DNA from: a bacterium
GTDB lineage: Bacteria; Electryoneota; RPQS01
NCBI GenBank assembly: GCA_013360195.1
Contig: JABWCQ010000002.1
Location: forward strand, 126,932 to 190,931
DNA: 64,000 nucleotides
Reading direction: 5' to 3'
Made by a program: the position numbers and the translations under genes
Notes under the pieces: model-generated
What the model saw: the letters and a program-made list of their open reading frames with translations, nothing else
What the model was told of the DNA's origin: nothing
Databases searched by the model: none
Shown here: positions 1 through 64,000 of the stretch, piece by piece
How the letters are laid out: every line of letters begins with the position of its first letter
Position numbering within the stretch: the first letter of the stretch is position 1

Positions 1-1
1 T

Positions 2-1870
2 GACAGTCCGACGCAACGCATCGGAGATGCCCTTAACGAAGGCTTTGCCTCGGTAAAGCACCCATTTCCAATGCTCTCTCTCCAGAATTCCTATGACCTG
101 AAAGACATTCAGGAGTTTCACAGGCGGGTTGTTGATGGACTAGAAGGCGAGCTGCCAGAGTACTCCTGCGAATTAAAGTTTGATGGCATATCCATTCTTC
201 TAACATATACTGACGGAATGCTAACAAGAGCGGCCACCCGAGGCGATGGCGAGAGGGGGGACGACATAACCACGAATATCAGAACGATTCGGGGTCTACC
301 TCTCCAATTGGAACCCAAACGCTTGAAACTCGAGGTTCCGAAAGTTTTTCATGTTCGCGGCGAAGTGTACATGCGAACGGATGACTTTTTGTCGTTTAAT
401 CGCGAACAGGTGGCGGAAGGGAAAAAGCCACTGGCAAACCCACGAAACACTGTTGCTGGCTCTTTGAAACTTCTTGATCCAGGGATGGTGGCGCGGCGCC
501 CCTTAAGAGTCGTTTGCTACAGTTTTGAATCTCCAGACGGTGATCTGCGGAGCCATTCGGACGGTCTGCGGACTCTTGATGAATTGGGTTTGCCCGTCAG
601 TCGTGCTTCACAAGTGGCTCGAACCATAGACGAAGCTGTTGATTATTGGAAGTCATGGGAAGCAAAGCGAGACACACTTGACTTCGAGATTGACGGCGTT
701 GTATTGAAAGTGAATTCAATTTCGCAACAGAGGAAGCTTGGAAACACGTCGCGTGCGCCTCGTTGGGCAATTGCCTGCAAGTTCTCCGCTCGCCAAGCTG
801 TCACCGTACTAAACGGCGTTTCATTTCAGATCGGAAGGACCGGCGTTCTAACACCAGTTGCCGAACTTGAGCCGGTTGCTCTGGGGGGGGTTACAGTTCG
901 CCGTGCGACATTGCACAACTTCGACGAAGTTCGACGTCTCGATTTACATTACGGTGATACCGTAATACTCGAGAGAGGCGGTGACGTCATTCCGAAGATA
1001 TCCCGCGTGGTGACCGAGAATCGCTTGCGGCTTTCAAAGCCTGTCATTGAACCCGAGAAGTGTCCGGTTTGTCAATCCGCACTTGAGAGATTGCCTGGCG
1101 AGGTTGCACTCCGTTGCACTAATCCGCTCGATCCTGAAGCAGTAAAGAGGCAAATAGAACACTTTGCGTCAAGGGGTGCCCTCGACATTTCAGGAATGGG
1201 TTTCGAGACGATTAACGAATTGGTTAATCATGGAATCGTCACTGAACCTGCCGATATTTTTTTCTTGACGGCCGAAAACTTACTCTCCCTTCCTGGATTT
1301 GCAAGAAAATCGGCCGAAAAACTAATCGCATCCATTGAATCCGCAAAGGCCGCCGACCTGGATCGCCTTATCTTTGGCCTAGGCATCCGTTTTGTCGGTG
1401 AAAGTACTGCGCGAACTCTGGCCTACAGTTTTGCTGATCTCGAACAGCTTTCCCGGACAAGCATTGCCGAGTTAGAATCTCTACCCGATGTGGGACCAAA
1501 GGTCGCCCAAGCGATTGTTGAGTATTTTTCTACAAAGCAGTGGAGATCAGCGCTTGAAAAACTCAAGCGGGCGGGTGTCAAACTCCAAGGTGCCACACAG
1601 GGAGTGCGGGGCAATATTTTGAGTGGAATGACAATAGTGGTTACAGGGACTCTTACTAAGTATTCCCGGGAAGAAATTGAACGGCTGATATTGGCTCAAG
1701 GTGGAAAGCCAAGTGGGTCAGTGTCAAGGAACACTTCCTTCCTGATCTCCGGCGAAAAGGCTGGTTCGAAGCTGGCAAAAGCAGAATCAATTGGAATACC
1801 CGTCCTTTCAGAAGAGCAGTTTGGCTTGCTACTACAGGGGAAAATAGGTTTAGATTCATTAACAAGATAG
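2..1870 (+). CDS. ligA: NAD-dependent DNA ligase LigA (5' truncated by window edge)
   Basis: Seals nicks in DNA during replication and repair using NAD+. The reading frame is open from base 2, and residues before the first internal ATG (base 71) already match the family (DSPTQRIG near the edge), so the start lies upstream of the window. The adenylated lysine is in ELKFDG (codon 176-178). An OB fold (FQIGRTGVLTPVAELEPV), a zinc-finger region, helix-hairpin-helix repeats (SLPGFARKSAEKLIASI; SLPDVGPKVAQAIVEYF) and a C-terminal BRCT domain (about 1610-1850) follow in the usual order. Oddity: the zinc finger has CPVC and RC, but the expected fourth Cys is Asp (codon 1130-1132, CTNPLDPEA where relatives have CxNPxCPA). 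efp follows after 11 nt. Identity is certain; the zinc-site change is directly visible. Confidence 0.97.
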   Translation, partial: DSPTQRIGDALNEGFASVKHPFPMLSLQNSYDLKDIQEFHRRVVDGLEGELPEYSCELKFDGISILLTYTDGMLTRAATRGDGERGDDITTNIRTIRGLPLQLEPKRLKLEVPKVFHVRGEVYMRTDDFLSFNREQVAEGKKPLANPRNTVAGSLKLLDPGMVARRPLRVVCYSFESPDGDLRSHSDGLRTLDELGLPVSRASQVARTIDEAVDYWKSWEAKRDTLDFEIDGVVLKVNSISQQRKLGNTSRAPRWAIACKFSARQAVTVLNGVSFQIGRTGVLTPVAELEPVALGGVTVRRATLHNFDEVRRLDLHYGDTVILERGGDVIPKISRVVTENRLRLSKPVIEPEKCPVCQSALERLPGEVALRCTNPLDPEAVKRQIEHFASRGALDISGMGFETINELVNHGIVTEPADIFFLTAENLLSLPGFARKSAEKLIASIESAKAADLDRLIFGLGIRFVGESTARTLAYSFADLEQLSRTSIAELESLPDVGPKVAQAIVEYFSTKQWRSALEKLKRAGVKLQGATQGVRGNILSGMTIVVTGTLTKYSREEIERLILAQGGKPSGSVSRNTSFLISGEKAGSKLAKAESIGIPVLSEEQFGLLLQGKIGLDSLTR

Positions 1871-1881
1871 ATAAGTATTTC

Positions 1882-2451
1882 ATGGCAACTACAGCAGACA
1901 TTCGCAAGGGTCTAACCTTGCAGATGGAAGGACAGATTTTTGAAGTCGCAGATTTTCAGCACGTGAAGCCTGGAAAAGGAGGCGCCTTCGTACGCATTAC
2001 TCTCCGCAATGCCCGCACTGGAAGAGTAATTGAACGGACATTGAACTCCGGGGCATCGATTGAAACAGTGCGAGTCGACGGCAAGGATCTTCAATACCTT
2101 TATAACGATGGAGAAAGCTTTCATTTCATGGACCAGGAGTCCTACGAACAATTTCAGTTCACGGGTGAATGGCTCGGTACAAAGGCTCAGTGGATGAAGG
2201 AAGGGGTGGTTTGCAGAGTAAACTTCCTTGAAAGCGAGGCCCTCACCATTGAACTTCCGAATTTTATGGAACTGGAAATCAAAGAAACGGCACCAGGATT
2301 CAAAGGCGACACTGTATCCAATACAGGCAAACCAGCGATTCTCGAAACAGGTGCTGAGATATCAGTCCCACTGTTCTGTGAAATCGGCGATGTCGTAAGG
2401 GTTGATACAAGAACGGGTGAGTATCTTGACCGGGTGAAACGTGCCGGGTAA
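1882..2451 (+). CDS. efp: Elongation factor P
   Basis: Translation factor that binds between the P and E sites of the ribosome and relieves stalling at consecutive prolines. At 189 aa it has the normal length. The N-terminal KOW-like domain carries the loop KPGKGGAF with Lys32 at the tip, the residue that is modified (lysylated, hydroxylated, rhamnosylated if Arg, or 5-aminopentanolylated) in studied bacteria; here it is Lys, with no modification enzyme (EpmA/EarP/YmfI) in the window. Two OB-type domains follow, ending in the typical VRVDTRTGEYLDRV. The ATG at 1882 starts the standard MATTADIRKG N-terminus. It sits between ligA and an OmpA-like gene, only 3 nt from the latter. Confidence 0.97.
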   Translation: MATTADIRKGLTLQMEGQIFEVADFQHVKPGKGGAFVRITLRNARTGRVIERTLNSGASIETVRVDGKDLQYLYNDGESFHFMDQESYEQFQFTGEWLGTKAQWMKEGVVCRVNFLESEALTIELPNFMELEIKETAPGFKGDTVSNTGKPAILETGAEISVPLFCEIGDVVRVDTRTGEYLDRVKRAG

Positions 2452-2454
2452 GAA

Positions 2455-3336
2455 ATGAGCGATTTCCGACCTTTACTGGCTGTAGTAGCTGCGCTCTTGG
2501 CGATTGTGTTTTCTGCAGTCTGGTTTCTAAGGGGTCGGCAACGTTCAACGAAGAGAGGGGGAGGATTCTTAGTCTATGCCATTCTATTGCTAGTTTCCGC
2601 AGTTGTTTTGTGGCAGAAGTCAGAAAAAGCAACGAGTACGTCCCCAGTCGATGTTGACTCAATAGCAAAGACTCCTATTGCGGAAACTGGTGCACAGGAA
2701 AGCATGGGCGACAGCTCGGAGCAAGTTTCCTCACCAGAGCGTGAAATCGGGAGACACTTAGACAGTGACCTCAACAAAGAGCCGTCACAAGAAGCAGCAG
2801 TCTGGACAAAATCAAAGGTATTGATGCCTTTAACTGAAGGCAGGTTAGGAAGCCCTAAACGACACCTACCTTCCGGACATAGTCCTGACAATGGCTCAGC
2901 ACTCCGATCAAACAGGCCTGCAGTTGAAGACTTGATCGAATCACGAATACTTGATGCATTTGATTTCATCGAAGTTCTAGTCCTTAAGTACGGTTCACTT
3001 GCTGAATCGAGCAAGATCCATCCAAAGCATGGTTCGGCTTCCTCTACTATTGAGTTTGTCATCGGAAGCAATGAGCTGAGCCAGCGCAGCATTCGATACC
3101 TGCGCGGTTTGGCACCGGAATTGGCAAGACAATATTCAAGCGGTAACCTTGAAATTCGTGCAGAGACTAGCGAGAGCTTTGCAAGTCCGGGCGAGAGATT
3201 AAACCTTACGAAATCGCGCGCAGAGGCAATAAAGGACGTATTGGTGGCAGAGGGATTCCCTGCCGACAGAATTGTCACAGTCGGTACCGAAAGAGCGGGT
3301 GAGACCCGCGTGAAGTTTATTCACAGGCACAAGTAA
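2455..3336 (+). CDS. Membrane-anchored OmpA/MotB-like C-terminal domain protein
   Basis: A 293-aa protein of unknown specific role. Residues about 5-26 (FRPLLAVVAALLAIVFSAVW) and 37-53 are hydrophobic, giving one or two N-terminal membrane segments; a polar linker of about 110 residues rich in Ser, Glu and Pro follows. The last 90 residues look like an OmpA-type peptidoglycan-associating domain: FVIGSNELSQRSIRYLRGLA, then NLTKSRAEAIKDVLVAEGFP and DRIVTVGTE, which correspond to the SxxRAxxVxxxLxxxGv..ri...G pattern of that family. This suggests anchoring of the inner membrane to the cell wall. The gene begins 3 nt after efp and ends 9 nt before accB, so it is probably in the same transcript. 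The domain call is good but the precise function is unknown. Confidence 0.7.
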   Translation: MSDFRPLLAVVAALLAIVFSAVWFLRGRQRSTKRGGGFLVYAILLLVSAVVLWQKSEKATSTSPVDVDSIAKTPIAETGAQESMGDSSEQVSSPEREIGRHLDSDLNKEPSQEAAVWTKSKVLMPLTEGRLGSPKRHLPSGHSPDNGSALRSNRPAVEDLIESRILDAFDFIEVLVLKYGSLAESSKIHPKHGSASSTIEFVIGSNELSQRSIRYLRGLAPELARQYSSGNLEIRAETSESFASPGERLNLTKSRAEAIKDVLVAEGFPADRIVTVGTERAGETRVKFIHRHK

Positions 3337-3345
3337 GGAAAAACT

Positions 3346-3876
3346 ATGTCCACACGGACTTCCAAAGAGAAACCGAGAATTGATATCGGTGAGATCCAGA
3401 AGCTCATTCGAATGATTGAGCGAAGCCCTATCAATGAGTTTGAGCTTGTTGAAAGTGATCTCAAGATTCGTATCTCAAAAAACGGCATCTCCAGTCAGCT
3501 GATTCCGGCTGGAATGCAGCTTCCGGCTGTGCCACTTGGCTATTCGGCGCCAGCGCCATTAGCTGCAATGCAATCGCTGCCTACTGCTTCACCGGTAACT
3601 GCTGCAAGTGTTCAGTCTGCGCCTACAGCGAACATTGTTGAAGTTAAGGCGCCGATGGTTGGGACTTTTTATCGTGCGCCTTCTCCTGATGCCGATCCCT
3701 ATGTGCGAGTCGGTGATATCGTAGAAATCGGGAAAGTGATGTGCATCATCGAAGCGATGAAGCTGATGAACGAGATTGAGGCCGAATTCAAAGGCAAGAT
3801 TGTAGATGTTTTGGTTGAGAATGCGCAGCCGGTTGAGTTTGGGCAAGTAATGTTCCGAATCGAAAGAATTGGCTGA
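3346..3876 (+). CDS. accB: Biotin carboxyl carrier protein of acetyl-CoA carboxylase
   Basis: Carries biotin between the carboxylase and carboxyltransferase halves of acetyl-CoA carboxylase, the first committed step of fatty acid synthesis. The protein is 176 aa. The N-terminus ([20 protein letters not shown]) is the usual helical segment, followed by an Ala/Pro-rich linker (about 60-100) and a biotinyl domain with the attachment motif EAMKLMNE, biotinylated Lys139 (codon 3760-3762). It overlaps accC by one base (TGATG at 3874-3878), typical of translational coupling. The accA and accD genes for the carboxyltransferase are not in the window. The ATG at 3346 is preceded by aaggaaaa. Confidence 0.97.
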
Positions 3877-5228
3877 TGTTTAACAAGGTACTTGTAGCGA
3901 ATCGTGGCGAAATTGCACTCCGCGTGATTCGTGCATGCAAGGATTTAGGCCTGAAAACCGTTGCAGTGTTTTCTACTGCTGATCGTGATTCATTGCACGT
4001 TCGTTTTGCCGATGAGTCTGTCTGTATCGGTCCTGCTTCTGCTTCGCAAAGTTATTTATCTCCCAAGTCAATAATTTCTGCCGCGGAAATCACTGGTGCG
4101 GACGCAATCCATCCGGGATATGGCTTTATGGCCGAGAATTCGGATTTTGCGCAAATCTGCCTTGCACACGAAATTGTGTGGATAGGCCCCGATCCGAAAG
4201 TGATTGACATGATGGGTAACAAATCGGAAGCCAAGCGAACAATGATCGCTGCAGGTTGTCCGGTTGTTCCCGGCAGTGACGGACCAGTTTCGGATGCAGC
4301 AGAAGCAAGACAGCTTGCTGAAAAGTTTGGGCTCCCTGTGATGATCAAAGCGGTAGCGGGCGGCGGCGGCCGCGGCATGCGGCTGGTACAGGACATGAAT
4401 GCTGTTGAAACCTCATTTGAAATGGCGAGTGCAGAAGCAGAGGCCGCGTTTTCAAACGGAGATTTATATCTTGAAAAGGCGATTGTCAATCCAAGACATA
4501 TTGAGATACAAGTATTGGGAGACGGCAAGGGCGGGTGCATTCATCTGGGCGAGCGAGATTGCTCCATGCAGCGACGACACCAGAAATTGATTGAAGAGTC
4601 GCCTTCACCTGCGGTAGATGCCAAGTTACGCGAACTGATGGGCAGAACGGCCGTCCAGGCGGCCGGGGCTATTAATTACTCAGGCGCGGGCACGATGGAG
4701 TTTCTACTTGACCGCGACGGGCACTTCTATTTCATGGAAATGAATACGCGCATTCAAGTTGAGCATCCTGTCACTGAAATGGTAACGGGAATCGATTTGG
4801 TAAAGTGGCAACTTCTCGTCGCTCAAGGTGAAGATCTCCCGAAACAGAAGGACATTCAAATTCGAGGACACGCAATTGAATGCCGCGTGAATGCGGAAGA
4901 TGCAACACGTGGGTTTCTGCCGTCCCCAGGAAACGTCGCAGCTTGGAACTTGCCAGGAGGTCCTGGCGTGCGAGTTGACACTCATGTTTATCAAGGCTAC
5001 ACGATACCACCGTATTACGATAGCCTGATTGCCAAGCTTATTGTATATGGAGCAACACGTGAGGAAGCACTCGCAAGATGCAGGCGAGCATTGTCTGAGT
5101 TTGTAGTGGAGGGAATTCACACTACCATTCCATTTCATTTGGAAATGCTCTCAACAGATGCTTTTGTCAGCGGAAACGTGCATACTAAATGGGTCGAACA
5201 ATACATGGAACAGCAAGCGAAAGCTTGA
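3876..5228 (+). CDS. accC: Biotin carboxylase subunit of acetyl-CoA carboxylase
   Basis: Carboxylates the biotin on AccB using ATP and bicarbonate. The 450-aa length matches the family. The N-terminal domain starts [20 protein letters not shown]; the ATP-grasp region contains the glycine-rich loop [13 protein letters not shown] (about 158-170), the catalytic segment [25 protein letters not shown], and [16 protein letters not shown] near residue 285-300. The C-terminal half includes [12 protein letters not shown] and the biotin-binding lid region. The start codon overlaps the accB stop. It lies upstream of gcvH after 44 nt, so the acc and gcv genes may share a transcript. No missing catalytic residue was noticed. 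Confidence 0.98.
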
Positions 5229-5272
5229 TTTGAAGATAACAAATAACTTAAAACCTTCAAGGATTACATACA

Positions 5273-5656
5273 ATGAATATCCCTTCTGGGTATCTGTACA
5301 CCAAGGAGCATGAATGGGTCAAACTCGAAGGCGACATCGCGTCGGTAGGTATCACCGACTTCGCACAAGGCGAACTAGGAGATGTAGTCTTCGTTCAATT
5401 GCCAAGTATTGGCAGCAAGGCTGTACAAGGTGACAGCTTTGGCACGATTGAAGCCGTCAAAGCAGTCGCAGAACTTTATTCACCTCTTTCAGGTGAAGTT
5501 GTTGAAGTCAATTCTGAATTGTCGGCAACCCCGGAAATTATAAACAGAGAGCCTTACAGCAGCGGCTGGATAGTCAAAATACGCCCAACTAATTTTGAAG
5601 CTGAGCGACTCAATTTGCTTTCACCTGAAGCTTATAAAGACTTAACAAGCGCCTGA
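5273..5656 (+). CDS. gcvH: Glycine cleavage system H protein
   Basis: Lipoyl carrier that shuttles the aminomethyl group between the P, T and L proteins of glycine cleavage. It is 127 aa, the normal size, with the H-protein signature from YTKEHEWVK through GITDFAQGELGDVVFVQLP to the lipoylation site IEAVKAVAELYSPLSGEV; Lys63 is the expected lipoyl-lysine. The ATG at 5273 follows the purine-rich caaggattacatac. It precedes the two P-protein genes. The gene for the T protein (gcvT) is not in the window, and the 44-nt gap upstream is too short to hold a glycine riboswitch. Confidence 0.97.
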   Translation: MNIPSGYLYTKEHEWVKLEGDIASVGITDFAQGELGDVVFVQLPSIGSKAVQGDSFGTIEAVKAVAELYSPLSGEVVEVNSELSATPEIINREPYSSGWIVKIRPTNFEAERLNLLSPEAYKDLTSA

Positions 5657-5681
5657 CAGCGGGCAAGAACTACTTAGACTA

Positions 5682-7037
5682 ATGCGCTACATTCCGAATA
5701 CCCCCGATGATCGCAGAGAAATGCTGCGCGAAATCGGGGTCTCGTCATTTGAAGAGCTTCTCGGATCGATTCCGACTCCTCTTCGCCTAAATCGTCAGCT
5801 TACAATTCCAGATGGGCAGTCCGAGTGGCAAGTACGTCGAGACCTGACCCAAATGGCAGAAAAGAATCTAAATGCCACAGGGCATGCGTGCTTCATGGGC
5901 GCAGGAAGTTATGATCATTATGTTCCAGCTGCAGTAAATGCAATCGCGTCGCGTAGCGAATTCGTGACTGCATATACTCCATACCAGCCGGAAGTGGCAC
6001 AGGGAACCCTGCAAGTCATTTTCGAGTTTCAATCAATGATTTGCGAACTCTATGGCATGCCAGTTGCGAATGCGAGCTTGTATGACTGCGGCACAGCGTT
6101 GTCAGAAGCAGTTTCGATGGCTCGAGCGCATACAAAGCGTACTCGTATCGTCTGGAGTGAGGCAGTTCACCCTTCGTACCGGCGTGTTGCACAAACCAAT
6201 AACTTAGCATTGGGAACGTCATTTGACATCGCGCATTGTCCGAACGGACAGCAAACGATGGACTCAATATCGATGTTACTTGGTGATGATGTCGCAGCGT
6301 TGGTACTTCAGTATCCGAATTTCTACGGATTAGTTGACGACCTTTCTCAGTTAGTTGAACGCGCACACTCGCACGGATCACTTGTGATATTCATTACAGA
6401 CCCGCTTGCCATGGGACTTTACACTTCACCGGGACAACTCGGTGCTGATATTGTAGTAGGTGAAGGTCAATCACTTGGCAACTACATGTCATATGGCGGC
6501 CCGTACCTAGGCTTGTTCGCTGCAAGTAACGAGCTCACGCGCCTGGTTCCTGGCAGAATAGTTGGCATTACGAAAGATGTGGACGGACGCCGTGGTTTTG
6601 TTTTGACACTTCAAACCCGCGAGCAGCACATAAGGCGTGACAAAGCAACTTCTAACATCTGCACTAATCAAGGTCTCATTGCCGCCCGTGCAACGTTTTA
6701 CCTTTCACTTCTCGGTCCACAGGGTCTAAAAGCGGTTGGCGAAGCTTGCTGTCGGCGAACACAGTACTTGATAGAGAAGTTGCGCAGTATTCCAGGTTTC
6801 AGCATTGCCCACGAGGGTCACCATTTCCGCGAGTTTCTTCTTCGAGTCCCAGGTGATGCGCGACATTTCTACAAGTATATGGCTGACAATGGTATTCTTG
6901 CCGGAGTCCCTCTAACAAAGTTCGGAATAAACGATGAACGAGGTATTCTGGTCGCCCTGACGGAAACGCGTACGAAGGTGGAGATTGACTCGTACGTCTC
7001 GCTTGCAAGCGAATACGCATCAGGAGGTTCAAAGTGA
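5682..7037 (+). CDS. gcvPA: Glycine dehydrogenase (decarboxylating) subunit 1
   Basis: N-terminal half of a split P protein, which decarboxylates glycine with PLP and passes the aminomethyl group to GcvH. The 451-aa length fits the PA subunit. Recognisable segments: RYIPNTPDDRREMLREIGV at the N-terminus, CFMGAGSYDHYVPAAV, YTPYQPEVAQGTLQVIFEFQ, YDCGTALSEAVSMA, GEGQSLGNYMSYGGPYLGLF and TLQTREQHIRRDKATSNICT. This part is homologous to the PLP half but lacks the PLP lysine, which is in subunit 2. It overlaps gcvPB by 4 nt. The two-gene arrangement is found in Gram-positives, Thermotogae, archaea and several candidate phyla, unlike the single gcvP of Proteobacteria. Confidence 0.97.
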   Translation: MRYIPNTPDDRREMLREIGVSSFEELLGSIPTPLRLNRQLTIPDGQSEWQVRRDLTQMAEKNLNATGHACFMGAGSYDHYVPAAVNAIASRSEFVTAYTPYQPEVAQGTLQVIFEFQSMICELYGMPVANASLYDCGTALSEAVSMARAHTKRTRIVWSEAVHPSYRRVAQTNNLALGTSFDIAHCPNGQQTMDSISMLLGDDVAALVLQYPNFYGLVDDLSQLVERAHSHGSLVIFITDPLAMGLYTSPGQLGADIVVGEGQSLGNYMSYGGPYLGLFAASNELTRLVPGRIVGITKDVDGRRGFVLTLQTREQHIRRDKATSNICTNQGLIAARATFYLSLLGPQGLKAVGEACCRRTQYLIEKLRSIPGFSIAHEGHHFREFLLRVPGDARHFYKYMADNGILAGVPLTKFGINDERGILVALTETRTKVEIDSYVSLASEYASGGSK

Positions 7038-8503
7038 GTAGAGAAGTCATATCTATGCAGCGAGAGACAGAGCTTATCTTCGAGCGTAGTAGACCGGGCA
7101 GAGTTGGATTTCAATCACCGCCCACTCCTGATGAGATGCCTCAATGCGAAATTCCTCCTCGCCTAAGCAGGGCTGCAGCGCCGCGATTGCCTGAAGCTGC
7201 CGAAAACACAGTTGTCAGACATTACGTTGATTTGTCGACACGAAACCACCACATTGATCGCGACTTCTACCCCTTGGGTTCTTGTACGATGAAGTACAAC
7301 CCAAAGATAAACGATGAGCTTGCAGCATTACCGGGATTTTCCGGATTGAGTCCGTGGCAGCCAGCTCCGACTGTGCAAGGAGCCCTTGAGTTGCTGGGTG
7401 AACTATCAGATTCACTGCTTGAGATAACGGGAATGGACAACATCACGTTGCAACCCGCCGCTGGTGCTCAAGGGGAATTCACAGCTCTTCTAATGTTCCG
7501 TGCCTATCATATGATGAATGGCAACGTTAGAAAGCGGATTATCATTCCCGACAGTGCACACGGAACGAACCCCGCCTCCATTGTATTATCTGGATACGCC
7601 GTTACGCAACTACCGTCTGATTCGAACGGTTTGATGGATATGGACGCTCTGAAAAGAGCGCTGGACGATGACGTCGCCGGACTAATGATTACTAATCCCA
7701 ATACACTCGGGCTGTTTGAAACAAACATATCTAGGATCATTGATCTCGTGCATGATGTTGGCGGCCTTGTATATATGGACGGCGCAAATCTTAATGCACT
7801 AATGGGAATATCGCGACCGGGCGACATGGGTTTCGATGCCTGCCACATGAATTTGCACAAAACCTTTTCCACACCTCATGGCGGCGGTGGACCTGGAAGT
7901 GGTCCAGTCGCTATCAAGGCTAAGCTTGCGAAGTTTCTTCCGGTACCCGTGCTTGAAAAGAAAGGGAACGTTTTCTCGTGGGATTGGAATCGACCGGATT
8001 CCATCGGATCTGTTCACACATACTACGGAAATTTCGGGATGCATGTTCGCGCTCTTGCGTATATCCGTAGTCTTGGGGGAAACGGGCTGCGCGCAATAAG
8101 TGAAAATGCCATAATCAACGCGAATTACCTCAGGAAGAAGCTGTCCCCAACGTATCAGATATACATTGACAAGCCTTGCATGCATGAGGCAGTCTTTTCC
8201 GGGAACAATCAGAAGTCAAAGGGGGTGCGTACTACTGATATTGCGAAACGTCTTCTTGACTACGGCTTTCACCCACCGACTGTCTATTTTCCTCTAATCG
8301 TTCCGGAGTGTCTGATGATAGAACCGACTGAGAGTGAGACCAAGGAAACCCTGGATGAGTTTGCAGAGGTGATGTTGAAGATCGACAAGGAGGCATCGGA
8401 GTCACCTGATGTCCTAAAACAGGCGCCTCATACCACTCCTGTTAGAAGACTTGATGAAGCCGGCGCAGCAAGAAATCTCAAAATCAAGTACTTCAACGAT
8501 TAG
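7034..8503 (+). CDS. gcvPB: Glycine dehydrogenase (decarboxylating) subunit 2
   Basis: C-terminal, PLP-carrying half of the split glycine decarboxylase; 489 aa. The PLP-binding lysine is Lys276 in NLHKTFSTPHGGGGPGSGP. Other family segments are FYPLGSCTMKYNPKINDE, PAAGAQGEFTALLMFRAYH, IIPDSAHGTNPAS and TYYGNFGMHVRALAYIRSLG. The start is GTG at 7034 inside a GTGA overlap with the gcvPA stop, with a strong ribosome site AGGAGGT at 7022-7028. The C-terminus overlaps the beginning of the next open frame (dinG-like). Together with gcvH and gcvPA it supplies the P and H parts of the complex; gcvT and the lipoamide dehydrogenase must be elsewhere. Confidence 0.98.
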   Translation: MSREVISMQRETELIFERSRPGRVGFQSPPTPDEMPQCEIPPRLSRAAAPRLPEAAENTVVRHYVDLSTRNHHIDRDFYPLGSCTMKYNPKINDELAALPGFSGLSPWQPAPTVQGALELLGELSDSLLEITGMDNITLQPAAGAQGEFTALLMFRAYHMMNGNVRKRIIIPDSAHGTNPASIVLSGYAVTQLPSDSNGLMDMDALKRALDDDVAGLMITNPNTLGLFETNISRIIDLVHDVGGLVYMDGANLNALMGISRPGDMGFDACHMNLHKTFSTPHGGGGPGSGPVAIKAKLAKFLPVPVLEKKGNVFSWDWNRPDSIGSVHTYYGNFGMHVRALAYIRSLGGNGLRAISENAIINANYLRKKLSPTYQIYIDKPCMHEAVFSGNNQKSKGVRTTDIAKRLLDYGFHPPTVYFPLIVPECLMIEPTESETKETLDEFAEVMLKIDKEASESPDVLKQAPHTTPVRRLDEAGAARNLKIKYFND

Positions 8504-11312
8504 CAAATCATCGCTTGAACCCCCAAAGTGGCTGGGACCTCTTGGTCTTAGCCGCTTTGTTGCAATTGACATTGAAACAACCGGTCTCTTGCCAAGTAGC
8601 GATGCTATTATCGAAATCGGGGCAGTTAGGTTCGAAGGCGGCGTTGTCAGTGACATTTTCCAGTCATTTGTGAATCCGCGAAGGCCGCTTCCACCGGCCA
8701 TTACAGTGCTTACAGGCATTCATGAACGCGATATCACCGATGCACCGCTCTTTGATGACGTTTCTCAGGCGTTCCTGAACTTTATTGACGACAATCCAAT
8801 AGTTGGACAGAATCCGTCTTTTGACATTGCTTTTCTTACGGCATCAGGCGGCACTGAGTTTCGATTTCCAGGCCGGACCATAATTGACACAGGCGAACTG
8901 GCTCGAATTTTCTGGGCAGAATTCCCGCGATTCTCCCTGACCAATCTTTGCTCGTTTTTTGACGTCAGTTTGGAGTCAGCTCATAGAGCAAGTGATGATG
9001 CCAGAGCAACTGGCGAAGTTCTTGTTAGGATTATCAGCAGGCTTCCTTCAAGAGTATGGAATAGTCTTGCATCCGACATTGCAAATATTGCGGCCCAGGG
9101 GCATCATCGTTCTGAGGAGTTTTTCAAGTCCCTGCGTGCTGTCAGCGCAAGAATTGAACCTCCAGTTCTTGACAACGCTCACGCGCTTGACGAAATCCCG
9201 CTGCTTTCCAAAATAGAGCTTTCGGAACTTGAAAGTGGCGGGCTCTTTGAAAAGAAACTTGACCAGTTTTCGCCGAGAAAGCAGCAGATTGAGATGGCGC
9301 GACAGGTGCTGAGTGCATTCGAGGAGAATCACACTCTACTTCTCGAAGCCCCTACCGGCACTGGCAAGTCATTCGGATATCTGATTCCCGCTCTGGCATG
9401 GTCACTTGCTGGTGAAGGAGAAGAGAAAAGGCAAGTAATTGTGTCGTCTCATACTCGATCCTTACAAGAGCAACTCCTCAAGAAGGACATTAAGGACATT
9501 GCTTTTGCAACCTCTACTAACATACCGGCATCAGTGCTCAAAGGACGCGAAAACTACCTTTGTCTTCGCAGATTTCGCAGCGCAATTCACGATATCGACG
9601 GACGATTGTCCGACGGTGATCGACATAGATTACTGCCGCTGTTGAGATGGTCATATCTTACTAAGAGTGGCGACATTGGTGAGATTGGCGCATTTCATCC
9701 TGAAAAGGAGCCACTCTTATGGTCCTTGGTGTGTTCTGATTCCGCGGCATGTTCGGGTCCTACTTGCGGAAGCCATCGAGGCGATTTCTATCGGAAGGCC
9801 GTAGATGACTCTCGAAATGCTAAAGTTCTATTAATCAATCATGCTCTTTTTTCCACAGACTTTGAAAGGTTTCTTGGAAGTACCGACGTTTCACGTCGAG
9901 TAGTAATTGACGAGGCGCATCAGTTTGAACGCGCAGTGGTCTCAGCTAGCACACACGCTTTCAATTTGAAGTCCGTTCGAATTGTGCTTTCCAGACTTGC
10001 CGATGAGCGGTCGTCTCGCGGCCTCTTGCTACGTAACGCCAAGAGCAAGTTGCCGGAAGCGGTGGAAAGCGAGTTACTCTCTCTAGACATTCTGACGAAG
10101 GCACTTTTTCAACTTGCACGCGCGTCTTTCGCATCGGCTGCCCTTCTTGCACAGAAGTTTACCGCAGAGGAGTCAAAGCAACGCCTTCTGCCGGGCACAC
10201 ATTTGGTGGCAAAGACAGAAAGTGCACTTCAGAACCTGATTGAGCGAATGCAAGAGCTACATTCGCGGCTTGATAGCCTTTTGAAGGACATGTCCAGACT
10301 TAGCGACAGTTCAAGCGAGCATAAAGACCGGGTACTCGAGCTTCGTTCATCTGCACTTGCTCTTGGTGAAGTGATCAAAGCTGGAGAACTTACAACTGGT
10401 TGCAAGGATTCCGATTTTGTTTACTGGTTAGAGTTGACCGGTCAAAAGAACTCACCTGTGCTGTCGCTTTACGCAGCTCCGATATCCATTGGGAGCAAAT
10501 TGGCTGATACTCTGTGGTTGGGGAGGACAGGCACTGTACTCACTTCTGCAACTCTTGCATTAGGTAATAGCTTTGACGTGATTGAGAAATCGTTGGGCAT
10601 CTCTGAGAGTTCAAGCATGATCGTGCAGAGGAGAATTTTGAGTTCACCCTTTGCCTTCAATGAACAGATGAGAATACTTTGCCCGACATTTCTGCCGGAA
10701 GCTAAGGATACCGAACAGCACATTATTGGCGTGGCAAGGATCATTTCCGAAGTCATAGCGCGGTATGACAAATCAACCTTGGTGTTGTGTACGTCATACG
10801 CGAGTACGATTGAACTAGCCAAGCGCCTGACATCCATTGCGCGGCGCCGAGGTCGAACGCTGCTGCAACAGCAGAGCGGGCGTATAACCCATGAACTGCT
10901 AAAAACATTTCGCGAGCATCCTGGTTCAATTCTGATCGGCACATCAACACTGTGGGAAGGAATTGACCTTGTGGGCGAGGAACTTGAAATACTCGTCATC
11001 GTAAAGCTCCCATTTGAAGTACCAACAGACCCCTGGATTCAAGCACGCAGCGAATTGGTACAATCAATGAAGATGGATCCTTTTTATGCGATCAGCGTGC
11101 CCGCATGCGCGATAAGACTGCGACAAGGTCTTGGTCGACTAATTCGCCATCACGAAGATCGCGGTATTGCGATTGTTACTGATTCGCGTTTAGTTTCATC
11201 TCGTTATGGAAAGGTCCTGCAGAATGCGCTTGCCGCTGACGTAATTGGAATGGGAAGCGAGGAATCCTTCTTCGCTGAAATAGAAGAATTCTTTTCGGGG
11301 AAATCGAGATGA
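8454..11312 (+). CDS. dinG: DnaQ-type 3'-5' exonuclease fused to DinG/XPD-family helicase
   Basis: A protein of about 950 aa with two modules. The N-terminal DEDDh exonuclease has FVAIDIETTGL (about 37-47), QNPSFDIAFL and HRASDDARAT. The superfamily 2 helicase has Walker A LEAPTGTGKSFGY (about 298-310), the DEAH box VVIDEAHQFE (about 483-492) and C-terminal motifs IGTSTLWEGIDLVGE and RLRQGLGRLIRH. Four cysteines (one in NYLCLRR, three in VCSDSAACSGPTC) have the spacing of the XPD/DinG iron-sulfur cluster. The exonuclease fusion is known from Firmicutes DinG, which lacks the cluster; having both is less usual. The start is uncertain: TTG 8451 or ATG 8454, either overlapping gcvPB by about 50 nt. 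Probably a DNA repair helicase-nuclease. Confidence 0.88.
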   Translation: MKPAQQEISKSSTSTISKSSLEPPKWLGPLGLSRFVAIDIETTGLLPSSDAIIEIGAVRFEGGVVSDIFQSFVNPRRPLPPAITVLTGIHERDITDAPLFDDVSQAFLNFIDDNPIVGQNPSFDIAFLTASGGTEFRFPGRTIIDTGELARIFWAEFPRFSLTNLCSFFDVSLESAHRASDDARATGEVLVRIISRLPSRVWNSLASDIANIAAQGHHRSEEFFKSLRAVSARIEPPVLDNAHALDEIPLLSKIELSELESGGLFEKKLDQFSPRKQQIEMARQVLSAFEENHTLLLEAPTGTGKSFGYLIPALAWSLAGEGEEKRQVIVSSHTRSLQEQLLKKDIKDIAFATSTNIPASVLKGRENYLCLRRFRSAIHDIDGRLSDGDRHRLLPLLRWSYLTKSGDIGEIGAFHPEKEPLLWSLVCSDSAACSGPTCGSHRGDFYRKAVDDSRNAKVLLINHALFSTDFERFLGSTDVSRRVVIDEAHQFERAVVSASTHAFNLKSVRIVLSRLADERSSRGLLLRNAKSKLPEAVESELLSLDILTKALFQLARASFASAALLAQKFTAEESKQRLLPGTHLVAKTESALQNLIERMQELHSRLDSLLKDMSRLSDSSSEHKDRVLELRSSALALGEVIKAGELTTGCKDSDFVYWLELTGQKNSPVLSLYAAPISIGSKLADTLWLGRTGTVLTSATLALGNSFDVIEKSLGISESSSMIVQRRILSSPFAFNEQMRILCPTFLPEAKDTEQHIIGVARIISEVIARYDKSTLVLCTSYASTIELAKRLTSIARRRGRTLLQQQSGRITHELLKTFREHPGSILIGTSTLWEGIDLVGEELEILVIVKLPFEVPTDPWIQARSELVQSMKMDPFYAISVPACAIRLRQGLGRLIRHHEDRGIAIVTDSRLVSSRYGKVLQNALAADVIGMGSEESFFAEIEEFFSGKSR

Positions 11313-11719
11313 AGCTTGAAATTGACCACATAGCGATTGCGGTAGAGAATTTGGAAAGCGCCGTAGATAGGTGGCTGACATTAACCGGCGCAATTCTCGT
11401 TAGACGCGAGTACGTCGCTGCACAGGATACAGAAGTTGCCTTTTTGTCCCTTGGTGGTTCGAGAATTGAGTTGATAGCGCCCGCAAGTCAAGGATCAGTC
11501 GTTTCGCGTTTCCTCGAGAAGCGTGGTCCCGGGTTGCATCACTTGGCCCTTAAGGCGTCAGATGGGCAAGAGGTACTGAATTGCATGGCAGATCGTGGCG
11601 CAAGATTGATTGACGAGCAACTGCGACCGGGGGCCGAGGAAAGCCTAGTAGGATTCGTGCATCCAACTGCTTTTGGAGGCGTCCTTGTTGAGATTGTGGA
11701 GCATCCAAATCATTCTTGA
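11309..11719 (+). CDS. mce: Methylmalonyl-CoA epimerase (VOC family)
   Basis: Interconverts (R)- and (S)-methylmalonyl-CoA in propionyl-CoA or succinyl-CoA metabolism. At 136 aa it has the typical size. The two betaalphabetabetabeta modules of the vicinal-oxygen-chelate fold are visible: IDHIAIAVENLESAVDRW at the N-terminus, then GSRIELIAP, GPGLHHLALKASD and GGVLVEIVEHP; His7, the Glu of IEL, the His of HHLAL and the Glu of VEIVE are the expected metal and catalytic ligands. It overlaps the preceding helicase gene by 4 nt and is followed by uvrC after 3 nt. Methylmalonyl-CoA mutase is not in the window, so the pathway context cannot be tested here. Confidence 0.92.
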   Translation: MKLEIDHIAIAVENLESAVDRWLTLTGAILVRREYVAAQDTEVAFLSLGGSRIELIAPASQGSVVSRFLEKRGPGLHHLALKASDGQEVLNCMADRGARLIDEQLRPGAEESLVGFVHPTAFGGVLVEIVEHPNHS

Positions 11720-11722
11720 TGG

Positions 11723-13564
11723 ATGATGTCACAGAATATTGGTTCTAAGATTGCGAATCTTCCAACTGATCCCGGCGTTTACATTTTTCGTGACGGCAAG
11801 GGAAAGGTGATTTACATTGGCAAGGCAAAAAACCTCCGTAACCGAGTCAGGCAATACTTCCAAAAAACTTCGGATGGAAGACCGCAGTTCGAAATCCTTG
11901 TGTCAAAAATTTCGGATGTTGAGGTTATCACCACTCGCACTGAGTATGAAGCTTTAATCCTTGAGGGCAATCTAATCCGCGAGCACAAACCGCGCTACAA
12001 TGTAATGCTCAAGGATGACAAATCGCAGCCCTACCTGCAGATTGCAAGTGAGGACTATCCCAGGATTTTCCTAACGCGCCGCCCGAAACAAGATGGCTCC
12101 AAGTACTATGGCCCGTACGGCGACTTGCGCTACTTGAAAGGACTTATACACGTTCTGCGGGGCATGCTGCAGATTAGAACTTGCAATTTGCCTTTGACAG
12201 AAGATAGTGTAGCGCGTGGCAAGTTCAAGGCGTGCCTTGAGTTTCATCTTGGACGCTGTAACGCTCCCTGTATTGGGAATGAATCAAAGGCGGAGTACGC
12301 AATGCGTGTCCAGGACTTCACGACCGTCGTCAAAGGTCGCGGAAGTGAGATCATTTCGAAGCTTCGAAAGGACATGGAGTTGGCCGCTGAAGAATTGAGG
12401 TTTGAGAGAGCAGCACAATTGCGTGATTGGCTGGCGTCTATCGACAATTTGACTCGTCGACAAACGATTATTTCGCCTGAGCCAATAGACAGAGATACAA
12501 TTGGTATTGCTGTTCAAGACGAAGACGGATGCCTCGTCGTGATGCAGGTGCGGGGAGGTCGCTTACTTGGTCGGATCCAGTATCCACTGAAAGTACCAAG
12601 AGATTCACCTCTTGATGAAGTGCTGCGACAAGCTTTGCTCCTTTATTATTCGCAATCCGCTATTCCTGAGGAGCTTATCCTTCCTGTCGAACCAAGCAAT
12701 TTCGATTCCATCTCTAGATGGCTGAAAACCAGGGCCGATGGCAAGCTTACAATTAGGATCCCCGAGCGAGGCGAAAGAGTACAGATGGTCGACCTCGCGC
12801 GCCGAAATGCTGAACTCCAGCTTCATGAGCTTTTAAGAACAACTTCTACTCGCGATCGTGTACCGTCAAGTCTCACGGAACTTAAGCACAGATTACGCCT
12901 TCGTGATGTGCCTCGTGTTATTGAAGCGTTTGATATTTCGAACCTAATGGGTGAACACAAGGTCGCGGGCATGGTTGTTTTCAAAATGGGCAAACCTGCC
13001 AGATCTGAATATCGGCGCTTCAGAATCAAGACAGTGGATGGACAGGATGACTTTCGGTCCATGCATGAGGTAATTACGAGACGGTTTTCTCGTCTAAGTC
13101 GTGAAAGCAAGCCTATGCCTGACCTCATTCTTGTCGATGGCGGAAAGGGTCAACTTGCAGCGGCAGTGGAGGCGTTGAACAGTCAAGGGATTTCCGACTA
13201 CCAGATTATTGGATTAGCCAAGAAGCTTGAAGAGATATATCGGCCAGGAGATTCGGAGCCGTACAACTTGCCGAAGACGTCTTCTGCTTTGAAGCTATTG
13301 CAGCAGGTGCGCGATGAAGTTCATCGCTTCTCTATTACTTATCACCGGAAATTGCGTCAAAAGGAGTCTATGGCTTCCGAACTCCAAGACATACCTGGAA
13401 TAGGCGCAAGTAGACGACGCCTGCTATTGAATCACTTTCGCAGTTTTCAACGTCTTGGCACCGCTACAATAGAAGAATTAACCGCGATCAAAGGCATTAG
13501 TCCGGCGCTTGCAGCCCGAGTTTATCAATTCTTTCAAGATCGAAACAAATTCGCAACGAAATGA
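11723..13564 (+). CDS. uvrC: Excinuclease ABC subunit C
   Basis: Makes the dual incisions of nucleotide excision repair after UvrA/UvrB recognise damage. The protein is 613 aa, as expected. The N-terminal GIY-YIG nuclease domain reads [20 protein letters not shown] with NRVRQYF. A UvrB-interacting motif (about 200-235, [20 protein letters not shown]) follows. The C-terminal RNase H-like domain contains [20 protein letters not shown] and [11 protein letters not shown], and the protein ends with helix-hairpin-helix motifs ([36 protein letters not shown]). ATG codons at 11723 and 11726 are both possible. It overlaps purL by 4 nt. Confidence 0.98.
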
Positions 13565-15789
13565 CACGCAGATATCCTAAAGTGACACTGGAAACCGCAA
13601 TTAGTCACGGATTGACATCCGAGGAGTATGACAAAATCGTCGAAATTCTTGGACGTACGCCAAGCTTTGTTGAACTTGGGATTTTCTCTGCAATGTGGTC
13701 AGAACATTGCTCTTACAAGAACTCAATTCTTGAACTCAAACGACTTCCCAAACAAGGTAAGCGAGTATTAGTTGAGGCAGGTGAAGAGAACGCTGGTTTG
13801 ATTGATATTGGGGACGGACTTGCTGTTTGCTTCAAGATCGAAAGCCACAACCACCCATCTGCTATAGAACCATTCCAAGGAGCCGCGACAGGTGTAGGTG
13901 GCATTCTGAGAGACATCTTCTCAATGGGCGCACGGCCCATTGCTGCGCTAAACTCTTTGCGATTCGGTGATCCTTCGCATCCGCGGACGGCTCAGTTACT
14001 TGACGGTGTTGTTAGGGGAATTGCCCATTATGGAAATTGTTTTGGGGTTCCAACTGTCGCAGGCGAAATCTATTTTGACCCTTCTTATAACGAGAATCCG
14101 CTCGTTAATGCGATGGCTGTCGGAGTTGTCGAGGTAGCTAAGATCATCAAGGGAGCTGCGCATGGTCCAGGGAACCCGGTCTTCGTGGTTGGTGCTGCGA
14201 CGGGAAGAGATGGTATTCACGGCGCATCCTTCGCCTCAGAGGATCTGTCAGAGGCATCAAAGGAGAAGAGACCTTCCGTCCAAATTGGTGATCCTTTCAA
14301 AGAAAAACTCCTCTTGGAAGCTACTCTTGAACTTGCCAACTCCAACTCCCTTGTCGGAATTCAGGATATGGGTGCTGCCGGTATCTGCTGCTCTTGCAGT
14401 GAGACTCCTGCAAGGGCAGGAACGGGAATTACAATAGATGTGGACAAAGTTACACGACGCGAAGAGGGGATGAATGCCTATGAAGTCTGCCTATCAGAAT
14501 CACAAGAGCGCATGCTTGTGATTCTCCAGAAAGGCAAGGAAGAAAGAGCGATCGAAATCTTTGGCAAATGGGATTTGCACGCTGATGAGGTCGGAGTCGT
14601 AACTGAAGATGGTAATTTCACAGTCATTGAAGGAGGCGAGACTGTCGGGTCCATTCCGGCGGCCAGCCTCGTATTGGGTGGAGGGGCTCCGCAGTACAAG
14701 CGCGAGTTCAGAAGGCCAGACTCACTTGACGCACTGCTAAGTTTTGACCCAACCCATCTCCCGGATCCTGAGGATTGGAATGACGTCCTTCTTTCGTTAC
14801 TTGGATCTCCAAACATTTGCAGCAGACGAAAGGTATTTGAGCAATACGACCATACCATTGGAGCATCTACAGTACAAGGCGGCGGCCGCAGTGACGCCGG
14901 AATTGTAAGAATTCCTGGCACGTGCAAAGGATTAGCTTTGTCTGTGGACTGCAACTCCCGATATGTTTCAGTTGACCCGCGCCGAGGAGCAGCCCTGGCG
15001 GTTATTGAAGGCGCTCGAAATGTCGCTTGCACCGGAGCCGTACCGATTGGAATAACTAATTGCTTGAATTTCGCGAACCCAAATAAGCCAGATAACTACT
15101 ATTTCTTTCACGAAAGCGTATCTGGGATTGCCGACGCTTGTTCCGTCTTGGGAATTCCCGTAACCGGAGGAAATGTTTCGTTCTACAATGAATCGCCGTC
15201 GGGTCCGGTTCGTCCCACGCCAGTTATTGGAATGGTTGGGCTACTTGAGAACATTGAGCACAATATTGGAATCGCTTTTCGTGACGAAGGCGATTTTATT
15301 GCCTTGCTGGGTGACATCGGACCAGACCTTGGATGCAGTGAGTATCTTGCTGCCATTCACGGTGTGATAGCCGGCGCACCACCGCGATTGGATATTGAGC
15401 AGAATAAGAGGCTCATTGAGCTGCTGCCACTGCTCGCAGCCGACAAAGTAATTCAGTCTGCACACGACATTTCTGAAGGCGGTTTTGCCGTAGCTGTTGC
15501 CGAATGTTGTATGGCAGGAAATACAGGTTGTCTTTTGACTTTTCCGTGGAAAGAGCGAGTTGTCGACACTCTCTTTGCCGAGACGTCCGGCTGCGCAGTC
15601 GTCAGCGTCAGGCACGAGAATTGGCAAATTCTGAAGGAGTACTGCCAAAAGCGCAATGTTTCTATTCAAATGCTTGGCAGGGTGGGGGGGGAATTGGTCG
15701 TCATCAATGACTGGATTACCCTTCCTCTCCAGTCAGCTATTGAGACTTACGACACTGCTCTCGAGCGCCATTTGCTTAACAGAAGATAA
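13561..15789 (+). CDS. purL: Phosphoribosylformylglycinamidine synthase subunit PurL (small form)
   Basis: Synthetase subunit for step four of purine synthesis: converts FGAR, ATP and ammonia (from PurQ) to FGAM. The 742-aa length marks the 'small' PurL that works with separate PurQ and PurS, neither of which is in the window. Visible segments include [78 protein letters not shown], and in the second half [27 protein letters not shown] and [20 protein letters not shown]. The ATG lies in an ATGA overlap with uvrC. It is the last gene before an AT-rich gap and tRNA-Arg, and no hairpin terminator was seen after it. Confidence 0.98.
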
Positions 15790-15843
15790 GAAATGCACAT
15801 TTATGAATTTGTTAATTATAGACTTATACTTTATCAGATTATA

Positions 15844-15872
15844 TTGCATTTTGGGTCTAATTTGATTATATT
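15844..15872 (+). promoter_or_regulatory. Candidate sigma-70 promoter for tRNA-Arg
   Basis: In the AT-rich gap after purL, TTGCAT (15844-15849) and TATATT (15867-15872) are separated by 17 nt. Transcription would start near 15879, about 36 nt before the tRNA. The match is partial at -35 and the region is very AT-rich, so chance is possible. Confidence 0.4.
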
Positions 15873-15914
15873 ATAAGCTTAAAGTAGTACTGCGTAACTA
15901 GACCTTCGAGAACT

Positions 15915-15989
15915 ACCCCCGTAGCTCAGTGGATAGAGCACCGGCCTCCGGAGCCGGGAGCATGGGTTCGAGTCCCGTCGGGGGTGCCA
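15915..15989 (+). tRNA. tRNA-Arg (anticodon CCG), CCA encoded
   Basis: A full cloverleaf can be drawn. Acceptor stem ACCCCCG/CGGGGGT (7 bp), D-arm GCTCAGTGGATAGAGC, anticodon stem CCGGC/GCCGG around loop CTCCGGA (anticodon CCG, reading CGG codons), and T-arm ATGGG-TTCGAGT-CCCGT. The discriminator is G and the 3' CCA is encoded at 15987-15989. The downstream gene starts only 14 nt after it. Confidence 0.96.
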
Positions 15990-16003
15990 AACATCAAAGT
16001 GAA

Positions 16004-16333
16004 ATGTCAGAAACGTCGCAGACACCTTTACCGAATGAACCTCTCGAAATCAGCGAGGACGAGAAGCTGCTTGCGGTTCTGTCATACATACCAGTAGTCT
16101 GCTTTGTGCCGTTTTTCAAGCGCGAAGAGTCTGCTTTTGTTCATGGTCACGTCCGATTGGGAATGGCGCTCTTCTTTGTCGAGGTCCTGGCGCTAATGCT
16201 TCGCTTTCGCTTCATTTGGGATCTAGTCTTGTTTTTCTGTATTGTTCTTGCAGGACTGGGTATTATGAACGTGTTCAAGGGGCGAGGTTTCTTTGTTCCA
16301 TTTTTGTCTGATCTTTTTAGCCGTAAGTTCTAG
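16004..16333 (+). CDS. Small integral membrane protein (DUF4870/Tic20-like)
   Basis: A 109-aa protein from ATG 16004; the longer frame from 15929 is rejected because it starts inside the tRNA. After a short polar N-terminus, SEDEKLLAVLSYIPVVCFVP forms the first hydrophobic segment, then the conserved-looking FVHGHVRLGMALFFVEVLAL, and a third segment (FIWDLVLFFCIVLAGLGIMN), ending at FVPFLSDLFSRKF. The layout of 'AxLsYi...', 'F...H.rqg..lf' and a third helix recalls the DUF4870/Tic20 membrane proteins, whose function in bacteria is not established. No strong ribosome site is visible. It may be read from the tRNA-Arg transcript. Assignment to that family is tentative. Confidence 0.65.
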   Translation: MSETSQTPLPNEPLEISEDEKLLAVLSYIPVVCFVPFFKREESAFVHGHVRLGMALFFVEVLALMLRFRFIWDLVLFFCIVLAGLGIMNVFKGRGFFVPFLSDLFSRKF

Positions 16334-16375
16334 TCTTTTTACGTTGTATAGTGTGTTCAAGCTCGGAGCGGAAGT

Positions 16376-17647
16376 TTGAGAATAGCAGAGAAAGTCGCCC
16401 AGTTTCAGACTGCACGGCAGGTCATGTCGGCGGGGGTTTATCCGTATTTCAGGGCAATCGAGACTGATCAGGATGCTGTCGTCAAGATAGACGGCCGTGA
16501 CATTTTGATGCTTGGGTCAAACAACTATCTTGGACTGACAAATCACCCAAAAGTCAAGGAAGCGGCTCGACAGGCAGTGGACAACTTTGGTGCGGGATGT
16601 GCTGGTTCACGCTTCTTGAACGGCACGTTGAGTATTCATCGGGAGTGTGAAGAGAAACTGGCGTACTTCTTGAGAAAAGAGGCAGTACTTTTGTTCACAA
16701 CCGGTTATCAGGCCAATTTGGGGGGAATTGCCACTTTAGTTTCGAGAAACACGTGGATAATTGCTGACGCATTGTCGCATGCATCAATCATTGATGCAAC
16801 ACGACTTTCGTTTGGCCGCGTTGCCAAGTTTCGCCATAACGACATGGCAGATCTGGAAAGGTTGCTCATCGCGCATCAAGGCAAGGAGATGATCGTCGTA
16901 ACGGAGGGCGTCTTTTCCATGGAGGGTGATACCGTGGACCTCCCCGCTGTTGTCGAGTTGTGCAAGAAGTACGACGCCGATCTGATTCTGGATGATGCCC
17001 ACGGGGTAGGAGTTTACGGTCCTCACGGTGATGGTACGGCCGGGCACTTTGGATTAACAAACGATACAGATCTGATAATTGGCACATTTTCGAAATCGCT
17101 TGCAGCAATTGGTGGGTTCGTAGCCGCTTCGGAAGACATTGTGCATTTTCTGAAACATCATGCGCGTGCGTTGATATTTTCAGCCAGTCCGCCGCCTGCA
17201 ACTGTTGGGGCAGTGATAGCCGCTTTGAAGATCATTGACGAAGAACCAGAACGTCGGGAATTGCTTTGGAGCAATGCAAACTACCTGCGTAACGGGCTGA
17301 AGGGTCTAGGGCTGGATACAGGTCACAGCAATACTCCGATAATCCCAGTTGTCGTAGGAGATGCTCTCAATTCATTCAAGGTCTGCAAGTTGATGCAAGA
17401 TGAAGGTGTGTTCATCAATCCGGTGGTCCCCCCGGCTGTTCAGCCCGGTCAAAGTTTAATTCGTTTTTCTGTGATGTCGACCCACACTCACGATCAGCTT
17501 GACTTTGCGCTCGACAAAATCGCCAAAATTGCAAGGCAAATCCCATTTCACGCGGAGGCAGGGCATTCCAACAAGAATTCTGCAAGTTACGGATCGGAAG
17601 TCTCTGAACCGTTTTCTGAAGTTTCCGTGGCAAGTTCAGGGCACTGA
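16376..17647 (+). CDS. Alpha-oxoamine synthase, serine palmitoyltransferase-like
   Basis: PLP enzyme that condenses an amino acid with an acyl thioester; 423 aa. PLP-binding Lys240 lies in GTFSKSLAAIGGF. Other family segments: MLGSNNYLGLTNHPKVKEAA, GCAGSRFLNGTLSIHRECEE, DALSHASIIDATRLSFG and LILDDAHGVGVYGPHG. Members include serine palmitoyltransferase, Kbl, BioF and HemA; SRFLNGT and the C-terminal FINPVVPPAVQPGQSLIRFS are most like the palmitoyltransferase branch of Bacteroidota-like bacteria, and no biotin, threonine or haem genes are nearby. The start is TTG 16376 with GGAG at 16365-16368. The last 35 residues are Ser/Glu-rich and overlap the next gene. Family certain; substrate inferred. 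Confidence 0.85.
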   Translation: MRIAEKVAQFQTARQVMSAGVYPYFRAIETDQDAVVKIDGRDILMLGSNNYLGLTNHPKVKEAARQAVDNFGAGCAGSRFLNGTLSIHRECEEKLAYFLRKEAVLLFTTGYQANLGGIATLVSRNTWIIADALSHASIIDATRLSFGRVAKFRHNDMADLERLLIAHQGKEMIVVTEGVFSMEGDTVDLPAVVELCKKYDADLILDDAHGVGVYGPHGDGTAGHFGLTNDTDLIIGTFSKSLAAIGGFVAASEDIVHFLKHHARALIFSASPPPATVGAVIAALKIIDEEPERRELLWSNANYLRNGLKGLGLDTGHSNTPIIPVVVGDALNSFKVCKLMQDEGVFINPVVPPAVQPGQSLIRFSVMSTHTHDQLDFALDKIAKIARQIPFHAEAGHSNKNSASYGSEVSEPFSEVSVASSGH

Positions 17648-18683
17648 TCCCAACTGGGTCCCGCCGTTGCTTTTCGACCAACGGAAGCTCTTTCAGCCGA
17701 CCCATCCCTTTCATAAACACGCGAACGTTAGGCACTTCATTGCAGTTGATGGGGGTGACAACGTTCGCGGTCGTATTAGTGCAATTGTTAACCGTGCCCA
17801 CAATGATTTCTGGCACGACAATGTTGGCTTTTTCGGATTCTTTGAATGCGTGAATGATGGCGCTGTAGCTCGAGAATTACTTCTTTCGGCAGAAGACTTT
17901 CTCAAGAGCAATGGGATGTCCACATCCCGCGGCCCTGTGAACTTTTCGACAAACGAGGAATGCGGACTTCTAATTGAAGGCTTTGACACGCCTCCTGCTG
18001 TAATGATGACTCATAATCCTCCTTACTATTCATCATTGATTGAGAGTGCAGGTTACAGTAAGGCTAAGGACTTGTTCGCATATCAGATGTTCGAAGGCGA
18101 GCTGTCTGAACGAGTTCGTGATATTGCGCGACGGATCGAAGACCGTATGGATATTAGATTCAGGCTGTTCAATAAGCGGGATTTCAACGGCGAAGTCGAG
18201 AGATTCAAGATGATCTATAATTCCGCATGGTCAGACAATTGGGGGTTCGTGCCGATGACAGATGAGGAAATCAACGTCATGGCGGAAAGCCTGAAGATGG
18301 TCATTGATCCGCGACTTATCCAGTTTGCCGAGACTTCAGACGGCAGGACAGTTGGTTTCATTCTTGGACTTCCCGATCTAAACGTAATTTTCAAGAAGTT
18401 AAACGGCAGACTATTCCCGTTTGGTATCATTCGACTGTTATTGGAGAAGCACAAAGTAGGTCGTGCTCGAGTTCTTGCAATGGGAATATTACCCGAATTC
18501 AGGAAGAAGGGCATAGATGCAGTTCTCTATCATCGTGCTTACGATGCAGGAGTCAACGTTGGCTACAGGTGGGGAGAGTTTTCCTGGGTGCTTGAGGATA
18601 ACGAGTTGATGACCAAAGCGGCCGAAGCAATGGGTGCTAAGGCATACAAGACATGGCGGATCTACGACAAGGGGATTTCCTAA
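17499..18683 (+). CDS. Large GNAT-like (YghO-type) acyltransferase, candidate partner of the oxoamine synthase
   Basis: Up to 394 aa. The N-terminus reads FLKFPWQVQGTDPNWVPPLL, a motif seen in a family of large GNAT-like proteins of the YghO type, followed by RGPVNFSTNEECGLLIEGFD and a C-terminal GNAT-like fold with VLAMGILPEFRKKGIDAVLY (acyl-CoA binding region) and EFSWVLEDNELMTKAAEAMG. In some bacteria such proteins sit next to serine palmitoyltransferase, and a GNAT-like protein acts as ceramide synthase in Caulobacter; that link is inference. Start problem: TTG 17499 gives a 149-nt overlap with the upstream gene, whereas homology begins near 17565, where an ATT codon is preceded by GGAGG (17554-17558) at 6-nt spacing. 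A rare ATT start is possible. Confidence 0.72.
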   Translation: MTLRSTKSPKLQGKSHFTRRQGIPTRILQVTDRKSLNRFLKFPWQVQGTDPNWVPPLLFDQRKLFQPTHPFHKHANVRHFIAVDGGDNVRGRISAIVNRAHNDFWHDNVGFFGFFECVNDGAVARELLLSAEDFLKSNGMSTSRGPVNFSTNEECGLLIEGFDTPPAVMMTHNPPYYSSLIESAGYSKAKDLFAYQMFEGELSERVRDIARRIEDRMDIRFRLFNKRDFNGEVERFKMIYNSAWSDNWGFVPMTDEEINVMAESLKMVIDPRLIQFAETSDGRTVGFILGLPDLNVIFKKLNGRLFPFGIIRLLLEKHKVGRARVLAMGILPEFRKKGIDAVLYHRAYDAGVNVGYRWGEFSWVLEDNELMTKAAEAMGAKAYKTWRIYDKGIS

Positions 18684-18686
18684 CAG

Positions 18687-20234
18687 ATGTTTGCAGAAGT
18701 AACCACAGCAGCTTTGATGGGAGTTGACGCAATTCGCGTTAGAGCTGAGTGTCACTTGGAGAATGCCGCTGAATCAGCCATAGTGATCGTGGGTCTTCCG
18801 GACAATGCCGTGAAGGAAGCTAAAGAAAGAGTCTCGGCGGCAATCAAGAACACCGGTCTTGCAATGCCTCAAAGGCGAGTTATCATCAATCTTGCTCCGG
18901 CAAACATTCGTAAGGAAGGCAGTTCGTTTGATCTTCCAATCGCGATAGGAATACTCGGCGCTTCCGGACAGTTGAGGCCAGGTGCCCTTGAAAACACAGT
19001 CTTCATGGGCGAACTTGCTTTGGACGGCAATTTGCGTCCCGTGAGAGGAATGCTCTCTGTAACCGGCGCAATGCAGAAAGAAGGCTTGCAAAAGATTGTC
19101 GTTCCCGATGGTAACAAGCAGGAGGCCGCTCTTGTTGATGAAATGGAAGTATATCCAGCGAACTCCCTGCGTGAGACAATTGACTTCTTGAATGGGCTAA
19201 AGCCGATTGACAGACATTCTGTAGATCATCGTCGACTGTTCGATGAATCTCGTGAATTGACCGGTGATTTCTCGGATGTTCGCGGCCAAGAATCGGTCAA
19301 ACGAGCACTTGAAGTGGCAGCCGCAGGTGGACACAATGTCCTAATGATCGGTCCTCCCGGATCTGGGAAAACAATGCTCGCAAAGCGTTTGCCGGGAATT
19401 TTGCCGGAATTCAGTATACAAGAGGCACTTGAGACTACTCGAGTCCACTCCGTTGCCGGCATACTTCCCAGCGGTAAGGCAATAGTCGCAAATCGTCCGT
19501 TTCGTTCTCCGCATCACACCGTCTCAGATGCCGGATTAATCGGCGGCGGTATGATTCCGCGTCCGGGTGAAGTGTCGCTCGCGCATAACGGCGTTCTATT
19601 TCTTGATGAATTGCCTGAATTTCACAAGAACGTCTTGGAGGTACTCAGGCAGCCGCTGGAAGACGGTGTCGTTACATTGTCTCGTGCGGCCGTGTCGCTC
19701 TCATATCCCGCACAGTTTATGCTTGTAGCGGCGATGAATCCATGTCCTTGCGGCTTTGCAACAGACCAGGACAGAGAGTGCAAGTGCACGACCGAACAGA
19801 TTCGCCGCTACGTAGCAAAGATTTCCGGACCCCTTCTCGATAGGATAGATTTGCACGTGGAAGTTCCCCGGGTATCTTGGAACGAACTTTCATCACCGGC
19901 AGCAAAAGACAGTTCGGACAGGATAAGAAGTCGAGTCGATTCAGCGCGTCGTCGGCAGCGCCAGAGATTCGAAAATTATCGTACGAATCTCTATTCCAAT
20001 GCTCAAATGAGTAACAAGGAGATTGAGCAGTTTGCTCCTATCGATTCACAAAGTCTTGAGTTACTGCGACAGGTCGTTGAAAACATGGGGTTGTCCGCAC
20101 GTGCGTATCATCGGATCAGAAAAGTCGCACGAACGATTGCAGACATAGAGGAAAGTGACGATATTCAAATGCATCATGTCACAGAAGCGATCCAGTATCG
20201 CTCACTGGACAGGCTAGGGGAGCTCATTGTATAG
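18687..20234 (+). CDS. comM: ComM/YifB-family Mg-chelatase-like AAA+ ATPase
   Basis: A 515-aa AAA+ ATPase of the YifB/ComM family; ComM is a helicase promoting branch migration during natural transformation. Domains in order: N-terminal Lon-protease-like domain (MFAEVTTAALMGVDAIRVRA through QRRVIINLAPANIRKEGSSF), AAA+ core with Walker A IGPPGSGKTMLAKRLPGIL (about 221-240), Walker B GVLFLDELPEF, the loop RPFRSPHHTVSDAGLIGGG, AAMNPCPCGF with the Cys pair, and a C-terminal helical lid (GLSARAYHRIRKVARTIADI). It starts 3 nt after the GNAT gene and overlaps the next gene by one base. It interrupts the putative lipid group and probably shares only transcription with it. Confidence 0.93.
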   Translation: MFAEVTTAALMGVDAIRVRAECHLENAAESAIVIVGLPDNAVKEAKERVSAAIKNTGLAMPQRRVIINLAPANIRKEGSSFDLPIAIGILGASGQLRPGALENTVFMGELALDGNLRPVRGMLSVTGAMQKEGLQKIVVPDGNKQEAALVDEMEVYPANSLRETIDFLNGLKPIDRHSVDHRRLFDESRELTGDFSDVRGQESVKRALEVAAAGGHNVLMIGPPGSGKTMLAKRLPGILPEFSIQEALETTRVHSVAGILPSGKAIVANRPFRSPHHTVSDAGLIGGGMIPRPGEVSLAHNGVLFLDELPEFHKNVLEVLRQPLEDGVVTLSRAAVSLSYPAQFMLVAAMNPCPCGFATDQDRECKCTTEQIRRYVAKISGPLLDRIDLHVEVPRVSWNELSSPAAKDSSDRIRSRVDSARRRQRQRFENYRTNLYSNAQMSNKEIEQFAPIDSQSLELLRQVVENMGLSARAYHRIRKVARTIADIEESDDIQMHHVTEAIQYRSLDRLGELIV

Positions 20235-21754
20235 TGGACGGTGGTCGTGGAATTAGTAATCTGTCGGAGTGGGCACATTCACTTCTGACTTTATCGCCGG
20301 AAAGAACTCTGTTTGTTTCCGGCGGGGAGAGCGTTTCTTCAACCGCGTTTCATGAACAAGTTTCGCTTTTTCGTGGCGGCATAACGCGAGCGGGGATAAT
20401 GCCGGATCAGATTGTCGCAGTCGCATGTGAAAGGAATTTGCGAAGTGTTGCAGCAGTGTTTGCGTGCTTTTGCGACGGTGCATTGCCTTTTCTGTTCGAT
20501 CCCAGGCAGGATCCCGAGACCTGTGCCAAGCTTTTTGACTCACTTCGCATCAGCGGATTGGTTCTGGGTGAGAATCAGGAATCAGGTTTCTTCGCTTCTC
20601 GATTGCCGTATTTGAAATGGTCAGGTGAAATCCATGGTGTCACTCCAAAGACCGGCGTGACTGCTCAACATGTAGCTGGCGGTTTCCTGCTCCATACGGC
20701 CGGAACCTGCGGTTTGCCTCGTGCGTTTCAACATTCTGCAGCGGCCGTGAACTGGCAGGCAAATGCACTAATAGCGAACCTGCGGCTGAAGCCAGGCTTG
20801 GAGACATGGTTCACTGGATCGCTTGCTTCACCTGCCAACTTTTCTTTTGCTCTCTGCGCCACATTGAAAGCAGGTGGAACTGTCGTACTCGATGAACCTG
20901 AGAACGCTCTGCATGAAGAACCCAAGCTTAATGGCAATCAACGCATACTTGTAATGGCACAAGCGCGGGATGAGGAAAGTTGGAATGCGGATCGACTATT
21001 AAAGCTTAAAGGCAGGCTTTCATCTATACTTGTGACCGACTTTCCTCTTACAGAATCCTATTGCACAACTTTGATCAGTGCAACTGACGGAGTTGTCTGG
21101 TCAGGATTCAGCACTGCTGAATGCGCCGGGTTTCTTGCACTTAATACAGTTCCGGGAGTTTGGCCTGTAGAATCAGTGGGGCGTCCGCTTGCCGGCTCTG
21201 AGATTGTCATCTTTGGCAATGATGGCGAACAACTTGGTAACAATCAGCCGGGGCGTCTTGCGTATAAATTCGCGCCACGACCAGAAAAGGTTACTTCCTT
21301 GACATTCCAAGGCAAAGAACAATCGTCTCCGTTCACCTTTACGGGCGATTGGGCGCTTGTTGATGACAATGACTTCCTTTACATTCTAGGAAACGAGAAG
21401 GCGTTGTTTTTTAAGGCAGGATTCATTGTAAAGGCACTTGAAATTGAGGACGCTATCCGAAACGCAAGCGGCTTGAGCGACGCTGTCGTTTTTGCAGTCC
21501 ACGATGATGAAACAGAGAGTGAAATCGCCGCGGTTGTGAGTTTTACTGGAGAAACAACACGGCTTGCAGAGGCAATTTCGATTCTCGAATCCCGGATTCC
21601 GCGGTACAAAGTCCCGGAAAGATTGGCGCAAATTGAATCGTTTTCACGTACACCCAGCGGGAAGAAGAAAAGGTTTGGGTTCGCAACGCCTCCCAAATAT
21701 GCACCGGTGGAAAAGGCTGCTGTAACTTCCCCGGAACACGGCGAAGGAAATTGA
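20234..21754 (+). CDS. AMP-forming acyl ligase (ANL superfamily), substrate unknown
   Basis: A 506-aa member of the acyl-CoA synthetase/adenylation superfamily that would activate a carboxylic acid as an acyl-AMP. Core motifs are present but divergent: A3 reads TAGTCGLPRAF in place of the common SGTTGxPKG, A5 is SGFSTAECAG, A7 is FTGDWALVDDNDF, A8 is GNEKALFFKAGFIVKALEIED, and the A10 catalytic lysine is retained in TPSGKKKRFG. An N-terminal domain with SSTAFHEQVSLFRGGI and SVAAVFACFCDGALPFLFDP is normal. Start GTG 20234 overlaps the comM stop. It could provide an acyl thioester to the nearby oxoamine synthase or to acyl carrier protein; no direct evidence chooses a substrate. Confidence 0.75.
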   Translation: MDGGRGISNLSEWAHSLLTLSPERTLFVSGGESVSSTAFHEQVSLFRGGITRAGIMPDQIVAVACERNLRSVAAVFACFCDGALPFLFDPRQDPETCAKLFDSLRISGLVLGENQESGFFASRLPYLKWSGEIHGVTPKTGVTAQHVAGGFLLHTAGTCGLPRAFQHSAAAVNWQANALIANLRLKPGLETWFTGSLASPANFSFALCATLKAGGTVVLDEPENALHEEPKLNGNQRILVMAQARDEESWNADRLLKLKGRLSSILVTDFPLTESYCTTLISATDGVVWSGFSTAECAGFLALNTVPGVWPVESVGRPLAGSEIVIFGNDGEQLGNNQPGRLAYKFAPRPEKVTSLTFQGKEQSSPFTFTGDWALVDDNDFLYILGNEKALFFKAGFIVKALEIEDAIRNASGLSDAVVFAVHDDETESEIAAVVSFTGETTRLAEAISILESRIPRYKVPERLAQIESFSRTPSGKKKRFGFATPPKYAPVEKAAVTSPEHGEGN

Positions 21755-21785
21755 CAGTTATACAAATACTGGAATAGTCAGAATC

Positions 21786-22385
21786 ATGAACTCGGGTGAT
21801 CAGTTTGTTATTGTCGACGTTATCGGAATTTCCGTATGCCCTCCATATCAGGGATATGTTGTCATACTGAAAGAAAAGGAGGGAGAGCGTTGGCTTCCGA
21901 TTTTTATTGGCGCGGCGGAAGCACAAAGCATCTCGTTCTTGCTTCAGGGGCTCGAGTACGCGCGTCCCATGACGTACGATTTGTTTGCAGCAATCTTGCA
22001 GGAAGGAAAAATCGAGATACGTTCAACGACAATCTGTGACCTGAGGGACAACACATTCTATGCCGAAGTTGAGCTTAAGGTTGCAGATGGTGAGATTCGT
22101 AGAATAGATGCCAGGCCTTCTGATGCTATCGCTCTTGCCTTGAAGTCAAAAGCGCCGATTCAAGTTGCTCGTAAGGTCATGGACGGAGCAGCGGTTAGCA
22201 ATGAGCCCGTCAACCGATCCATCGTTGAGCAAATTGCCTATCTCCATCAGAAACTTAAAGAGTGTGTGGAAATGGAGGCGTACGAGGAGGCAGCCAAGAT
22301 TCGTGACCATATCCGTTCTCTTGAAACGAAACTGACTGATACGGACTTGCCTGGTACCGGCCCGGGAAATGAAGGCGATCGTTGA
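21786..22385 (+). CDS. Bifunctional nuclease-domain (DUF151) protein with C-terminal UvrB/UvrC motif
   Basis: A 199-aa protein. Residues about 8-135 form a DUF151 'bifunctional nuclease' domain: VIGISVCPPYQGYVVILKEK, LPIFIGAAEAQSISFLLQGL, MTYDLFAAILQE and RIDARPSDAIALALKSKAPI, the last being the family signature. Residues about 150-190 (LHQKLKECVEMEAYEEAAKI followed by RDHIRSLE) match the UVR motif by which UvrC, UvrB and Clp adaptors contact partners. DUF151 plus UVR is a known architecture in FCB bacteria and Thermotogae. Biochemical function is not established beyond reported nuclease activity of relatives. It follows the AMP ligase after 31 nt and ends before an AT-rich gap. Confidence 0.88.
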   Translation: MNSGDQFVIVDVIGISVCPPYQGYVVILKEKEGERWLPIFIGAAEAQSISFLLQGLEYARPMTYDLFAAILQEGKIEIRSTTICDLRDNTFYAEVELKVADGEIRRIDARPSDAIALALKSKAPIQVARKVMDGAAVSNEPVNRSIVEQIAYLHQKLKECVEMEAYEEAAKIRDHIRSLETKLTDTDLPGTGPGNEGDR

Positions 22386-22473
22386 TAAATATGTGTTTAG
22401 TGTTTATTATTTAAATAGAACAATATCAATAATTTACGAGATGTCTGAGTTGTAAGGCTTCCGGCCAATTTGC

Positions 22474-22502
22474 TTGATACTTTTCCTAAGTCTTGTTATC
22501 TT
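22474..22502 (+). promoter_or_regulatory. Candidate sigma-70 promoter of the yceD-rpmF-plsX-fab operon
   Basis: TTGATA (22474-22479) and TATCTT (22497-22502) are spaced by 17 nt in the gap upstream of the fab cluster. Transcription would start near 22509, which supports GTG 22524 over the upstream TTG 22470 as the start of the first gene and leaves a very short leader. Confidence 0.5.
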
Positions 22503-22523
22503 TATCACTTCAGTACTCTTGCC

Positions 22524-22973
22524 GTGAAACTCCACCTTCCGTCGTTTTCTCCTGGCACTCATAACGTAGCCGAAGAATTGAGGGCGGACGAACTTGAATT
22601 AGATCCATCTCAGTTCGCGAAACCCATTTTGGTCGAGATACATCTTGACCGACATGATCCATACTTTGAACTGAAAGTTCGGTTAACAACTACAGCATTT
22701 GCAGAATGTGACAGATGCCTTTCATTGGCGGACGTCCGGATTAGTTTGGAAAATCCGCTTCTTTACGTATTAGGACAACCACCATCCGGTGACCAGGTGG
22801 ACGATGATGACATCGCCTATGTTCGGGCAGGGACAACCGAAATTGACCTAACGAAGGACCTGCGCGACTTCCTCATACTTGCCTATTCAGGCAGACACTT
22901 GTGTAGCGAGCATTGCCTTGGGTTGTGTCAAAAGTGCGGAGCAAACCTGAATGATGGGCCGTGCGTTTGTTAG
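22524..22973 (+). CDS. yceD: YceD-family protein (DUF177)
   Basis: A conserved protein of about 150 aa that in many bacteria precedes rpmF and the fatty acid genes; family members have been linked to 23S rRNA accumulation. Visible features: FAECDRCLSLADVRISLENP (first Cys pair), a strongly acidic stretch VDDDDIAY, TEIDLTKDLRDFLILAY, and the C-terminal CSEHCLGLCQKCGANLNDGP with the typical Cys cluster. Start chosen is GTG 22524 (VKLHLPSF), because the frame extension to TTG 22470 covers a promoter-like sequence; no clear Shine-Dalgarno site precedes either. It is the first gene of the lipid cluster. Confidence 0.88.
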   Translation: MKLHLPSFSPGTHNVAEELRADELELDPSQFAKPILVEIHLDRHDPYFELKVRLTTTAFAECDRCLSLADVRISLENPLLYVLGQPPSGDQVDDDDIAYVRAGTTEIDLTKDLRDFLILAYSGRHLCSEHCLGLCQKCGANLNDGPCVC

Positions 22974-23015
22974 AATTTCAAGTTTAATAAGATAAAACAA
23001 TTAACAAATCCGAAC

Positions 23016-23198
23016 ATGCCAGTACCTAAGAGACGAGTTGGAAAATCTCGCCGAGACCGACGCCGTGCGAACTTCAACCTGAGCGGCCCCGCCTTGGCGA
23101 CATGCTCAAATTGCAAAGCCGTAATCGCGCCACATCGGGTGTGCGGCTCCTGCGGCTATTATAACGGCCGCTTTGTCGTTCAAGTTAAGAACAACTGA
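23016..23198 (+). CDS. rpmF: 50S ribosomal protein L32
   Basis: A 60-aa ribosomal protein. The N-terminus MPVPKRRVGKSRRDRRRANF is the standard basic L32 start, and two CxxC pairs (CSNC and CGSC, separated by a 10-residue loop) make the zinc ribbon found in the C+ form of L32. C-minus paralogues replace it under zinc starvation in some bacteria; only the C+ form is present here. Located between yceD and plsX as in most bacteria. Confidence 0.98.
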   Translation: MPVPKRRVGKSRRDRRRANFNLSGPALATCSNCKAVIAPHRVCGSCGYYNGRFVVQVKNN

Positions 23199-23218
23199 CA
23201 GCTTAAGACTTGCCGTCC

Positions 23219-24292
23219 ATGGTAATAGCCTTGGATGCAATGGGGGGTGATCATGCTCCCGAAGTTCCAGTAGAAGCAGCATGTCTCGCAGTCGATGAGA
23301 TGCCGGACATTCGTGTCGCTCTTTTTGGACCTGCACTGACTATCCAGGCCGAATTGCATCGACTCAGCCGCACTGATGATAATGGGCGACTCATGATTGT
23401 TGACGCGCCGGAGATCGTCGAGATGACAGATTCACCGGGCAAAGTCGTGCGTTCGAAACCGAACAGTTCTTTGCTGCGTGCAATTGATATGCACCAGGAA
23501 GGCGGCGCGTCGGCAATTGTCTCGGCCGGTCACACAGGCGTGCAAATGGCCGCGAGCTACTTGAAACTGGGCTTGATTAAGGGAGTCAAAAGACCTACAA
23601 TTGGCGGTCTGTTCCCGCAGGGAAACGGGAAGTTCACCATACTCCTTGATGTCGGAGCAAATACGGATTGTAAACCCATTAACTTACTTCAATTTGCAGT
23701 TATGGGTTCTGTGTACATGAAACTCCTCGTTGGCCTTGAATCCCCGCGTATTGCTCTTCTGTCCATTGGAGAAGAGAAGACAAAGGGAAATGAGCTTGTA
23801 CTCTCAACTCATTATCTACTGGAGCACAGTGGTCTCAATTTTATTGGCAATATTGAGGGAAGAGACATCTTCCGCCACAAGGCGGACGTTGTAGTGTGTG
23901 ACGGTTTTGTCGGTAATGTTGTGCTCAAGTTGGCCGAATCACTCTATCTGGCATTTGCCAAGCGAATGACAACAGGCAGTGACGGTCAAAGAGTTGAACC
24001 ACCATCTCAGCTCCTGCAACTTGCAAGGGAGTTTGATTACTCTGAAGTCGGAGGAGTACCTTTGCTTGGTGTCAACGGCGTTTCGATTATCTGCCACGGC
24101 GGCTCTCCGGCAAAGGCGATAAAAAACGCCATTCGCGAAGCGAGAAACATGGTGAACCGCAATCTCCCCGCTGCCCTTAGTGCCGGAGTCGAAGAGTATG
24201 ACGCCGGCATGCTCGCGCGTGGTGTGGCACGATACAAAGGAAGAACTGAAAAGAGGGATGAACTGGAAGTAGAGGAGTCAGACGATGAGTAA
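23219..24292 (+). CDS. plsX: Phosphate acyltransferase PlsX
   Basis: Makes acyl-phosphate from acyl-ACP for phospholipid synthesis by the PlsX/PlsY route. About 357 aa from ATG 23219 (MVIALDAMGGDHAPEVPVEA), the canonical PlsX start; TTG 23210 would add three residues. Other segments: SAIVSAGHTGVQMAASYLKL, LLDVGANTDCKPINLLQFAV, LLSIGEEKTKGNEL, NFIGNIEGRDIF, VVVCDGFVGNVVLKLAES and GVNGVSIICHGGS. The C-terminal tail is Glu/Asp-rich. It overlaps fabH by 8 nt. Confidence 0.97.
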   Translation: MVIALDAMGGDHAPEVPVEAACLAVDEMPDIRVALFGPALTIQAELHRLSRTDDNGRLMIVDAPEIVEMTDSPGKVVRSKPNSSLLRAIDMHQEGGASAIVSAGHTGVQMAASYLKLGLIKGVKRPTIGGLFPQGNGKFTILLDVGANTDCKPINLLQFAVMGSVYMKLLVGLESPRIALLSIGEEKTKGNELVLSTHYLLEHSGLNFIGNIEGRDIFRHKADVVVCDGFVGNVVLKLAESLYLAFAKRMTTGSDGQRVEPPSQLLQLAREFDYSEVGGVPLLGVNGVSIICHGGSPAKAIKNAIREARNMVNRNLPAALSAGVEEYDAGMLARGVARYKGRTEKRDELEVEESDDE

Positions 24293-25271
24293 AGGAGTCG
24301 CTCCGGTTTCCCGCATAATCGGTTTGGGAGTTGGGATTCCCGAAACCGTGCTCTCCAATAAAGACTTGGAGCGCATGGTCGATACCAGTGATGAGTGGAT
24401 TACCAGTCGCACCGGAATCAAGGAACGACGCATCATGAAGAAAGGGGAGCGAACTTCTGACTACTGTATCCGCGCGGCGCGTGAGGCGATGTTGGATGCG
24501 GGGATAGAGGCAGAAGAGCTGGATGCGATCATCATAGGCACAATCTCTGGAGACATGCGATTCCCCTCAACTGCCGTGTTTGTTCAAGAGGCAATTGGGG
24601 CAAGAAACGCGGCGGCATGGGATGTCAGCGCAACATGCAGTGGTTTCCTCTTTTCCTTGTACAATGCAGACGCATTGATTGCCTCTGGCCGCGCCAGGAA
24701 TGTGCTTGTAATCGGCAGTGAAATGCTCACTCCAATGGTAAATTGGGATGATCGCTCGACATGTGTCCTGTTTGGAGATGCGGCTGGAGCCGCCGTCTTG
24801 ACGCGTGCAACTGATGATCGCGGAATTCTGGCGATTTCAATTGGATCGAATGGAACGTATGTTGACTTGTTGTATTCCATTGGTCACGGCACTGCTTCCA
24901 GGAATGACAACAACAATGGCGACCGCTTTCTGTTCATGAACGGAAATGAAGTTTTTCGTCATGCCGTTAGGATGCTGGAGCGAACTGCATTCGAGGTCGT
25001 GGAAAAGGCAGGACTACAACCAAGTGATATTGATTGGCTCATTCCTCACCAGGCAAATACCAGAATAATCAAGGCGACTGCCGAACGAATGGGTTTGCCA
25101 ATGGAACAAGTGTTCCTGAATATTCACAAGTACGGGAATACGTCTTCAGCCTCGGTTCCACTTGCAATCTACGAAGCCCGCAAGGAAGGAAAACTGACTG
25201 ACAATCAACTGATGCTTTCGGTTGTATTTGGCGGCGGCTTCACATGGGGCGGAATGGTTGTGAGGTTTTGA
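24285..25271 (+). CDS. fabH: 3-oxoacyl-ACP synthase III (FabH)
   Basis: Starts fatty acid chains by condensing acetyl-CoA (or branched acyl-CoA) with malonyl-ACP. At 328 aa the length is normal. Catalytic triad: Cys118 in SATCSGFLFSLYNAD, His in WLIPHQANTRII and Asn in KYGNTSSASVPLA. N-terminal VDTSDEWITSRTGIKERRI and C-terminal VVFGGGFTWGGMVVRF are typical. It starts inside the end of plsX and is 7 nt before fabD. Confidence 0.98.
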   Translation: MSKGVAPVSRIIGLGVGIPETVLSNKDLERMVDTSDEWITSRTGIKERRIMKKGERTSDYCIRAAREAMLDAGIEAEELDAIIIGTISGDMRFPSTAVFVQEAIGARNAAAWDVSATCSGFLFSLYNADALIASGRARNVLVIGSEMLTPMVNWDDRSTCVLFGDAAGAAVLTRATDDRGILAISIGSNGTYVDLLYSIGHGTASRNDNNNGDRFLFMNGNEVFRHAVRMLERTAFEVVEKAGLQPSDIDWLIPHQANTRIIKATAERMGLPMEQVFLNIHKYGNTSSASVPLAIYEARKEGKLTDNQLMLSVVFGGGFTWGGMVVRF

Positions 25272-25278
25272 CCGGATT

Positions 25279-26226
25279 ATGAAATCAGATTTGAGTACCG
25301 TTGCTTTCTTATGCTCTGGCCAAGGCTCTCAGTTCGTTGGAATGGCGAAAGATTTGTATGACAGCCATGAACTGGCTAAAAGTCGTTTTTCCGAAGCTCA
25401 GAGAATTCTTGGTTACGACATTGCAGAGATTTGCTTTAACGGGCCGGAAGATGTGCTAAGGCAGACAAGAGTTACTCAACCGGCTCTTTATATTCATTCG
25501 ATGATTGTCGGCGAGTTACTAGCCGAGCATTCAATATTGCCATCTTGTGCAGGCGGACACAGCCTTGGAGAATACTCCGCCCTTGCAAGCGCAGCAGCCT
25601 TTACTTTCGAAACTGGTCTGGAACTCGTACGAGTTCGTGCTGAAGCGATGCAAGAAGCTGGAAACAGACAGCCTGGCACAATGGCAGCTGTTGTTGGAAT
25701 TTCCAACGAAACTGTCGAACAGATCTGCGCTGATTGTCGAAATGTGGGGATAGTTGTGCCAGCAAACTACAATTCCCCGGGTCAACTTGTAATCTCTGGT
25801 GAAATCCCGGCTGTTGAAAAAGCGATGGAATTATGCAAGTCAGCCGGAGCTAAACTGGTGCGAAAACTCGTAGTATCAGGGGCATTTCATTCGCCATTAA
25901 TGGAGTCGGCGGCAGCCAAGTTGGGCAATGCGCTCGCGGAGTGCGACATTCGCTCGCCAAGAGTTCCAGTTGTTTCAAATGTGAGCGGGGAAGTGCATTC
26001 AGACGTTGACTCAATCAGGCAAAGTCTTGCAAGTCAGCTGCTATCGCCCGTCCGATGGACAGATTGTTTGGTTTCGTTGAACAATCTTCGACCTGCAAAA
26101 TGGTATGAAGTGGGACCTGGCAACGTGTTAACAGGTCTGCTGAAGCGAACGATCGCAGGCGAATCAGCTGAAACAGTCGGTACACAATCTGAAATCGAGC
26201 GAATCCTTTCGGAAGTTGAAGAATGA
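25279..26226 (+). CDS. fabD: Malonyl-CoA:ACP transacylase
   Basis: Transfers malonyl from CoA to acyl carrier protein. The 315-aa protein has the nucleophile Ser95 in GGHSLGEYSALA, N-terminal FLCSGQGSQFVGMAKDLYDS, the oxyanion and arginine region ELVRVRAEAMQEA, and the catalytic His in VSGAFHSPLME. VPANYNSPGQLVISGE is also typical. It overlaps fabG by 4 nt. Confidence 0.98.
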   Translation: MKSDLSTVAFLCSGQGSQFVGMAKDLYDSHELAKSRFSEAQRILGYDIAEICFNGPEDVLRQTRVTQPALYIHSMIVGELLAEHSILPSCAGGHSLGEYSALASAAAFTFETGLELVRVRAEAMQEAGNRQPGTMAAVVGISNETVEQICADCRNVGIVVPANYNSPGQLVISGEIPAVEKAMELCKSAGAKLVRKLVVSGAFHSPLMESAAAKLGNALAECDIRSPRVPVVSNVSGEVHSDVDSIRQSLASQLLSPVRWTDCLVSLNNLRPAKWYEVGPGNVLTGLLKRTIAGESAETVGTQSEIERILSEVEE

Positions 26227-26972
26227 ACAAGACACTTTCGGGCAAAGTAGCATGGATTACAGGATCCGCCCGCGGGATTGGCAAGTCAATCGCACAGGAA
26301 TTCGCCGCGGCAGGAGCCAATCTTGCCCTGACAGATGTCCTTGCAGAAGATCTCGAGAGGACAGCACGCGAACTTGCAGACACCTTTGGTGTTCGAGTCA
26401 TGGAGCAAGTGCTGGACGTAACAGACAAGGAAGGAGTGTCGAGTTTTGTTCAGCGGGTGCTTGAAGTGTTTGGCGAACTCACGATTCTCGTAAACAATGC
26501 TGGGATAACTCGAGATGGACTTCTCATGCGGATGTCCGAATCAGATTGGGAACGAGTAATCAGCGTTAACTTGACCGGCACATTCATTTGCACACAAGCC
26601 GCGATTAAACCGATGATGAAATCACGGTACGGAAAAGTCGTGAATATCGCATCTGTCGTCGGCGTAATGGGAAATGCGGGCCAGGCTAATTACTCGGCAT
26701 CCAAGGCAGGCGTAATAGGACTCACAAAGTCCGTTGCCAAGGAACTCGCAGGCAGAGGGATTCGTGCAAACGCAATTGCACCGGGATTCATCGAAACAGA
26801 GATGACCCACCAATTGACGGACGAGACGCGCGATTCCTATATGCAGTCTATTCCGCTAAAGTATCTTGGCAAACCAGATGATATAGCGCAAGTTTGCGCA
26901 TTTCTTGCTTCACCATCGTCGGACTATATCACGGGACAAGTGATTGTGATCGACGGTGGTTTGCACATGTAA
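26223..26972 (+). CDS. fabG: 3-oxoacyl-ACP reductase
   Basis: NADPH-dependent ketoreductase of fatty acid elongation; 249 aa, classical short-chain dehydrogenase. Cofactor motif [31 protein letters not shown], active-site Ser in [13 protein letters not shown], and YSASKAG with the catalytic Tyr and Lys. The C-terminus [18 protein letters not shown] is the FabG ending. Located between fabD and acpP. Confidence 0.98.
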
Positions 26973-27015
26973 CAACGTCATTCGACCGTTATTTTTTCAA
27001 CCGGAGGCCTTGAAA

Positions 27016-27261
27016 ATGTCCGACTTGGAGAACAAGATTAAGAAGATTATTGCTGACCGCCTGCAGGTAGATCTTGCCAGCGTCACCGAAAACGCGAGCT
27101 TTGTTGAAGACCTCGGTGCAGATTCGCTGGATTTGGTCGAACTCGTAATGGCATTTGAAGAGGAATTCGGTCTTGAAATTCCGGATCAGGATGCCGAAAC
27201 AATGAAGTCGGTCGGTGATGCCCTGAATTACCTCAGGAGCAAAACTGAGCAAAGCGCCTAA
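27016..27261 (+). CDS. acpP: Acyl carrier protein
   Basis: An 81-aa carrier for growing acyl chains, modified with phosphopantetheine on Ser37 in [20 protein letters not shown]. The start chosen is ATG 27016 ([12 protein letters not shown]), preceded by a clear CCGGAGG site at 27000-27006; the longer open frame from 26956 is rejected. It is acidic as expected. Flanked by fabG and fabF. It would serve FabH/D/G/F and PlsX, and possibly the oxoamine synthase upstream. Confidence 0.98.
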
Positions 27262-27279
27262 CCAGGAAGAACAAGTAGT

Positions 27280-28542
27280 ATGTCGAGAAGGCGAGTTGTC
27301 ATTACCGGCATGGGAATAGTCACGCCGGTGGGCAACGATGTTTCGAGCTTCTGGTCTTCGATAACCAGCGGAAAGTCCGGAGCTGGGCCAATCACTTTAT
27401 TTGACCCAACTGACTTTGCCACTAAATTCGCGTGTGAAGTGAAAAACTTTTCCATCGGAGACTTGCTTGACGCAAAGGAAGCAAGACGATTCCAAAGATT
27501 CACTTTATTCGGAATCTCTGCGGCGCATCAGGCATTGATGGATGCAGGTCTGGCCGATGGTAATCATCAAGTTTCGAAAGACAGAATTGGTGTTATTATA
27601 GGATCTGGAATAGGCGGAATTGATCTCTTTGAAGAGCAGGCAAAAGTCTATTTTGATCGCGGTCCGAAGCGCATCAGTCCGTTTTTTGTTCCAATGATGA
27701 TTTCGGATATTGTTTCCGGTCAGATTTCCATCACCTTTGGCCTTGGCGGTCCAAACTTTGCTGTTGTATCAGCGTGTGCAACGGCCGGCCATAGTCTTCA
27801 CATTGCGACCCGCCTGATACAAGCCGGCGAAGCTGATGTAATACTTGCAGGCGGGACAGAAGCAGCAATAACTCATCTTGGTGTGGGAGGGTTCAACGCT
27901 ATGAAAGCGTTGTCAACCAGAAATGATGCTCCTGAAAAAGCAAGCAGGCCTTATGATCGTGATCGCGATGGCTTTGTCATAGGAGAAGGGTCGGGAGTTC
28001 TGGTCCTGGAAAGTCTGGAGTCTGCGCAGGGGAGAGGGGCACTTGTCCACGCAGAAATTCTTGGCGTAGGTGCGAGTGCAGATGCGTATCACATTACAGC
28101 GCCTCACGTTGATGGTGACGGTGCGCGCCGTGCGATGCAGGCTGCAATTGTCGACTCCGCAGTTTCTAATGAAGAAATCGGGTATATCAATGCACACGGC
28201 ACATCAACGGACGTGGGTGACCCAACGGAAATTCGCGCTATACGTCGTGTATTCGGCCGAGACGCGGAACGCATTGCTGTCTCGTCGACAAAGTCAATGA
28301 CTGGTCATACGCTGGGTGCAGCTGGTGCGATTGAAGCAATCGCAACCGTCTTAGCAACCAAGAATGATTTGATACCGCCAACTATCAACATTGAGAACCA
28401 AGACCCCGAATGTGACTTGTTTGTCACGCCGAATGTCGCAATCAAGCGTGAAGTAAATGTTGCAATGTCCAACGCGTTTGGTTTTGGTGGGCACAATTCG
28501 TCTTTGGTAGTTGCGAAGCCGGGGTACCGCAAAGAAGGATAG
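27280..28542 (+). CDS. fabF: 3-oxoacyl-ACP synthase II (FabF)
   Basis: Elongating beta-ketoacyl-ACP synthase, 420 aa. Catalytic Cys166 in VVSACATAGHSLHIATRL, His in YINAHGTSTDVGDPTEI and His in STKSMTGHTLGAAGAIEAIA. N-terminus RRVVITGMGIVTPVGNDVSS and C-terminal VAMSNAFGFGGHNSSLVV are typical. It is 18 nt after acpP and 8 nt before rnc. Confidence 0.98.
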   Translation: MSRRRVVITGMGIVTPVGNDVSSFWSSITSGKSGAGPITLFDPTDFATKFACEVKNFSIGDLLDAKEARRFQRFTLFGISAAHQALMDAGLADGNHQVSKDRIGVIIGSGIGGIDLFEEQAKVYFDRGPKRISPFFVPMMISDIVSGQISITFGLGGPNFAVVSACATAGHSLHIATRLIQAGEADVILAGGTEAAITHLGVGGFNAMKALSTRNDAPEKASRPYDRDRDGFVIGEGSGVLVLESLESAQGRGALVHAEILGVGASADAYHITAPHVDGDGARRAMQAAIVDSAVSNEEIGYINAHGTSTDVGDPTEIRAIRRVFGRDAERIAVSSTKSMTGHTLGAAGAIEAIATVLATKNDLIPPTINIENQDPECDLFVTPNVAIKREVNVAMSNAFGFGGHNSSLVVAKPGYRKEG

Positions 28543-28550
28543 AGAACAAG

Positions 28551-29336
28551 ATGAAATGGCTCCGCAACATGCTGGCAAGGCGAGATCGGGATATTCCCCG
28601 GAATTTGCGTCAGCAGTTGTGGGACTTGGAAGAGCGAATTGGCTATCGATTCAAGAACCCTGATTACCTTGTTTCGTCTCTGCGGCATCGCAGCATTCTC
28701 AGTAAGGAAAATTTAGGACGACATGAATCAAATGAACGGCTCGAGTTTCTTGGCGATGCCGTTCTTGATTTTGTCATCGCGGAGTATTTTTATCACCTCT
28801 TCCCAGGAATGGTTGAGGGCCAACTCACAAAACTTCGATCTGTCATTGTATCGGGCACATCCTTGGTCGGTGCTGCAAAGCGAATTGGGCTCGGTGACTT
28901 TCTAATAATCAGTGACAATGAAGACAAGGCCGGAGGCCGAAACCGTTCCTCAATTCTTGAAGACGCATTTGAAGCGCTGATTGGTGCAATGTATTTGGAT
29001 GGCGGGGTAAAGCCAGCGCGAACGTTCATTGAGACTCACTTGCTTGACAATTGGCGTGAGATAGTCACCAAAGATGAGTATGTCAATTACAAAAGTCTTG
29101 TGTTGGAGCATGCCCAAGCCAATTCTTGGGACAGTCCGGAGTATCGTCTTGTCGACGAAACTGGACCGGATCATTCTAAGCGATTTGTCGTGGAAATTTT
29201 TTTGAACGGTGTCTCCTACGGAACAGGAGAAGGAACTTCCAAGAAGACAGCGGAGCAGAAGGCCGCTTCAGTAGCAGCTTCTAGATTAGGACTGCTTACG
29301 AATGATGAATTTAACTTGGACTCGACCTCCGATTGA
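28551..29336 (+). CDS. rnc: Ribonuclease III
   Basis: Double-strand RNA endonuclease for rRNA processing and regulation. The 261-aa protein has the catalytic signature ERLEFLGDAVLDFVIAEYFY, the second acidic site LEDAFEALIGAMYLDGG, and a C-terminal dsRNA-binding domain (NYKSLVLEHAQANSW to SKKTAEQKAASVAASRLG). The N-terminal 25 residues are basic and slightly longer than in E. coli. Ending the fab cluster with rnc is the arrangement in many bacteria. Confidence 0.97.
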   Translation: MKWLRNMLARRDRDIPRNLRQQLWDLEERIGYRFKNPDYLVSSLRHRSILSKENLGRHESNERLEFLGDAVLDFVIAEYFYHLFPGMVEGQLTKLRSVIVSGTSLVGAAKRIGLGDFLIISDNEDKAGGRNRSSILEDAFEALIGAMYLDGGVKPARTFIETHLLDNWREIVTKDEYVNYKSLVLEHAQANSWDSPEYRLVDETGPDHSKRFVVEIFLNGVSYGTGEGTSKKTAEQKAASVAASRLGLLTNDEFNLDSTSD

Positions 29337-29363
29337 AAAGCAAAGGTAATAATAAGTGGAGAC

Positions 29364-29882
29364 ATGTTAAACCACTATCGATATTGTTCGCGGTGCGGTG
29401 AGCGGCTTGCACAAAAGCACTTAGAAGGCCGACTTAGACCTGTATGCCTGAGTTGTGGCCACGTAGTATACTTGAATCCACTTCCCGCTGTCGCGGCTGT
29501 TCTCCTCAAGAATGGCCGCGTTTTGCTAGTACGGCGCGGAGTTGATCCTGGCGCCGGGTTTTGGGCTTTGCCATCCGGGTTCATGGAGCAGGGAGAGACC
29601 CCTGAGTCCGCGCTTCACCGTGAAGTGCAGGAGGAAACTGGTGTCGATTGCACGGCCGCAAAGCTAATTTCCGCCACTACTCATGACGACAGCGTATTTG
29701 GCCATGTACTTGTGCTCGCCTATACCGCATCATGTAAGTTCTCAAATGCGCTTGCTGGCGATGACGCGCTGGAAGCACACTGGTTCGAAACATCCCATCT
29801 TCCGAAATTGGCCTTTGACAGCCATCTCGAGATAATTCGGCAAGCTGAGCTTATTCACTCCCTAGACCATGAAATCCTTTAG
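29364..29882 (+). CDS. Nudix hydrolase with N-terminal zinc ribbon
   Basis: A 172-aa protein that would cleave a nucleoside diphosphate linked to another moiety. Residues about 6-35 form a Cys4 ribbon ([10 protein letters not shown] ... [20 protein letters not shown]), as in NADH pyrophosphatase NudC and related enzymes. The Nudix box reads [20 protein letters not shown] followed by TGV, with the metal-binding Glu residues present. It lacks the NudC N-terminal domain, so substrate cannot be assigned. It begins 27 nt after rnc and its end overlaps the next gene by 14 nt. Confidence 0.88.
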
Positions 29883-30894
29883 AGCTGCCATGCGAAGTAA
29901 AGTATCTATTTTTTCAGTCGCCTTCTTGATATCCAGTTGGCTAGTTGCCGGTTGTGATATTGAAGAGTCGCGGGTGAATTCAGGCAAAATTTTCGTCGAA
30001 TTGCATGACAGCACGGGAGCGGAGGTAATTGGCGCAAGAATTTTTCTGAACGGAGCGGCAACGGCTAAGTTAACGCCGGATACGTTGACAGGACTAGCTT
30101 CTGGGCAGTATCTTGTTGAAGCGAGCAAACCCGGGTACTATCAAACGTCATTAATGTTGACCTTAGCGGAGAATGAGCTTGCTATCGTGTCATTGCTTAC
30201 CGGTACCGCACCGATTGCCTCTATCAAGCTTGTAGATGCTCCTGACGGCACTGCATTGATTGTAAACAATCAGGAGCTGGGAGTAACACCTCCGAGTGTA
30301 ATTGGCGCAAGCACTGGCTTATGGAACGTGTCGGCATATCTTGCCGGACATATGACAAATGCGCCGTCACGCTGGACAGTAAGTCTGTCAGAAGGAGATA
30401 CCGCTCAGATTAATGCACAGTTCACGGCACAGTCAGTTGGTCCAAACGTTGGATCTTTGGCCCATGTATTCTCTTTGCCAAGCGATCTCGATAGTGCCAT
30501 ATTCAGATTGCAGGACTACAGAGGAAGGATAGTGCTGATTTCATTCTTCTTTTACACCTGCGCACCATGCCTCGCGGAGTTTCCTCACATACAAGAAATC
30601 TACGCCGACCCGCTTTACTCGGGTTGGCTGGAATTCTTTGGGGTCGACGCCATTGACCCGTGGCCACTCTTTCGAAGCTACAAGAGCACCCATCCATCGC
30701 TTGGACTTACATTTCCGTTGTTATGGGATCAACAGCAGACGCTTCGTACGATACACTATGAGGTAGCGAGTTGTCCGACAAACTTGCTGATTGATCCTTC
30801 CGGAATGATTAGATATCGTTGGCTCGGCGTTACTGAGGGAGAATTGCGCGGTGCCATTGAATCATTGATTGCAGAATTCGATACAGAGAACTGA
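29869..30894 (+). CDS. Lipoprotein with PEGA-like repeats fused to a thioredoxin-fold domain
   Basis: A 341-aa exported protein of unrecognised specific function. A signal peptide ends in the lipobox LVAGC, giving lipidated Cys29. Residues about 38-85 and 105-185 look like PEGA-type beta modules ([40 protein letters not shown]). Residues about 200-341 form a TlpA/peroxiredoxin-like thioredoxin fold with the redox pair Cys231-Ala-Pro-Cys234 in [20 protein letters not shown] and a cis-Pro region at [20 protein letters not shown]. It thus likely acts in periplasmic thiol-disulfide exchange while bound to a membrane. ATG 29869 overlaps the Nudix gene; ATG 29890 is also possible. It is followed by a second thioredoxin and a barrel protein. 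Confidence 0.75.
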
Positions 30895-30907
30895 ACAAGG
30901 AACAATT

Positions 30908-31396
30908 ATGCTGAAAGGCCTTCTCCTTCTTGCCGCCGTGTTTGTTGTACTACAGTCATCAGGAGCAGCAGGGCGAAACTGGACACTTGCGAATGTGAAT
31001 GGCGGAGACTATGAACTTTCAGAACAGGCCGCCGGTCAACCGAGTCTTTTGATCTTTTGGGCAACGTGGTGCAAGCCATGCAAAGCAGAATTGGACAACA
31101 TGCGAAGCACTTTTGACGACTTGCGTCGACGCGGCATGAACGTTCTGTTGGTGTCAGAGGATAACCAAAAATCAAAGAGTAGGGTAAAGCCGTATCTTGA
31201 TTCTAAGAACTATGGTTTCACAGGACTATTGGATCCTGATGGAGAAGTGCTTAAGCTGTACGGGGGAACTTCAATACCGTTTATCGTAATGCTGGATGGA
31301 AATGGAACACCGGTTTTTGAGAATCGGGGTGAATTGAAAGATCCATCGGCAATGCTAGCAAAGGCAAATCAACTATTAGAGACGGCAAGTGATTAA
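30908..31396 (+). CDS. TlpA-like periplasmic thioredoxin
   Basis: A 162-aa exported thiol-disulfide oxidoreductase. The N-terminus MLKGLLLLAAVFVVLQSSGA is a signal peptide. The active site is FWATWCKPCKAEL, Cys55-Lys-Pro-Cys58, with the cis-Pro in GGTSIPFIVMLDGNG and RVKPYLDSKNYGFTGLLDPD typical of the TlpA/ResA group. ATG 30908 (after aaggaacaatt) is chosen over the frame start at 30869. It lies 13 nt after the PEGA-thioredoxin lipoprotein and overlaps the following barrel gene by 8 nt, so all three are probably co-translated. It probably acts as reductant or oxidant for envelope substrates such as its neighbours. Confidence 0.88.
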   Translation: MLKGLLLLAAVFVVLQSSGAAGRNWTLANVNGGDYELSEQAAGQPSLLIFWATWCKPCKAELDNMRSTFDDLRRRGMNVLLVSEDNQKSKSRVKPYLDSKNYGFTGLLDPDGEVLKLYGGTSIPFIVMLDGNGTPVFENRGELKDPSAMLAKANQLLETASD

Positions 31397-32891
31397 GATA
31401 CTATCGGCCATTTGTACTCTGTTATTAATTACGACGGCGACATTTGCACAACTTGAGGATCTTGAATTTGACGGTTCAAACCTGTTGCGCTGGGACAATG
31501 GCCGTGAGGTAGATACGAGACGATCTGGACTCGAACATCCCGACAATACAATCGCCAGGCGATTCGTGGAAAATCGACTTCGGCTTGACCTTTTCAGTGG
31601 TGACTTCCGATTGGGTGGGAGATACCTGTACTTCCGTCCATCCGAAGCAGATGTAGATCAGTTTCGGCTTGAAGACATAAACAAGTTTGACAAACGATTC
31701 TTTGAAGGCCAGGTTCGTCCTTTGAAGTTTCGTTTCGGACATTTCAGTGACATCTGGGCGTCAGGACTCACCTTGAGCATGTTTGAAAACCGAGATCTCT
31801 ATTTCGACACAGAGCACGATGGTGCACGAATGCAAATCGACGCCGGTTCAATTAAGCTCATTGGCCTGACTGGCAAGACCGAAGTTGGAGCGTTGGTCAA
31901 GGAGATAAAAACAACGGCAGGCAGAATCGAGCTTTCTCCTGGAAGTGAGCATCTCGGATTCAGTTATGCATATCATGACAGCGGTACTCATCCGGAAATG
32001 AGTGTCGCAGGTGTCGACTGGAACTTAACGAGAGGTATATTTAATCTCTACGGCGAACGGGCTTGGAATGAAGCCGTTTTGCAGGGTCATAATAGTGCTG
32101 GGTACGCCACTTTTGTCGGCTTGACCGTTTCCAAGTGGGGATGGTCAATACTGGCCGAGTATGCAGATTACCGCTACGGTAACGTGACTCAAGTGCAGAA
32201 TCCCCCGACTGTTCACCGGGAAGTGACGCCACGACTTCTGCAGGGAAGAGAACCCCACGTTATGAATGTCCCTGATGAAGTGGGAGCACAACTTGAAGTA
32301 TCGGGGATGATTGGTGAAAGCACATTCTTGACAGCTCATTTCAATGCAAATAGTCATCATTCAGAAGATGATGAGATGATTCCGATACCAAGTATGGAAG
32401 AGAAAGACAGGGCGTTTTGGGACTTATTTGCGAATATTGATCATGAGTTTGAAGGCGGGCAAGAGGTTTTCGTAGAACTCGGGCTCAATGAAGAGGCTGC
32501 AAATATTTGGCAGGAACGGTATTGGGGACAATTGAGAGCAAGTTTTCCTCTGCGCGGCACGCAGGAAGTAGAGTTTGAAGTTGAGCAGCTAATGATAGAC
32601 GACAAGACACGTGGTGACACATTCCATGATATGCTCTACGCAGTTTCCTGGGTTCCAAACGGTACGTTGTCGCTATACACTTCGCTTCAGTTGACGGATG
32701 ATGAAGTGCTTAAGCGGAATGAAGGTGATTATTGGGCCTCAGGCGAGGCTGCGTGGAAATTCAGCGATGGCAGGCATCGTGCTATCTTGTTCTATGGCAA
32801 AGAGCGTGGTGGCCTGAAGTGCTCAAATGGTGTGTGTCGCCAAGTTCAAGCCTTTTCCGGTATACGTCTGACACTAGAAACTTCTTTGTAA
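31389..32891 (+). CDS. Predicted outer-membrane beta-barrel protein (DUF6029-like), C-terminal Cys pair
   Basis: A 500-aa protein with signal peptide MIKILSAICTLLLITTATFA. The rest is dominated by alternating hydrophobic/polar strands (for example FRLGGRYLYFRP, GWSILAEYADYRYGN, ATLSLYTSLQLTDDEV-type stretches) and ends in RLTLETSL with a terminal strand, as in outer-membrane barrels. It resembles proteins annotated DUF6029 in FCB bacteria; I am only moderately sure of that name. The last strands contain CSNGVC, the only cysteine pair in the mature protein that I noted. Start GTG 31389 overlaps the TlpA gene. The placement suggests that the two thioredoxin-fold proteins serve this barrel or its cargo. 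Function unknown. Confidence 0.65.
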   Translation: MIKILSAICTLLLITTATFAQLEDLEFDGSNLLRWDNGREVDTRRSGLEHPDNTIARRFVENRLRLDLFSGDFRLGGRYLYFRPSEADVDQFRLEDINKFDKRFFEGQVRPLKFRFGHFSDIWASGLTLSMFENRDLYFDTEHDGARMQIDAGSIKLIGLTGKTEVGALVKEIKTTAGRIELSPGSEHLGFSYAYHDSGTHPEMSVAGVDWNLTRGIFNLYGERAWNEAVLQGHNSAGYATFVGLTVSKWGWSILAEYADYRYGNVTQVQNPPTVHREVTPRLLQGREPHVMNVPDEVGAQLEVSGMIGESTFLTAHFNANSHHSEDDEMIPIPSMEEKDRAFWDLFANIDHEFEGGQEVFVELGLNEEAANIWQERYWGQLRASFPLRGTQEVEFEVEQLMIDDKTRGDTFHDMLYAVSWVPNGTLSLYTSLQLTDDEVLKRNEGDYWASGEAAWKFSDGRHRAILFYGKERGGLKCSNGVCRQVQAFSGIRLTLETSL

Positions 32892-32894
32892 GAG

Positions 32895-34280
32895 ATGGCT
32901 GATACGGGTGATGCTCGGCGGAAATTACCAGGTGTGGATAAGATTCTTGAACGCCCCGAATTTGATACTTTTCGTGGCAAAGTATCGAACACTCGTCTTA
33001 GTCAAATAATAAGACAGGAGATCGAGAAGGCCAGGAAATCTATCGAAAAAGGCGGCGAGGTACAAAGCGTCGACTCCATTGCTGGGCGGGTGTTTGCAAG
33101 TGTTGAGGATCTCCTCGACGCAAGTCCGAAGCGTGTCATAAACTGTACGGGTATAATACTCCACACGGGATTGGGACGGGCACCATTGTCACGCGGTGCG
33201 ATTGACTCACTTTTAGTGTCATGTGGTTACTGCGATCTCGAAGTCGACATGCAGACAGGCCTCCGCGGGAACAGGCAGGAGAAGCTTCAATCATTGCTCG
33301 CGTGGCTGACGGGATCCGAAGGCGCACTAGTCGTTAACAACAATGCGGCTGCGTTGTATCTGGTTCTGCACGAATTAGCTTCCGGCAAGGAAGTCATCGT
33401 CTCGAGGGGGCAGTTGATCGAAATTGGCGGAAGCTTCAGACTTCCAGAAATCATGTCACGTTCCGGTGCTAAACTTGTTGAAGTGGGCACGACCAATCGA
33501 ACTCGTGCTGACGACTTTCGAAGTGCCATTGGCCGCAAATCCGCCATGCTTCTCAGGGCTTATCCTTCGAATTATCGCATTGAAGGCTTCTCGGAAAGCG
33601 TCAGTGTTGCCGAACTCGCAAAGATCGCAAGATCGCATAATCTGATTTGTGTTGATGATTTAGGTGGGGGATTGCTCTGGGATTGGGCAAAGCTCGGACT
33701 TCCAGAAGAGCCGAACGTCACACAGAGTCTGGAGGAAGGTGCTGATCTAGTTCTCGTGTCAGGTGACAAAGTTCTTGGTGGCCCTCAGGCAGGTATCATT
33801 TTGGGACGAAAAGAGCTTATTACGAAACTCAGGCGCTCACCGCTTGCAAGGATTCTTCGCCCCGGAAAGCTTGAGATCGCAGCACTTGCTTCAACACTCA
33901 AGAGCTTCTTACATCCAAGTCGGCCGTCGATTGAAATACCGACTTGGCGGATGCTGACTGAACCTGTCGCAATAACTGCTGCACGGGCGGAGAAACTCAA
34001 GCAAAAGTTAGGTTCGCATCCACGCTGGACGGAGCTAAGTGTCATCGAATCATCCGCACAAGCCGGATCAGGGACAATGCCTGTGACGCCACTTCCTTCA
34101 GTTGCAGTATCTGCGTTACCTAAGAGTTTCTCAGCATCCAGATGGGCCAAGCAACTAAGGAATACTGATATTCCCGTAATTGGAATTATAAAGGACGAAG
34201 TTGTACTGTTCAACATGCGTACAGTTGCGGATGAAGAAGTTGAATTGCTTGGTGAACAGATACTGAATTCGATTAAATAG
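32895..34280 (+). CDS. selA: L-seryl-tRNA(Sec) selenium transferase
   Basis: PLP enzyme converting Ser-tRNA(Sec) to Sec-tRNA(Sec) with selenophosphate; 461 aa. PLP-binding Lys292 lies in LVSGDKVLGGPQAGII. Other segments: RVINCTGIILHTGLGRAPLS, CDLEVDMQTGLRGNRQEKLQ, LVVNNNAAALYLVLHELASG, SRGQLIEIGGSFRLPEIM and TTNRTRADDF, all characteristic of bacterial SelA. It starts 3 nt after the barrel gene. selB lies 4.5 kb and the tRNA-Sec gene 15 kb downstream; selD is not in the window. Confidence 0.97.
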   Translation: MADTGDARRKLPGVDKILERPEFDTFRGKVSNTRLSQIIRQEIEKARKSIEKGGEVQSVDSIAGRVFASVEDLLDASPKRVINCTGIILHTGLGRAPLSRGAIDSLLVSCGYCDLEVDMQTGLRGNRQEKLQSLLAWLTGSEGALVVNNNAAALYLVLHELASGKEVIVSRGQLIEIGGSFRLPEIMSRSGAKLVEVGTTNRTRADDFRSAIGRKSAMLLRAYPSNYRIEGFSESVSVAELAKIARSHNLICVDDLGGGLLWDWAKLGLPEEPNVTQSLEEGADLVLVSGDKVLGGPQAGIILGRKELITKLRRSPLARILRPGKLEIAALASTLKSFLHPSRPSIEIPTWRMLTEPVAITAARAEKLKQKLGSHPRWTELSVIESSAQAGSGTMPVTPLPSVAVSALPKSFSASRWAKQLRNTDIPVIGIIKDEVVLFNMRTVADEEVELLGEQILNSIK

Positions 34281-34300
34281 TCGAATAGGACACAGAAATC

Positions 34301-35587
34301 GTGCTCACTATTCTAGCCTTAGTCCTATCTGCTTCTTTGGCTCACGCATCAACTGTCCAGTGGCTAACGATTAACGGCGCTATTGGACCGGTGGCAAATG
34401 AGATGCTTGAAAACTCTTTGCAGGCGGCCGCGGCAAATAATGCAGAGGCACTTGTCATCGAGCTTGACACGCCAGGCGGGTTATTGAAAACCACCAGAAT
34501 TATGTGCAAGTCGATGCTCGCATCGGAAGTTCCGATCGTTGTCTATGTCGCACCCTCCGGGTCCCGCGCCGGTTCCGCCGGCGTTTTCATAACGCTCGCA
34601 TCACATATCGCAGCCATGGCTCCCGGCACAAACATCGGTGCCGCTCACCCGGTTGGTCTCGGAGGAATAGGGGGGGGAGACGACACATCAAGTGTCATGG
34701 AAGGTAAGATAACAAATGATGCAGCCGCGTTCGCGAGAACTCTTGCAGAGAATCGAGGACGAAATGCGGACTGGGCGGAAAAGGCCGTCGTGGAGAGCAA
34801 ATCCATTACTGAGAAGGAAGCGCTTGATCTTAATGTAATTGAGATTATAGCCGAAAGTGGCGAGAGTTTACTTGACTCTCTCGATGGACGGGTAGTCAGT
34901 ATCGGCGGTGAACAAGACACCTTGCAAACACGGAATGCAATTGTCATCAAGACTCCAATGAGCTTCAGACTTCGGGTTTTAGACGTCATTTCTGACCCGA
35001 ATATTGCTTACATCTTGATGCTTATCGGGATTTACGGTCTGTTTTTTGAGCTCTATAATCCGGGAGTAATATTGCCGGGTGTTATTGGCGGTATTTCGCT
35101 AATTCTCGCATTTTTCAGTCTTCAGCTGCTACCAGTAAGTTGGGCTGGTGTTCTCCTTATTCTCTTTGCAGTAATACTTTTTCTGCTGGAGATAAAGGTC
35201 GCAAGTTATGGATTATTGTCCGTGGCAGGAGTCATAAGCATGACCTTAGGATCATTAATGCTGTTCCAGCCCGGTATGACTGGAATTCAGGTTGGCCTCG
35301 AACTCATTATACCGGCAGCAATAGTCACTGCCTTATTCTTCGCATTCGTTGTGGGCATGGGGCTGCGCGCGCAATCACGCAAGGTGACTACGGGAAGTGA
35401 GGGATTGATTGGCGAGATTGGTGTTGCTTCGACTGATCTAAGTCCGCTTGGAAAGGTCTTGGTGCATGGGGAGTTGTGGTCCGCGCGTTGCCCGACACTA
35501 GTAGTCCGAGGCTCGAAAGTTAGAGTCAAGTCAATTTCCGGAATGGAATTGACCGTCGAACCTTATTTTGTGGAATCTTCATCATGA
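34301..35587 (+). CDS. NfeD-family membrane-bound serine protease (ClpP class)
   Basis: A 428-aa membrane protein. After a signal peptide ([20 protein letters not shown]) comes a ClpP-like protease domain with [12 protein letters not shown], the nucleophile region [20 protein letters not shown] and [20 protein letters not shown] (general-base Lys region in relatives). Four to five transmembrane helices follow (about 240-340; [40 protein letters not shown]), then a soluble OB-like NfeD domain. Start GTG 34301. It overlaps the slipin gene by 4 nt; NfeD and a stomatin-like partner form a conserved pair in bacteria and archaea, where the protease can cleave the stomatin's C-terminus. Confidence 0.92.
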
Positions 35588-36381
35588 TCGGAGTTACCAT
35601 GTTACCGTTTATTGCGTTCCTGGTAGTCTTTGCGATTTTCATTATTGCAACCTCAATTCGAGTTCTGAATGAATACGAGCGTGGTGTCGTATTTAGGCTT
35701 GGTCGGGTTATCGGCGTCAAGGGTCCGGGGTTAATCATATTGATTCCTTTGGTTGACCGAATGGTAAAGGTGAGTTTGCGAACTGTTGTTCTTGACGTTC
35801 CTCCCCAAGATATTATTACCCGTGACAATGTATCTTTGCAGGTCAATGCAGTTGTATATTTCAGAGTGATGGATCCGGCTAAAGCTGTCCTGGACGTTGA
35901 GAATTACATGTTTGCCACGAGCCAGTTATCGCAAACGACACTTCGAAGCGTGCTTGGACAAATACAGCTTGATGAGATTCTGTCTGAGCGTGAGAAGATT
36001 AATGACGAACTACAGATGATCATCGACCGTCAAACCGATCCTTGGGGCATCAAGATCTCATTAGTTGAACTGAAACACGTAGACTTGCCGCAAGAGATGA
36101 AGCGAGCGATGGCTCGGCAAGCAGAAGCCGAACGAGAAAGGCGCGCAAAGATTATCGCGGCGGAAGGCGAGCGACAAGCCGCGGATCAGCTTACTGAAGC
36201 TGCCTCCGTGATCGCAAAGCATCCGGAAGCGCTGCAGTTGCGTTACTTGCAGACACTCGTCGAAATTGCAGCTGAAAACAATTCTGTTACAGTTTTTCCA
36301 ATTCCGATGGAACTGCTTCGTCCATTTATGAACGTCGGAGCTGGTTCAGGACAGAGTTTCCAGTCAACAAAATCCGCTTAA
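35584..36381 (+). CDS. Stomatin/slipin-family membrane protein (SPFH domain)
   Basis: A 265-aa protein with one N-terminal hydrophobic segment ([20 protein letters not shown]) and an SPFH domain: [61 protein letters not shown] helical region rich in Ala, Glu and Arg ([20 protein letters not shown]) follows and likely oligomerises. The C-terminus [11 protein letters not shown] is short. It is the genetic partner of the NfeD protease upstream (4-nt overlap). Such pairs are thought to organise membrane microdomains and quality control; the role here is inferred from the family. Confidence 0.94.
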
Positions 36382-36396
36382 GCTCAAAAGGTTTCT

Positions 36397-37806
36397 ATGC
36401 CTCACCGCAATCCGCGACCAGTGATTCAGCTTCTGGGAAATTTGGCCAAAATTGCACTGCCGCTTCTTTTAATAACAGCCGTTTCTTGGTGGGTGCTTAA
36501 TTTGGATACAAAGCCTGTCGGGCAGGTTCACGTGACCTCGTCAATAAAGGGAGCCGACGTCTACGTGGACGGTGTACAATCCGGTGCGGTGACAGATACG
36601 GTCTTGGATGGCATCGAAGTTGGCCGAAGGCTCATAACAGTTCGAGCGCCTGGTTTGATTAGTGATCCGGAAGTTGCAATAGTCGAAATCCAGGCCGGAC
36701 GAATTGGAGTCGCGGCGTTCTCCATGGTTGACTCAGTCACTGCCTCAAAAGGTCCGGAAATCGTGCCACTTCGCGACGGCGTGCGTCAGGACATCTTCGC
36801 ACTTGACGAAGCCATGATTCGCTCCATTCCAGCGGCGCCAAAGCGGCGATCCATGCTGTTGTATGGGGATCTTGATAGTGATCGGAACCCTGAAGCGGGA
36901 GAGAAGCTCGTAGGGCAAGCCATTTTGCCTTTAACGCACAAAGATACAGTGAATGCTTTGCAGGGAACTGCCAACAAAGCTGCCCTCGAACGTACAACAC
37001 TTACGGGTACTTCAATTTCAGTATCTTCTGAACCTGCCGGAGGCGCAATATTGGTGAACGGCGCTCGGACTCCAAACAAGACCCCTTACACATATCGTGG
37101 CTTGGATCGAGGCTACTACGTATTCTCGATTGAACTTGATGGGTACATCTCGTCTCCAGATTCCATTGAAATTGTGTTAACAGAGAATGACCAGAGCGAG
37201 TTGGCAGCTTTCTCACTGCAACCTGTCAACAAGTTACCAACGCCCCAACTAACCATAACAACCGTTCCTCTTGCTGCTGGCATAAGAGTCGACGGTGTTG
37301 CCGTTGGAGTTGGATCTGCAGTTGTTTCATCTTCCTATGGCACGCGCGTCGTCGAGTTTGCCGGTGTTCCTGGATTCAAGTCACCCGATCCCATTCGGAT
37401 TAATGTAACTGCGGACAACCCAAACCACGAGCTTGTCGGAACATATGAGAGGCTTTCCGGTACAGCGATGATTGCTATTGTGCCTAATGAGAATTTTGCA
37501 AAGTTTGACGGAAAAAAGCTTCGCGTTTACGTCGATGATGAACTGATTCTTGATAGCCCGGAAAAGTCTTTTGATGCAACACTGATTAGTCGCTTGTATC
37601 CGGGTGAACGAGCTATTAAGATACAATATGGCGACCTTGTCGCTGAAGACATAGTAAAGCTGACTTCTGACCAAGTTGCTGAATTGACAATTCGAGTTGA
37701 CGCAATGTTCGGTAAGAGCAAACTCAAGTTCAAGACAAGGACTGAAATGCCGCTTGACAAATGGCAATCAAAATTCAAGAAATTGAACGTACTTACTCAA
37801 AGTTGA
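36397..37806 (+). CDS. Membrane-anchored protein with PEGA-type repeats
   Basis: A 469-aa protein of unknown function. One membrane segment near the N-terminus (LAKIALPLLLITAVSWWVLN) is followed by at least three PEGA-like beta modules: VHVTSSIKGADVYVDGVQSG (about 46-110), ISVSSEPAGGAILVNGARTP (about 205-275) and LTITTVPLAAGIRVDGVAVG (about 285-345), each with the 'xxVxVDGxxxG.tP' pattern seen in PEGA surface proteins. A further beta-rich domain precedes a basic C-terminus (KSKLKFKTRTEMPLDKWQSK). It begins 15 nt after the slipin gene. It is one of three PEGA-containing proteins in the window, suggesting a cell-surface or cell-wall role. Confidence 0.7.
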   Translation: MPHRNPRPVIQLLGNLAKIALPLLLITAVSWWVLNLDTKPVGQVHVTSSIKGADVYVDGVQSGAVTDTVLDGIEVGRRLITVRAPGLISDPEVAIVEIQAGRIGVAAFSMVDSVTASKGPEIVPLRDGVRQDIFALDEAMIRSIPAAPKRRSMLLYGDLDSDRNPEAGEKLVGQAILPLTHKDTVNALQGTANKAALERTTLTGTSISVSSEPAGGAILVNGARTPNKTPYTYRGLDRGYYVFSIELDGYISSPDSIEIVLTENDQSELAAFSLQPVNKLPTPQLTITTVPLAAGIRVDGVAVGVGSAVVSSSYGTRVVEFAGVPGFKSPDPIRINVTADNPNHELVGTYERLSGTAMIAIVPNENFAKFDGKKLRVYVDDELILDSPEKSFDATLISRLYPGERAIKIQYGDLVAEDIVKLTSDQVAELTIRVDAMFGKSKLKFKTRTEMPLDKWQSKFKKLNVLTQS

Positions 37807-38588
37807 TTGCAGCTTACGATATCGAAAGAGGACATGAAATTGACCCTCTAAAGGAGGGTTTTTCTCATGAGAGTACGAGACTAAATAAGTTTTTGTCAAG
37901 CCGCGGTGTCTGTTCCCGACGGGCAGCTGACAAGCTAATTGTTGCTGGCCGAGTTACCGTAAATGGAAAAGTGATTCGACAGCTTGGAACAAATGTTGAT
38001 ACAGTTCATGATATTGTTGCTGTTGACGGGGAGCAAGTTCGTGAACAGCTTGATTCAAGGATCATTGTGTTCAATAAGCCAGCTGGAGTGCTTTGCACGT
38101 GCAAAGCAGGGAAGGAGCAAGGCCCGATCTTGCTTGAGTATCTGCCAAATGACCGGCGCTACTTTCCTGTCGGAAGACTGGACCGTGACTCGTCAGGTCT
38201 ACTTATAGTGACTGACAACGGGCAATTGGCTCATCGCCTGTCGCATCCGCGATTTGGTTCGACCAAAGTCTATCGAATCATTGTTTCACCGCCTCTACTT
38301 CGTAGTCAGGCAATGAAACTCGCAAAGGGCGTCATGCTGTCAGATGGGATTGCAAGGGCCGTCCATGTCCGCGAGTTGTCAAACAAGGAGTTTGAGCTCA
38401 CGCTTTCAGAGGGTAGAAACCGTCAGATTCGTAGAATGGTGTCAGCACTTGGATCAAGAGTAGTTTCCTTAACGCGCACGGAACAATCAGGTATCAGACT
38501 TGGGAGTCTTCGTCCCGGTCAATGGCGCGAGCTGACCGATGATGAAAGACACAGATTGACGGCAAGTATATCTTCGAGTACAACATAA
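37761..38588 (+). CDS. RsuA/RluB-family pseudouridine synthase; start region looks frameshifted
   Basis: Isomerises a specific uridine in rRNA. The S4 RNA-binding domain begins TRLNKFLSSRGVCSRRAADK (about residue 39) and the catalytic domain carries GRLDRDSSGLLIVTDN with the catalytic Asp, and ELTLSEGRNRQIRRMVSALG near the end. Which 16S or 23S site is modified cannot be told. The upstream 38 residues are not family-like and overlap the PEGA gene. A strong ribosome site AAGGAGG (37851-37857) precedes ATG 37867 at 9 nt, but that ATG is out of frame and would stop after five codons; one extra base after it would give MESTRLNKFLSS in frame. This suggests a one-base deletion or assembly error. 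True start unresolved. Confidence 0.85.
   Translation: MAIKIQEIERTYSKLIAAYDIERGHEIDPLKEGFSHESTRLNKFLSSRGVCSRRAADKLIVAGRVTVNGKVIRQLGTNVDTVHDIVAVDGEQVREQLDSRIIVFNKPAGVLCTCKAGKEQGPILLEYLPNDRRYFPVGRLDRDSSGLLIVTDNGQLAHRLSHPRFGSTKVYRIIVSPPLLRSQAMKLAKGVMLSDGIARAVHVRELSNKEFELTLSEGRNRQIRRMVSALGSRVVSLTRTEQSGIRLGSLRPGQWRELTDDERHRLTASISSSTT
37843..37863 (+). promoter_or_regulatory. Hairpin over the ribosome-binding site of the pseudouridine synthase gene
   Basis: ACCCTC (37843-37848) pairs perfectly with GAGGGT (37854-37859) around a 5-nt loop, followed by TTTTT. It could be a weak terminator for the PEGA gene or could sequester the AAGGAGG site that lies in its 3' arm. The stem is only 6 bp. Confidence 0.4.
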
Positions 38589-38607
38589 GTAAATTGAGGT
38601 GTGCCAT

Positions 38608-38832
38608 ATGTACCTTGTGGATGAAGAGAATCTGATAATCCATAGTCTGGCCTCGCCAAAGTATGAATGCCAGCTAAAGAAAATACCGGAAGACAAGAGA
38701 AGAAAAATCTATACACTTGACCAGGTAAAAAGAATGATCGACTCCCAACATCGTCCGCAATACAATGGTTGTCGATGGTGTATGGCAGAGTATCATACTT
38801 TCGACATGCAGAGTATTTTCAAGCGCGACTGA
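38608..38832 (+). CDS. Small protein with a CxxC pair, immediately upstream of selB
   Basis: A 74-aa protein I do not recognise. From ATG 38608 (after TTGAGG) it reads MYLVDEENLIIHSLASPKYE, a basic middle (KKIPEDKRRKIYTLDQVKRM) and a C-terminal NGCRWCMAEYH, with a further Cys in YECQLK. The two Cys of CRWC plus His could bind a metal or be redox active. The middle resembles small proteins that mix a short beta strand pair with a helix. It overlaps selB by one base (TGATG at 38830-38834), so translation is probably coupled, which hints at a shared process, but no function can be given. Confidence 0.6.
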   Translation: MYLVDEENLIIHSLASPKYECQLKKIPEDKRRKIYTLDQVKRMIDSQHRPQYNGCRWCMAEYHTFDMQSIFKRD

Positions 38833-40739
38833 TGGCAAGAGTTATTGTTGGGACTGCAGGTCACATTGATCATGGCAAATCTACTCTGGTACGAGTCTTA
38901 ACTGGCACAGACCCGGACAGACTACCGGAGGAGAAGCGTCGAAAAATCACAATCGACTTGGGCTTTGCATTTCTGGAGGATGTGGCGGCCATAATCGATG
39001 TGCCCGGTCACGAGAAATTCGTTCACAACATGGTCGCTGGAGCCTCAACAATCGATTTCGCGATTCTTGTAGTGGCCGCAGACGACGGCGTAATGCCGCA
39101 AACCAGAGAGCATTTATACATACTTCAGTTCCTTGGGGTACGCTTCGGGACTATTGTTATTACAAAGTCAGATGTAGTAGAATCTGAATGGAGGGAGTTA
39201 GTTAAGGAACAAGTGCGTTCCGTTGTTCGCGACACATTTCTTGCCCATTCGGAGATTTATGAAATTGATTCACTCTCCGGACGAGGTATCCAAGAGTTCA
39301 GAAGCTTTCTCATTCGTTCTTTGAGAAATCTGCCAAGCAAGAGAACATCCGGTACACTCAGAATTCCGATTGATCGGGTTTTTAAGGTCCATGGCTACGG
39401 GACGGTTGTAACTGGTACTGTGCTTTCCGGTAAGGTGGAGAGCGACCAGCATGTCGAACTGCTTCCTGGCGGCTACTCTGCTCGGGTAAAAAACCTGCAA
39501 TCGAACGCGAAAGGCTTCCACAACCTTCTGGCCGGTATGCGCGCCGCTCTTAACTTAAACACAGAGATACTTCCTGTTCGCGGGCAAACAATCACTGATC
39601 CCGGCAGTATGATCGTTTCTAAGAGGTTGTCAGTGCAGTTGCAGCAAGTACCAGGTTCAACAGCATTGCGAGACAGACAGCGTATTAGATTACTCATCGG
39701 TACTCAGGAGGTCATGGGGAGATATCGCGAACTTGCTGATGTGGAAGGAACAAAGTTCGCCCTGTTAATTCTTGAAGACTTTGTAGTTGCTGCTTGGCAC
39801 GACCACTTTGTGCTTCGCCGCTATTCGCCCGTGGAAACCTTAGGCGGAGGCATAGTTCTTGAGCTTGATCCATCATTGCGTACCACAAGACGATCAGAAT
39901 TAACGATAAGCAGGCTGAAGTCGCTCGCCGTTGAAGACGTATCTGCTGCGCTTTGCGCATGGCTAAGATACAATGCCCCCAAGAGTATCACTTGTCAGCA
40001 GCTTTCACAGCATTTTGGTATGACAGCAAGCGAGACACAAGAATTGCTGAGGATGCGTGCACCGGAGATAATTCTACATGGGGCGTTTGCCTTACACTCG
40101 CAGACACTTGACTCTTGGAAAGATCTGTTAAAAGGGCGGTTGCGAGATTTGCACACAACGCAGCCTGGTGAGAGTGACTTCGCGCTGGCAAACATATCGG
40201 CCCCCCTAGCATTCCCGGATACCACTTTGATTGAGTTCACGCTTGATGCACTTGTACGCGAGAGACATGTGATCAAGTCGAGCAGTCGTTACAGGCTGGC
40301 TTCTGCAAAACGTCTTGTTGATGACGATCTTGAATCACTGACATTAGAAGTTGTCGAGCTTCTGGCAAAGGAGAGATTTGCACCTTCTTCCGCCAGAGTA
40401 ATCTCAGGTATACTAGATAAACCGCAAGGTCGCGTTGAAAAGGCACTGGTGATTGCAGCAAAGTCCGGGACGTTGATAAGGCTTGGAACGGACATGTTTT
40501 TCGAGTCCACGGCATTTCACGATGCGGTCCAATTGGTAACAAAACTATTGTCGGCAAAGGGAAGTATACAAGTTTCTGATTTAACAAAGGAATTGGGGTC
40601 GTCACGCAAGTACGTAGTCCCATTTCTTGAGTATTTGGATTCAATAGGCATAACTGAACGACGCGAGAGCACCCGAGTCAGAGGTCGTCATTTTAGTACG
40701 AAAGTTGAAAATGAAAAAGCTAATACTGATAATACTTGA
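38832..40739 (+). CDS. selB: Selenocysteine-specific elongation factor SelB
   Basis: GTPase that carries Sec-tRNA(Sec) to UGA codons marked by a SECIS hairpin. 635 aa from ATG 38832 (MARVIVGTAGHIDHGKSTLV); the frame extends upstream to 38769 but the family start is at 38832. Motifs: P-loop GHIDHGKST, DVPGHEKFVHNMVAGA, guanine-specificity TKSD. Domain 2-3 sequence GYGTVVTGTVLSGKVESDQH is typical, and the C-terminal 300 residues contain winged-helix repeats (for example VVELLAKERFAPSSARVISG) that bind SECIS RNA. Oddity: switch I reads EEKRRKITIDLGFA where SelB and EF-Tu normally have RG(I/M)T, so the Gly is Lys. It overlaps gpmI by about 29 nt. Confidence 0.96.
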   Translation: MARVIVGTAGHIDHGKSTLVRVLTGTDPDRLPEEKRRKITIDLGFAFLEDVAAIIDVPGHEKFVHNMVAGASTIDFAILVVAADDGVMPQTREHLYILQFLGVRFGTIVITKSDVVESEWRELVKEQVRSVVRDTFLAHSEIYEIDSLSGRGIQEFRSFLIRSLRNLPSKRTSGTLRIPIDRVFKVHGYGTVVTGTVLSGKVESDQHVELLPGGYSARVKNLQSNAKGFHNLLAGMRAALNLNTEILPVRGQTITDPGSMIVSKRLSVQLQQVPGSTALRDRQRIRLLIGTQEVMGRYRELADVEGTKFALLILEDFVVAAWHDHFVLRRYSPVETLGGGIVLELDPSLRTTRRSELTISRLKSLAVEDVSAALCAWLRYNAPKSITCQQLSQHFGMTASETQELLRMRAPEIILHGAFALHSQTLDSWKDLLKGRLRDLHTTQPGESDFALANISAPLAFPDTTLIEFTLDALVRERHVIKSSSRYRLASAKRLVDDDLESLTLEVVELLAKERFAPSSARVISGILDKPQGRVEKALVIAAKSGTLIRLGTDMFFESTAFHDAVQLVTKLLSAKGSIQVSDLTKELGSSRKYVVPFLEYLDSIGITERRESTRVRGRHFSTKVENEKANTDNT

Positions 40740-42231
40740 TGGATATGGAATCGCTCCTGATGGTCCATTTAATGCCGTGACTCGTGCACGCACGCCTTTT
40801 TTGGATAAATTGTGGGCTGAAAACTCATTCTCGACATTGAAAACGAGCGGTATCGACGTAGGATTGCCCACTGGACAAATGGGCAACAGTGAGGTTGGAC
40901 ATCTGAATATTGGTGCAGGCAGGATCGTTTATCAAGATATTACGAGGATTGACCTGTCTATTGAGAATCAGAGTTTTCAACAGAATGAAGTTCTTCTTGA
41001 CCAGATTCGCAGAGCTCAGAAGAACAAAAAGACTCTGCACATACTTGGTCTTGTCAGCGATGGTGGAGTTCACTCTTCAATTCAGCATTTACGTGCAATT
41101 CTTGAGACCTGCAAGGCAAATGGCCTGAAGAGAGTCTCAATTCACGCATTCACGGATGGGAGAGACACACCACCGCGAAGCGGCATTGGTTTCATGGAAT
41201 TGCTCGAGAAGTGGATTTCAAAGATTGGTGTCGGTCAGATTTCTACAGTTTGTGGTCGCTACTATGCAATGGACAGAGACAAGCGTTGGGACCGCATTGA
41301 AAAGGCGTACAATGCAATCTGTCACGGAATTGGAGTTCATGCACGGACAGCACGTGAAGCTCTGATGAACTCATATTCAAATGGCACAACTGATGAATTT
41401 ATTCTGCCAACTGTCCTGTGTCAAGACGAACAGTCTCAATTGCTGCCCGGCGATGCCTGCCTGTTCTTCAACTTCAGAGCTGACAGGGCACGACAGTTAA
41501 CACTTGCGTTGACAGATCCAGATTTCACTGGTTTTGCCGCGACTGTGAAGGTGAAGGACTATGTGACTTTTACACAGTATCACGAAGATTTTCGCTTTCC
41601 TGTCCTGTTCGCTCCGCAAAAGCTCATGAACATACTGGGCAAAGTACTCTCAGATAGCGGGATACTTCAATTGCGTGCTGCAGAAACAGAAAAGTATCCG
41701 CACGTAACGTTCTTTTTCAATGGCGGCGAGGATACTCCGTTTTCGGGAGAAGATCGATTGCTTGTTCCTTCTCCGAAGGTAGCAACGTATGACCTTAAAC
41801 CGGAAATGAGTGCGGTCGAACTTACAGACCGGCTCTGTGAAGAGATTGCAAGGGATAAGTATCCGTTTATTTGCGCAAATTTCGCAAACTGTGACATGGT
41901 TGGTCATACCGGCGTGCTTGCAGCGGCAATTAAGGCCGTTGAATCGGTAGACGACAGTATGGCCAAAGTCTCCGAAGTTGCAGTTGCAAATGGCTACGCT
42001 TTGCTGGTAACTGCGGACCACGGGAACGCAGAGCAGATGTGGGATCCAAAGACGAATGGACCGCATACAGCACATACAACGAATCTTGTGCCAGTTGCAT
42101 TAGTGAATAGCGATCGAGCCTATCGACTGAGGGAAGGTGGTCGACTTGCAGATTTGGCGCCGACAATTTTGGAGTACCTTGGGCTTGATGCGCCATCCGA
42201 CATGACCGGCAAGTCACTATTGTGCAGTTAG
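40711..42231 (+). CDS. gpmI: 2,3-bisphosphoglycerate-independent phosphoglycerate mutase
   Basis: Interconverts 3- and 2-phosphoglycerate in glycolysis with Mn2+. About 506 aa from ATG 40711 (MKKLILIILDGYGIAPDGPF); TTG 40705 would add two residues. Catalytic Ser in MGNSEVGHLNIGAGRIVYQD, also HAFTDGRDTPPRSG, GRYYAMDRDKRWDR, ANFANCDMVGHTG and LLVTADHGNAEQMWD with metal ligands. It overlaps the end of selB and the start of the next membrane gene (10 nt). Confidence 0.97.
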   Translation: MKKLILIILDGYGIAPDGPFNAVTRARTPFLDKLWAENSFSTLKTSGIDVGLPTGQMGNSEVGHLNIGAGRIVYQDITRIDLSIENQSFQQNEVLLDQIRRAQKNKKTLHILGLVSDGGVHSSIQHLRAILETCKANGLKRVSIHAFTDGRDTPPRSGIGFMELLEKWISKIGVGQISTVCGRYYAMDRDKRWDRIEKAYNAICHGIGVHARTAREALMNSYSNGTTDEFILPTVLCQDEQSQLLPGDACLFFNFRADRARQLTLALTDPDFTGFAATVKVKDYVTFTQYHEDFRFPVLFAPQKLMNILGKVLSDSGILQLRAAETEKYPHVTFFFNGGEDTPFSGEDRLLVPSPKVATYDLKPEMSAVELTDRLCEEIARDKYPFICANFANCDMVGHTGVLAAAIKAVESVDDSMAKVSEVAVANGYALLVTADHGNAEQMWDPKTNGPHTAHTTNLVPVALVNSDRAYRLREGGRLADLAPTILEYLGLDAPSDMTGKSLLCS

Positions 42232-43394
42232 CTGATTTGTCCACTGAACACAAGTACATCTTGTTGTTTGCCATCGTCTTCGGATTGCTCATACGAATCT
42301 ATTTGATACTATTTGCGCCGATAGAAGGTTCATTCACACCGGGCGTATTGTCAGCCTACGGGGATGAGTTGGCGCATGTTGAATACACACGCCATATCAT
42401 TGAGACGGGGGCGCTTCCGAGCAAGATAGTTCCCATTACAAAAGCATCGCTTCACGATCAACCGAGTTTTGAGAACTACCAGTCACCTCTTTATTACATC
42501 ATTCACGGCACAATTTGCCGCGGACTTTCAGTCACAAGTGTCTATGCTGTTGCCATGACAGGTCGGCTGCTATCATTCGCCTGCATGCTTTTGGTCATTA
42601 TTGTAGGATTGAAGATACTTGATGCACTAGGAAAGAGTATTTCGATTGTCACGAGGATCAATGCAATTTTGTTCCTAGTTCTTTCTGGTGTTTTCATAAG
42701 GTTCTCGACACTTGCCGGCAATGAGATGCTTGCATGGTTAATGTCAGGATGCGTCATTCTTGCTTTCTTGAAATATAGGCAGTTTCGATCAACTCGCTAT
42801 CTTAATCTTCTCGCCTTTACATTTGTGGTTGGACTTTATTCAAAGCTGACAGTTTTGGTGCTAAGTCCACTCATCCTTGCTTTACTTATTCAGTCATTCA
42901 GGAGTGGAAAAAGGCGAGAATCGATTATCGCTGCAATCTTCTTGGTCTTTATGACAGCGCCTCTGTTCATTTACAATACATACACTTTTGGCAGCCCCGT
43001 ACCATTGTCCAGTGGATTTGGTGAGCCAACAATTCGTGTGCCAAACTTCGACTCACTACTTTATGCAGTGAGGTCATCTGTATTCCCGTGGAGTGAGTTG
43101 TGGCGCAATTGGATTGGACTAATGGCAATGCTTCCTGCGGTCTTGCTCGTTTTCATGGTGTCACTTCTGGTATTCAGACAATCCAACGAACAGAAGTGGA
43201 CGAAAATTCTTGGAATCAGTGGGATCGCCGCATACGTCTTGCTTAATGTACAGTATGATCAAGCTGAAGCACGTTATGCCTTTATTTCCTGGCCAGCCAT
43301 AGTTGCAGGCTTCCAGGGACTTCCAAAATTTGCCGCATCGCCCTGGTTAATTGCAATCTCGTTGATTTTACCTCATATTCTCTTTGTCCTCTAA
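42222..43394 (+). CDS. Multi-pass membrane protein, GT-C/ArnT-like glycosyltransferase candidate
   Basis: A 390-aa protein with about nine or ten hydrophobic segments (for example ILLFAIVFGLLIRIYLILFA near residue 13 and FACMLLVIIVGLKILDALGK). Early in the first extracytoplasmic loop it has AYGDELAHVEYTRHIIETGA, with the acidic pair and His typical of the first loop of PMT/ArnT-like glycosyltransferases that use polyprenyl-phosphate sugars. Start GTG 42222. It is shorter than ArnT and lacks the soluble C-terminal domain. It is followed by a flippase and two glycosyltransferases, which supports a role in surface glycan assembly. The exact family is uncertain. Confidence 0.65.
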   Translation: MQLADLSTEHKYILLFAIVFGLLIRIYLILFAPIEGSFTPGVLSAYGDELAHVEYTRHIIETGALPSKIVPITKASLHDQPSFENYQSPLYYIIHGTICRGLSVTSVYAVAMTGRLLSFACMLLVIIVGLKILDALGKSISIVTRINAILFLVLSGVFIRFSTLAGNEMLAWLMSGCVILAFLKYRQFRSTRYLNLLAFTFVVGLYSKLTVLVLSPLILALLIQSFRSGKRRESIIAAIFLVFMTAPLFIYNTYTFGSPVPLSSGFGEPTIRVPNFDSLLYAVRSSVFPWSELWRNWIGLMAMLPAVLLVFMVSLLVFRQSNEQKWTKILGISGIAAYVLLNVQYDQAEARYAFISWPAIVAGFQGLPKFAASPWLIAISLILPHILFVL

Positions 43395-44859
43395 TGGCGT
43401 ATTTGGCAAGCTGAGATCGCTCAGCAGGGAATCAGCTCTTTACGGTCTAGCGCACGTCTTGACCCGCTCTTTGACATTCTTATTATTGCCGTACTACAGC
43501 CATCGAATGACGGCCGCTGACTATGGAGAATTATCACTTTATTACCTTTTTTTGGCAGTAACTCAGACCTTCTATATATACGGCCTCGATGTCGCATACC
43601 TAAGATTCTACAATTTGAAAGACCACGGCAGCTCCAAGGCCGAGGTCAATGGCACGACTGTTATCGCGACGGTATTCAGCGCTATGACCCTCACTGCTGT
43701 TTTAGCAGCAGTATCAGGTGAGATAGGCAACTTGCTGATTAGAAATCCAATTGATCCAGAGTCTGTTGCCTCAAACATTCATATTTGCTTAGGAATTCTG
43801 ATATTCGACACAGTAAGCACCTACCCATTTCTTAGACTTAGGAGCGAGAACAAGCCGTTATCTTTTGCATCTCAGAAGGTAATCAATGTAATTATCAACT
43901 TATCATTGAATTTTTGGTTTATTGAAGTCGCAAGTCTCGGCTTACAAGGAATTCTTTGGGCAAACCTCGTTTCAAGCGTTGCAACAACAGCATTTGTTCT
44001 ACCTGGTATACTAAACACTTGTACTTTCAAGTTTAAAGGCAGCTTGTTCAGGGACATGTTGAAGTTCGGCCTGCCCAATGTTCCTACTTACCTGTTTGTG
44101 ATGATAGTTGAACTGACTGGCAGAAAAGTGCTTGAGGTGTATCGCGGGGTCGAGGAGGCAGGTTTGTATTCAGCGGGTTACAAACTTGGCATGTTCATGG
44201 GAGTTGTAAATGCAGCTTTCCGATTTGCATGGCAGCCATTCTTTCTGAAGCATTCGGACGATGCCAATGCAGCGATACTTTTTTCCAAGGCAATGACATA
44301 TTATGTTCTTGTCACAACGTATCTGATGATACTGTTGACGCTCTTTGTACCGCCACTTATAATGTATGATCTGCCGGTACTTGGGAGTATTATTGCGCCT
44401 GCATTCTGGTCCGGATTGTCAGTGTTTCCGATAATACTTGCTGCACATATATTTGACGGGATGTATGCGAATCTAATGGTTGGCATCTACATGAAGAAGG
44501 CAACAGGTAAACTTCCTTTGGTAACCGGCGCTGCCGCTCTTGTGACGGTCATCGGAAACCTGACTCTTGTACCGACGTATGGAATGATGGCCTCGGCTTG
44601 GGTGACATTGCTTGCATTCGCTGTTCAGACATTACTTTGTGTAATTGTAGTAAGCAAGATTTATCCCATTCCTTACGAGTGGCATAGAATCTCGAAACTT
44701 CTTTTTCTTGGTGGAGTCTTCACTCTTGCCGGTGCAGCACTTAATTTGGAATTGGGAGCTCGTCTGATAATTGCTGTGTTGTTCCCTGTTTCTCTTCTAA
44801 TCATACGCTTTTTCCCACAGGAGGAGATTCGCGCAATTCGGGCATATATGCGCATATGA
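43384..44859 (+). CDS. Polysaccharide flippase (Wzx/MOP family)
   Basis: A 491-aa integral membrane protein with about 12-14 hydrophobic helices. The N-terminus SALYGLAHVLTRSLTFLLLP and AADYGELSLYYLFLAVTQTF match the beginning of Wzx/RfbX proteins that flip lipid-linked oligosaccharides, and LYSAGYKLGMFMGVVNAAFR with AWQPFFLKHS is the typical central motif. Start TTG 43384 overlaps the preceding gene by 11 nt; the end overlaps the next glycosyltransferase by 4 nt. It is the transporter of the local glycan group. Confidence 0.88.
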   Translation: MSSNGVFGKLRSLSRESALYGLAHVLTRSLTFLLLPYYSHRMTAADYGELSLYYLFLAVTQTFYIYGLDVAYLRFYNLKDHGSSKAEVNGTTVIATVFSAMTLTAVLAAVSGEIGNLLIRNPIDPESVASNIHICLGILIFDTVSTYPFLRLRSENKPLSFASQKVINVIINLSLNFWFIEVASLGLQGILWANLVSSVATTAFVLPGILNTCTFKFKGSLFRDMLKFGLPNVPTYLFVMIVELTGRKVLEVYRGVEEAGLYSAGYKLGMFMGVVNAAFRFAWQPFFLKHSDDANAAILFSKAMTYYVLVTTYLMILLTLFVPPLIMYDLPVLGSIIAPAFWSGLSVFPIILAAHIFDGMYANLMVGIYMKKATGKLPLVTGAAALVTVIGNLTLVPTYGMMASAWVTLLAFAVQTLLCVIVVSKIYPIPYEWHRISKLLFLGGVFTLAGAALNLELGARLIIAVLFPVSLLIIRFFPQEEIRAIRAYMRI

Positions 44860-45938
44860 AGATACTGTACGTTGCCCCGGAGCATGTCTCAGGAACATTG
44901 AGCCTCTTCAAACGCGAACATGAAAGAAGAGGTGACATTTGCAGGTATGTAACCTTCTGGCACAGCAGATGGGACTTTCCTGATGACATCTGCTTGAGTC
45001 TTTCAGGAATGCCAAATCGAAAGTGGATTCGCACAATTCGAAATCTCTTAGGTACAGACCCGCATGTTGTACCATCCCGTGTCAAGAATGGTTGTCCACC
45101 GATTTGGCAGCCTAATCCTGTTGTTCGGTCATTATTTGCAATACGTGACGAACGAAATTGGCGAAAGATTTGGCGTGCCATTGTTGAGCATGGATTCCTG
45201 AATTATGACATTATCCATCTTGACGGCGGAATGGACTTCACGCGGGATGCGCGCTTCGCTCGTTTCATGAAAGCTAGAGGAAAGGGTATTGTCTGCTACT
45301 ACCATGGTTCTGACCTTCGCGCGCGCGGTTTAGTACCAGAAGTTGACGCTCTATCCGATCTCAATTTGACACCTGAATGGGACTTGGTGGCACTTGACAG
45401 CAGACTAACCTATTTATACCTGCCGATTGATGTCCAACAATTTGAACCGAGAGTACCCCGATTCAAGACGCAAATTCGTATCGGACATGCCGCAAGAAAT
45501 CCCCTGAAAGGCAGTGATTACGTTATCTCGGCAATTAAGCAGTTGCAAGAAAAATACAACATCGAACTCGTTTTCATTACGAATATGTCACACCACGAGG
45601 CACTAATAGTCAAACGCACTTGTGACATTTTTGTCGACCAGCTTACAAATCAGGGTGGATGGGGATATGGCATGAGTGCGGTTGAAGCCTTGGCCATGGG
45701 CATACCGGTGATAACCAATATTCCGGAAGAGATGCATAGGTTTATTGGCATTCATCCATTCATTCAAGCAGAACCAGATACTCTTGTCAGTGTAATTGAG
45801 AGGTGTGTCAATTCTCCGGACTGGCTGCGCGAGGTGTCGATCGAGGGGAGAGCATGGGTGGAGGAGAGACATGACGTTGTGAATGTTGTCGATTGCCTGT
45901 ATTCCTGCTATCGTTCAAAGGGATGGCTGCCAACTTGA
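44856..45938 (+). CDS. Glycosyltransferase (GT4-like, GT-B fold)
   Basis: A 360-aa protein that likely transfers a sugar to a surface-glycan precursor. The N-terminal half starts MKILYVAPEHVSGTLSLFKR and contains YDIIHLDGGMDFTRDARFAR and GIVCYYHGSDLRARG; the C-terminal half has IRIGHAARNPLKGSDYVISA, CDIFVDQLTNQGGWGYGMSA and VEALAMGIPVITNIPEEM, corresponding to the donor-binding E-x7-E region of GT4 enzymes (GMSAVEALAMGIPV). The first half is less typical. It overlaps both neighbours. Acceptor and donor sugars unknown. Confidence 0.82.
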   Translation: MKILYVAPEHVSGTLSLFKREHERRGDICRYVTFWHSRWDFPDDICLSLSGMPNRKWIRTIRNLLGTDPHVVPSRVKNGCPPIWQPNPVVRSLFAIRDERNWRKIWRAIVEHGFLNYDIIHLDGGMDFTRDARFARFMKARGKGIVCYYHGSDLRARGLVPEVDALSDLNLTPEWDLVALDSRLTYLYLPIDVQQFEPRVPRFKTQIRIGHAARNPLKGSDYVISAIKQLQEKYNIELVFITNMSHHEALIVKRTCDIFVDQLTNQGGWGYGMSAVEALAMGIPVITNIPEEMHRFIGIHPFIQAEPDTLVSVIERCVNSPDWLREVSIEGRAWVEERHDVVNVVDCLYSCYRSKGWLPT

Positions 45939-46873
45939 CAGTAAGCGTAGTTATCATCAGCTTCAATCAGCGGGATTTCACGGCACGGCTAGTTGGTCAG
46001 TTACTTGACCAGGACTTCCCTCCGTCGGAGTATGAAGTAATAGTTGTCGAGTGCTTTTCTTCGGACGGTACCCGAGAGGCTCTGAATCAAATTGTCGATT
46101 TTCGGCTGCGGGTTCTGAAACTCGATAAGTTATGCAACAGATCTGCTGGAAGGAACATTGGCATTGTTGCGGCCCAAGGTGACATTGTTGTTATGGTTGA
46201 CGGTGACCACACGATCAACCGGGATTTTGTCCGCCTGCATTGCGAAGCGCAATCCCGCGGTGCCTGCGCGATTGTTGGAAAGTCGGTTTTCGCTGAAAAT
46301 ACTGAATACAAAGCAATATCAGAGTACTTAAACGGCGGAGGCGCGTCCAAACTTCCGCCAGGCTCAAGGCTTCCCGGACGCTATTTCCTGACCCGCAACT
46401 GCAGCGTTCCCAAAAGAATACTGCTCGAAGTCGGGCTCTTTGATGAAACGTTTGACAGATGGGGAGGTGAAGACCTTGACTTGGGAGTCCGGCTTGAGGA
46501 GGCTGATGTGCCCATCTACGCCGATTCTCGTGCTTTAGCCGTGCATCATCACTTTCGCACTATCAATCAAGTGATGGCAAACATGTATGATTACGGCAGT
46601 TCGAGTATCCCACTGCTTCTAAAGAAGCATCCGCAGCTCTTCAGGGAATTGAATCTCGATCATTTAAAGAGCAACCCTTACGAACCCGACAGATTCACTT
46701 GGATTCATCGTTTCATTGTTGCCGCACTTTGCACAACGCCCTTTTACCGCATGACACTCTTTTTCGCACGCGTTATGAGACGACGGAAGCTACCACGTTT
46801 CATCTTGGATTACTTGCACTTTCGGCAGTATTCGGCAGGATACATTAAATCTAGTATTGACAAAACAGAATGA
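45923..46873 (+). CDS. Family 2 glycosyltransferase (GT-A fold)
   Basis: A 316-aa protein from ATG 45923 (MAANLTVSVVIISFNQRDFT); the frame start at 45893 is rejected because it is not family-like. Features: N-terminal nucleotide-binding strand VSVVIISFNQ, acidic metal site VVMVDGDHTINRDFV, LTRNCSVPKRILLEVGLFDE with FDRWGGEDLDLGVRLEEADV, the galactosyltransferase-like 'GWGxEDxD' pattern. It lies 16 nt into the preceding glycosyltransferase gene and overlaps folD by 4 nt. Probably acts on the same glycan as the neighbouring transferases. Confidence 0.9.
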   Translation: MAANLTVSVVIISFNQRDFTARLVGQLLDQDFPPSEYEVIVVECFSSDGTREALNQIVDFRLRVLKLDKLCNRSAGRNIGIVAAQGDIVVMVDGDHTINRDFVRLHCEAQSRGACAIVGKSVFAENTEYKAISEYLNGGGASKLPPGSRLPGRYFLTRNCSVPKRILLEVGLFDETFDRWGGEDLDLGVRLEEADVPIYADSRALAVHHHFRTINQVMANMYDYGSSSIPLLLKKHPQLFRELNLDHLKSNPYEPDRFTWIHRFIVAALCTTPFYRMTLFFARVMRRRKLPRFILDYLHFRQYSAGYIKSSIDKTE

Positions 46874-47751
46874 CTCACGTTATTGATGGTACTGCTATTT
46901 CAGGGCAAATCCAAGAGAATTTAAAGAGCGAAGTAACCGACTTTGTGACCAACCACAAAGTTCTGCCGGGACTCGCTGTGGTATTGGTCGGTGACGATCC
47001 CGCCTCTGCAGTTTATGTGAACGCCAAGGGCAAAGCTTGTGCGAAGCTCGGGATGCATTCCAGAACGATTCACCTTCCGGCAAGCACGGAGCAGTCTGAG
47101 CTGCTTGACGGGATCAAAAAACTCAATGATGACAGAAGCATTCATGGAATCCTCGTGCAGTTGCCTTTGCCACCGAAACTTGATGCCGAAGCAATTATTG
47201 ATTCAATTGACCCGCTTAAAGACGTCGATGGACTTCACCCGCAGAATTCCGGACTACTCGCGCTGGGAAGGCCTCGATTCGTGCCTTGCACACCTGCCGG
47301 CATTCTCGAGTTGCTGAAATCATCGGGCGTGCAGCTTCCTGGTAAACACGCCGTAGTTCTTGGACGGTCAAATCTTGTCGGACGCCCTATTGCGACGCTG
47401 TTATCATTGAAAGGGAAGAGCGGTGATTCCACGGTAACCATCTGCCACTCGCTGACACGAAACCTGGCCGCGATAACTCGATTGGCGGACATTCTGATTG
47501 TCGCTATCGGACGGCCCAATTTCGTTGATAGGGATATGGTTTCTCCGGGTACAGTTGTCATTGACGTCGGTATACACCGCAAGAGTGATAGTGATGGTGG
47601 AGGCCTGTGCGGCGATGTGAACTTTGACTCTGTCTCACCAATCGCTGCAGCTATAACTCCCGTTCCGGGTGGTGTCGGCCCCATGACAATTGCCATGCTG
47701 ATGTGTAACACTCTTAAGGCCGCTAAACTCGCCGCAGGCAAACTCGATTGA
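46870..47751 (+). CDS. folD: Methylenetetrahydrofolate dehydrogenase/cyclohydrolase
   Basis: Bifunctional one-carbon enzyme; 293 aa. N-terminal GLAVVLVGDDPASAVYVNAK with the YxxxK catalytic pair (YVNAKGKAC), HGILVQLPLPPKLD, DVDGLHPQNSGLLALG, FVPCTPAGILELLKSSGVQL, NAD(P) site VVLGRSNLVGRPIATLLSLK, and TPVPGGVGPMTIAMLMCNTL at the end. In E. coli it links to formate and purine metabolism; it supports gcv and purL activity in this window. It overlaps mpl by 4 nt. Confidence 0.98.
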   Translation: MTHVIDGTAISGQIQENLKSEVTDFVTNHKVLPGLAVVLVGDDPASAVYVNAKGKACAKLGMHSRTIHLPASTEQSELLDGIKKLNDDRSIHGILVQLPLPPKLDAEAIIDSIDPLKDVDGLHPQNSGLLALGRPRFVPCTPAGILELLKSSGVQLPGKHAVVLGRSNLVGRPIATLLSLKGKSGDSTVTICHSLTRNLAAITRLADILIVAIGRPNFVDRDMVSPGTVVIDVGIHRKSDSDGGGLCGDVNFDSVSPIAAAITPVPGGVGPMTIAMLMCNTLKAAKLAAGKLD

Positions 47752-49148
47752 ATCCAACGCATAAGGTTCACTTAATTGGCATCGGTGGAATCGCGATGGC
47801 CAATGTCGCTATTCTCCTCCGCAATGCGGGGTACGAAATACAAGGATCAGACTCTGAAATCTATGAACCTGCCGCGTCAATACTCAATCGTGCAGGCATA
47901 GTGGCAAAAGCACCTTATTCAATATCTAATTTGCCGCCTGACGATGACGTAACTGTAATCGTGGGTAATGTGCAATCACGGGGACAGGTTGAAGTCGAAG
48001 AGGCGTTGCGACGCAATCTTGAACTTGAATCATTTCCTGCGTTCCTTCGGCGCACTCTCATGCCACGCAAATGCAGAATTGTTGTTGCGGGAACACATGG
48101 GAAAAGTACAACTACCGCTTGCATTGCACACATACTGACCGCACTAGGGCGTGAACCAAGTTATTTGGTAGGCGCAGACCCCTTGAACTTGCCTTTCGGC
48201 GGAAACCACGGTACGGGCGACGAGTTTGTTATTGAAGGTGACGAGTATGACAGCGCATTCTTTGACAAGCGATCAAAGTTCCTTGACTATTTTCCACGAA
48301 TCCTTGTGCTTGGCCGAGTGGAACATGATCATCTCGATATCTTTCCGACAGTGGAAGAGATGCTACTTTCCTTTAGGCGACTTGTGGCACAACTACCGGC
48401 AAATGGCAAGCTAGTTGTCGCAGAGGATAGTCCGATGTCGATGAGCCTGGCTGCGGAAGCTCCGTGCGAAGTCGTCACGGTGTCCGGGGAAAGCCAGTCT
48501 CAATGGAGACTCCAAGACAATTGTCTAATATCACCAGATGGCGAGCGTTACCTAGATTTCGCTCCCGGCGTTATCGGTATGCATAATTACTTGAATACGG
48601 CGATGTCCGTTGCGGCCGTTGCTCAGCTTGGAATCAACCCAGTTAATGCTGTGAATGCAGCGCGATCGTTCCGCGGAATCAGACGCAGGCTGGAACTTAT
48701 TTATGAATCACCTCGTATTCTTGTTTATGACGACTTTGCGCATCATCCGACTGCAATTGCATCTGCAATTGACGCCGTTAGATTGAAGTACCCGGCGCAT
48801 TGGATTGTTGCCATCTTTGAACCGCGGTCAAACACCGCCGTTCGTAACAAGTATCAGCACGAGTTTACAGCGGCATTAAGCAAATCTAATGAAGTCTTGA
48901 TTGGTTCAATTCATCGCAAAGAAAGAATCCCGTCATCAGAAATACTCGACACATCGCGGATGATTAGTGAACTCAAATCGAATGGTGTTGTCGCAGCTGC
49001 TGCTGAAAATTCGGAAATCGTCGAGTATCTTCTGGGAAGACGCCTTCCTTTGCCGGCTGTTCTTTTGTTCATGAGCAACGGCAGTTTTTCGGGCGCACCG
49101 CAGCATCTCGTGCGTAATCTGAGAGAACGTAAAATCACGGTCGAATGA
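47748..49148 (+). CDS. mpl: UDP-N-acetylmuramate:L-alanyl-gamma-D-glutamyl-meso-diaminopimelate ligase (Mpl)
   Basis: Murein recycling ligase, 466 aa, related to MurC. It starts with TTG 47748 (MNPTHKVHLIGIGGIAMANV). P-loop VVAGTHGKSTTTACIAHIL, then the Mpl hallmark FVIEGDEYDSAFFDKRSKFL, LVLGRVEHDHLDIFP, central ligase motif HNYLNTAMSVAAVAQLGINP and C-terminal VYDDFAHHPTAIASAIDAVR with IVAIFEPRSNTAVRNKYQHE. The EGDEYDSAFFDKRSKF segment distinguishes Mpl from MurC. It implies a meso-DAP peptidoglycan. The stop codon lies in the hairpin next to tRNA-Sec. Confidence 0.95.
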   Translation: MNPTHKVHLIGIGGIAMANVAILLRNAGYEIQGSDSEIYEPAASILNRAGIVAKAPYSISNLPPDDDVTVIVGNVQSRGQVEVEEALRRNLELESFPAFLRRTLMPRKCRIVVAGTHGKSTTTACIAHILTALGREPSYLVGADPLNLPFGGNHGTGDEFVIEGDEYDSAFFDKRSKFLDYFPRILVLGRVEHDHLDIFPTVEEMLLSFRRLVAQLPANGKLVVAEDSPMSMSLAAEAPCEVVTVSGESQSQWRLQDNCLISPDGERYLDFAPGVIGMHNYLNTAMSVAAVAQLGINPVNAVNAARSFRGIRRRLELIYESPRILVYDDFAHHPTAIASAIDAVRLKYPAHWIVAIFEPRSNTAVRNKYQHEFTAALSKSNEVLIGSIHRKERIPSSEILDTSRMISELKSNGVVAAAAENSEIVEYLLGRRLPLPAVLLFMSNGSFSGAPQHLVRNLRERKITVE

Positions 49149-49153
49149 CCGTG
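49136..49153 (+). other. Short hairpin overlapping the mpl stop codon and the tRNA-Sec 5' end
   Basis: CACGGTC (49136-49142) pairs perfectly with GACCGTG (49147-49153) around a GAAT loop. It spans the mpl stop codon and ends at the first base of the tRNA. No T-tract follows, so it is not a standard terminator. Whether it is functional is unknown. Confidence 0.4.
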
Positions 49154-49248
49154 GGGACGGATGGGGCACTGGTGGCCTCCGCGGTCTTCAAAACCGTTTG
49201 CGTCCATGTCACACATGGATGGCTGGGTTCGATTCCCAGACGTTCCCG
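49153..49248 (+). tRNA. selC: tRNA-Sec (selenocysteine, anticodon TCA)
   Basis: A 96-nt tRNA with anticodon TCA at 49188-49190 in the loop CTTCAAA on stem GCGGT/ACCGT, reading UGA. A long variable arm (TCCATGT-CAC-ACATGGA, extendable to 9 bp) and T-arm CTGGG-TTCGATT-CCCAG are clear, as is a D-arm around GGGGC/GCCTC. The acceptor pairs GGGGACG with CGTTCCC (7 bp, one G-T); the eighth pair of the usual 8+5 arrangement is G-A. The discriminator is G and CCA is not encoded. Anticodon, variable arm and the presence of selA and selB make the identity secure. Confidence 0.95.
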
Positions 49249-49256
49249 CAAAGAGA

Positions 49257-49598
49257 ATGGGTATAGACACTTCATTTAGTAACATGACAACTTGGATTGC
49301 AGCACTCTTTGTTGCAGTTCAGGTTCTTGTATCATTTCCAGTTTCTCATGATCATCACGATCGTGAACCGGAATGTGATTGTCCGCACTGTCCCGGACAT
49401 TTTCATGCCTCAGAACAGCATTCGGATCATTCGCAGTGCCCCGCATGCCAACTCCTTGGTAATCTCGGTGTCACCGAACAATTCGCTGAGATTACTTCCG
49501 ATACTCATTTTGTAGTAACTTCTTTAGTTCGTCGATTTGTTTCTTTCCAACCAGATCGAAGCAAGTCGGCTCGCGCTCCTCCTGTTGAATTGATGTGA
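49257..49598 (+). CDS. Small exported His/Cys-rich protein, putative metal binding
   Basis: A 113-aa protein from ATG 49257 (or ATG 49284, MTTWIAALFVAVQVLVSFPV, which begins directly with the hydrophobic segment). The longer frame from 49161 begins inside the tRNA and is rejected. After a signal-like segment comes a dense cluster: HDHHDREPECDCPHCPGHFH, then HSDHSQCPACQ. This mix of His and CxxC pairs suggests zinc or another soft metal. The C-terminal third is ordinary (TSDTHFVVTSLVRRFVSFQP). It precedes an acidic lipoprotein and a ZnuD-like receptor, so a role in metal capture or sensing is likely. No family was recognised with confidence; the DUF2946 type is a possible match. Confidence 0.7.
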   Translation: MGIDTSFSNMTTWIAALFVAVQVLVSFPVSHDHHDREPECDCPHCPGHFHASEQHSDHSQCPACQLLGNLGVTEQFAEITSDTHFVVTSLVRRFVSFQPDRSKSARAPPVELM

Positions 49599-49613
49599 AT
49601 CCGTAATTCGTAG

Positions 49614-49632
49614 ATACTGCACAAAGCAGTAT
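49614..49632 (+). other. Perfect inverted repeat between two metal-module genes
   Basis: ATACTGC (49614-49620) and GCAGTAT (49626-49632) are perfect inverted repeats around ACAAA. It sits 37 nt before the lipoprotein gene. It might be an operator for a dimeric regulator or an RNA hairpin; no T-tract follows. Confidence 0.4.
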
Positions 49633-49669
49633 TCGATAAGTCACGTCATTTCCTCAACGGGAGTTAAGT

Positions 49670-50176
49670 ATGATAAACTCGGTACTTGCGCGAAAACTTC
49701 TTTCGCTTTTTGTGTTTGCCTGCGCTATTGCTTTGTTCATTGGCTGCAGTAACGACGATGATAACCCAGCTGGGGATGACTCTGACCACGCAGAAGCCTT
49801 CGGGTGCGTGCTGATTCTCGGCACCGACACTCTCGCAACCGCGGACACGTCTGCCGTGACAGGAAGCATCTCCCTTTCCGTCAACGACACTCTCGGCCCC
49901 ATTGAAGTCTGGTTTCTTGACGAAAATGGAGAACTCTTCAGACCAGAACATGATGTAGCCGGGCCGCTCGATGTAGAAGAGCACGGACTCGATATTCGAG
50001 TAGCAAACACGACGATCGCTGACGCTCGTCTTGGTCATGAAGTTTCCGAGGACATTGAGTGGGCCTTTTACCTTGACGGATTGTCTGAAGGAGCAACGAC
50101 TCTGCGAGTCGTTATCCTTCACGAAGGTCACGACGACTTCACTTCAGCACTATTCCCGCTGACGGTCACTCCTTGA
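49670..50176 (+). CDS. Acidic lipoprotein, putative metal-binding partner of the TonB receptor
   Basis: A 168-aa exported protein. Signal peptide MINSVLARKLLSLFVFACAI ends in a lipobox FIGCS (Cys26), followed by NDDDNPAGDDSDHAEAFGCV, an Asp/His-rich start to the mature protein. Further acidic and His residues occur in ELFRPEHDVAGPLDVEEHGL and VVILHEGHDDF. The beta-rich remainder (LGPIEVWFLDENGELF; TTLRVVILHE) looks like a small beta sandwich. ATG 49670 is preceded by GGGAG. It overlaps the TonB receptor by 4 nt, so it probably works with it at the outer membrane, for example presenting zinc. I do not recognise a named family. Confidence 0.72.
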   Translation: MINSVLARKLLSLFVFACAIALFIGCSNDDDNPAGDDSDHAEAFGCVLILGTDTLATADTSAVTGSISLSVNDTLGPIEVWFLDENGELFRPEHDVAGPLDVEEHGLDIRVANTTIADARLGHEVSEDIEWAFYLDGLSEGATTLRVVILHEGHDDFTSALFPLTVTP

Positions 50177-52377
50177 ACAAGCAAACATTAGGAATCTCCC
50201 GGCTTGCAATAGGGTGTATAATCTTCCTGTTGCAGGCCGGGAGCCTGTACTCCGCACATATTGAAGGCGTCATTACTGATCTTGAATCGGGAGACAGTCT
50301 TGCGTTCGTTGAAATACAGGTCGTTGAATTGAGACGTGGCGTCGTCGCGCATACAAACGGAGAGTACCATTTCCAACGACTGCCCGCGGGCGAATTCACG
50401 GTTCAAGCATCGCGCATCGGTTACCGCGTCGAAACGAAGCGCGTTTCACTTGCTATCAATGATGTGCTGATCTTGAACTTTGCATTGACTCCCGATCATG
50501 TTCAAATTGCCGAAGTGACAACTGAAATTCGGCGCACTGGTTCGGCGGAGCAGCTCTCCGTCGAATTCTCTGGCCGCAAACTGCAAGAACAATTAGGGAC
50601 AACGGTAGCCGAATCATTCGGCAGAACACCAGGGATCGCAGTGCGCACTATGGGTCCCTCACCGGCGCGACCCGTTTCGCGGGGCATGGGTGGCGCTCGT
50701 CTGGCGATTCTTGAAGACAGACAGCCGTCCGGTGATCTGTCTGCGTCATCGAGTGATCATGCTGTTGCAATTGATCCGCTACTGGCACAAAGCTTAAGAA
50801 TTCTGCGCGGCCCTGATGCCTATCACTATGGTTCGAGCGTAATGGGCGGTGTGGTCAACATAGAACGCAACGCAATGCTTGGCGTTGAGCCGCATCGTGC
50901 AACAGGTCGCCTTCTTTTGCACGGAAACACCGTCGCTCGCGGAGCCGGATCAAGCTTCTCACTTGCTTTCCCTATATCGCGCTTCGCTGCGCATGGAGAT
51001 CTGAGTCTCAAGCGTGCCGGTGATCAGCGTACTCCTGAAGGCATTCTGAACAACACTCAATCCGAAATTGTCAGCGGATCGATCGGGATTAGTTTGATTG
51101 ATGACTGGGGTTTTGTAGGTGGCGCATACAGTCTGTTTCATACCATATACGGCTTGCCCGGCGGCTTTCTCGGCGCACATCCCCAAGGCGTTTCTCTTGA
51201 TCTCGTCCGTGATGTGTTTCAAACCCGCGGCGCATGGCATGTCAAATCGAATCTTATCGCTAGTCTTGAAACCAGCTACTCCTTTTCCCTCGTTCATCAG
51301 CAAGAATTCGAATCAAGCGGAGCACTGGGCGTAGAATTTGGCTTACTCATCGATCAATTCGGCGTCGATGCCAAATTTCGACCTCAGGCGGGTTTCAAAA
51401 ACATTCGCCTCTCCTCTAGCCTAGCCTTACGCGATTACGAAACAGCGGCGTTTAGCTTTACGCCTGACAGCCGCCAAATAGAATCGGGAATTGCTCTCAG
51501 CGCAGGTCGTCAGATGGAAAAGTGGGAGTTTTCTGCAGCCATCCGAGGCGATTTTTCCCGGGTTGATCCCGATGTCATTGATACTAGCCGCGTCATCGGG
51601 ATTGTCAAACCTCGCAAATTTTCTGGACTAAGCGGTGCAGTTCGCCTCGACCGACCGCTAGATTCTCATTGGGCTGTCGGTGCACAGATTTCGCGCAGTT
51701 TTCGAACTCCGCAGATCGAAGAACTCTACAGTGAAGGCCCTCACCTTGCCGCATACTCCTATGAATTCGGCAACACAACTTTGCCAGCCGAAATCGGGTG
51801 GGGAGGTGAAGCGAATCTCTTCCGCAAGAGCGACGTGAACCAACTGACTCTAAGCGCTTATGCCAACCGCTTCTCAAGTTTCATCTTCCCACAGGCAGCC
51901 GGACGGCCAAGCCCTGTCCGTAACGATCTTGAACTCTATCAATATATGGCCAGCGATGCGTTGATTTATGGTGCGGACATGAGTGTTGAGTTCAGCCTCA
52001 CCCCGTCCGAAATTCTTCAGGGCCAGATTTCATATGTTCATGGATCAATTCTAGGAGGATCCAATCTGCCTGCGATCCCTCCGCTTAACTTTAGTGTTTC
52101 CTTCACCAAAATGCTTCACGAATGGAATTTCACGCCGGAACTGACAGGCGCAGCACCGCAACGCGAGTTAGGTGAGTTTGAAACATCAACGGCGGGATAT
52201 CTTATCTCCAATTTCAAGCTCTCCCGCTATTGGACTGTCAGCAAAACGCTGTTTGTTCTCACTGCGGCTGTAGATAACATCTTCGATTCGAGCTATCGAA
52301 ATCATTTATCCCGTGTCAAGACAGTTCTCCCAGAGCCAGGACGAAACTTTGGAGCAAACGTATCGGTTCAATTCTAA
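50173..52377 (+). CDS. TonB-dependent outer-membrane receptor, ZnuD-like
   Basis: A 734-aa receptor. After a signal peptide, a carboxypeptidase-regulatory-like beta domain (IEGVITDLESGDSLAFVEIQ to AGEFTVQASRIGYRVETKRV) precedes the plug: QLSVEFSGRKLQEQLGTTVA, RPVSRGMGGARLAILEDRQP, GDLSASSSDHAVAIDPLLAQ, RGPDAYHYGSSVMGGVVN. The SPDHAVAIDP-type segment is a hallmark of the zinc receptor ZnuD and close relatives. A barrel with typical ending (YRNHLSRVKTVLPEPGRNFG and terminal VSVQF) follows. Start TTG 50173 overlaps the lipoprotein gene. Predicted substrate zinc (inference from plug motif and neighbours); the TonB-ExbBD energiser is not in the window. Confidence 0.9.
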   Translation: MNKQTLGISRLAIGCIIFLLQAGSLYSAHIEGVITDLESGDSLAFVEIQVVELRRGVVAHTNGEYHFQRLPAGEFTVQASRIGYRVETKRVSLAINDVLILNFALTPDHVQIAEVTTEIRRTGSAEQLSVEFSGRKLQEQLGTTVAESFGRTPGIAVRTMGPSPARPVSRGMGGARLAILEDRQPSGDLSASSSDHAVAIDPLLAQSLRILRGPDAYHYGSSVMGGVVNIERNAMLGVEPHRATGRLLLHGNTVARGAGSSFSLAFPISRFAAHGDLSLKRAGDQRTPEGILNNTQSEIVSGSIGISLIDDWGFVGGAYSLFHTIYGLPGGFLGAHPQGVSLDLVRDVFQTRGAWHVKSNLIASLETSYSFSLVHQQEFESSGALGVEFGLLIDQFGVDAKFRPQAGFKNIRLSSSLALRDYETAAFSFTPDSRQIESGIALSAGRQMEKWEFSAAIRGDFSRVDPDVIDTSRVIGIVKPRKFSGLSGAVRLDRPLDSHWAVGAQISRSFRTPQIEELYSEGPHLAAYSYEFGNTTLPAEIGWGGEANLFRKSDVNQLTLSAYANRFSSFIFPQAAGRPSPVRNDLELYQYMASDALIYGADMSVEFSLTPSEILQGQISYVHGSILGGSNLPAIPPLNFSVSFTKMLHEWNFTPELTGAAPQRELGEFETSTAGYLISNFKLSRYWTVSKTLFVLTAAVDNIFDSSYRNHLSRVKTVLPEPGRNFGANVSVQF

Positions 52378-52388
52378 CTCATGAGCGC

Positions 52389-52417
52389 TTGACATTGCCA
52401 AAGAAGTTGGTTAGCTT
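52389..52417 (+). promoter_or_regulatory. Predicted sigma-70 promoter of the PEPCK gene
   Basis: A perfect TTGACA (52389-52394) is followed after 17 nt by TAGCTT (52412-52417), placing the start near 52424, about 50 nt before the PEPCK start codon. The -10 box is imperfect but the -35 box and spacing are ideal. Confidence 0.55.
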
Positions 52418-52473
52418 TCGAAACGCAGTATTCTTTTTCATTCCAATCTTATCTTATTGATAATGAGGTATTT

Positions 52474-54222
52474 ATGACCGGAAATTCCGCTGTATTATCT
52501 TGGGTCGATGAATGTGCAAGGCTTCTCAAGCCGGACAACGTCCATTGGTGTGACGGCTCAGAAACTGAACGCGATCAACTCACGAAACAGCTCTTAGATC
52601 GCGGCGAATTCATGCGCCTTAATCAGGCCAATTGGCCTAACTGCTTCTTGTACCGCTCCGACCCTTCTGACGTCGCCCGTACGGAGAAAGTGACCTATAT
52701 TTGCTGCGAAAATGAAGCGGATGCCGGCCCGACGAACAACTACATGTCGCCATCTCAGGCTCAGACCGAGGTTCTGCCGCGATTCGCAGGGGCCATGAAA
52801 GGCCGCACGATGTACGTCATTCCATATGTTATGGGACCTCTGGGTAGCCCTTACAGCAAGGTTGGATTTGAGATTACCGACTCAGCGTACGTGGTACTGA
52901 ACATGCGAATCATGACTCGAATGGGCAAAGCGGCCTTGGACATGCTCGGAAACTCAACGGACTTTGTAAAAGGAATGCATTCTCTCGGTGACTTATCGCC
53001 GGAATCACGAGCGATTTGTCACTTTCCTGAGCGGAATGAAATCTGGTCCGTGGGATCGGGATATGGTGGCAATGCCCTTCTTGGCAAGAAGTGTCACGCT
53101 CTTCGAATCGCATCCACTCAAGCCCGCAAGGAAGGTTGGCTTGCTGAGCACATGCTTATTCTGGGGCTTGAAAGTCCGGAAGGGAAGACCTATTACATTG
53201 CCGCGGCTTTTCCGTCCGCATGCGGTAAGACGAATCTCGCCATGGTCATACCACCTGCTGCGTTGAAAGGGTGGAAGACATGGACAGTAGGCGACGATAT
53301 CGCTTGGATGCGCTTCGGAAAAGACGGACGGCTTTATGCAATAAACCCTGAAGCTGGGTTCTTCGGAGTTGCCCCGGGGACATCTTCAAAAACCAATGCC
53401 AATGCCTTAAAGACTGCTTCCGCAAATTCCATTTTCACCAATGTCGCCGTAGACGATAACGGAAATGTCTGGTGGGAGGGGCTTTCCAAAGCGCCTGACA
53501 AGCTGACAGATTGGATGGGCAGACCATGGACTCCTGAAAGCAAGGAAAAAGCAGCTCATCCGAATTCACGATTTACGACACCCGCTTCACAGTGTCCTTC
53601 CATTTCGCCCAAATGGGAGGATCCGGAAGGTGTGCCCATTTCCGCAATTCTGTTCGGCGGTCGCCGGACGCATTTGGTCCCACTTGTCGTAGAGACCTTT
53701 TCATGGGAACACGGAGTCTTGATTGGCGCGTCCATGGGGAGTGAAGCCACGGCTGCTGCAACGGACACCAAGTCAGGAACGATTCGCCACGATCCGATGG
53801 CCATGCTCCCATTCTGCGGATACCATATGGGTGACTACTTTCAGCACTGGCTGGACATGGGGACGAAAGTTCCGAACCCCCCAAAGGTTTTTGCGGTCAA
53901 TTGGTTTAGACAGGATGAATCGGGCAAGTTCCTTTGGCCGGGCTTCAGCGACAATGTTAGAGTTTTAGAGTGGATTATTCGCCGAGTTGAAGGCAAAGTC
54001 GGTTGCGTTGAAACGCCAATTGGTCTACTGCCGCATCTTTCTGACCTAAATACTGAAGGATTGGATGCTTCCAAGGAGGATTTAGAGGAAATTCTCAAGA
54101 TTGATCAAGACGGTTGGCGTACCGAAGTGGCCAGCCGCCGCGAGTATTTTGCGACCTTTGGCAGCCGTTTTCCAAGAGTTCTTAGTGAACAAGTTGACGC
54201 CCTCGAAAGGCGAATCGGGTAG
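52474..54222 (+). CDS. pckG: Phosphoenolpyruvate carboxykinase (GTP)
   Basis: Interconverts oxaloacetate and phosphoenolpyruvate with GTP/GDP. The 582-aa protein has the GTP-type signature: catalytic Cys250 in the P-loop [16 protein letters not shown], preceded by [20 protein letters not shown]. Other segments are [60 protein letters not shown] and [41 protein letters not shown] 52474 follows ATGAGG at 52464-52469. It has its own promoter and a strong terminator, so it is a single-gene unit. Confidence 0.97.
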
Positions 54223-54244
54223 ACTTGTCATTCCGTGTTTCAAT

Positions 54245-54275
54245 AAGGCCATCTGATTCCAAGATGGCCTTTTTT
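54245..54275 (+). terminator. Rho-independent terminator after PEPCK
   Basis: AAGGCCATCT (54245-54254) and AGATGGCCTT (54262-54271) form a perfect 10-bp stem with a 7-nt loop, followed by a run of six T (54270-54275). It lies 23 nt after the PEPCK stop codon and 12 nt before the next start codon, and is inside the longer open frame that begins at 54225, which argues against that start. Confidence 0.9.
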
Positions 54276-54287
54276 CAGAGGTTTCAT

Positions 54288-55106
54288 ATGAAGACAATGT
54301 GCCTAATGATGCTAGCCGCCGCTCTTTATACGACTGCGCTTAGCCGTCCACTTGTCGTAATTTATCCTTTCGAATCCTTAACTGACTCGACTTACAATAT
54401 CTGGAGGGATAAGATTGGCGTACTGGATTATCAACGTGCGCTCCAAACTTTCCTTTATTCGAACCTGATGAGCCGTATCGACATCGAAGTTGTGAAAGCT
54501 GAATCTTTAAGTTCCGGTGAGAACGAAGCAGTTGCGGCCGCAAAGCTGATGCAAGCAGACTTCGCAGTTGTTGGTTCGTATGCCGAGCTACCCACCGCAA
54601 TTCGGGTAGATGCTCAGGTCATTGATGTTGCGTTGGGGAAGGTTCCTCGCGGGTACCAGGCATCATCTGTTGCTACAAGCTGGGACGGGCTTTCCGGTGT
54701 GGCAGACGACCTCGCTGCCCAGTTGATTGAGCTTATCTTGTCTTCAACTTCCGCACGTCGAGAGTCACAAAGTCTGCTGGTTCTCGAAGGGGACCGCAGC
54801 TCACTTGGTTATTCACCCGGCACTGAAGCAATGCTTATTATCGAAGTGAATTCACCGGCACCTGAGATCAGTCTGAGCAACGGGGTTGAGTTGAAGCGAT
54901 GCTCCGTGAAGGACCGGTCTCTCGCAGCAGGGACCCAGTCATCGCAGATCTGTTATTCGGCAGAAGTGGCGGCCGGTACAGTCGAGATCGCCATCGATCA
55001 ACGCGGATACTACGGAACAAAGGAATCCGTAAGTCTCTTAGAAGGAAAGGTTTACCGGTTGATTGTCCAGCTTGAAAGCATGAGCTTCCAGACGGTACCC
55101 AGATAG
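54288..55106 (+). CDS. Exported protein with a C-terminal PEGA-like domain, unknown function
   Basis: A 272-aa protein from ATG 54288 (MKTMCLMMLAAALYTTALSR, a signal peptide), after AGAGG. The terminator hairpin between 54245 and 54275 rules out the longer frame. The first 170 residues include LVVIYPFESLTDSTYNIWRD and a repeat-like LMQADFAVVGSYAELPTAIR with VDAQVIDVALGKV, which resembles the 'FlgO/TolB-like' N-terminal segments that bind or count regulators (PFESLTD; GSY...V.A.v.dv.tG). The last 80 residues are beta-rich with GTVEIAIDQRGYYGTKESVS, a PEGA-type ending. No close family can be named. It is probably secreted or periplasmic. Confidence 0.7.
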   Translation: MKTMCLMMLAAALYTTALSRPLVVIYPFESLTDSTYNIWRDKIGVLDYQRALQTFLYSNLMSRIDIEVVKAESLSSGENEAVAAAKLMQADFAVVGSYAELPTAIRVDAQVIDVALGKVPRGYQASSVATSWDGLSGVADDLAAQLIELILSSTSARRESQSLLVLEGDRSSLGYSPGTEAMLIIEVNSPAPEISLSNGVELKRCSVKDRSLAAGTQSSQICYSAEVAAGTVEIAIDQRGYYGTKESVSLLEGKVYRLIVQLESMSFQTVPR

Positions 55107-55130
55107 GAACTGACGGTTCACTGACAAATA

Positions 55131-55200
55131 TCACATAATGTTACTTATGTGACTTTAAGATTTATCAGAAGGCCGGGTAAACCCGGCCTTCATTATGTGA
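55131..55200. terminator. Convergent-gene terminator with nested inverted repeats
   Basis: AAGGCCGGGT (55169-55178) and ACCCGGCCTT (55181-55190) form a strong GC-rich stem between the + gene ending at 55106 and leuS ending at 55217. It is bracketed by TCACATAATG (55131-55140) and its exact reverse complement CATTATGTGA (55191-55200). The first arm can instead pair with TTATGTGA at 55145-55152. It likely ends transcription from both sides. Confidence 0.8.
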
Positions 55201-55216
55201 CAACTTCTGGGTAGTC

Positions 55217-57718
55217 TCACCCCTTCAAGACAAGGTTCACGATCTTCCCTGGCACTACGATTATTCTGACAAGTTCCTTTCCGGAAAGCTGGTGCCTGAC
55301 CTTGTCCAAAGTTAGGGCCAGCTTCTCAAGTTCTGTCTTGTCTGCTGCAACTGTTGCGGGAGCTTCAAATGTGTCGCGCAGCTTTCCGTTAACCTGAACA
55401 GCAATTGTGACTTCATCGGCTTTTGCTTTCTCGGCATCGTATTCAGGCCAGGATTCGTCAAAGATAGTCGTCTTATGTCCAAACTGACGCCAAAGTTCTT
55501 CGGCCAAATGCGGTGCTGACGGGGCAATCAGCTTGACCAACGTCTCGATGACTTCGACTCTCGCACGACTGGACTTGACACCTTTAAGGTCCGATCCAAC
55601 CCACGAATAAATAGAATTGGTCAACTCCATAAGTCTTGCAAGCTGCGTATTGAAGGAAAAGGACTGCAAATCATGGCCAACGGCTTGAATGGTCTGATGC
55701 AGTCTCTGCTCAACCTCCCGTGGTATGGCCTCTTCAAGGTGCTCACTTGCCGATGAAACTGCCATCCCGACTCGCCAGACGCGAGCGATGAACCGTTCGA
55801 TTCCCGCGATTCCGCCTTCACTCCAGTCACCGCCTTGAGTGTAATCACCAGAGAACATCAAATAGCATCTAAGAACGTCCGAGCCGACACGCTCAAGCAC
55901 AGGCTCCGGCGCAACCGTGTTCCCTTTCGACTTCGACATCCGCTCGCCTTTGTTCAGGATGATTCCCTGATGAATCAATCTTGAGAACGGCTCTTCAAAA
56001 GGAAACCACCCTTCGTCTTTCGCCACCTTTCCAAAGAAACGGCTGTAGATAAGATGTCCCATCGCGTGTTCAGGCCCACCAACGTACGTGTGAACCGGGA
56101 ATAGCTCCTTCAAGTGCTCTCTGTCAAAAGGTGCGCTATCCAGCCGTGCGTCGGGATATCTAAGATAATACCATGATGAACATACGAACGTATCCATCGT
56201 ATCCGGGTCACGTTCGGCTGGTTCACCACATAATGGGCACGTCGTCTGAATAAACGACTCCACACTCGCGAGCGGCGACTTCCCCTTCGGCTTGTACTCC
56301 TTTACATCTTCAGGCAACAAGACCGGCAGCTGATCCTCCGGCACTGGCACTATCCCACACGTCTCACAATGCACCATTGGTATCGGCGCCCCCCAGTATC
56401 GTTGCCGAGACACCGTCCAGTCCCTAAGGTGCCAAGTCACGGTAGGTTTACCCATCCCCATTGATTCCAGCTTCCGCCCTACCGCCCGAATCCCATCTTC
56501 CGAACTCATCCCCGAGAATTCCCCCGAATCAAACATCACCCCATACTCGGTAAAAGCACCTTCGTTCCCTTTCACTTCAGCAGGGGGGTCAGGGGGAGTG
56601 CGTGGAGCAATCACTTCCTTAATAGGCAGAGAGTACGTCTTTGCAAACGCAAAATCTCTGGAATCGTGCGCCGGCACAGCCATTACCGCACCTGTGCCAT
56701 ACGACCCGATCACATAATCCGCCACCCATACCGGTACCGACTCGCCTGTCAACGGGTGGACCGCATAAGCACCCGTAAACACCCCTGTCTTGGGGCAATC
56801 CTCCATTTGCCTGTCCACTTCAGACAAACTCAGAGCTTTTTGCACGTACTCGTCAACGGCAGCTCGCTGGGCATCGGTGGTTATCTCTTTGACCAACGAA
56901 TGTTCCGGCGCAAGGACAACATATGTCACTCCATAGAGCGTATCGGCGCGCGTCGTGAAAACCTCAATGCGTTTGTCACTGTCGGCAAGCTTGAACGAAA
57001 TTTCCGTCCCCTCCGACTTGCCGATCCAATACCTCTGCATGGCCTTCGTTTTCTCCGGCCAATCAATTGTATCAAGGCCATCTAACAATCTCTGGTTATA
57101 GTCGGAAATTCGGAAAAACCACTGCCTCATCTTGCGGCGTTCCACAGGCGTATCACAGCGCTCGCACAAATTCTCCGACGTCACCTGCTCATTGGCCAGC
57201 ACCGTTTGACAGGTCGGGCACCAATTTACCAGCGCGTCTTTTTGATAGGCCAGCCCGCGCTTGTACATCAGCAGGAACCACCACTGCGTCCACTTGTAAT
57301 AGTCCGGCGACGACGTGACCACCTCGTAATCCCAGTCGTACATCGCGCCGATCTTCTTCAACTGTTCGCGCATGAAGCTGATGTTTTTCGCGGTGGATTC
57401 GGCCGGATGCACGCCCGTCTTAATCGCGTAGTTCTCTGCGGGCAGGCCGAACGAGTCAAACCCCATCGGTTCGAACACCTCATAGCCCTGCATCCGTTTG
57501 AACCGCGCATAGCTGTCCGTCGGCGCGTAGCAATACCAGTGTCCCATGTGCAGCTTATCCCCCGAGGGATACGAGAACATCGTCAGCACATAGTGCTTCG
57601 GCTTCGGCGAATTCCAATTGAATTTATACGTCTCCCGCTCTGCCCACCAAGTCTGCCACTTGGTCTCAATGTCAGCAAACGGGTACTGTTGTTCGGAGAT
57701 GTGTTTCTTGTCGATCAT
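55217..57718 (-). CDS. leuS: Leucyl-tRNA synthetase
   Basis: Charges tRNA-Leu; 833 aa, normal length. The HIGH-type motif is HMGHWYCYAPTD in the N-terminal region (MFSYPSGDKLHMGHWYCYAP), KMSKS is represented by GERMSKSKGNTVAPEPVLE, and the CP1 editing domain is present (FTTRADTLYGVTYVVLAPEH; GTGAVMAVPAHDSRDFAFAK with its catalytic Asp). Zinc-binding CPTCQTVLANEQV and CERCDTPV lie near residues 175-195. The anticodon-binding and C-terminal domains end in VPGKIVNLVLKG. It starts 4 nt after the end of the secreted LVIVD gene, so the two may share a transcript. ATG 57718 is preceded by tagagc. Confidence 0.98.
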   Translation of the reverse strand: MIDKKHISEQQYPFADIETKWQTWWAERETYKFNWNSPKPKHYVLTMFSYPSGDKLHMGHWYCYAPTDSYARFKRMQGYEVFEPMGFDSFGLPAENYAIKTGVHPAESTAKNISFMREQLKKIGAMYDWDYEVVTSSPDYYKWTQWWFLLMYKRGLAYQKDALVNWCPTCQTVLANEQVTSENLCERCDTPVERRKMRQWFFRISDYNQRLLDGLDTIDWPEKTKAMQRYWIGKSEGTEISFKLADSDKRIEVFTTRADTLYGVTYVVLAPEHSLVKEITTDAQRAAVDEYVQKALSLSEVDRQMEDCPKTGVFTGAYAVHPLTGESVPVWVADYVIGSYGTGAVMAVPAHDSRDFAFAKTYSLPIKEVIAPRTPPDPPAEVKGNEGAFTEYGVMFDSGEFSGMSSEDGIRAVGRKLESMGMGKPTVTWHLRDWTVSRQRYWGAPIPMVHCETCGIVPVPEDQLPVLLPEDVKEYKPKGKSPLASVESFIQTTCPLCGEPAERDPDTMDTFVCSSWYYLRYPDARLDSAPFDREHLKELFPVHTYVGGPEHAMGHLIYSRFFGKVAKDEGWFPFEEPFSRLIHQGIILNKGERMSKSKGNTVAPEPVLERVGSDVLRCYLMFSGDYTQGGDWSEGGIAGIERFIARVWRVGMAVSSASEHLEEAIPREVEQRLHQTIQAVGHDLQSFSFNTQLARLMELTNSIYSWVGSDLKGVKSSRARVEVIETLVKLIAPSAPHLAEELWRQFGHKTTIFDESWPEYDAEKAKADEVTIAVQVNGKLRDTFEAPATVAADKTELEKLALTLDKVRHQLSGKELVRIIVVPGKIVNLVLKG

Positions 57719-57722
57719 AGCT

Positions 57723-59918
57723 CTATTTCAATAACACCATTTTCAATGTTTGTGATTGCTCACCCTGCACCAATTGCGCAAAATATAGCCCGCTCGCGAC
57801 CCCATTCGCCTCCCATTTCACAGTCTGCGGCCCCGCTTGCCGAACTTCGTCCATCAATGTTGCAACCTCGCGCCCCAACGTGTCATAGATACGCAACTCA
57901 GTCCGGCCAGACTGTTCTAACATAAAATTGATCCGCGTCGCTGAGTTAAACGGATTCGGGTAATTCTGAAACACCCGAAAATCACGCGCAACCTCACGAA
58001 TCTCACCAATCCCCGAAGTTGAGTCAAAACTGAAAATCTGCAAAGATTTCTGATCCGCAACATATGCCAATCCTTCATGCACCTCGACACGCCAGGCCGA
58101 CCCTTGCGTGTTGTAGCTGGCAAGCGAAACAGGGTTCACCGGATTGCTGATATCAAACACCTCGATGCCGTCACTCCGTTTCGTGACCCAAAGGTAATGA
58201 TCCCATGAATCCATAGAGTATGCCTCGCCACTTGCCATTGTGCCGCTGCCAACGACCACAGGAGAGACGGGATTAGACACATCATAGACAAGTATCCCGC
58301 TATCAGGCGTAGCAATATAAAGATAGTCCCCGTGCTTGTTGACGTCCAACACGTTCATCGTATCCGAAAAGACTATGTGCGGATTTGTCGAGTCTGCAAC
58401 ATCAATTATGTTTAACGCTAATCCGTCTATTACGTAGGCATAGGGATAATCAACGTCCATTGTATATCCAAAATACTGAAGTGCACAACTACCAAGAGTA
58501 TCAATCTCAGGCAAGTTTGCAGTTGACATGATTGCAAACCTATGTCCCGCGAAGTAGTACATCAAACCACCATCCAATTGAAAGTCCGGTCCCCAATCAT
58601 TGGTGCGATAGCTTGCCAAGTGCGTCGGAGCTGAAATGTTTTGGATACCATAGAATTGATAACCAACACCATCCGAGACAACAGCCAAGTTCCCCTCAAC
58701 ATCAATTTCGAATGAAGCGTCAAAATCTTCAATTGGCGCACTTGCGACAAAGACGGGTGCAACCGGGTTCGACACATCAGCAATCAAGAAACGCGGCTCC
58801 CAGTTGGCAGCAAATACCAAATTATCTCGTATTGCGACATCGGATACTCGGCCATTTGCCAGAAGGCTGCCAAATTCAAAAATATTCGTAGGATCAGCAA
58901 TACTTATCGCGTGGACTCCACTGGAATAATCTACATATGTGTGTTCCGCAGAGTTACCGTCTGAAAGGTACACTATGGTATCAACGGCACATACACCAAG
59001 AGTTTTGCCAGAGTTCGGATTCTGCCACCAATCCGTTTGAACCGGGTTTCGTGGTTCCGAAACATCAATGACTCGAAGGCCAAATAGAGCGTCGGCCAAG
59101 TAGGCATAATCTCCTTGTATATCTGTCGCCCAAACTCCTCTACTTGATGAAGTCATCCCTAGGGAATCAGGAGCACTTGGATCAGATACATCAAAAATGT
59201 AGAGTCCGGCATCGGGATTGTCACTCGAACTAACATAAAGTCTGCTCCCGGCCAAGTCAACGTCGTGCGTGAATCTTGGCGCGCTAACGGATGCGTATGC
59301 AAAAGGTGCGTCCGGATACTCGACATCAATTAACATCGCGCCTGCTTCTCCATCTGCGATTGCGACAATTCCGTTTGCGACATCAACTCCCCATGCACCA
59401 CCATTCGTCTGAAGTCCACCAACCCAATGTGGAGCGTGAGGATCGCTGACATCAACAATCTGCAAACCATGCCACCAAGTTGCCAGATATGCGTATCCAT
59501 TCTCATACTTGACATCCATCGTGTAACCTGCAATTGCCATTGTCGTAATCACAGAAGGCGCCAATGGATTCGAAACATCTATGATAGATAGGCCTGCTTC
59601 ACCGTTCGCAAGGTAAACGTAATTTCCGTTTACATCAAGCCCTTCACCTCGGCCAGGGCACGCAGCTTGAGATACTTCGGTTAAATTTGACGGATCGCTT
59701 GCGTCCAGAACCTTAATCCCGTTATGAAAAGAACAATATGCATAATCACCGATTACTTCAAGATCAGGACCGCCGGACCAAAACGTCGAACCGACATAGT
59801 TGATCGATTGAGCAGTACTAGTGTCCGTTGAAGCAAGAACTACACAAAGCACAACTACTGATTCAATAGTAGCGCACATTGCTTCAAAACTTGGGACAAT
59901 AAACCGATTGCGTGACAT
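57723..59918 (-). CDS. Secreted LVIVD-repeat double beta-propeller with T9SS-type sorting domain
   Basis: A 731-aa exported protein, start ATG at 59918 after AAGGAG. An N-terminal signal segment (CATIESVVVLCVVLAS) precedes about 14 LVIVD-type repeats of about 40 residues, each ending like GLSIIDVSNPLAPSVI, GLQIVDVSDPHAPHWV or GILVYDVSNPVSPVVV. Fourteen repeats would make two seven-bladed propellers. The last 85 residues (FRVFQNYPNPFNSATRINFM; LGREVATLMDEV; ASGLYFAQLVQGEQSQTLKM) form the YPNPFN-type sorting domain of the FCB group, which directs secretion through a type IX system. Surface display or secretion is predicted; ligand unknown. It directly precedes leuS. Confidence 0.85.
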   Translation of the reverse strand: MSRNRFIVPSFEAMCATIESVVVLCVVLASTDTSTAQSINYVGSTFWSGGPDLEVIGDYAYCSFHNGIKVLDASDPSNLTEVSQAACPGRGEGLDVNGNYVYLANGEAGLSIIDVSNPLAPSVITTMAIAGYTMDVKYENGYAYLATWWHGLQIVDVSDPHAPHWVGGLQTNGGAWGVDVANGIVAIADGEAGAMLIDVEYPDAPFAYASVSAPRFTHDVDLAGSRLYVSSSDNPDAGLYIFDVSDPSAPDSLGMTSSSRGVWATDIQGDYAYLADALFGLRVIDVSEPRNPVQTDWWQNPNSGKTLGVCAVDTIVYLSDGNSAEHTYVDYSSGVHAISIADPTNIFEFGSLLANGRVSDVAIRDNLVFAANWEPRFLIADVSNPVAPVFVASAPIEDFDASFEIDVEGNLAVVSDGVGYQFYGIQNISAPTHLASYRTNDWGPDFQLDGGLMYYFAGHRFAIMSTANLPEIDTLGSCALQYFGYTMDVDYPYAYVIDGLALNIIDVADSTNPHIVFSDTMNVLDVNKHGDYLYIATPDSGILVYDVSNPVSPVVVGSGTMASGEAYSMDSWDHYLWVTKRSDGIEVFDISNPVNPVSLASYNTQGSAWRVEVHEGLAYVADQKSLQIFSFDSTSGIGEIREVARDFRVFQNYPNPFNSATRINFMLEQSGRTELRIYDTLGREVATLMDEVRQAGPQTVKWEANGVASGLYFAQLVQGEQSQTLKMVLLK

Positions 59919-60230
59919 GATTGACTCCTTAATGAGAAGTTCTACCGAACACGAATCGTTAACAAAAAACTATATAATCTCTAAAAACCTTCTAATCTTT
60001 GCGAAAGAGGCACCTCGCCTGATTTATCCACCTAACTCCCTGTAAAATATCAGGGAACCAAACAACCTGCCCATGCGTTCAATTAGTACAATCCCCGAAT
60101 AAACCCACGCACCATTTGGTACAAGCCCAAAAGTTAAGGTTCTATTTATCAAGGACTCCTGTTTGGTCAATTGTTAGCGTTTAACGGCAAAACAAGCACA
60201 TACAACAATCCTGAACATACGAAATTCTGC
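59919..60230. other. 312-bp intergenic region upstream of the LVIVD gene
   Basis: No convincing gene is seen. The right part of the LVIVD promoter side holds the ribosome site AAGGAG (minus strand, about 59925-59931) and an AT-rich stretch (TATATA near 59972) that may contain the promoter, but no -35 box is clear. An inverted repeat TCCCTG (60037-60042)/CAGGGA (60051-60056) is visible. The rest is unstructured. Small open frames in it are not supported. Confidence 0.6.
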
Positions 60231-61001
60231 TCAATCAAATCCCCTTATCTCCCTCACCACTTCCCCCATCACCTCTCGATGCACCGCATGCCCCACACCC
60301 GCGAACATCACCGCCCGCGCCTTCTCCCCCACTCCCTTGACAATCGCATTCACCTGCTCAACCGAGCCGTATTCATCCAGTTCCCCCTGCATCACCAACA
60401 CGGGACACTGAATCTTAGGCAAGTAATCCAATAGATTCCACTCGCGATGAACAGGATTCAGCCACGTCTCATGCCACACCGAATAGAGCCGCTCGCTTTT
60501 CTCACCGTGGTACTTCCGCAGTCGTTCAATTAGCCGCGTTTCGTCAGCCGTCGCCACCGTGTCGCGCACACCTTGAACCGTCACCTCTTCCAACATCACA
60601 TGCGCCGCAATGGCCACAACTGAATACACTCGCTCAGGCCACAGGGCCGCCGCCACCAGAGCAATCGAACCTCCGTCACTATGCCCCACCAGAATCGCGC
60701 GCCGCACTCCCAACTTATCGAGAATCTCCGGCAACCTCCGCGCATCGTCTTCAAGATACTCACTCGTACGCACTTCGTCAGAAAGCTCCGATGACAGCCC
60801 ATGCCCCCGCCGATCAAACATCACCACATCCAATCCCGTACTGTCAAAGAGACGCTCTGGAAACTCCTTCCACGTCCCCACACACCCCAACGCATCATGC
60901 AAGAGCACAATCGCAGTATCACTCAACCGCTCACCGTGCAACAACTTCCGCGCCGCCAGCGAGTAATCGCCAAACTCAAGCCAAACGCTTTCGACTCGCA
61001 C
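60231..61001 (-). CDS. Alpha/beta hydrolase
   Basis: A 256-aa enzyme of the alpha/beta-hydrolase fold. Nucleophile Ser108 in LVGHSDGGSIALVAAALWPE, oxyanion region LLHDALGCVGTW and the typical VVMFDRRGHGLSSELS; the acid and base are in VLVMQGELDEYGSVEQV and FAGVGHAVHREV. It looks like the MhpC/BphD-like group, substrate unknown. Start GTG 61001 overlaps the stop of the upstream VTT protein by one base, so it is the last gene of a minus-strand unit. No terminator seen after it. Confidence 0.9.
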   Translation of the reverse strand: MRVESVWLEFGDYSLAARKLLHGERLSDTAIVLLHDALGCVGTWKEFPERLFDSTGLDVVMFDRRGHGLSSELSDEVRTSEYLEDDARRLPEILDKLGVRRAILVGHSDGGSIALVAAALWPERVYSVVAIAAHVMLEEVTVQGVRDTVATADETRLIERLRKYHGEKSERLYSVWHETWLNPVHREWNLLDYLPKIQCPVLVMQGELDEYGSVEQVNAIVKGVGEKARAVMFAGVGHAVHREVMGEVVREIRGFD

Positions 61002-61633
61002 TATTTAATCAGCTTCAAGACCAGAAAACCGCCAATCAACAACACAGTAAACGCAACTGTCAGATGATTGAAATACTTATCAATGAATACAGTAATCCGG
61101 TCACCAAATTTTTTGTACGTGAACCCGATGATACCTGCAACGAGAAAGAACCTTGCGCTTCTTGACAGTGCCGAGGCAACCACGAATTCGCCGAAGTTCA
61201 TCTGAAACCAACCGGCGGTAATCGTGAACACCTTGTAAGGGATTGGCGTGAATCCGGCGATCGCCACCGCCCACGTGCCATACAGGTCGAAATACTGCTG
61301 CGCAGTCTGCTGAATCAACTCGGGCGTCTGGCCAACTATCTTCCCGATCCAGACAAGCATCCACCAGCCCAGAGTGTCTTTCATTGCAAAGCCAATTCCA
61401 TAACCTGCCATACCGCCAAGCACTGAGCCGATTGAACACACGAGTGCGTATTTGAACCAGTTCTGATACGCACCGACGCACATAACGATTAGCAGTACGT
61501 CCGGGGGAATCGGAAAGAACGAGGACTCGGCAAACGCAATGATGAACAATGCAATGAGCGCCGACGGTCTTGCCGCCCACGCGACAGTCCAGTCGTACAA
61601 ACGGCGAATGAAATGCGGCTTAGGAATGGACAT
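61001..61633 (-). CDS. VTT-domain (YqaA-type) membrane protein
   Basis: A 210-aa membrane protein from ATG 61633 (MSIPKPHFIRRLYDWTVAWA); the longer frame from 61762 overlaps the upstream gene and is rejected. Segments: LIALFIIAFAESSFFPIPPD (the family's E-x-pF-PIPpD re-entrant motif), GSVLGGMAGYGIGFAMKDTL, TPIPYKVFTITAGWFQMNFG. These are the hallmarks of the VTT/SNARE-associated family related to DedA. DedA-type proteins move phospholipid or undecaprenyl phosphate across membranes; the YqaA branch is less defined. It overlaps the DedA gene by 14 nt and the hydrolase by one base. Confidence 0.88.
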   Translation of the reverse strand: MSIPKPHFIRRLYDWTVAWAARPSALIALFIIAFAESSFFPIPPDVLLIVMCVGAYQNWFKYALVCSIGSVLGGMAGYGIGFAMKDTLGWWMLVWIGKIVGQTPELIQQTAQQYFDLYGTWAVAIAGFTPIPYKVFTITAGWFQMNFGEFVVASALSRSARFFLVAGIIGFTYKKFGDRITVFIDKYFNHLTVAFTVLLIGGFLVLKLIK

Positions 61634-62315
61634 CGGGTTGACGGTCTTTCTTCTTGACGGAATTAATGAAACGACGTTGACGGCCTCGCAAGTGACTGAC
61701 AAGAAATCCAACCGATGATGGTACAAGCGCAAGCAGGGCAAGCCCCAGAATCGCCAGCGCAAAATTGTCCCGCACCCACTGTATCTGACCGAAATAATAT
61801 CCGCCCATCACAAACACGGTCACCCAGATCATTGTGCCAATGATACTGGCCGTCAGGAAGCGGAGATACTTCATTCTGGACAGACCCGCGACAAACGGAA
61901 CAAAGGTCCGAAAGGTCGGCACAAATCGCGACAGCATGACCGCCTTCATACCATGCATGCGATAAAACATGGATGCCTTTCGAACATAGGCCGGTCGAAT
62001 AAGCTTGGTCCATCGCACAAGCACGTGATGGCCGAGCTTGCGTGCGATCCAGTAATTGCACGAATCACCGAGAATCGCAGCGACATGAATTCCGACAACC
62101 AGCTCATAGATGTTCAGATGTCCGGCTCCCGAGAATGCGCCCGCCGCGAACAACAGTGAGTCACCGGGCAGGAAAGCAGCAACGACCAACCCCGTCTCTG
62201 CAAACACTGTCGCAAAGATGATCCAGTAGGTCCACGCTCCGTACTCAATTGCAAGCCGCTCAAGATGAATATCTAGATGCGTTACAAAGTCAGCAATGCT
62301 TGAGAGGAATTCCAA
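61620..62315 (-). CDS. DedA-family membrane protein
   Basis: A membrane protein of about 231 aa. Motifs: FAETGLVVAAFLPGDSLLFA, GDSCNYWIARKLGHHVLVRW, MLSRFVPTFRTFVPFVAGLS with MKYLRFLTASIIG, all typical of DedA. The frame extends to 62375 but a terminator lies at 62345-62372; TTG at 62315 (LEFLSSIADFVTHLDIHLER) is therefore chosen as start, though no strong ribosome site is seen. DedA proteins flip lipids such as undecaprenyl phosphate or phosphatidylethanolamine. Upstream is tRNA-Pro and its terminator, so it may have a weak own promoter or rely on read-through. Confidence 0.9.
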   Translation of the reverse strand: MEFLSSIADFVTHLDIHLERLAIEYGAWTYWIIFATVFAETGLVVAAFLPGDSLLFAAGAFSGAGHLNIYELVVGIHVAAILGDSCNYWIARKLGHHVLVRWTKLIRPAYVRKASMFYRMHGMKAVMLSRFVPTFRTFVPFVAGLSRMKYLRFLTASIIGTMIWVTVFVMGGYYFGQIQWVRDNFALAILGLALLALVPSSVGFLVSHLRGRQRRFINSVKKKDRQPDVHS

Positions 62316-62344
62316 TTCTAAACTTTCGTATTCACACGTATAAC

Positions 62345-62372
62345 AAAAAAGCCGCACCTGCAACAGGGCGGC
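62345..62372 (-). terminator. Rho-independent terminator after tRNA-Pro
   Basis: On the minus strand GCCGC-CCTG pairs with CAGG-GCGGC (one bulged base at 62356, loop of 3 at 62361-62363) over 62351-62372, followed by six T residues (62345-62350 as A on the plus strand). It lies 10 nt after the encoded CCA of tRNA-Pro. Confidence 0.85.
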
Positions 62373-62381
62373 CATTTTGCG

Positions 62382-62435
<54 letters not shown>

Positions 62436-62458
<23 letters not shown>

Positions 62459-63128
62459 ACATATATTGTCTCGGATCCGACCCCGGATCACTGAACCCTT
62501 CGCGCCCAATCAAAGGCACAAAGGATACCACCCCCATCTCCTGTATCTGAAGCTCGCCGCCAATTTTGTCAACGACCTTCAAGACCTGTTCACGTCCCTC
62601 ACCCATCGGGAAAATCATTCGCCCACCCTCTTTCAACTGGTTTGAAAGAGTTTTCGGCAAATGAGGTGCTGAGGCCGTGATTAGTATTTTGTCAAACGGT
62701 GCCTGTTCAGACCAGCCAATTGTCCCATCGCCGTGCTTCACAATCACATTCGCAAATCCTGCGGCTTCCAGCCTTGCTCTCGCAGTCCTTGCCAACGCAA
62801 AATGACGTTCAATCGTAAATACTTTTCCGGCCAGCAAACACAGGATTGCGGCCTGATAGCCTGACCCGGTGCCAATCTCCAGAACCTTATCCGTTGATTG
62901 GACATCGAGCAACTCTGTCATCTTCGCCACAATGAAGGGTTGGCTGATCGTCTGCCCATTTTCAATGGGGAGCGGAGTATCCTCGTAGGCACGATTCTGG
63001 AACGCCTCCTCAACAAACTCGTGGCGTTTGACTTGCCGCATTGCCTCAAGAACGCGCTCATTGGCGATACCTCGGCGGGCCAGCTGTGTCAACACCATCT
63101 CATCTCTCGATAACTTATAGTTTCTCAT
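62436..63128 (-). CDS. pcm: Protein-L-isoaspartate O-methyltransferase
   Basis: Repairs isoaspartyl damage in proteins using S-adenosylmethionine. At 230 aa it is near the family's usual length. Family segments: [59 protein letters not shown] (SAM motif I), [20 protein letters not shown] and [12 protein letters not shown]. Its stop codon lies within the tRNA-Pro gene (23-nt overlap), so the last residues (YMSGRSAVR) are read from the tRNA. A near-consensus promoter precedes it. ATG 63128 starts [12 protein letters not shown]. Confidence 0.95.
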
Positions 63129-63188
63129 ATATTTAAGTTAGAGATGATTGAATCGAAACTTCCAGTGCTGACATACAGACAGAACCAG

Positions 63189-63217
63189 AATATAGCATTC
63201 CCATGTTGGATTGTCAA
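63189..63217 (-). promoter_or_regulatory. Strong sigma-70 promoter upstream of pcm
   Basis: On the minus strand TTGACA (63217-63212) and TATATT (63194-63189) are separated by exactly 17 nt, near-ideal sigma-70 elements. Transcription would start near 63182, about 54 nt before pcm, and likely runs into tRNA-Pro. Confidence 0.75.
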
Positions 63218-63236
63218 GCCCCGAAAAACTCGAAAT

Positions 63237-64000
63237 TTAGAACACCTGCAGTACCGCGAATTTCAGATACTCGGTTTCCGGCATAGCCGCCAGGACAGGG
63301 TGGTCAGGTGACTGCGTTCCAAAGGCGACAAAACGAACCCTTCGATGGCTCTTAAAGGCAGCATCCTCAAGAGCATTTCTCCAGTTTACCCGGGAGATTA
63401 GACCAGAGCAGCTCGATGTGAACAGCAGTCCGCCAGGCTTTACTCGCTTCATCGCACGAGCGTTCAGATCACGGTATGCTCGCAATGCCGTCATCGCTTT
63501 ACTTCGGTTCTTAGCCAGTGCGGGCGGATCAATGCTGACAAGGTCAAACTGCTCCTCTTGCTCCTTGATCCACTCAAAAACATCTGCCTCAATGAGACTG
63601 TACCTCGACAAGAAACCGTTCGCATCAGATACTTCTCCTGCCAACTCCAACGCGCGTCTTGAACCGTCAACAAAAGTGACGTGCCTTGCGCCTGCCTGCA
63701 ACGCATATACTCCAAATGCACCCGAATAGCAAAACAGATCCAGAAACGTGTCACCCCTTCTGACATAACTTTGCATAAGTTTGCGGTTAACTCTTTGGTC
63801 AAGAAAGAACCCGGTCTTTTGCCCTTTCAAAGGGTCAACGAGCAACCGCAACCCGTCCTGTCGGAACCAGGACATCTCAATAGGATCTCCAGTTACCTGC
63901 ACTCGTTCCCGCACCAAACCTTCGAGACTTCTCATCGAAGAGTCGTTTGCGGCAATTATTGTCGAACCCGCGAACCGGCTATCCAGCCACTCCTCAACTG
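63237..64000 (-). CDS. rlmI: RlmI-like 23S rRNA (cytosine-C5) methyltransferase (5' part beyond the window edge)
   Basis: Class I methyltransferase of the RlmI/RlmK type acting on 23S rRNA. The frame is open through the right edge (EEWLDSRFAGSTIIAANDSS precedes the first in-window Met at 63935), so the N-terminal PUA part is missing. Core motifs: FFLDQRVNRKLMQSYVRRGD, LDLFCYSGAFGVYALQAGA, IDPPALAKNRSKA and LLFTSSCSGLISRVNW. The Cys of SSCSG fits the catalytic cysteine. It ends 108 nt before pcm. E. coli RlmI modifies C1962; the exact site here is inferred from the family. Confidence 0.88.
   Translation of the reverse strand, partial: VEEWLDSRFAGSTIIAANDSSMRSLEGLVRERVQVTGDPIEMSWFRQDGLRLLVDPLKGQKTGFFLDQRVNRKLMQSYVRRGDTFLDLFCYSGAFGVYALQAGARHVTFVDGSRRALELAGEVSDANGFLSRYSLIEADVFEWIKEQEEQFDLVSIDPPALAKNRSKAMTALRAYRDLNARAMKRVKPGGLLFTSSCSGLISRVNWRNALEDAAFKSHRRVRFVAFGTQSPDHPVLAAMPETEYLKFAVLQVF

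Follow-up and report, generated by a model that had tools for sequence, protein, structure and literature searches.

Gene organization of the locus

The window (the whole stretch of 64,000 nucleotides analysed here) carries on its forward strand two overlapping genes that are assigned by family to sphingolipid synthesis. The first one, spt (16376-17647, TTG start), encodes a 423-aa serine palmitoyltransferase (SPT) of the Bacteroidetes type, with the PLP lysine, Lys240, in GTFSKSLAAIGG. The second one, bcerS, encodes a GNAT-fold protein related to bacterial ceramide synthases (bCerS). Its ORF ends at 18683 and, read from the start argued for below, covers 17565-18683 (372 aa); its first 83 nt lie within the 3' end of spt, in the +1 frame relative to that gene. 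A GGAGG Shine-Dalgarno (SD) motif for bcerS is found within spt (17554-17558, forward strand), and the putative non-canonical start codon, ATT (17565-17567, same strand), lies 6 nt downstream of it. The gene comM (18687-20234) separates bcerS from a divergent AMP-binding ligase gene (20234-21754, forward strand) with an altered A3 motif (HTAGTCGLPRA), downstream of which are fabH, fabD, fabG, acpP and fabF. Judged by its position beside fabF, acpP encodes an ordinary carrier protein of fatty acid synthesis. The positions given in a previous sequence-only reading for spt, the overlapping GNAT ORF, comM, the ligase and the Fab genes are confirmed; the profile scores and the homologues in other genomes show that the spt, GNAT-like and ligase ORFs are real genes.

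Directly 5' of spt, a gene for a small membrane protein of 109 aa is read from ATG 16004 (16004-16333, forward strand), a start that agrees with the homologues; the annotated ORF begins at 15929 and overlaps a tRNA-Arg (15915-15989). The gene is present in 24 genomes of the phylum, immediately ahead of spt in 21 of them. The protein gave no Pfam match at E ≤ 1. Its predicted model (pLDDT 73) had no match in the PDB at E ≤ 0.001, so that an ORMDL-like or other known fold was rejected.

Family assignment of the enzymes

The spt product scores 561.7 bits against the NCBIfam model NF047600, and the next model, at 395.7 bits, is 166 bits lower. It should be noted that the score lies below the curated cut-off of 640 bits, a value reached in none of the 61 neighbourhood genomes. 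Comparison with structures gave 444 bits to PDB 3a2b, versus at most 316 bits for other oxoamine synthases. In a tree obtained by a quick search, 66 SPT-type rows were separated from 19 Kbl/BioF-type rows with an SH-aLRT value of 100; the 423-aa enzyme falls on the SPT side, where it groups with 3a2b. A Kbl or BioF identity is thus ruled out by the tree, and the Kbl of the genome is encoded elsewhere (contig C4, 664 bits to TIGR01822, cut-off 493). The active-site residues N49, H135, D206, H209, T237, S239, K240, A270 and R363 are present; all except A270 were matched to N52, H138, D210, H213, T241, S243, K244 and R367 of the Sphingobacterium multivorum enzyme (PMC10196870). This SPT (PDB 3a2b, 8guh) belongs to the same clade and shares the catalytic and substrate-binding residues as well as the GTFSKS motif, which is kept in the spt product; the latter differs by a non-conserved C-terminal tail, which overlaps bcerS. 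By family, the 423-aa enzyme is therefore a Bacteroidetes-type SPT, for which condensation of serine is predicted. The sequence-only reading had proposed an SPT-like enzyme and had asked for its placement among SPT, Kbl and BioF; the scores, the tree and the active-site residues all bear it out.

Synthesis of another alpha-oxoamine lipid, either a sulfonolipid precursor made by a SulA-like enzyme or 1-deoxysphingolipids, would be conceivable, given that SulA shares the fold and the active site, that 1-deoxyceramides are known from anoxic waters (PMC9304779, PMC11334938) and that the sequence does not reveal whether serine or alanine is used. Similarity to structures of SulA and cysteate acyltransferases is, however, only about 224-254 bits, compared with 444 bits for SPT. 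Moreover, the position reported as diagnostic in SulA (Lys281) is occupied in the window by Ala270, within FSAS, as judged from a motif match. With the lower similarity and the diagnostic lysine absent, a sulfonolipid enzyme was rejected, and we regard the whole proposal of another lipid as highly improbable.

The GNAT-like protein aligns over its full length with E. coli YghO (36% identity, 376 alignment columns), which is listed with Caulobacter CC_1154 as a ceramide synthase orthologue (PMC9386255). Homologues were found in 43 of the 61 genomes searched. The AlphaFold2 model (pLDDT 93) shows a GNAT fold, and its closest matches in the PDB are tandem GNAT proteins. Assignment to bCerS by family, as opposed to an unrelated acetyltransferase, is supported by these comparisons, and the ceramide product is predicted. 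This had been anticipated from the sequence; the homology to YghO and bCerS and the SPT-bCerS-CerR gene order described below now substantiate it.

A ketosphinganine reductase had been reported missing. This holds within the window, but the same contig carries a CerR orthologue (G000:C2:253397-254374) about 108 kb from the spt-bcerS pair; it scores 242 bits against the CerR profile, the next dehydrogenase reaching 93 bits. FabG was rejected for this role: it passes the FabG cut-off, and the CerR orthologue exists elsewhere. In other families of the phylum SPT, bCerS and CerR are encoded contiguously, and the same gene order is found in Rubrobacter and on Streptomyces plasmids. Caulobacter crescentus encodes Spt, bCerS and CerR as CC_1162, CC_1154 and CC_1164, and full-length homologues of all three are present in the genome of the window; in E. 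coli, the ceramide operon includes yghO. Compared with these two sets, CerR lies apart from the spt-bcerS pair, the SPT is of the Bacteroidetes subgroup, and a dedicated AcpR was not identified. Homology, gene order and active-site residues establish the family assignment of SPT, bCerS and CerR.

The likeness to Caulobacter ceramide synthesis that had been noted thus stands for SPT and bCerS and lacks support for the ligase, which had been counted as a possible pathway member. The ligase scores 68 bits to the AMP-binding family and is related, in degenerate form, to an ordinary acyl-CoA synthetase. Its match to E. coli AasR is local and does not span the full length (E = 0.017); a search of its own genome for an AasR orthologue returned weak local matches only (best 64 bits), and the ligase of the window has no counterpart next to SPT-bCerS in the phylum's other families. 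A role as the Caulobacter-type activating enzyme was rejected on its sequence and on these neighbourhoods, and the ligase probably stands outside the ceramide pathway.

The start codon of bcerS

The annotation places the start of the GNAT-like protein at TTG 17499 (394 aa). This codon is not conserved and nothing homologous precedes the ATT, so that it was rejected and the annotated start is probably wrong. Of the earlier description, the overlap with spt remains, and the length of 394 aa gives way to 372 aa from ATT 17565. All members of the family that hold bcerS were compared, namely nine genomes from seven genera, which are related and do not represent nine independent events. At the position of Met1 of the Streptomyces and Sphingomonas homologues, the nine have ATT (three genomes) or ATC (six), and both genomes of the sister family have GTG. 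A GGAGG- or GGAG-like SD motif is located 6-8 nt upstream of the ATT/ATC codon in 8/9 genomes (weak in G001 and G008), that of G010 being atypical (GGTGA). Measured against the ATT/ATC sites of the same loci, the SD pairing energy ranks around the 2nd percentile (geometric mean).

It could be argued that bCerS starts at poorly conserved TTG or GTG codons further upstream, as are present in frame in the window, G006, G008 and G009, or at downstream codons, the ATT/ATC being a by-product of the spt frame. However, in G001, G002, G003 and G010 the open bCerS frame has no ATG, GTG or TTG at or before the conserved N-terminus, and the sole canonical candidate in G005 is a GTG at +7 codons, leaving five of the nine members without a usable canonical start. 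A downstream start would, according to the model, remove the first strand (residues 4-7 from ATT, pLDDT about 91) and helix of the fold. Furthermore, the SPT residues encoded at the site are not conserved (H, Y or D, then S, P or R). We consider this explanation unlikely. For comparison, none of about 100 bCerS genes from other groups lacks a canonical start in the open frame, be it at the site, further upstream or no more than two codons away, and a canonical start was missing in 0 of about 100 gene-genome pairs covering 15 neighbouring genes.

In 9/9 genomes bCerS is read in the +1 frame relative to spt, which also raises the idea that it is the C-terminal part of an SPT-bCerS fusion arising from a programmed +1 frameshift within the overlap, a process that an SD-like element inside a gene can stimulate. 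But the distance from SD to ATT/ATC is normal for initiation, and the codon sits where Met1 is found in other bCerS and GTG in the sister family. At the protein level, this very codon marks the point where conservation leaves the SPT frame and enters that of bCerS, which shows none further upstream. In-frame stops occur 3-12 codons upstream in three genomes, and in G010 the bCerS frame opens just two codons ahead. Nor was a slippery site noticed. Frameshifting seems very unlikely.

Taken together, ATT/ATC in all nine members, the missing canonical starts, the GTG of the sister family and the neighbouring genes that never lack a canonical start suggest conserved initiation at AUU/AUC at this position, as in infC; in the genome of the window, infC likewise has no ATG, GTG or TTG start. 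Most probably, then, these genes form the pathway to a bacterial (dihydro)ceramide backbone, with bCerS translated from an AUU/AUC codon after an SD motif inside spt. Caulobacter serves as the model for the activities, the lipid product and the sequence of steps: SPT would form 3-ketosphinganine from serine and an acyl thioester, bCerS would then N-acylate it and CerR, encoded about 108 kb away, would reduce the ketone.

Possible control by IF3

Initiation at AUU and AUC codons is weak, and IF3 discriminates against it. Consequently, synthesis of bCerS is probably limited relative to that of SPT and may respond to IF3, a regulatory effect proposed by analogy with infC, pcnB and sigR. Known non-canonical starts include those of infC (ATT), pcnB (ATT), Streptomyces sigR (GTC), S. 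aureus cvfC1 (AUU), ccpN (AUA) and Listeria rnhC (ATC) (for published precedents, see PMC5472188, PMC13009471 and PMC13068326). With these, bcerS shares a conserved rare codon, a mostly strong SD motif and an expected IF3-limited translation. It differs in being a lipid-synthesis gene that starts inside the preceding gene of its pathway, and in being known here from comparison of genomes. No earlier report of such a start in a lipid-synthesis enzyme, inside the preceding pathway gene, was found in the literature. On balance, we lean towards the view that the whole family has fixed AUU/AUC starts within spt and that discrimination by IF3 holds sphingolipid synthesis at its second enzyme.

If so, bcerS would exemplify start-codon (IF3) control, which is rare for a metabolic gene, with sister families set apart by a change between GTG and AUC/AUU, and it would be one of few comparative cases of a conserved AUU/AUC start outside infC. 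Standard gene callers overlook such starts and would leave bCerS truncated or mis-started family-wide. Finally, an uncultured lineage is shown to have a complete set of ceramide genes, albeit a split one.

Identity of the enzymes

The open reading frames described in the sequence-only reading are present in the window. The first, spt (16376-17647), encodes a 423-aa protein whose PLP lysine is residue 240, within GTFSKS. The NF047600 model (serine palmitoyltransferase, SPT, CFB type) gives this protein 561.7 bits, and every other oxoamine-synthase model gives it at most 396. The NF047600 cut-off of 640 bits is reached in none of the 61 genomes of the neighbourhood searched, the window enzyme included, so that this threshold was probably tuned to other lineages. 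Among structures, Sphingobacterium SPT gives 444 bits and Kbl/BioF-type enzymes at most 316. In a quick tree of 85 proteins, a split with SH-aLRT 100 sets 66 SPT-type rows apart from the 19 of Kbl/BioF type. The window protein, proposed earlier to be SPT-like, is indeed placed on the SPT side, where it groups with its own family and then, farther out, with SPTs from Sphingobacterium, other Bacteroidota and Verrucomicrobia. Every PLP- and serine-binding residue established for S. multivorum SPT (PMC10196870) is kept, and the alanine that distinguishes SPT from the sulfonolipid enzyme SulA (PMC9304779) corresponds, by motif, to A270. The second oxoamine synthase of this genome, on contig C4, scores 664 bits against TIGR01822, well above the cut-off of 493, and is clearly a Kbl.

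The GNAT protein overlapping spt has only a sub-threshold GNAT match in Pfam and no match in NCBIfam. Homologues occur in 43 of the 61 genomes (27-67% identity) and also on named plasmids. E. coli YghO matches over the full length with 36% identity, and yghO is listed alongside Caulobacter CC_1154, a gene required for ceramide formation (PMC9386255). The AlphaFold2 model is confident (pLDDT 93) and has tandem GNAT enzymes as top PDB matches. These data point to a bacterial ceramide synthase (bCerS). In three Myxococcaceae loci (L113, L127, L155), genes for SPT, bCerS, the ceramide reductase CerR and a second bCerS-like protein are consecutive, forming tandem ceramide synthases.

Gene order and the reductase

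The order SPT, GNAT, NAD-dependent epimerase/dehydrogenase is found on Rubrobacter and Streptomyces plasmids, and SPT-bCerS with CerR close by recurs in many MAGs from other phyla; in E. coli, the order is SPT, ACP, CerR, AasR, with yghO adjoining. The sequence-only reading had seen no dedicated reductase gene. This holds for the window but not for the genome: a profile built from the dehydrogenase neighbours of SPT-bCerS loci retrieves a single clear CerR orthologue (242 bits; runner-up 93) on the minus strand of the same contig, about 108 kb from bcerS (G000:C2:253397-254374; L062:9398-10375). Thus, the gap was an effect of window size. Five other families of the phylum have CerR immediately after bCerS or close to it. 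In the window's order, it has left the cluster and lies about 100-120 kb away in the five sufficiently assembled genomes (G000, the window's own, and G001, G002, G008, G011). In another genome, G035, one stretch (G035:C18:331-6859) carries CerR, bCerS and a small membrane protein, and a CFB-type SPT was not detected in that genome.

This small membrane protein (109-120 aa; no Pfam match) is present in 24 genomes of the phylum, of which 21 (f1, f2, f3, f4, f7, f8) encode it directly upstream of spt (window 16004-16333; L072:7488-7856, L075:10063-10401 and others). In the other three, it is at a contig break, near bCerS without spt, or unlinked. Outside the phylum, it was not observed next to SPT, and its linkage to spt at the phylum level was not found in the literature searched. 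It is possibly an SPT-associated anchor or regulator.

The AMP-forming ligase (20234-21754), previously proposed as a pathway member, is probably not one: it has no full-length match to AasR, the ligase of the Caulobacter/E. coli pathway, a search of the window's genome with E. coli AasR gave weak local matches only, and it was not found beside SPT-bCerS in other families. It occupies the same comM-bfn slot in all family members examined (L063-L071). Most of them carry an ordinary acyl-CoA synthetase there, scoring 253-293 bits against Pfam AMP-binding where tested. The version in the window's subclade (window, G001, G006) is degenerate and fast-diverging (68-82 bits in the two tested), with an altered A3 motif, which would correspond to a loss or change of function.

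By analogy, SPT would make 3-ketosphinganine, bCerS would acylate it and CerR would then reduce the product. Acylation before reduction has been argued for Caulobacter and is still under debate (PMC11087976). The pathway is not new in itself, since SPT, bCerS and CerR homologues are already known in many uncultured phyla (38 phyla, Black Sea; PMC11334938).

The start codon of bcerS

The listed start of the GNAT frame is TTG 17499, and the part homologous to other bCerS proteins sets in about 22 codons further on. The overlap was read in nine family genomes from seven genera (window, G001, G002, G003, G005, G006, G008, G009, G010). At the position of Met1 in Sphingomonas and Streptomyces homologues, seven codons ahead of a conserved V/I, three genomes have ATT (17565-17567 in the window) and the other six ATC, with no ATG, GTG or TTG among them; the sister family (G011, G012) has GTG there. 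Eight of the nine have a GGAGG/GGAG-like sequence 6-8 nt before the ATT/ATC (G010 has GGTGA), and the SPT amino acids that it encodes differ among genomes. Measured against the ATT/ATC sites of these loci, its anti-SD pairing energy ranks at about the 2nd percentile (geometric mean). Upstream of the ATT/ATC codon, conservation at the protein level follows the SPT frame, and downstream it follows the bCerS frame. These comparative features suggest that bCerS starts at ATT/ATC. Initiation at another, canonical codon is disfavoured, as such a codon is lacking in five of the nine genomes: G001, G002, G003 and G010 have no open-frame ATG, GTG or TTG preserving the conserved N-terminus, and the only canonical option in G005 is a GTG at +7. 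In G010, the frame opens just two codons ahead of the ATC. If translation began farther downstream, the predicted fold (AlphaFold2 model) would lose its first strand and helix. A frameshift fusion of SPT and bCerS, in place of separate initiation, is likewise disfavoured by the SD spacing, the exact Met1 match and the switch in conservation.

Among bCerS loci from outside the family, all of about 100 have a canonical open-frame start at, upstream of, or at most two codons from the site, and a canonical start is missing in none of about 100 gene-genome pairs (15 neighbouring genes, same family genomes). infC usually lacks an ATG, GTG or TTG start. In the window's genome, none occurs in the stretch that runs from the thrS end to the conserved N-terminus of infC (L181, G000:C7:28877-29374, minus strand); after GGAGG comes A ATT CTG, and the start codon seems to be non-canonical there too. 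Judging from its own infC, the organism is therefore evidently able to use such starts. A family-wide AUU/AUC start of a ceramide synthase inside spt was not found in the literature searched.

bCerS would thus be initiated at AUU/AUC from its own Shine-Dalgarno sequence inside the spt message. Such a start would hold bCerS low relative to SPT and make it sensitive to IF3, in parallel to sigR, for which IF3 sensitivity of a non-canonical start was shown (PMC5472188), and consistent with S. aureus AUU/AUA starts, which give about 10-30% reporter output (PMC13009471).
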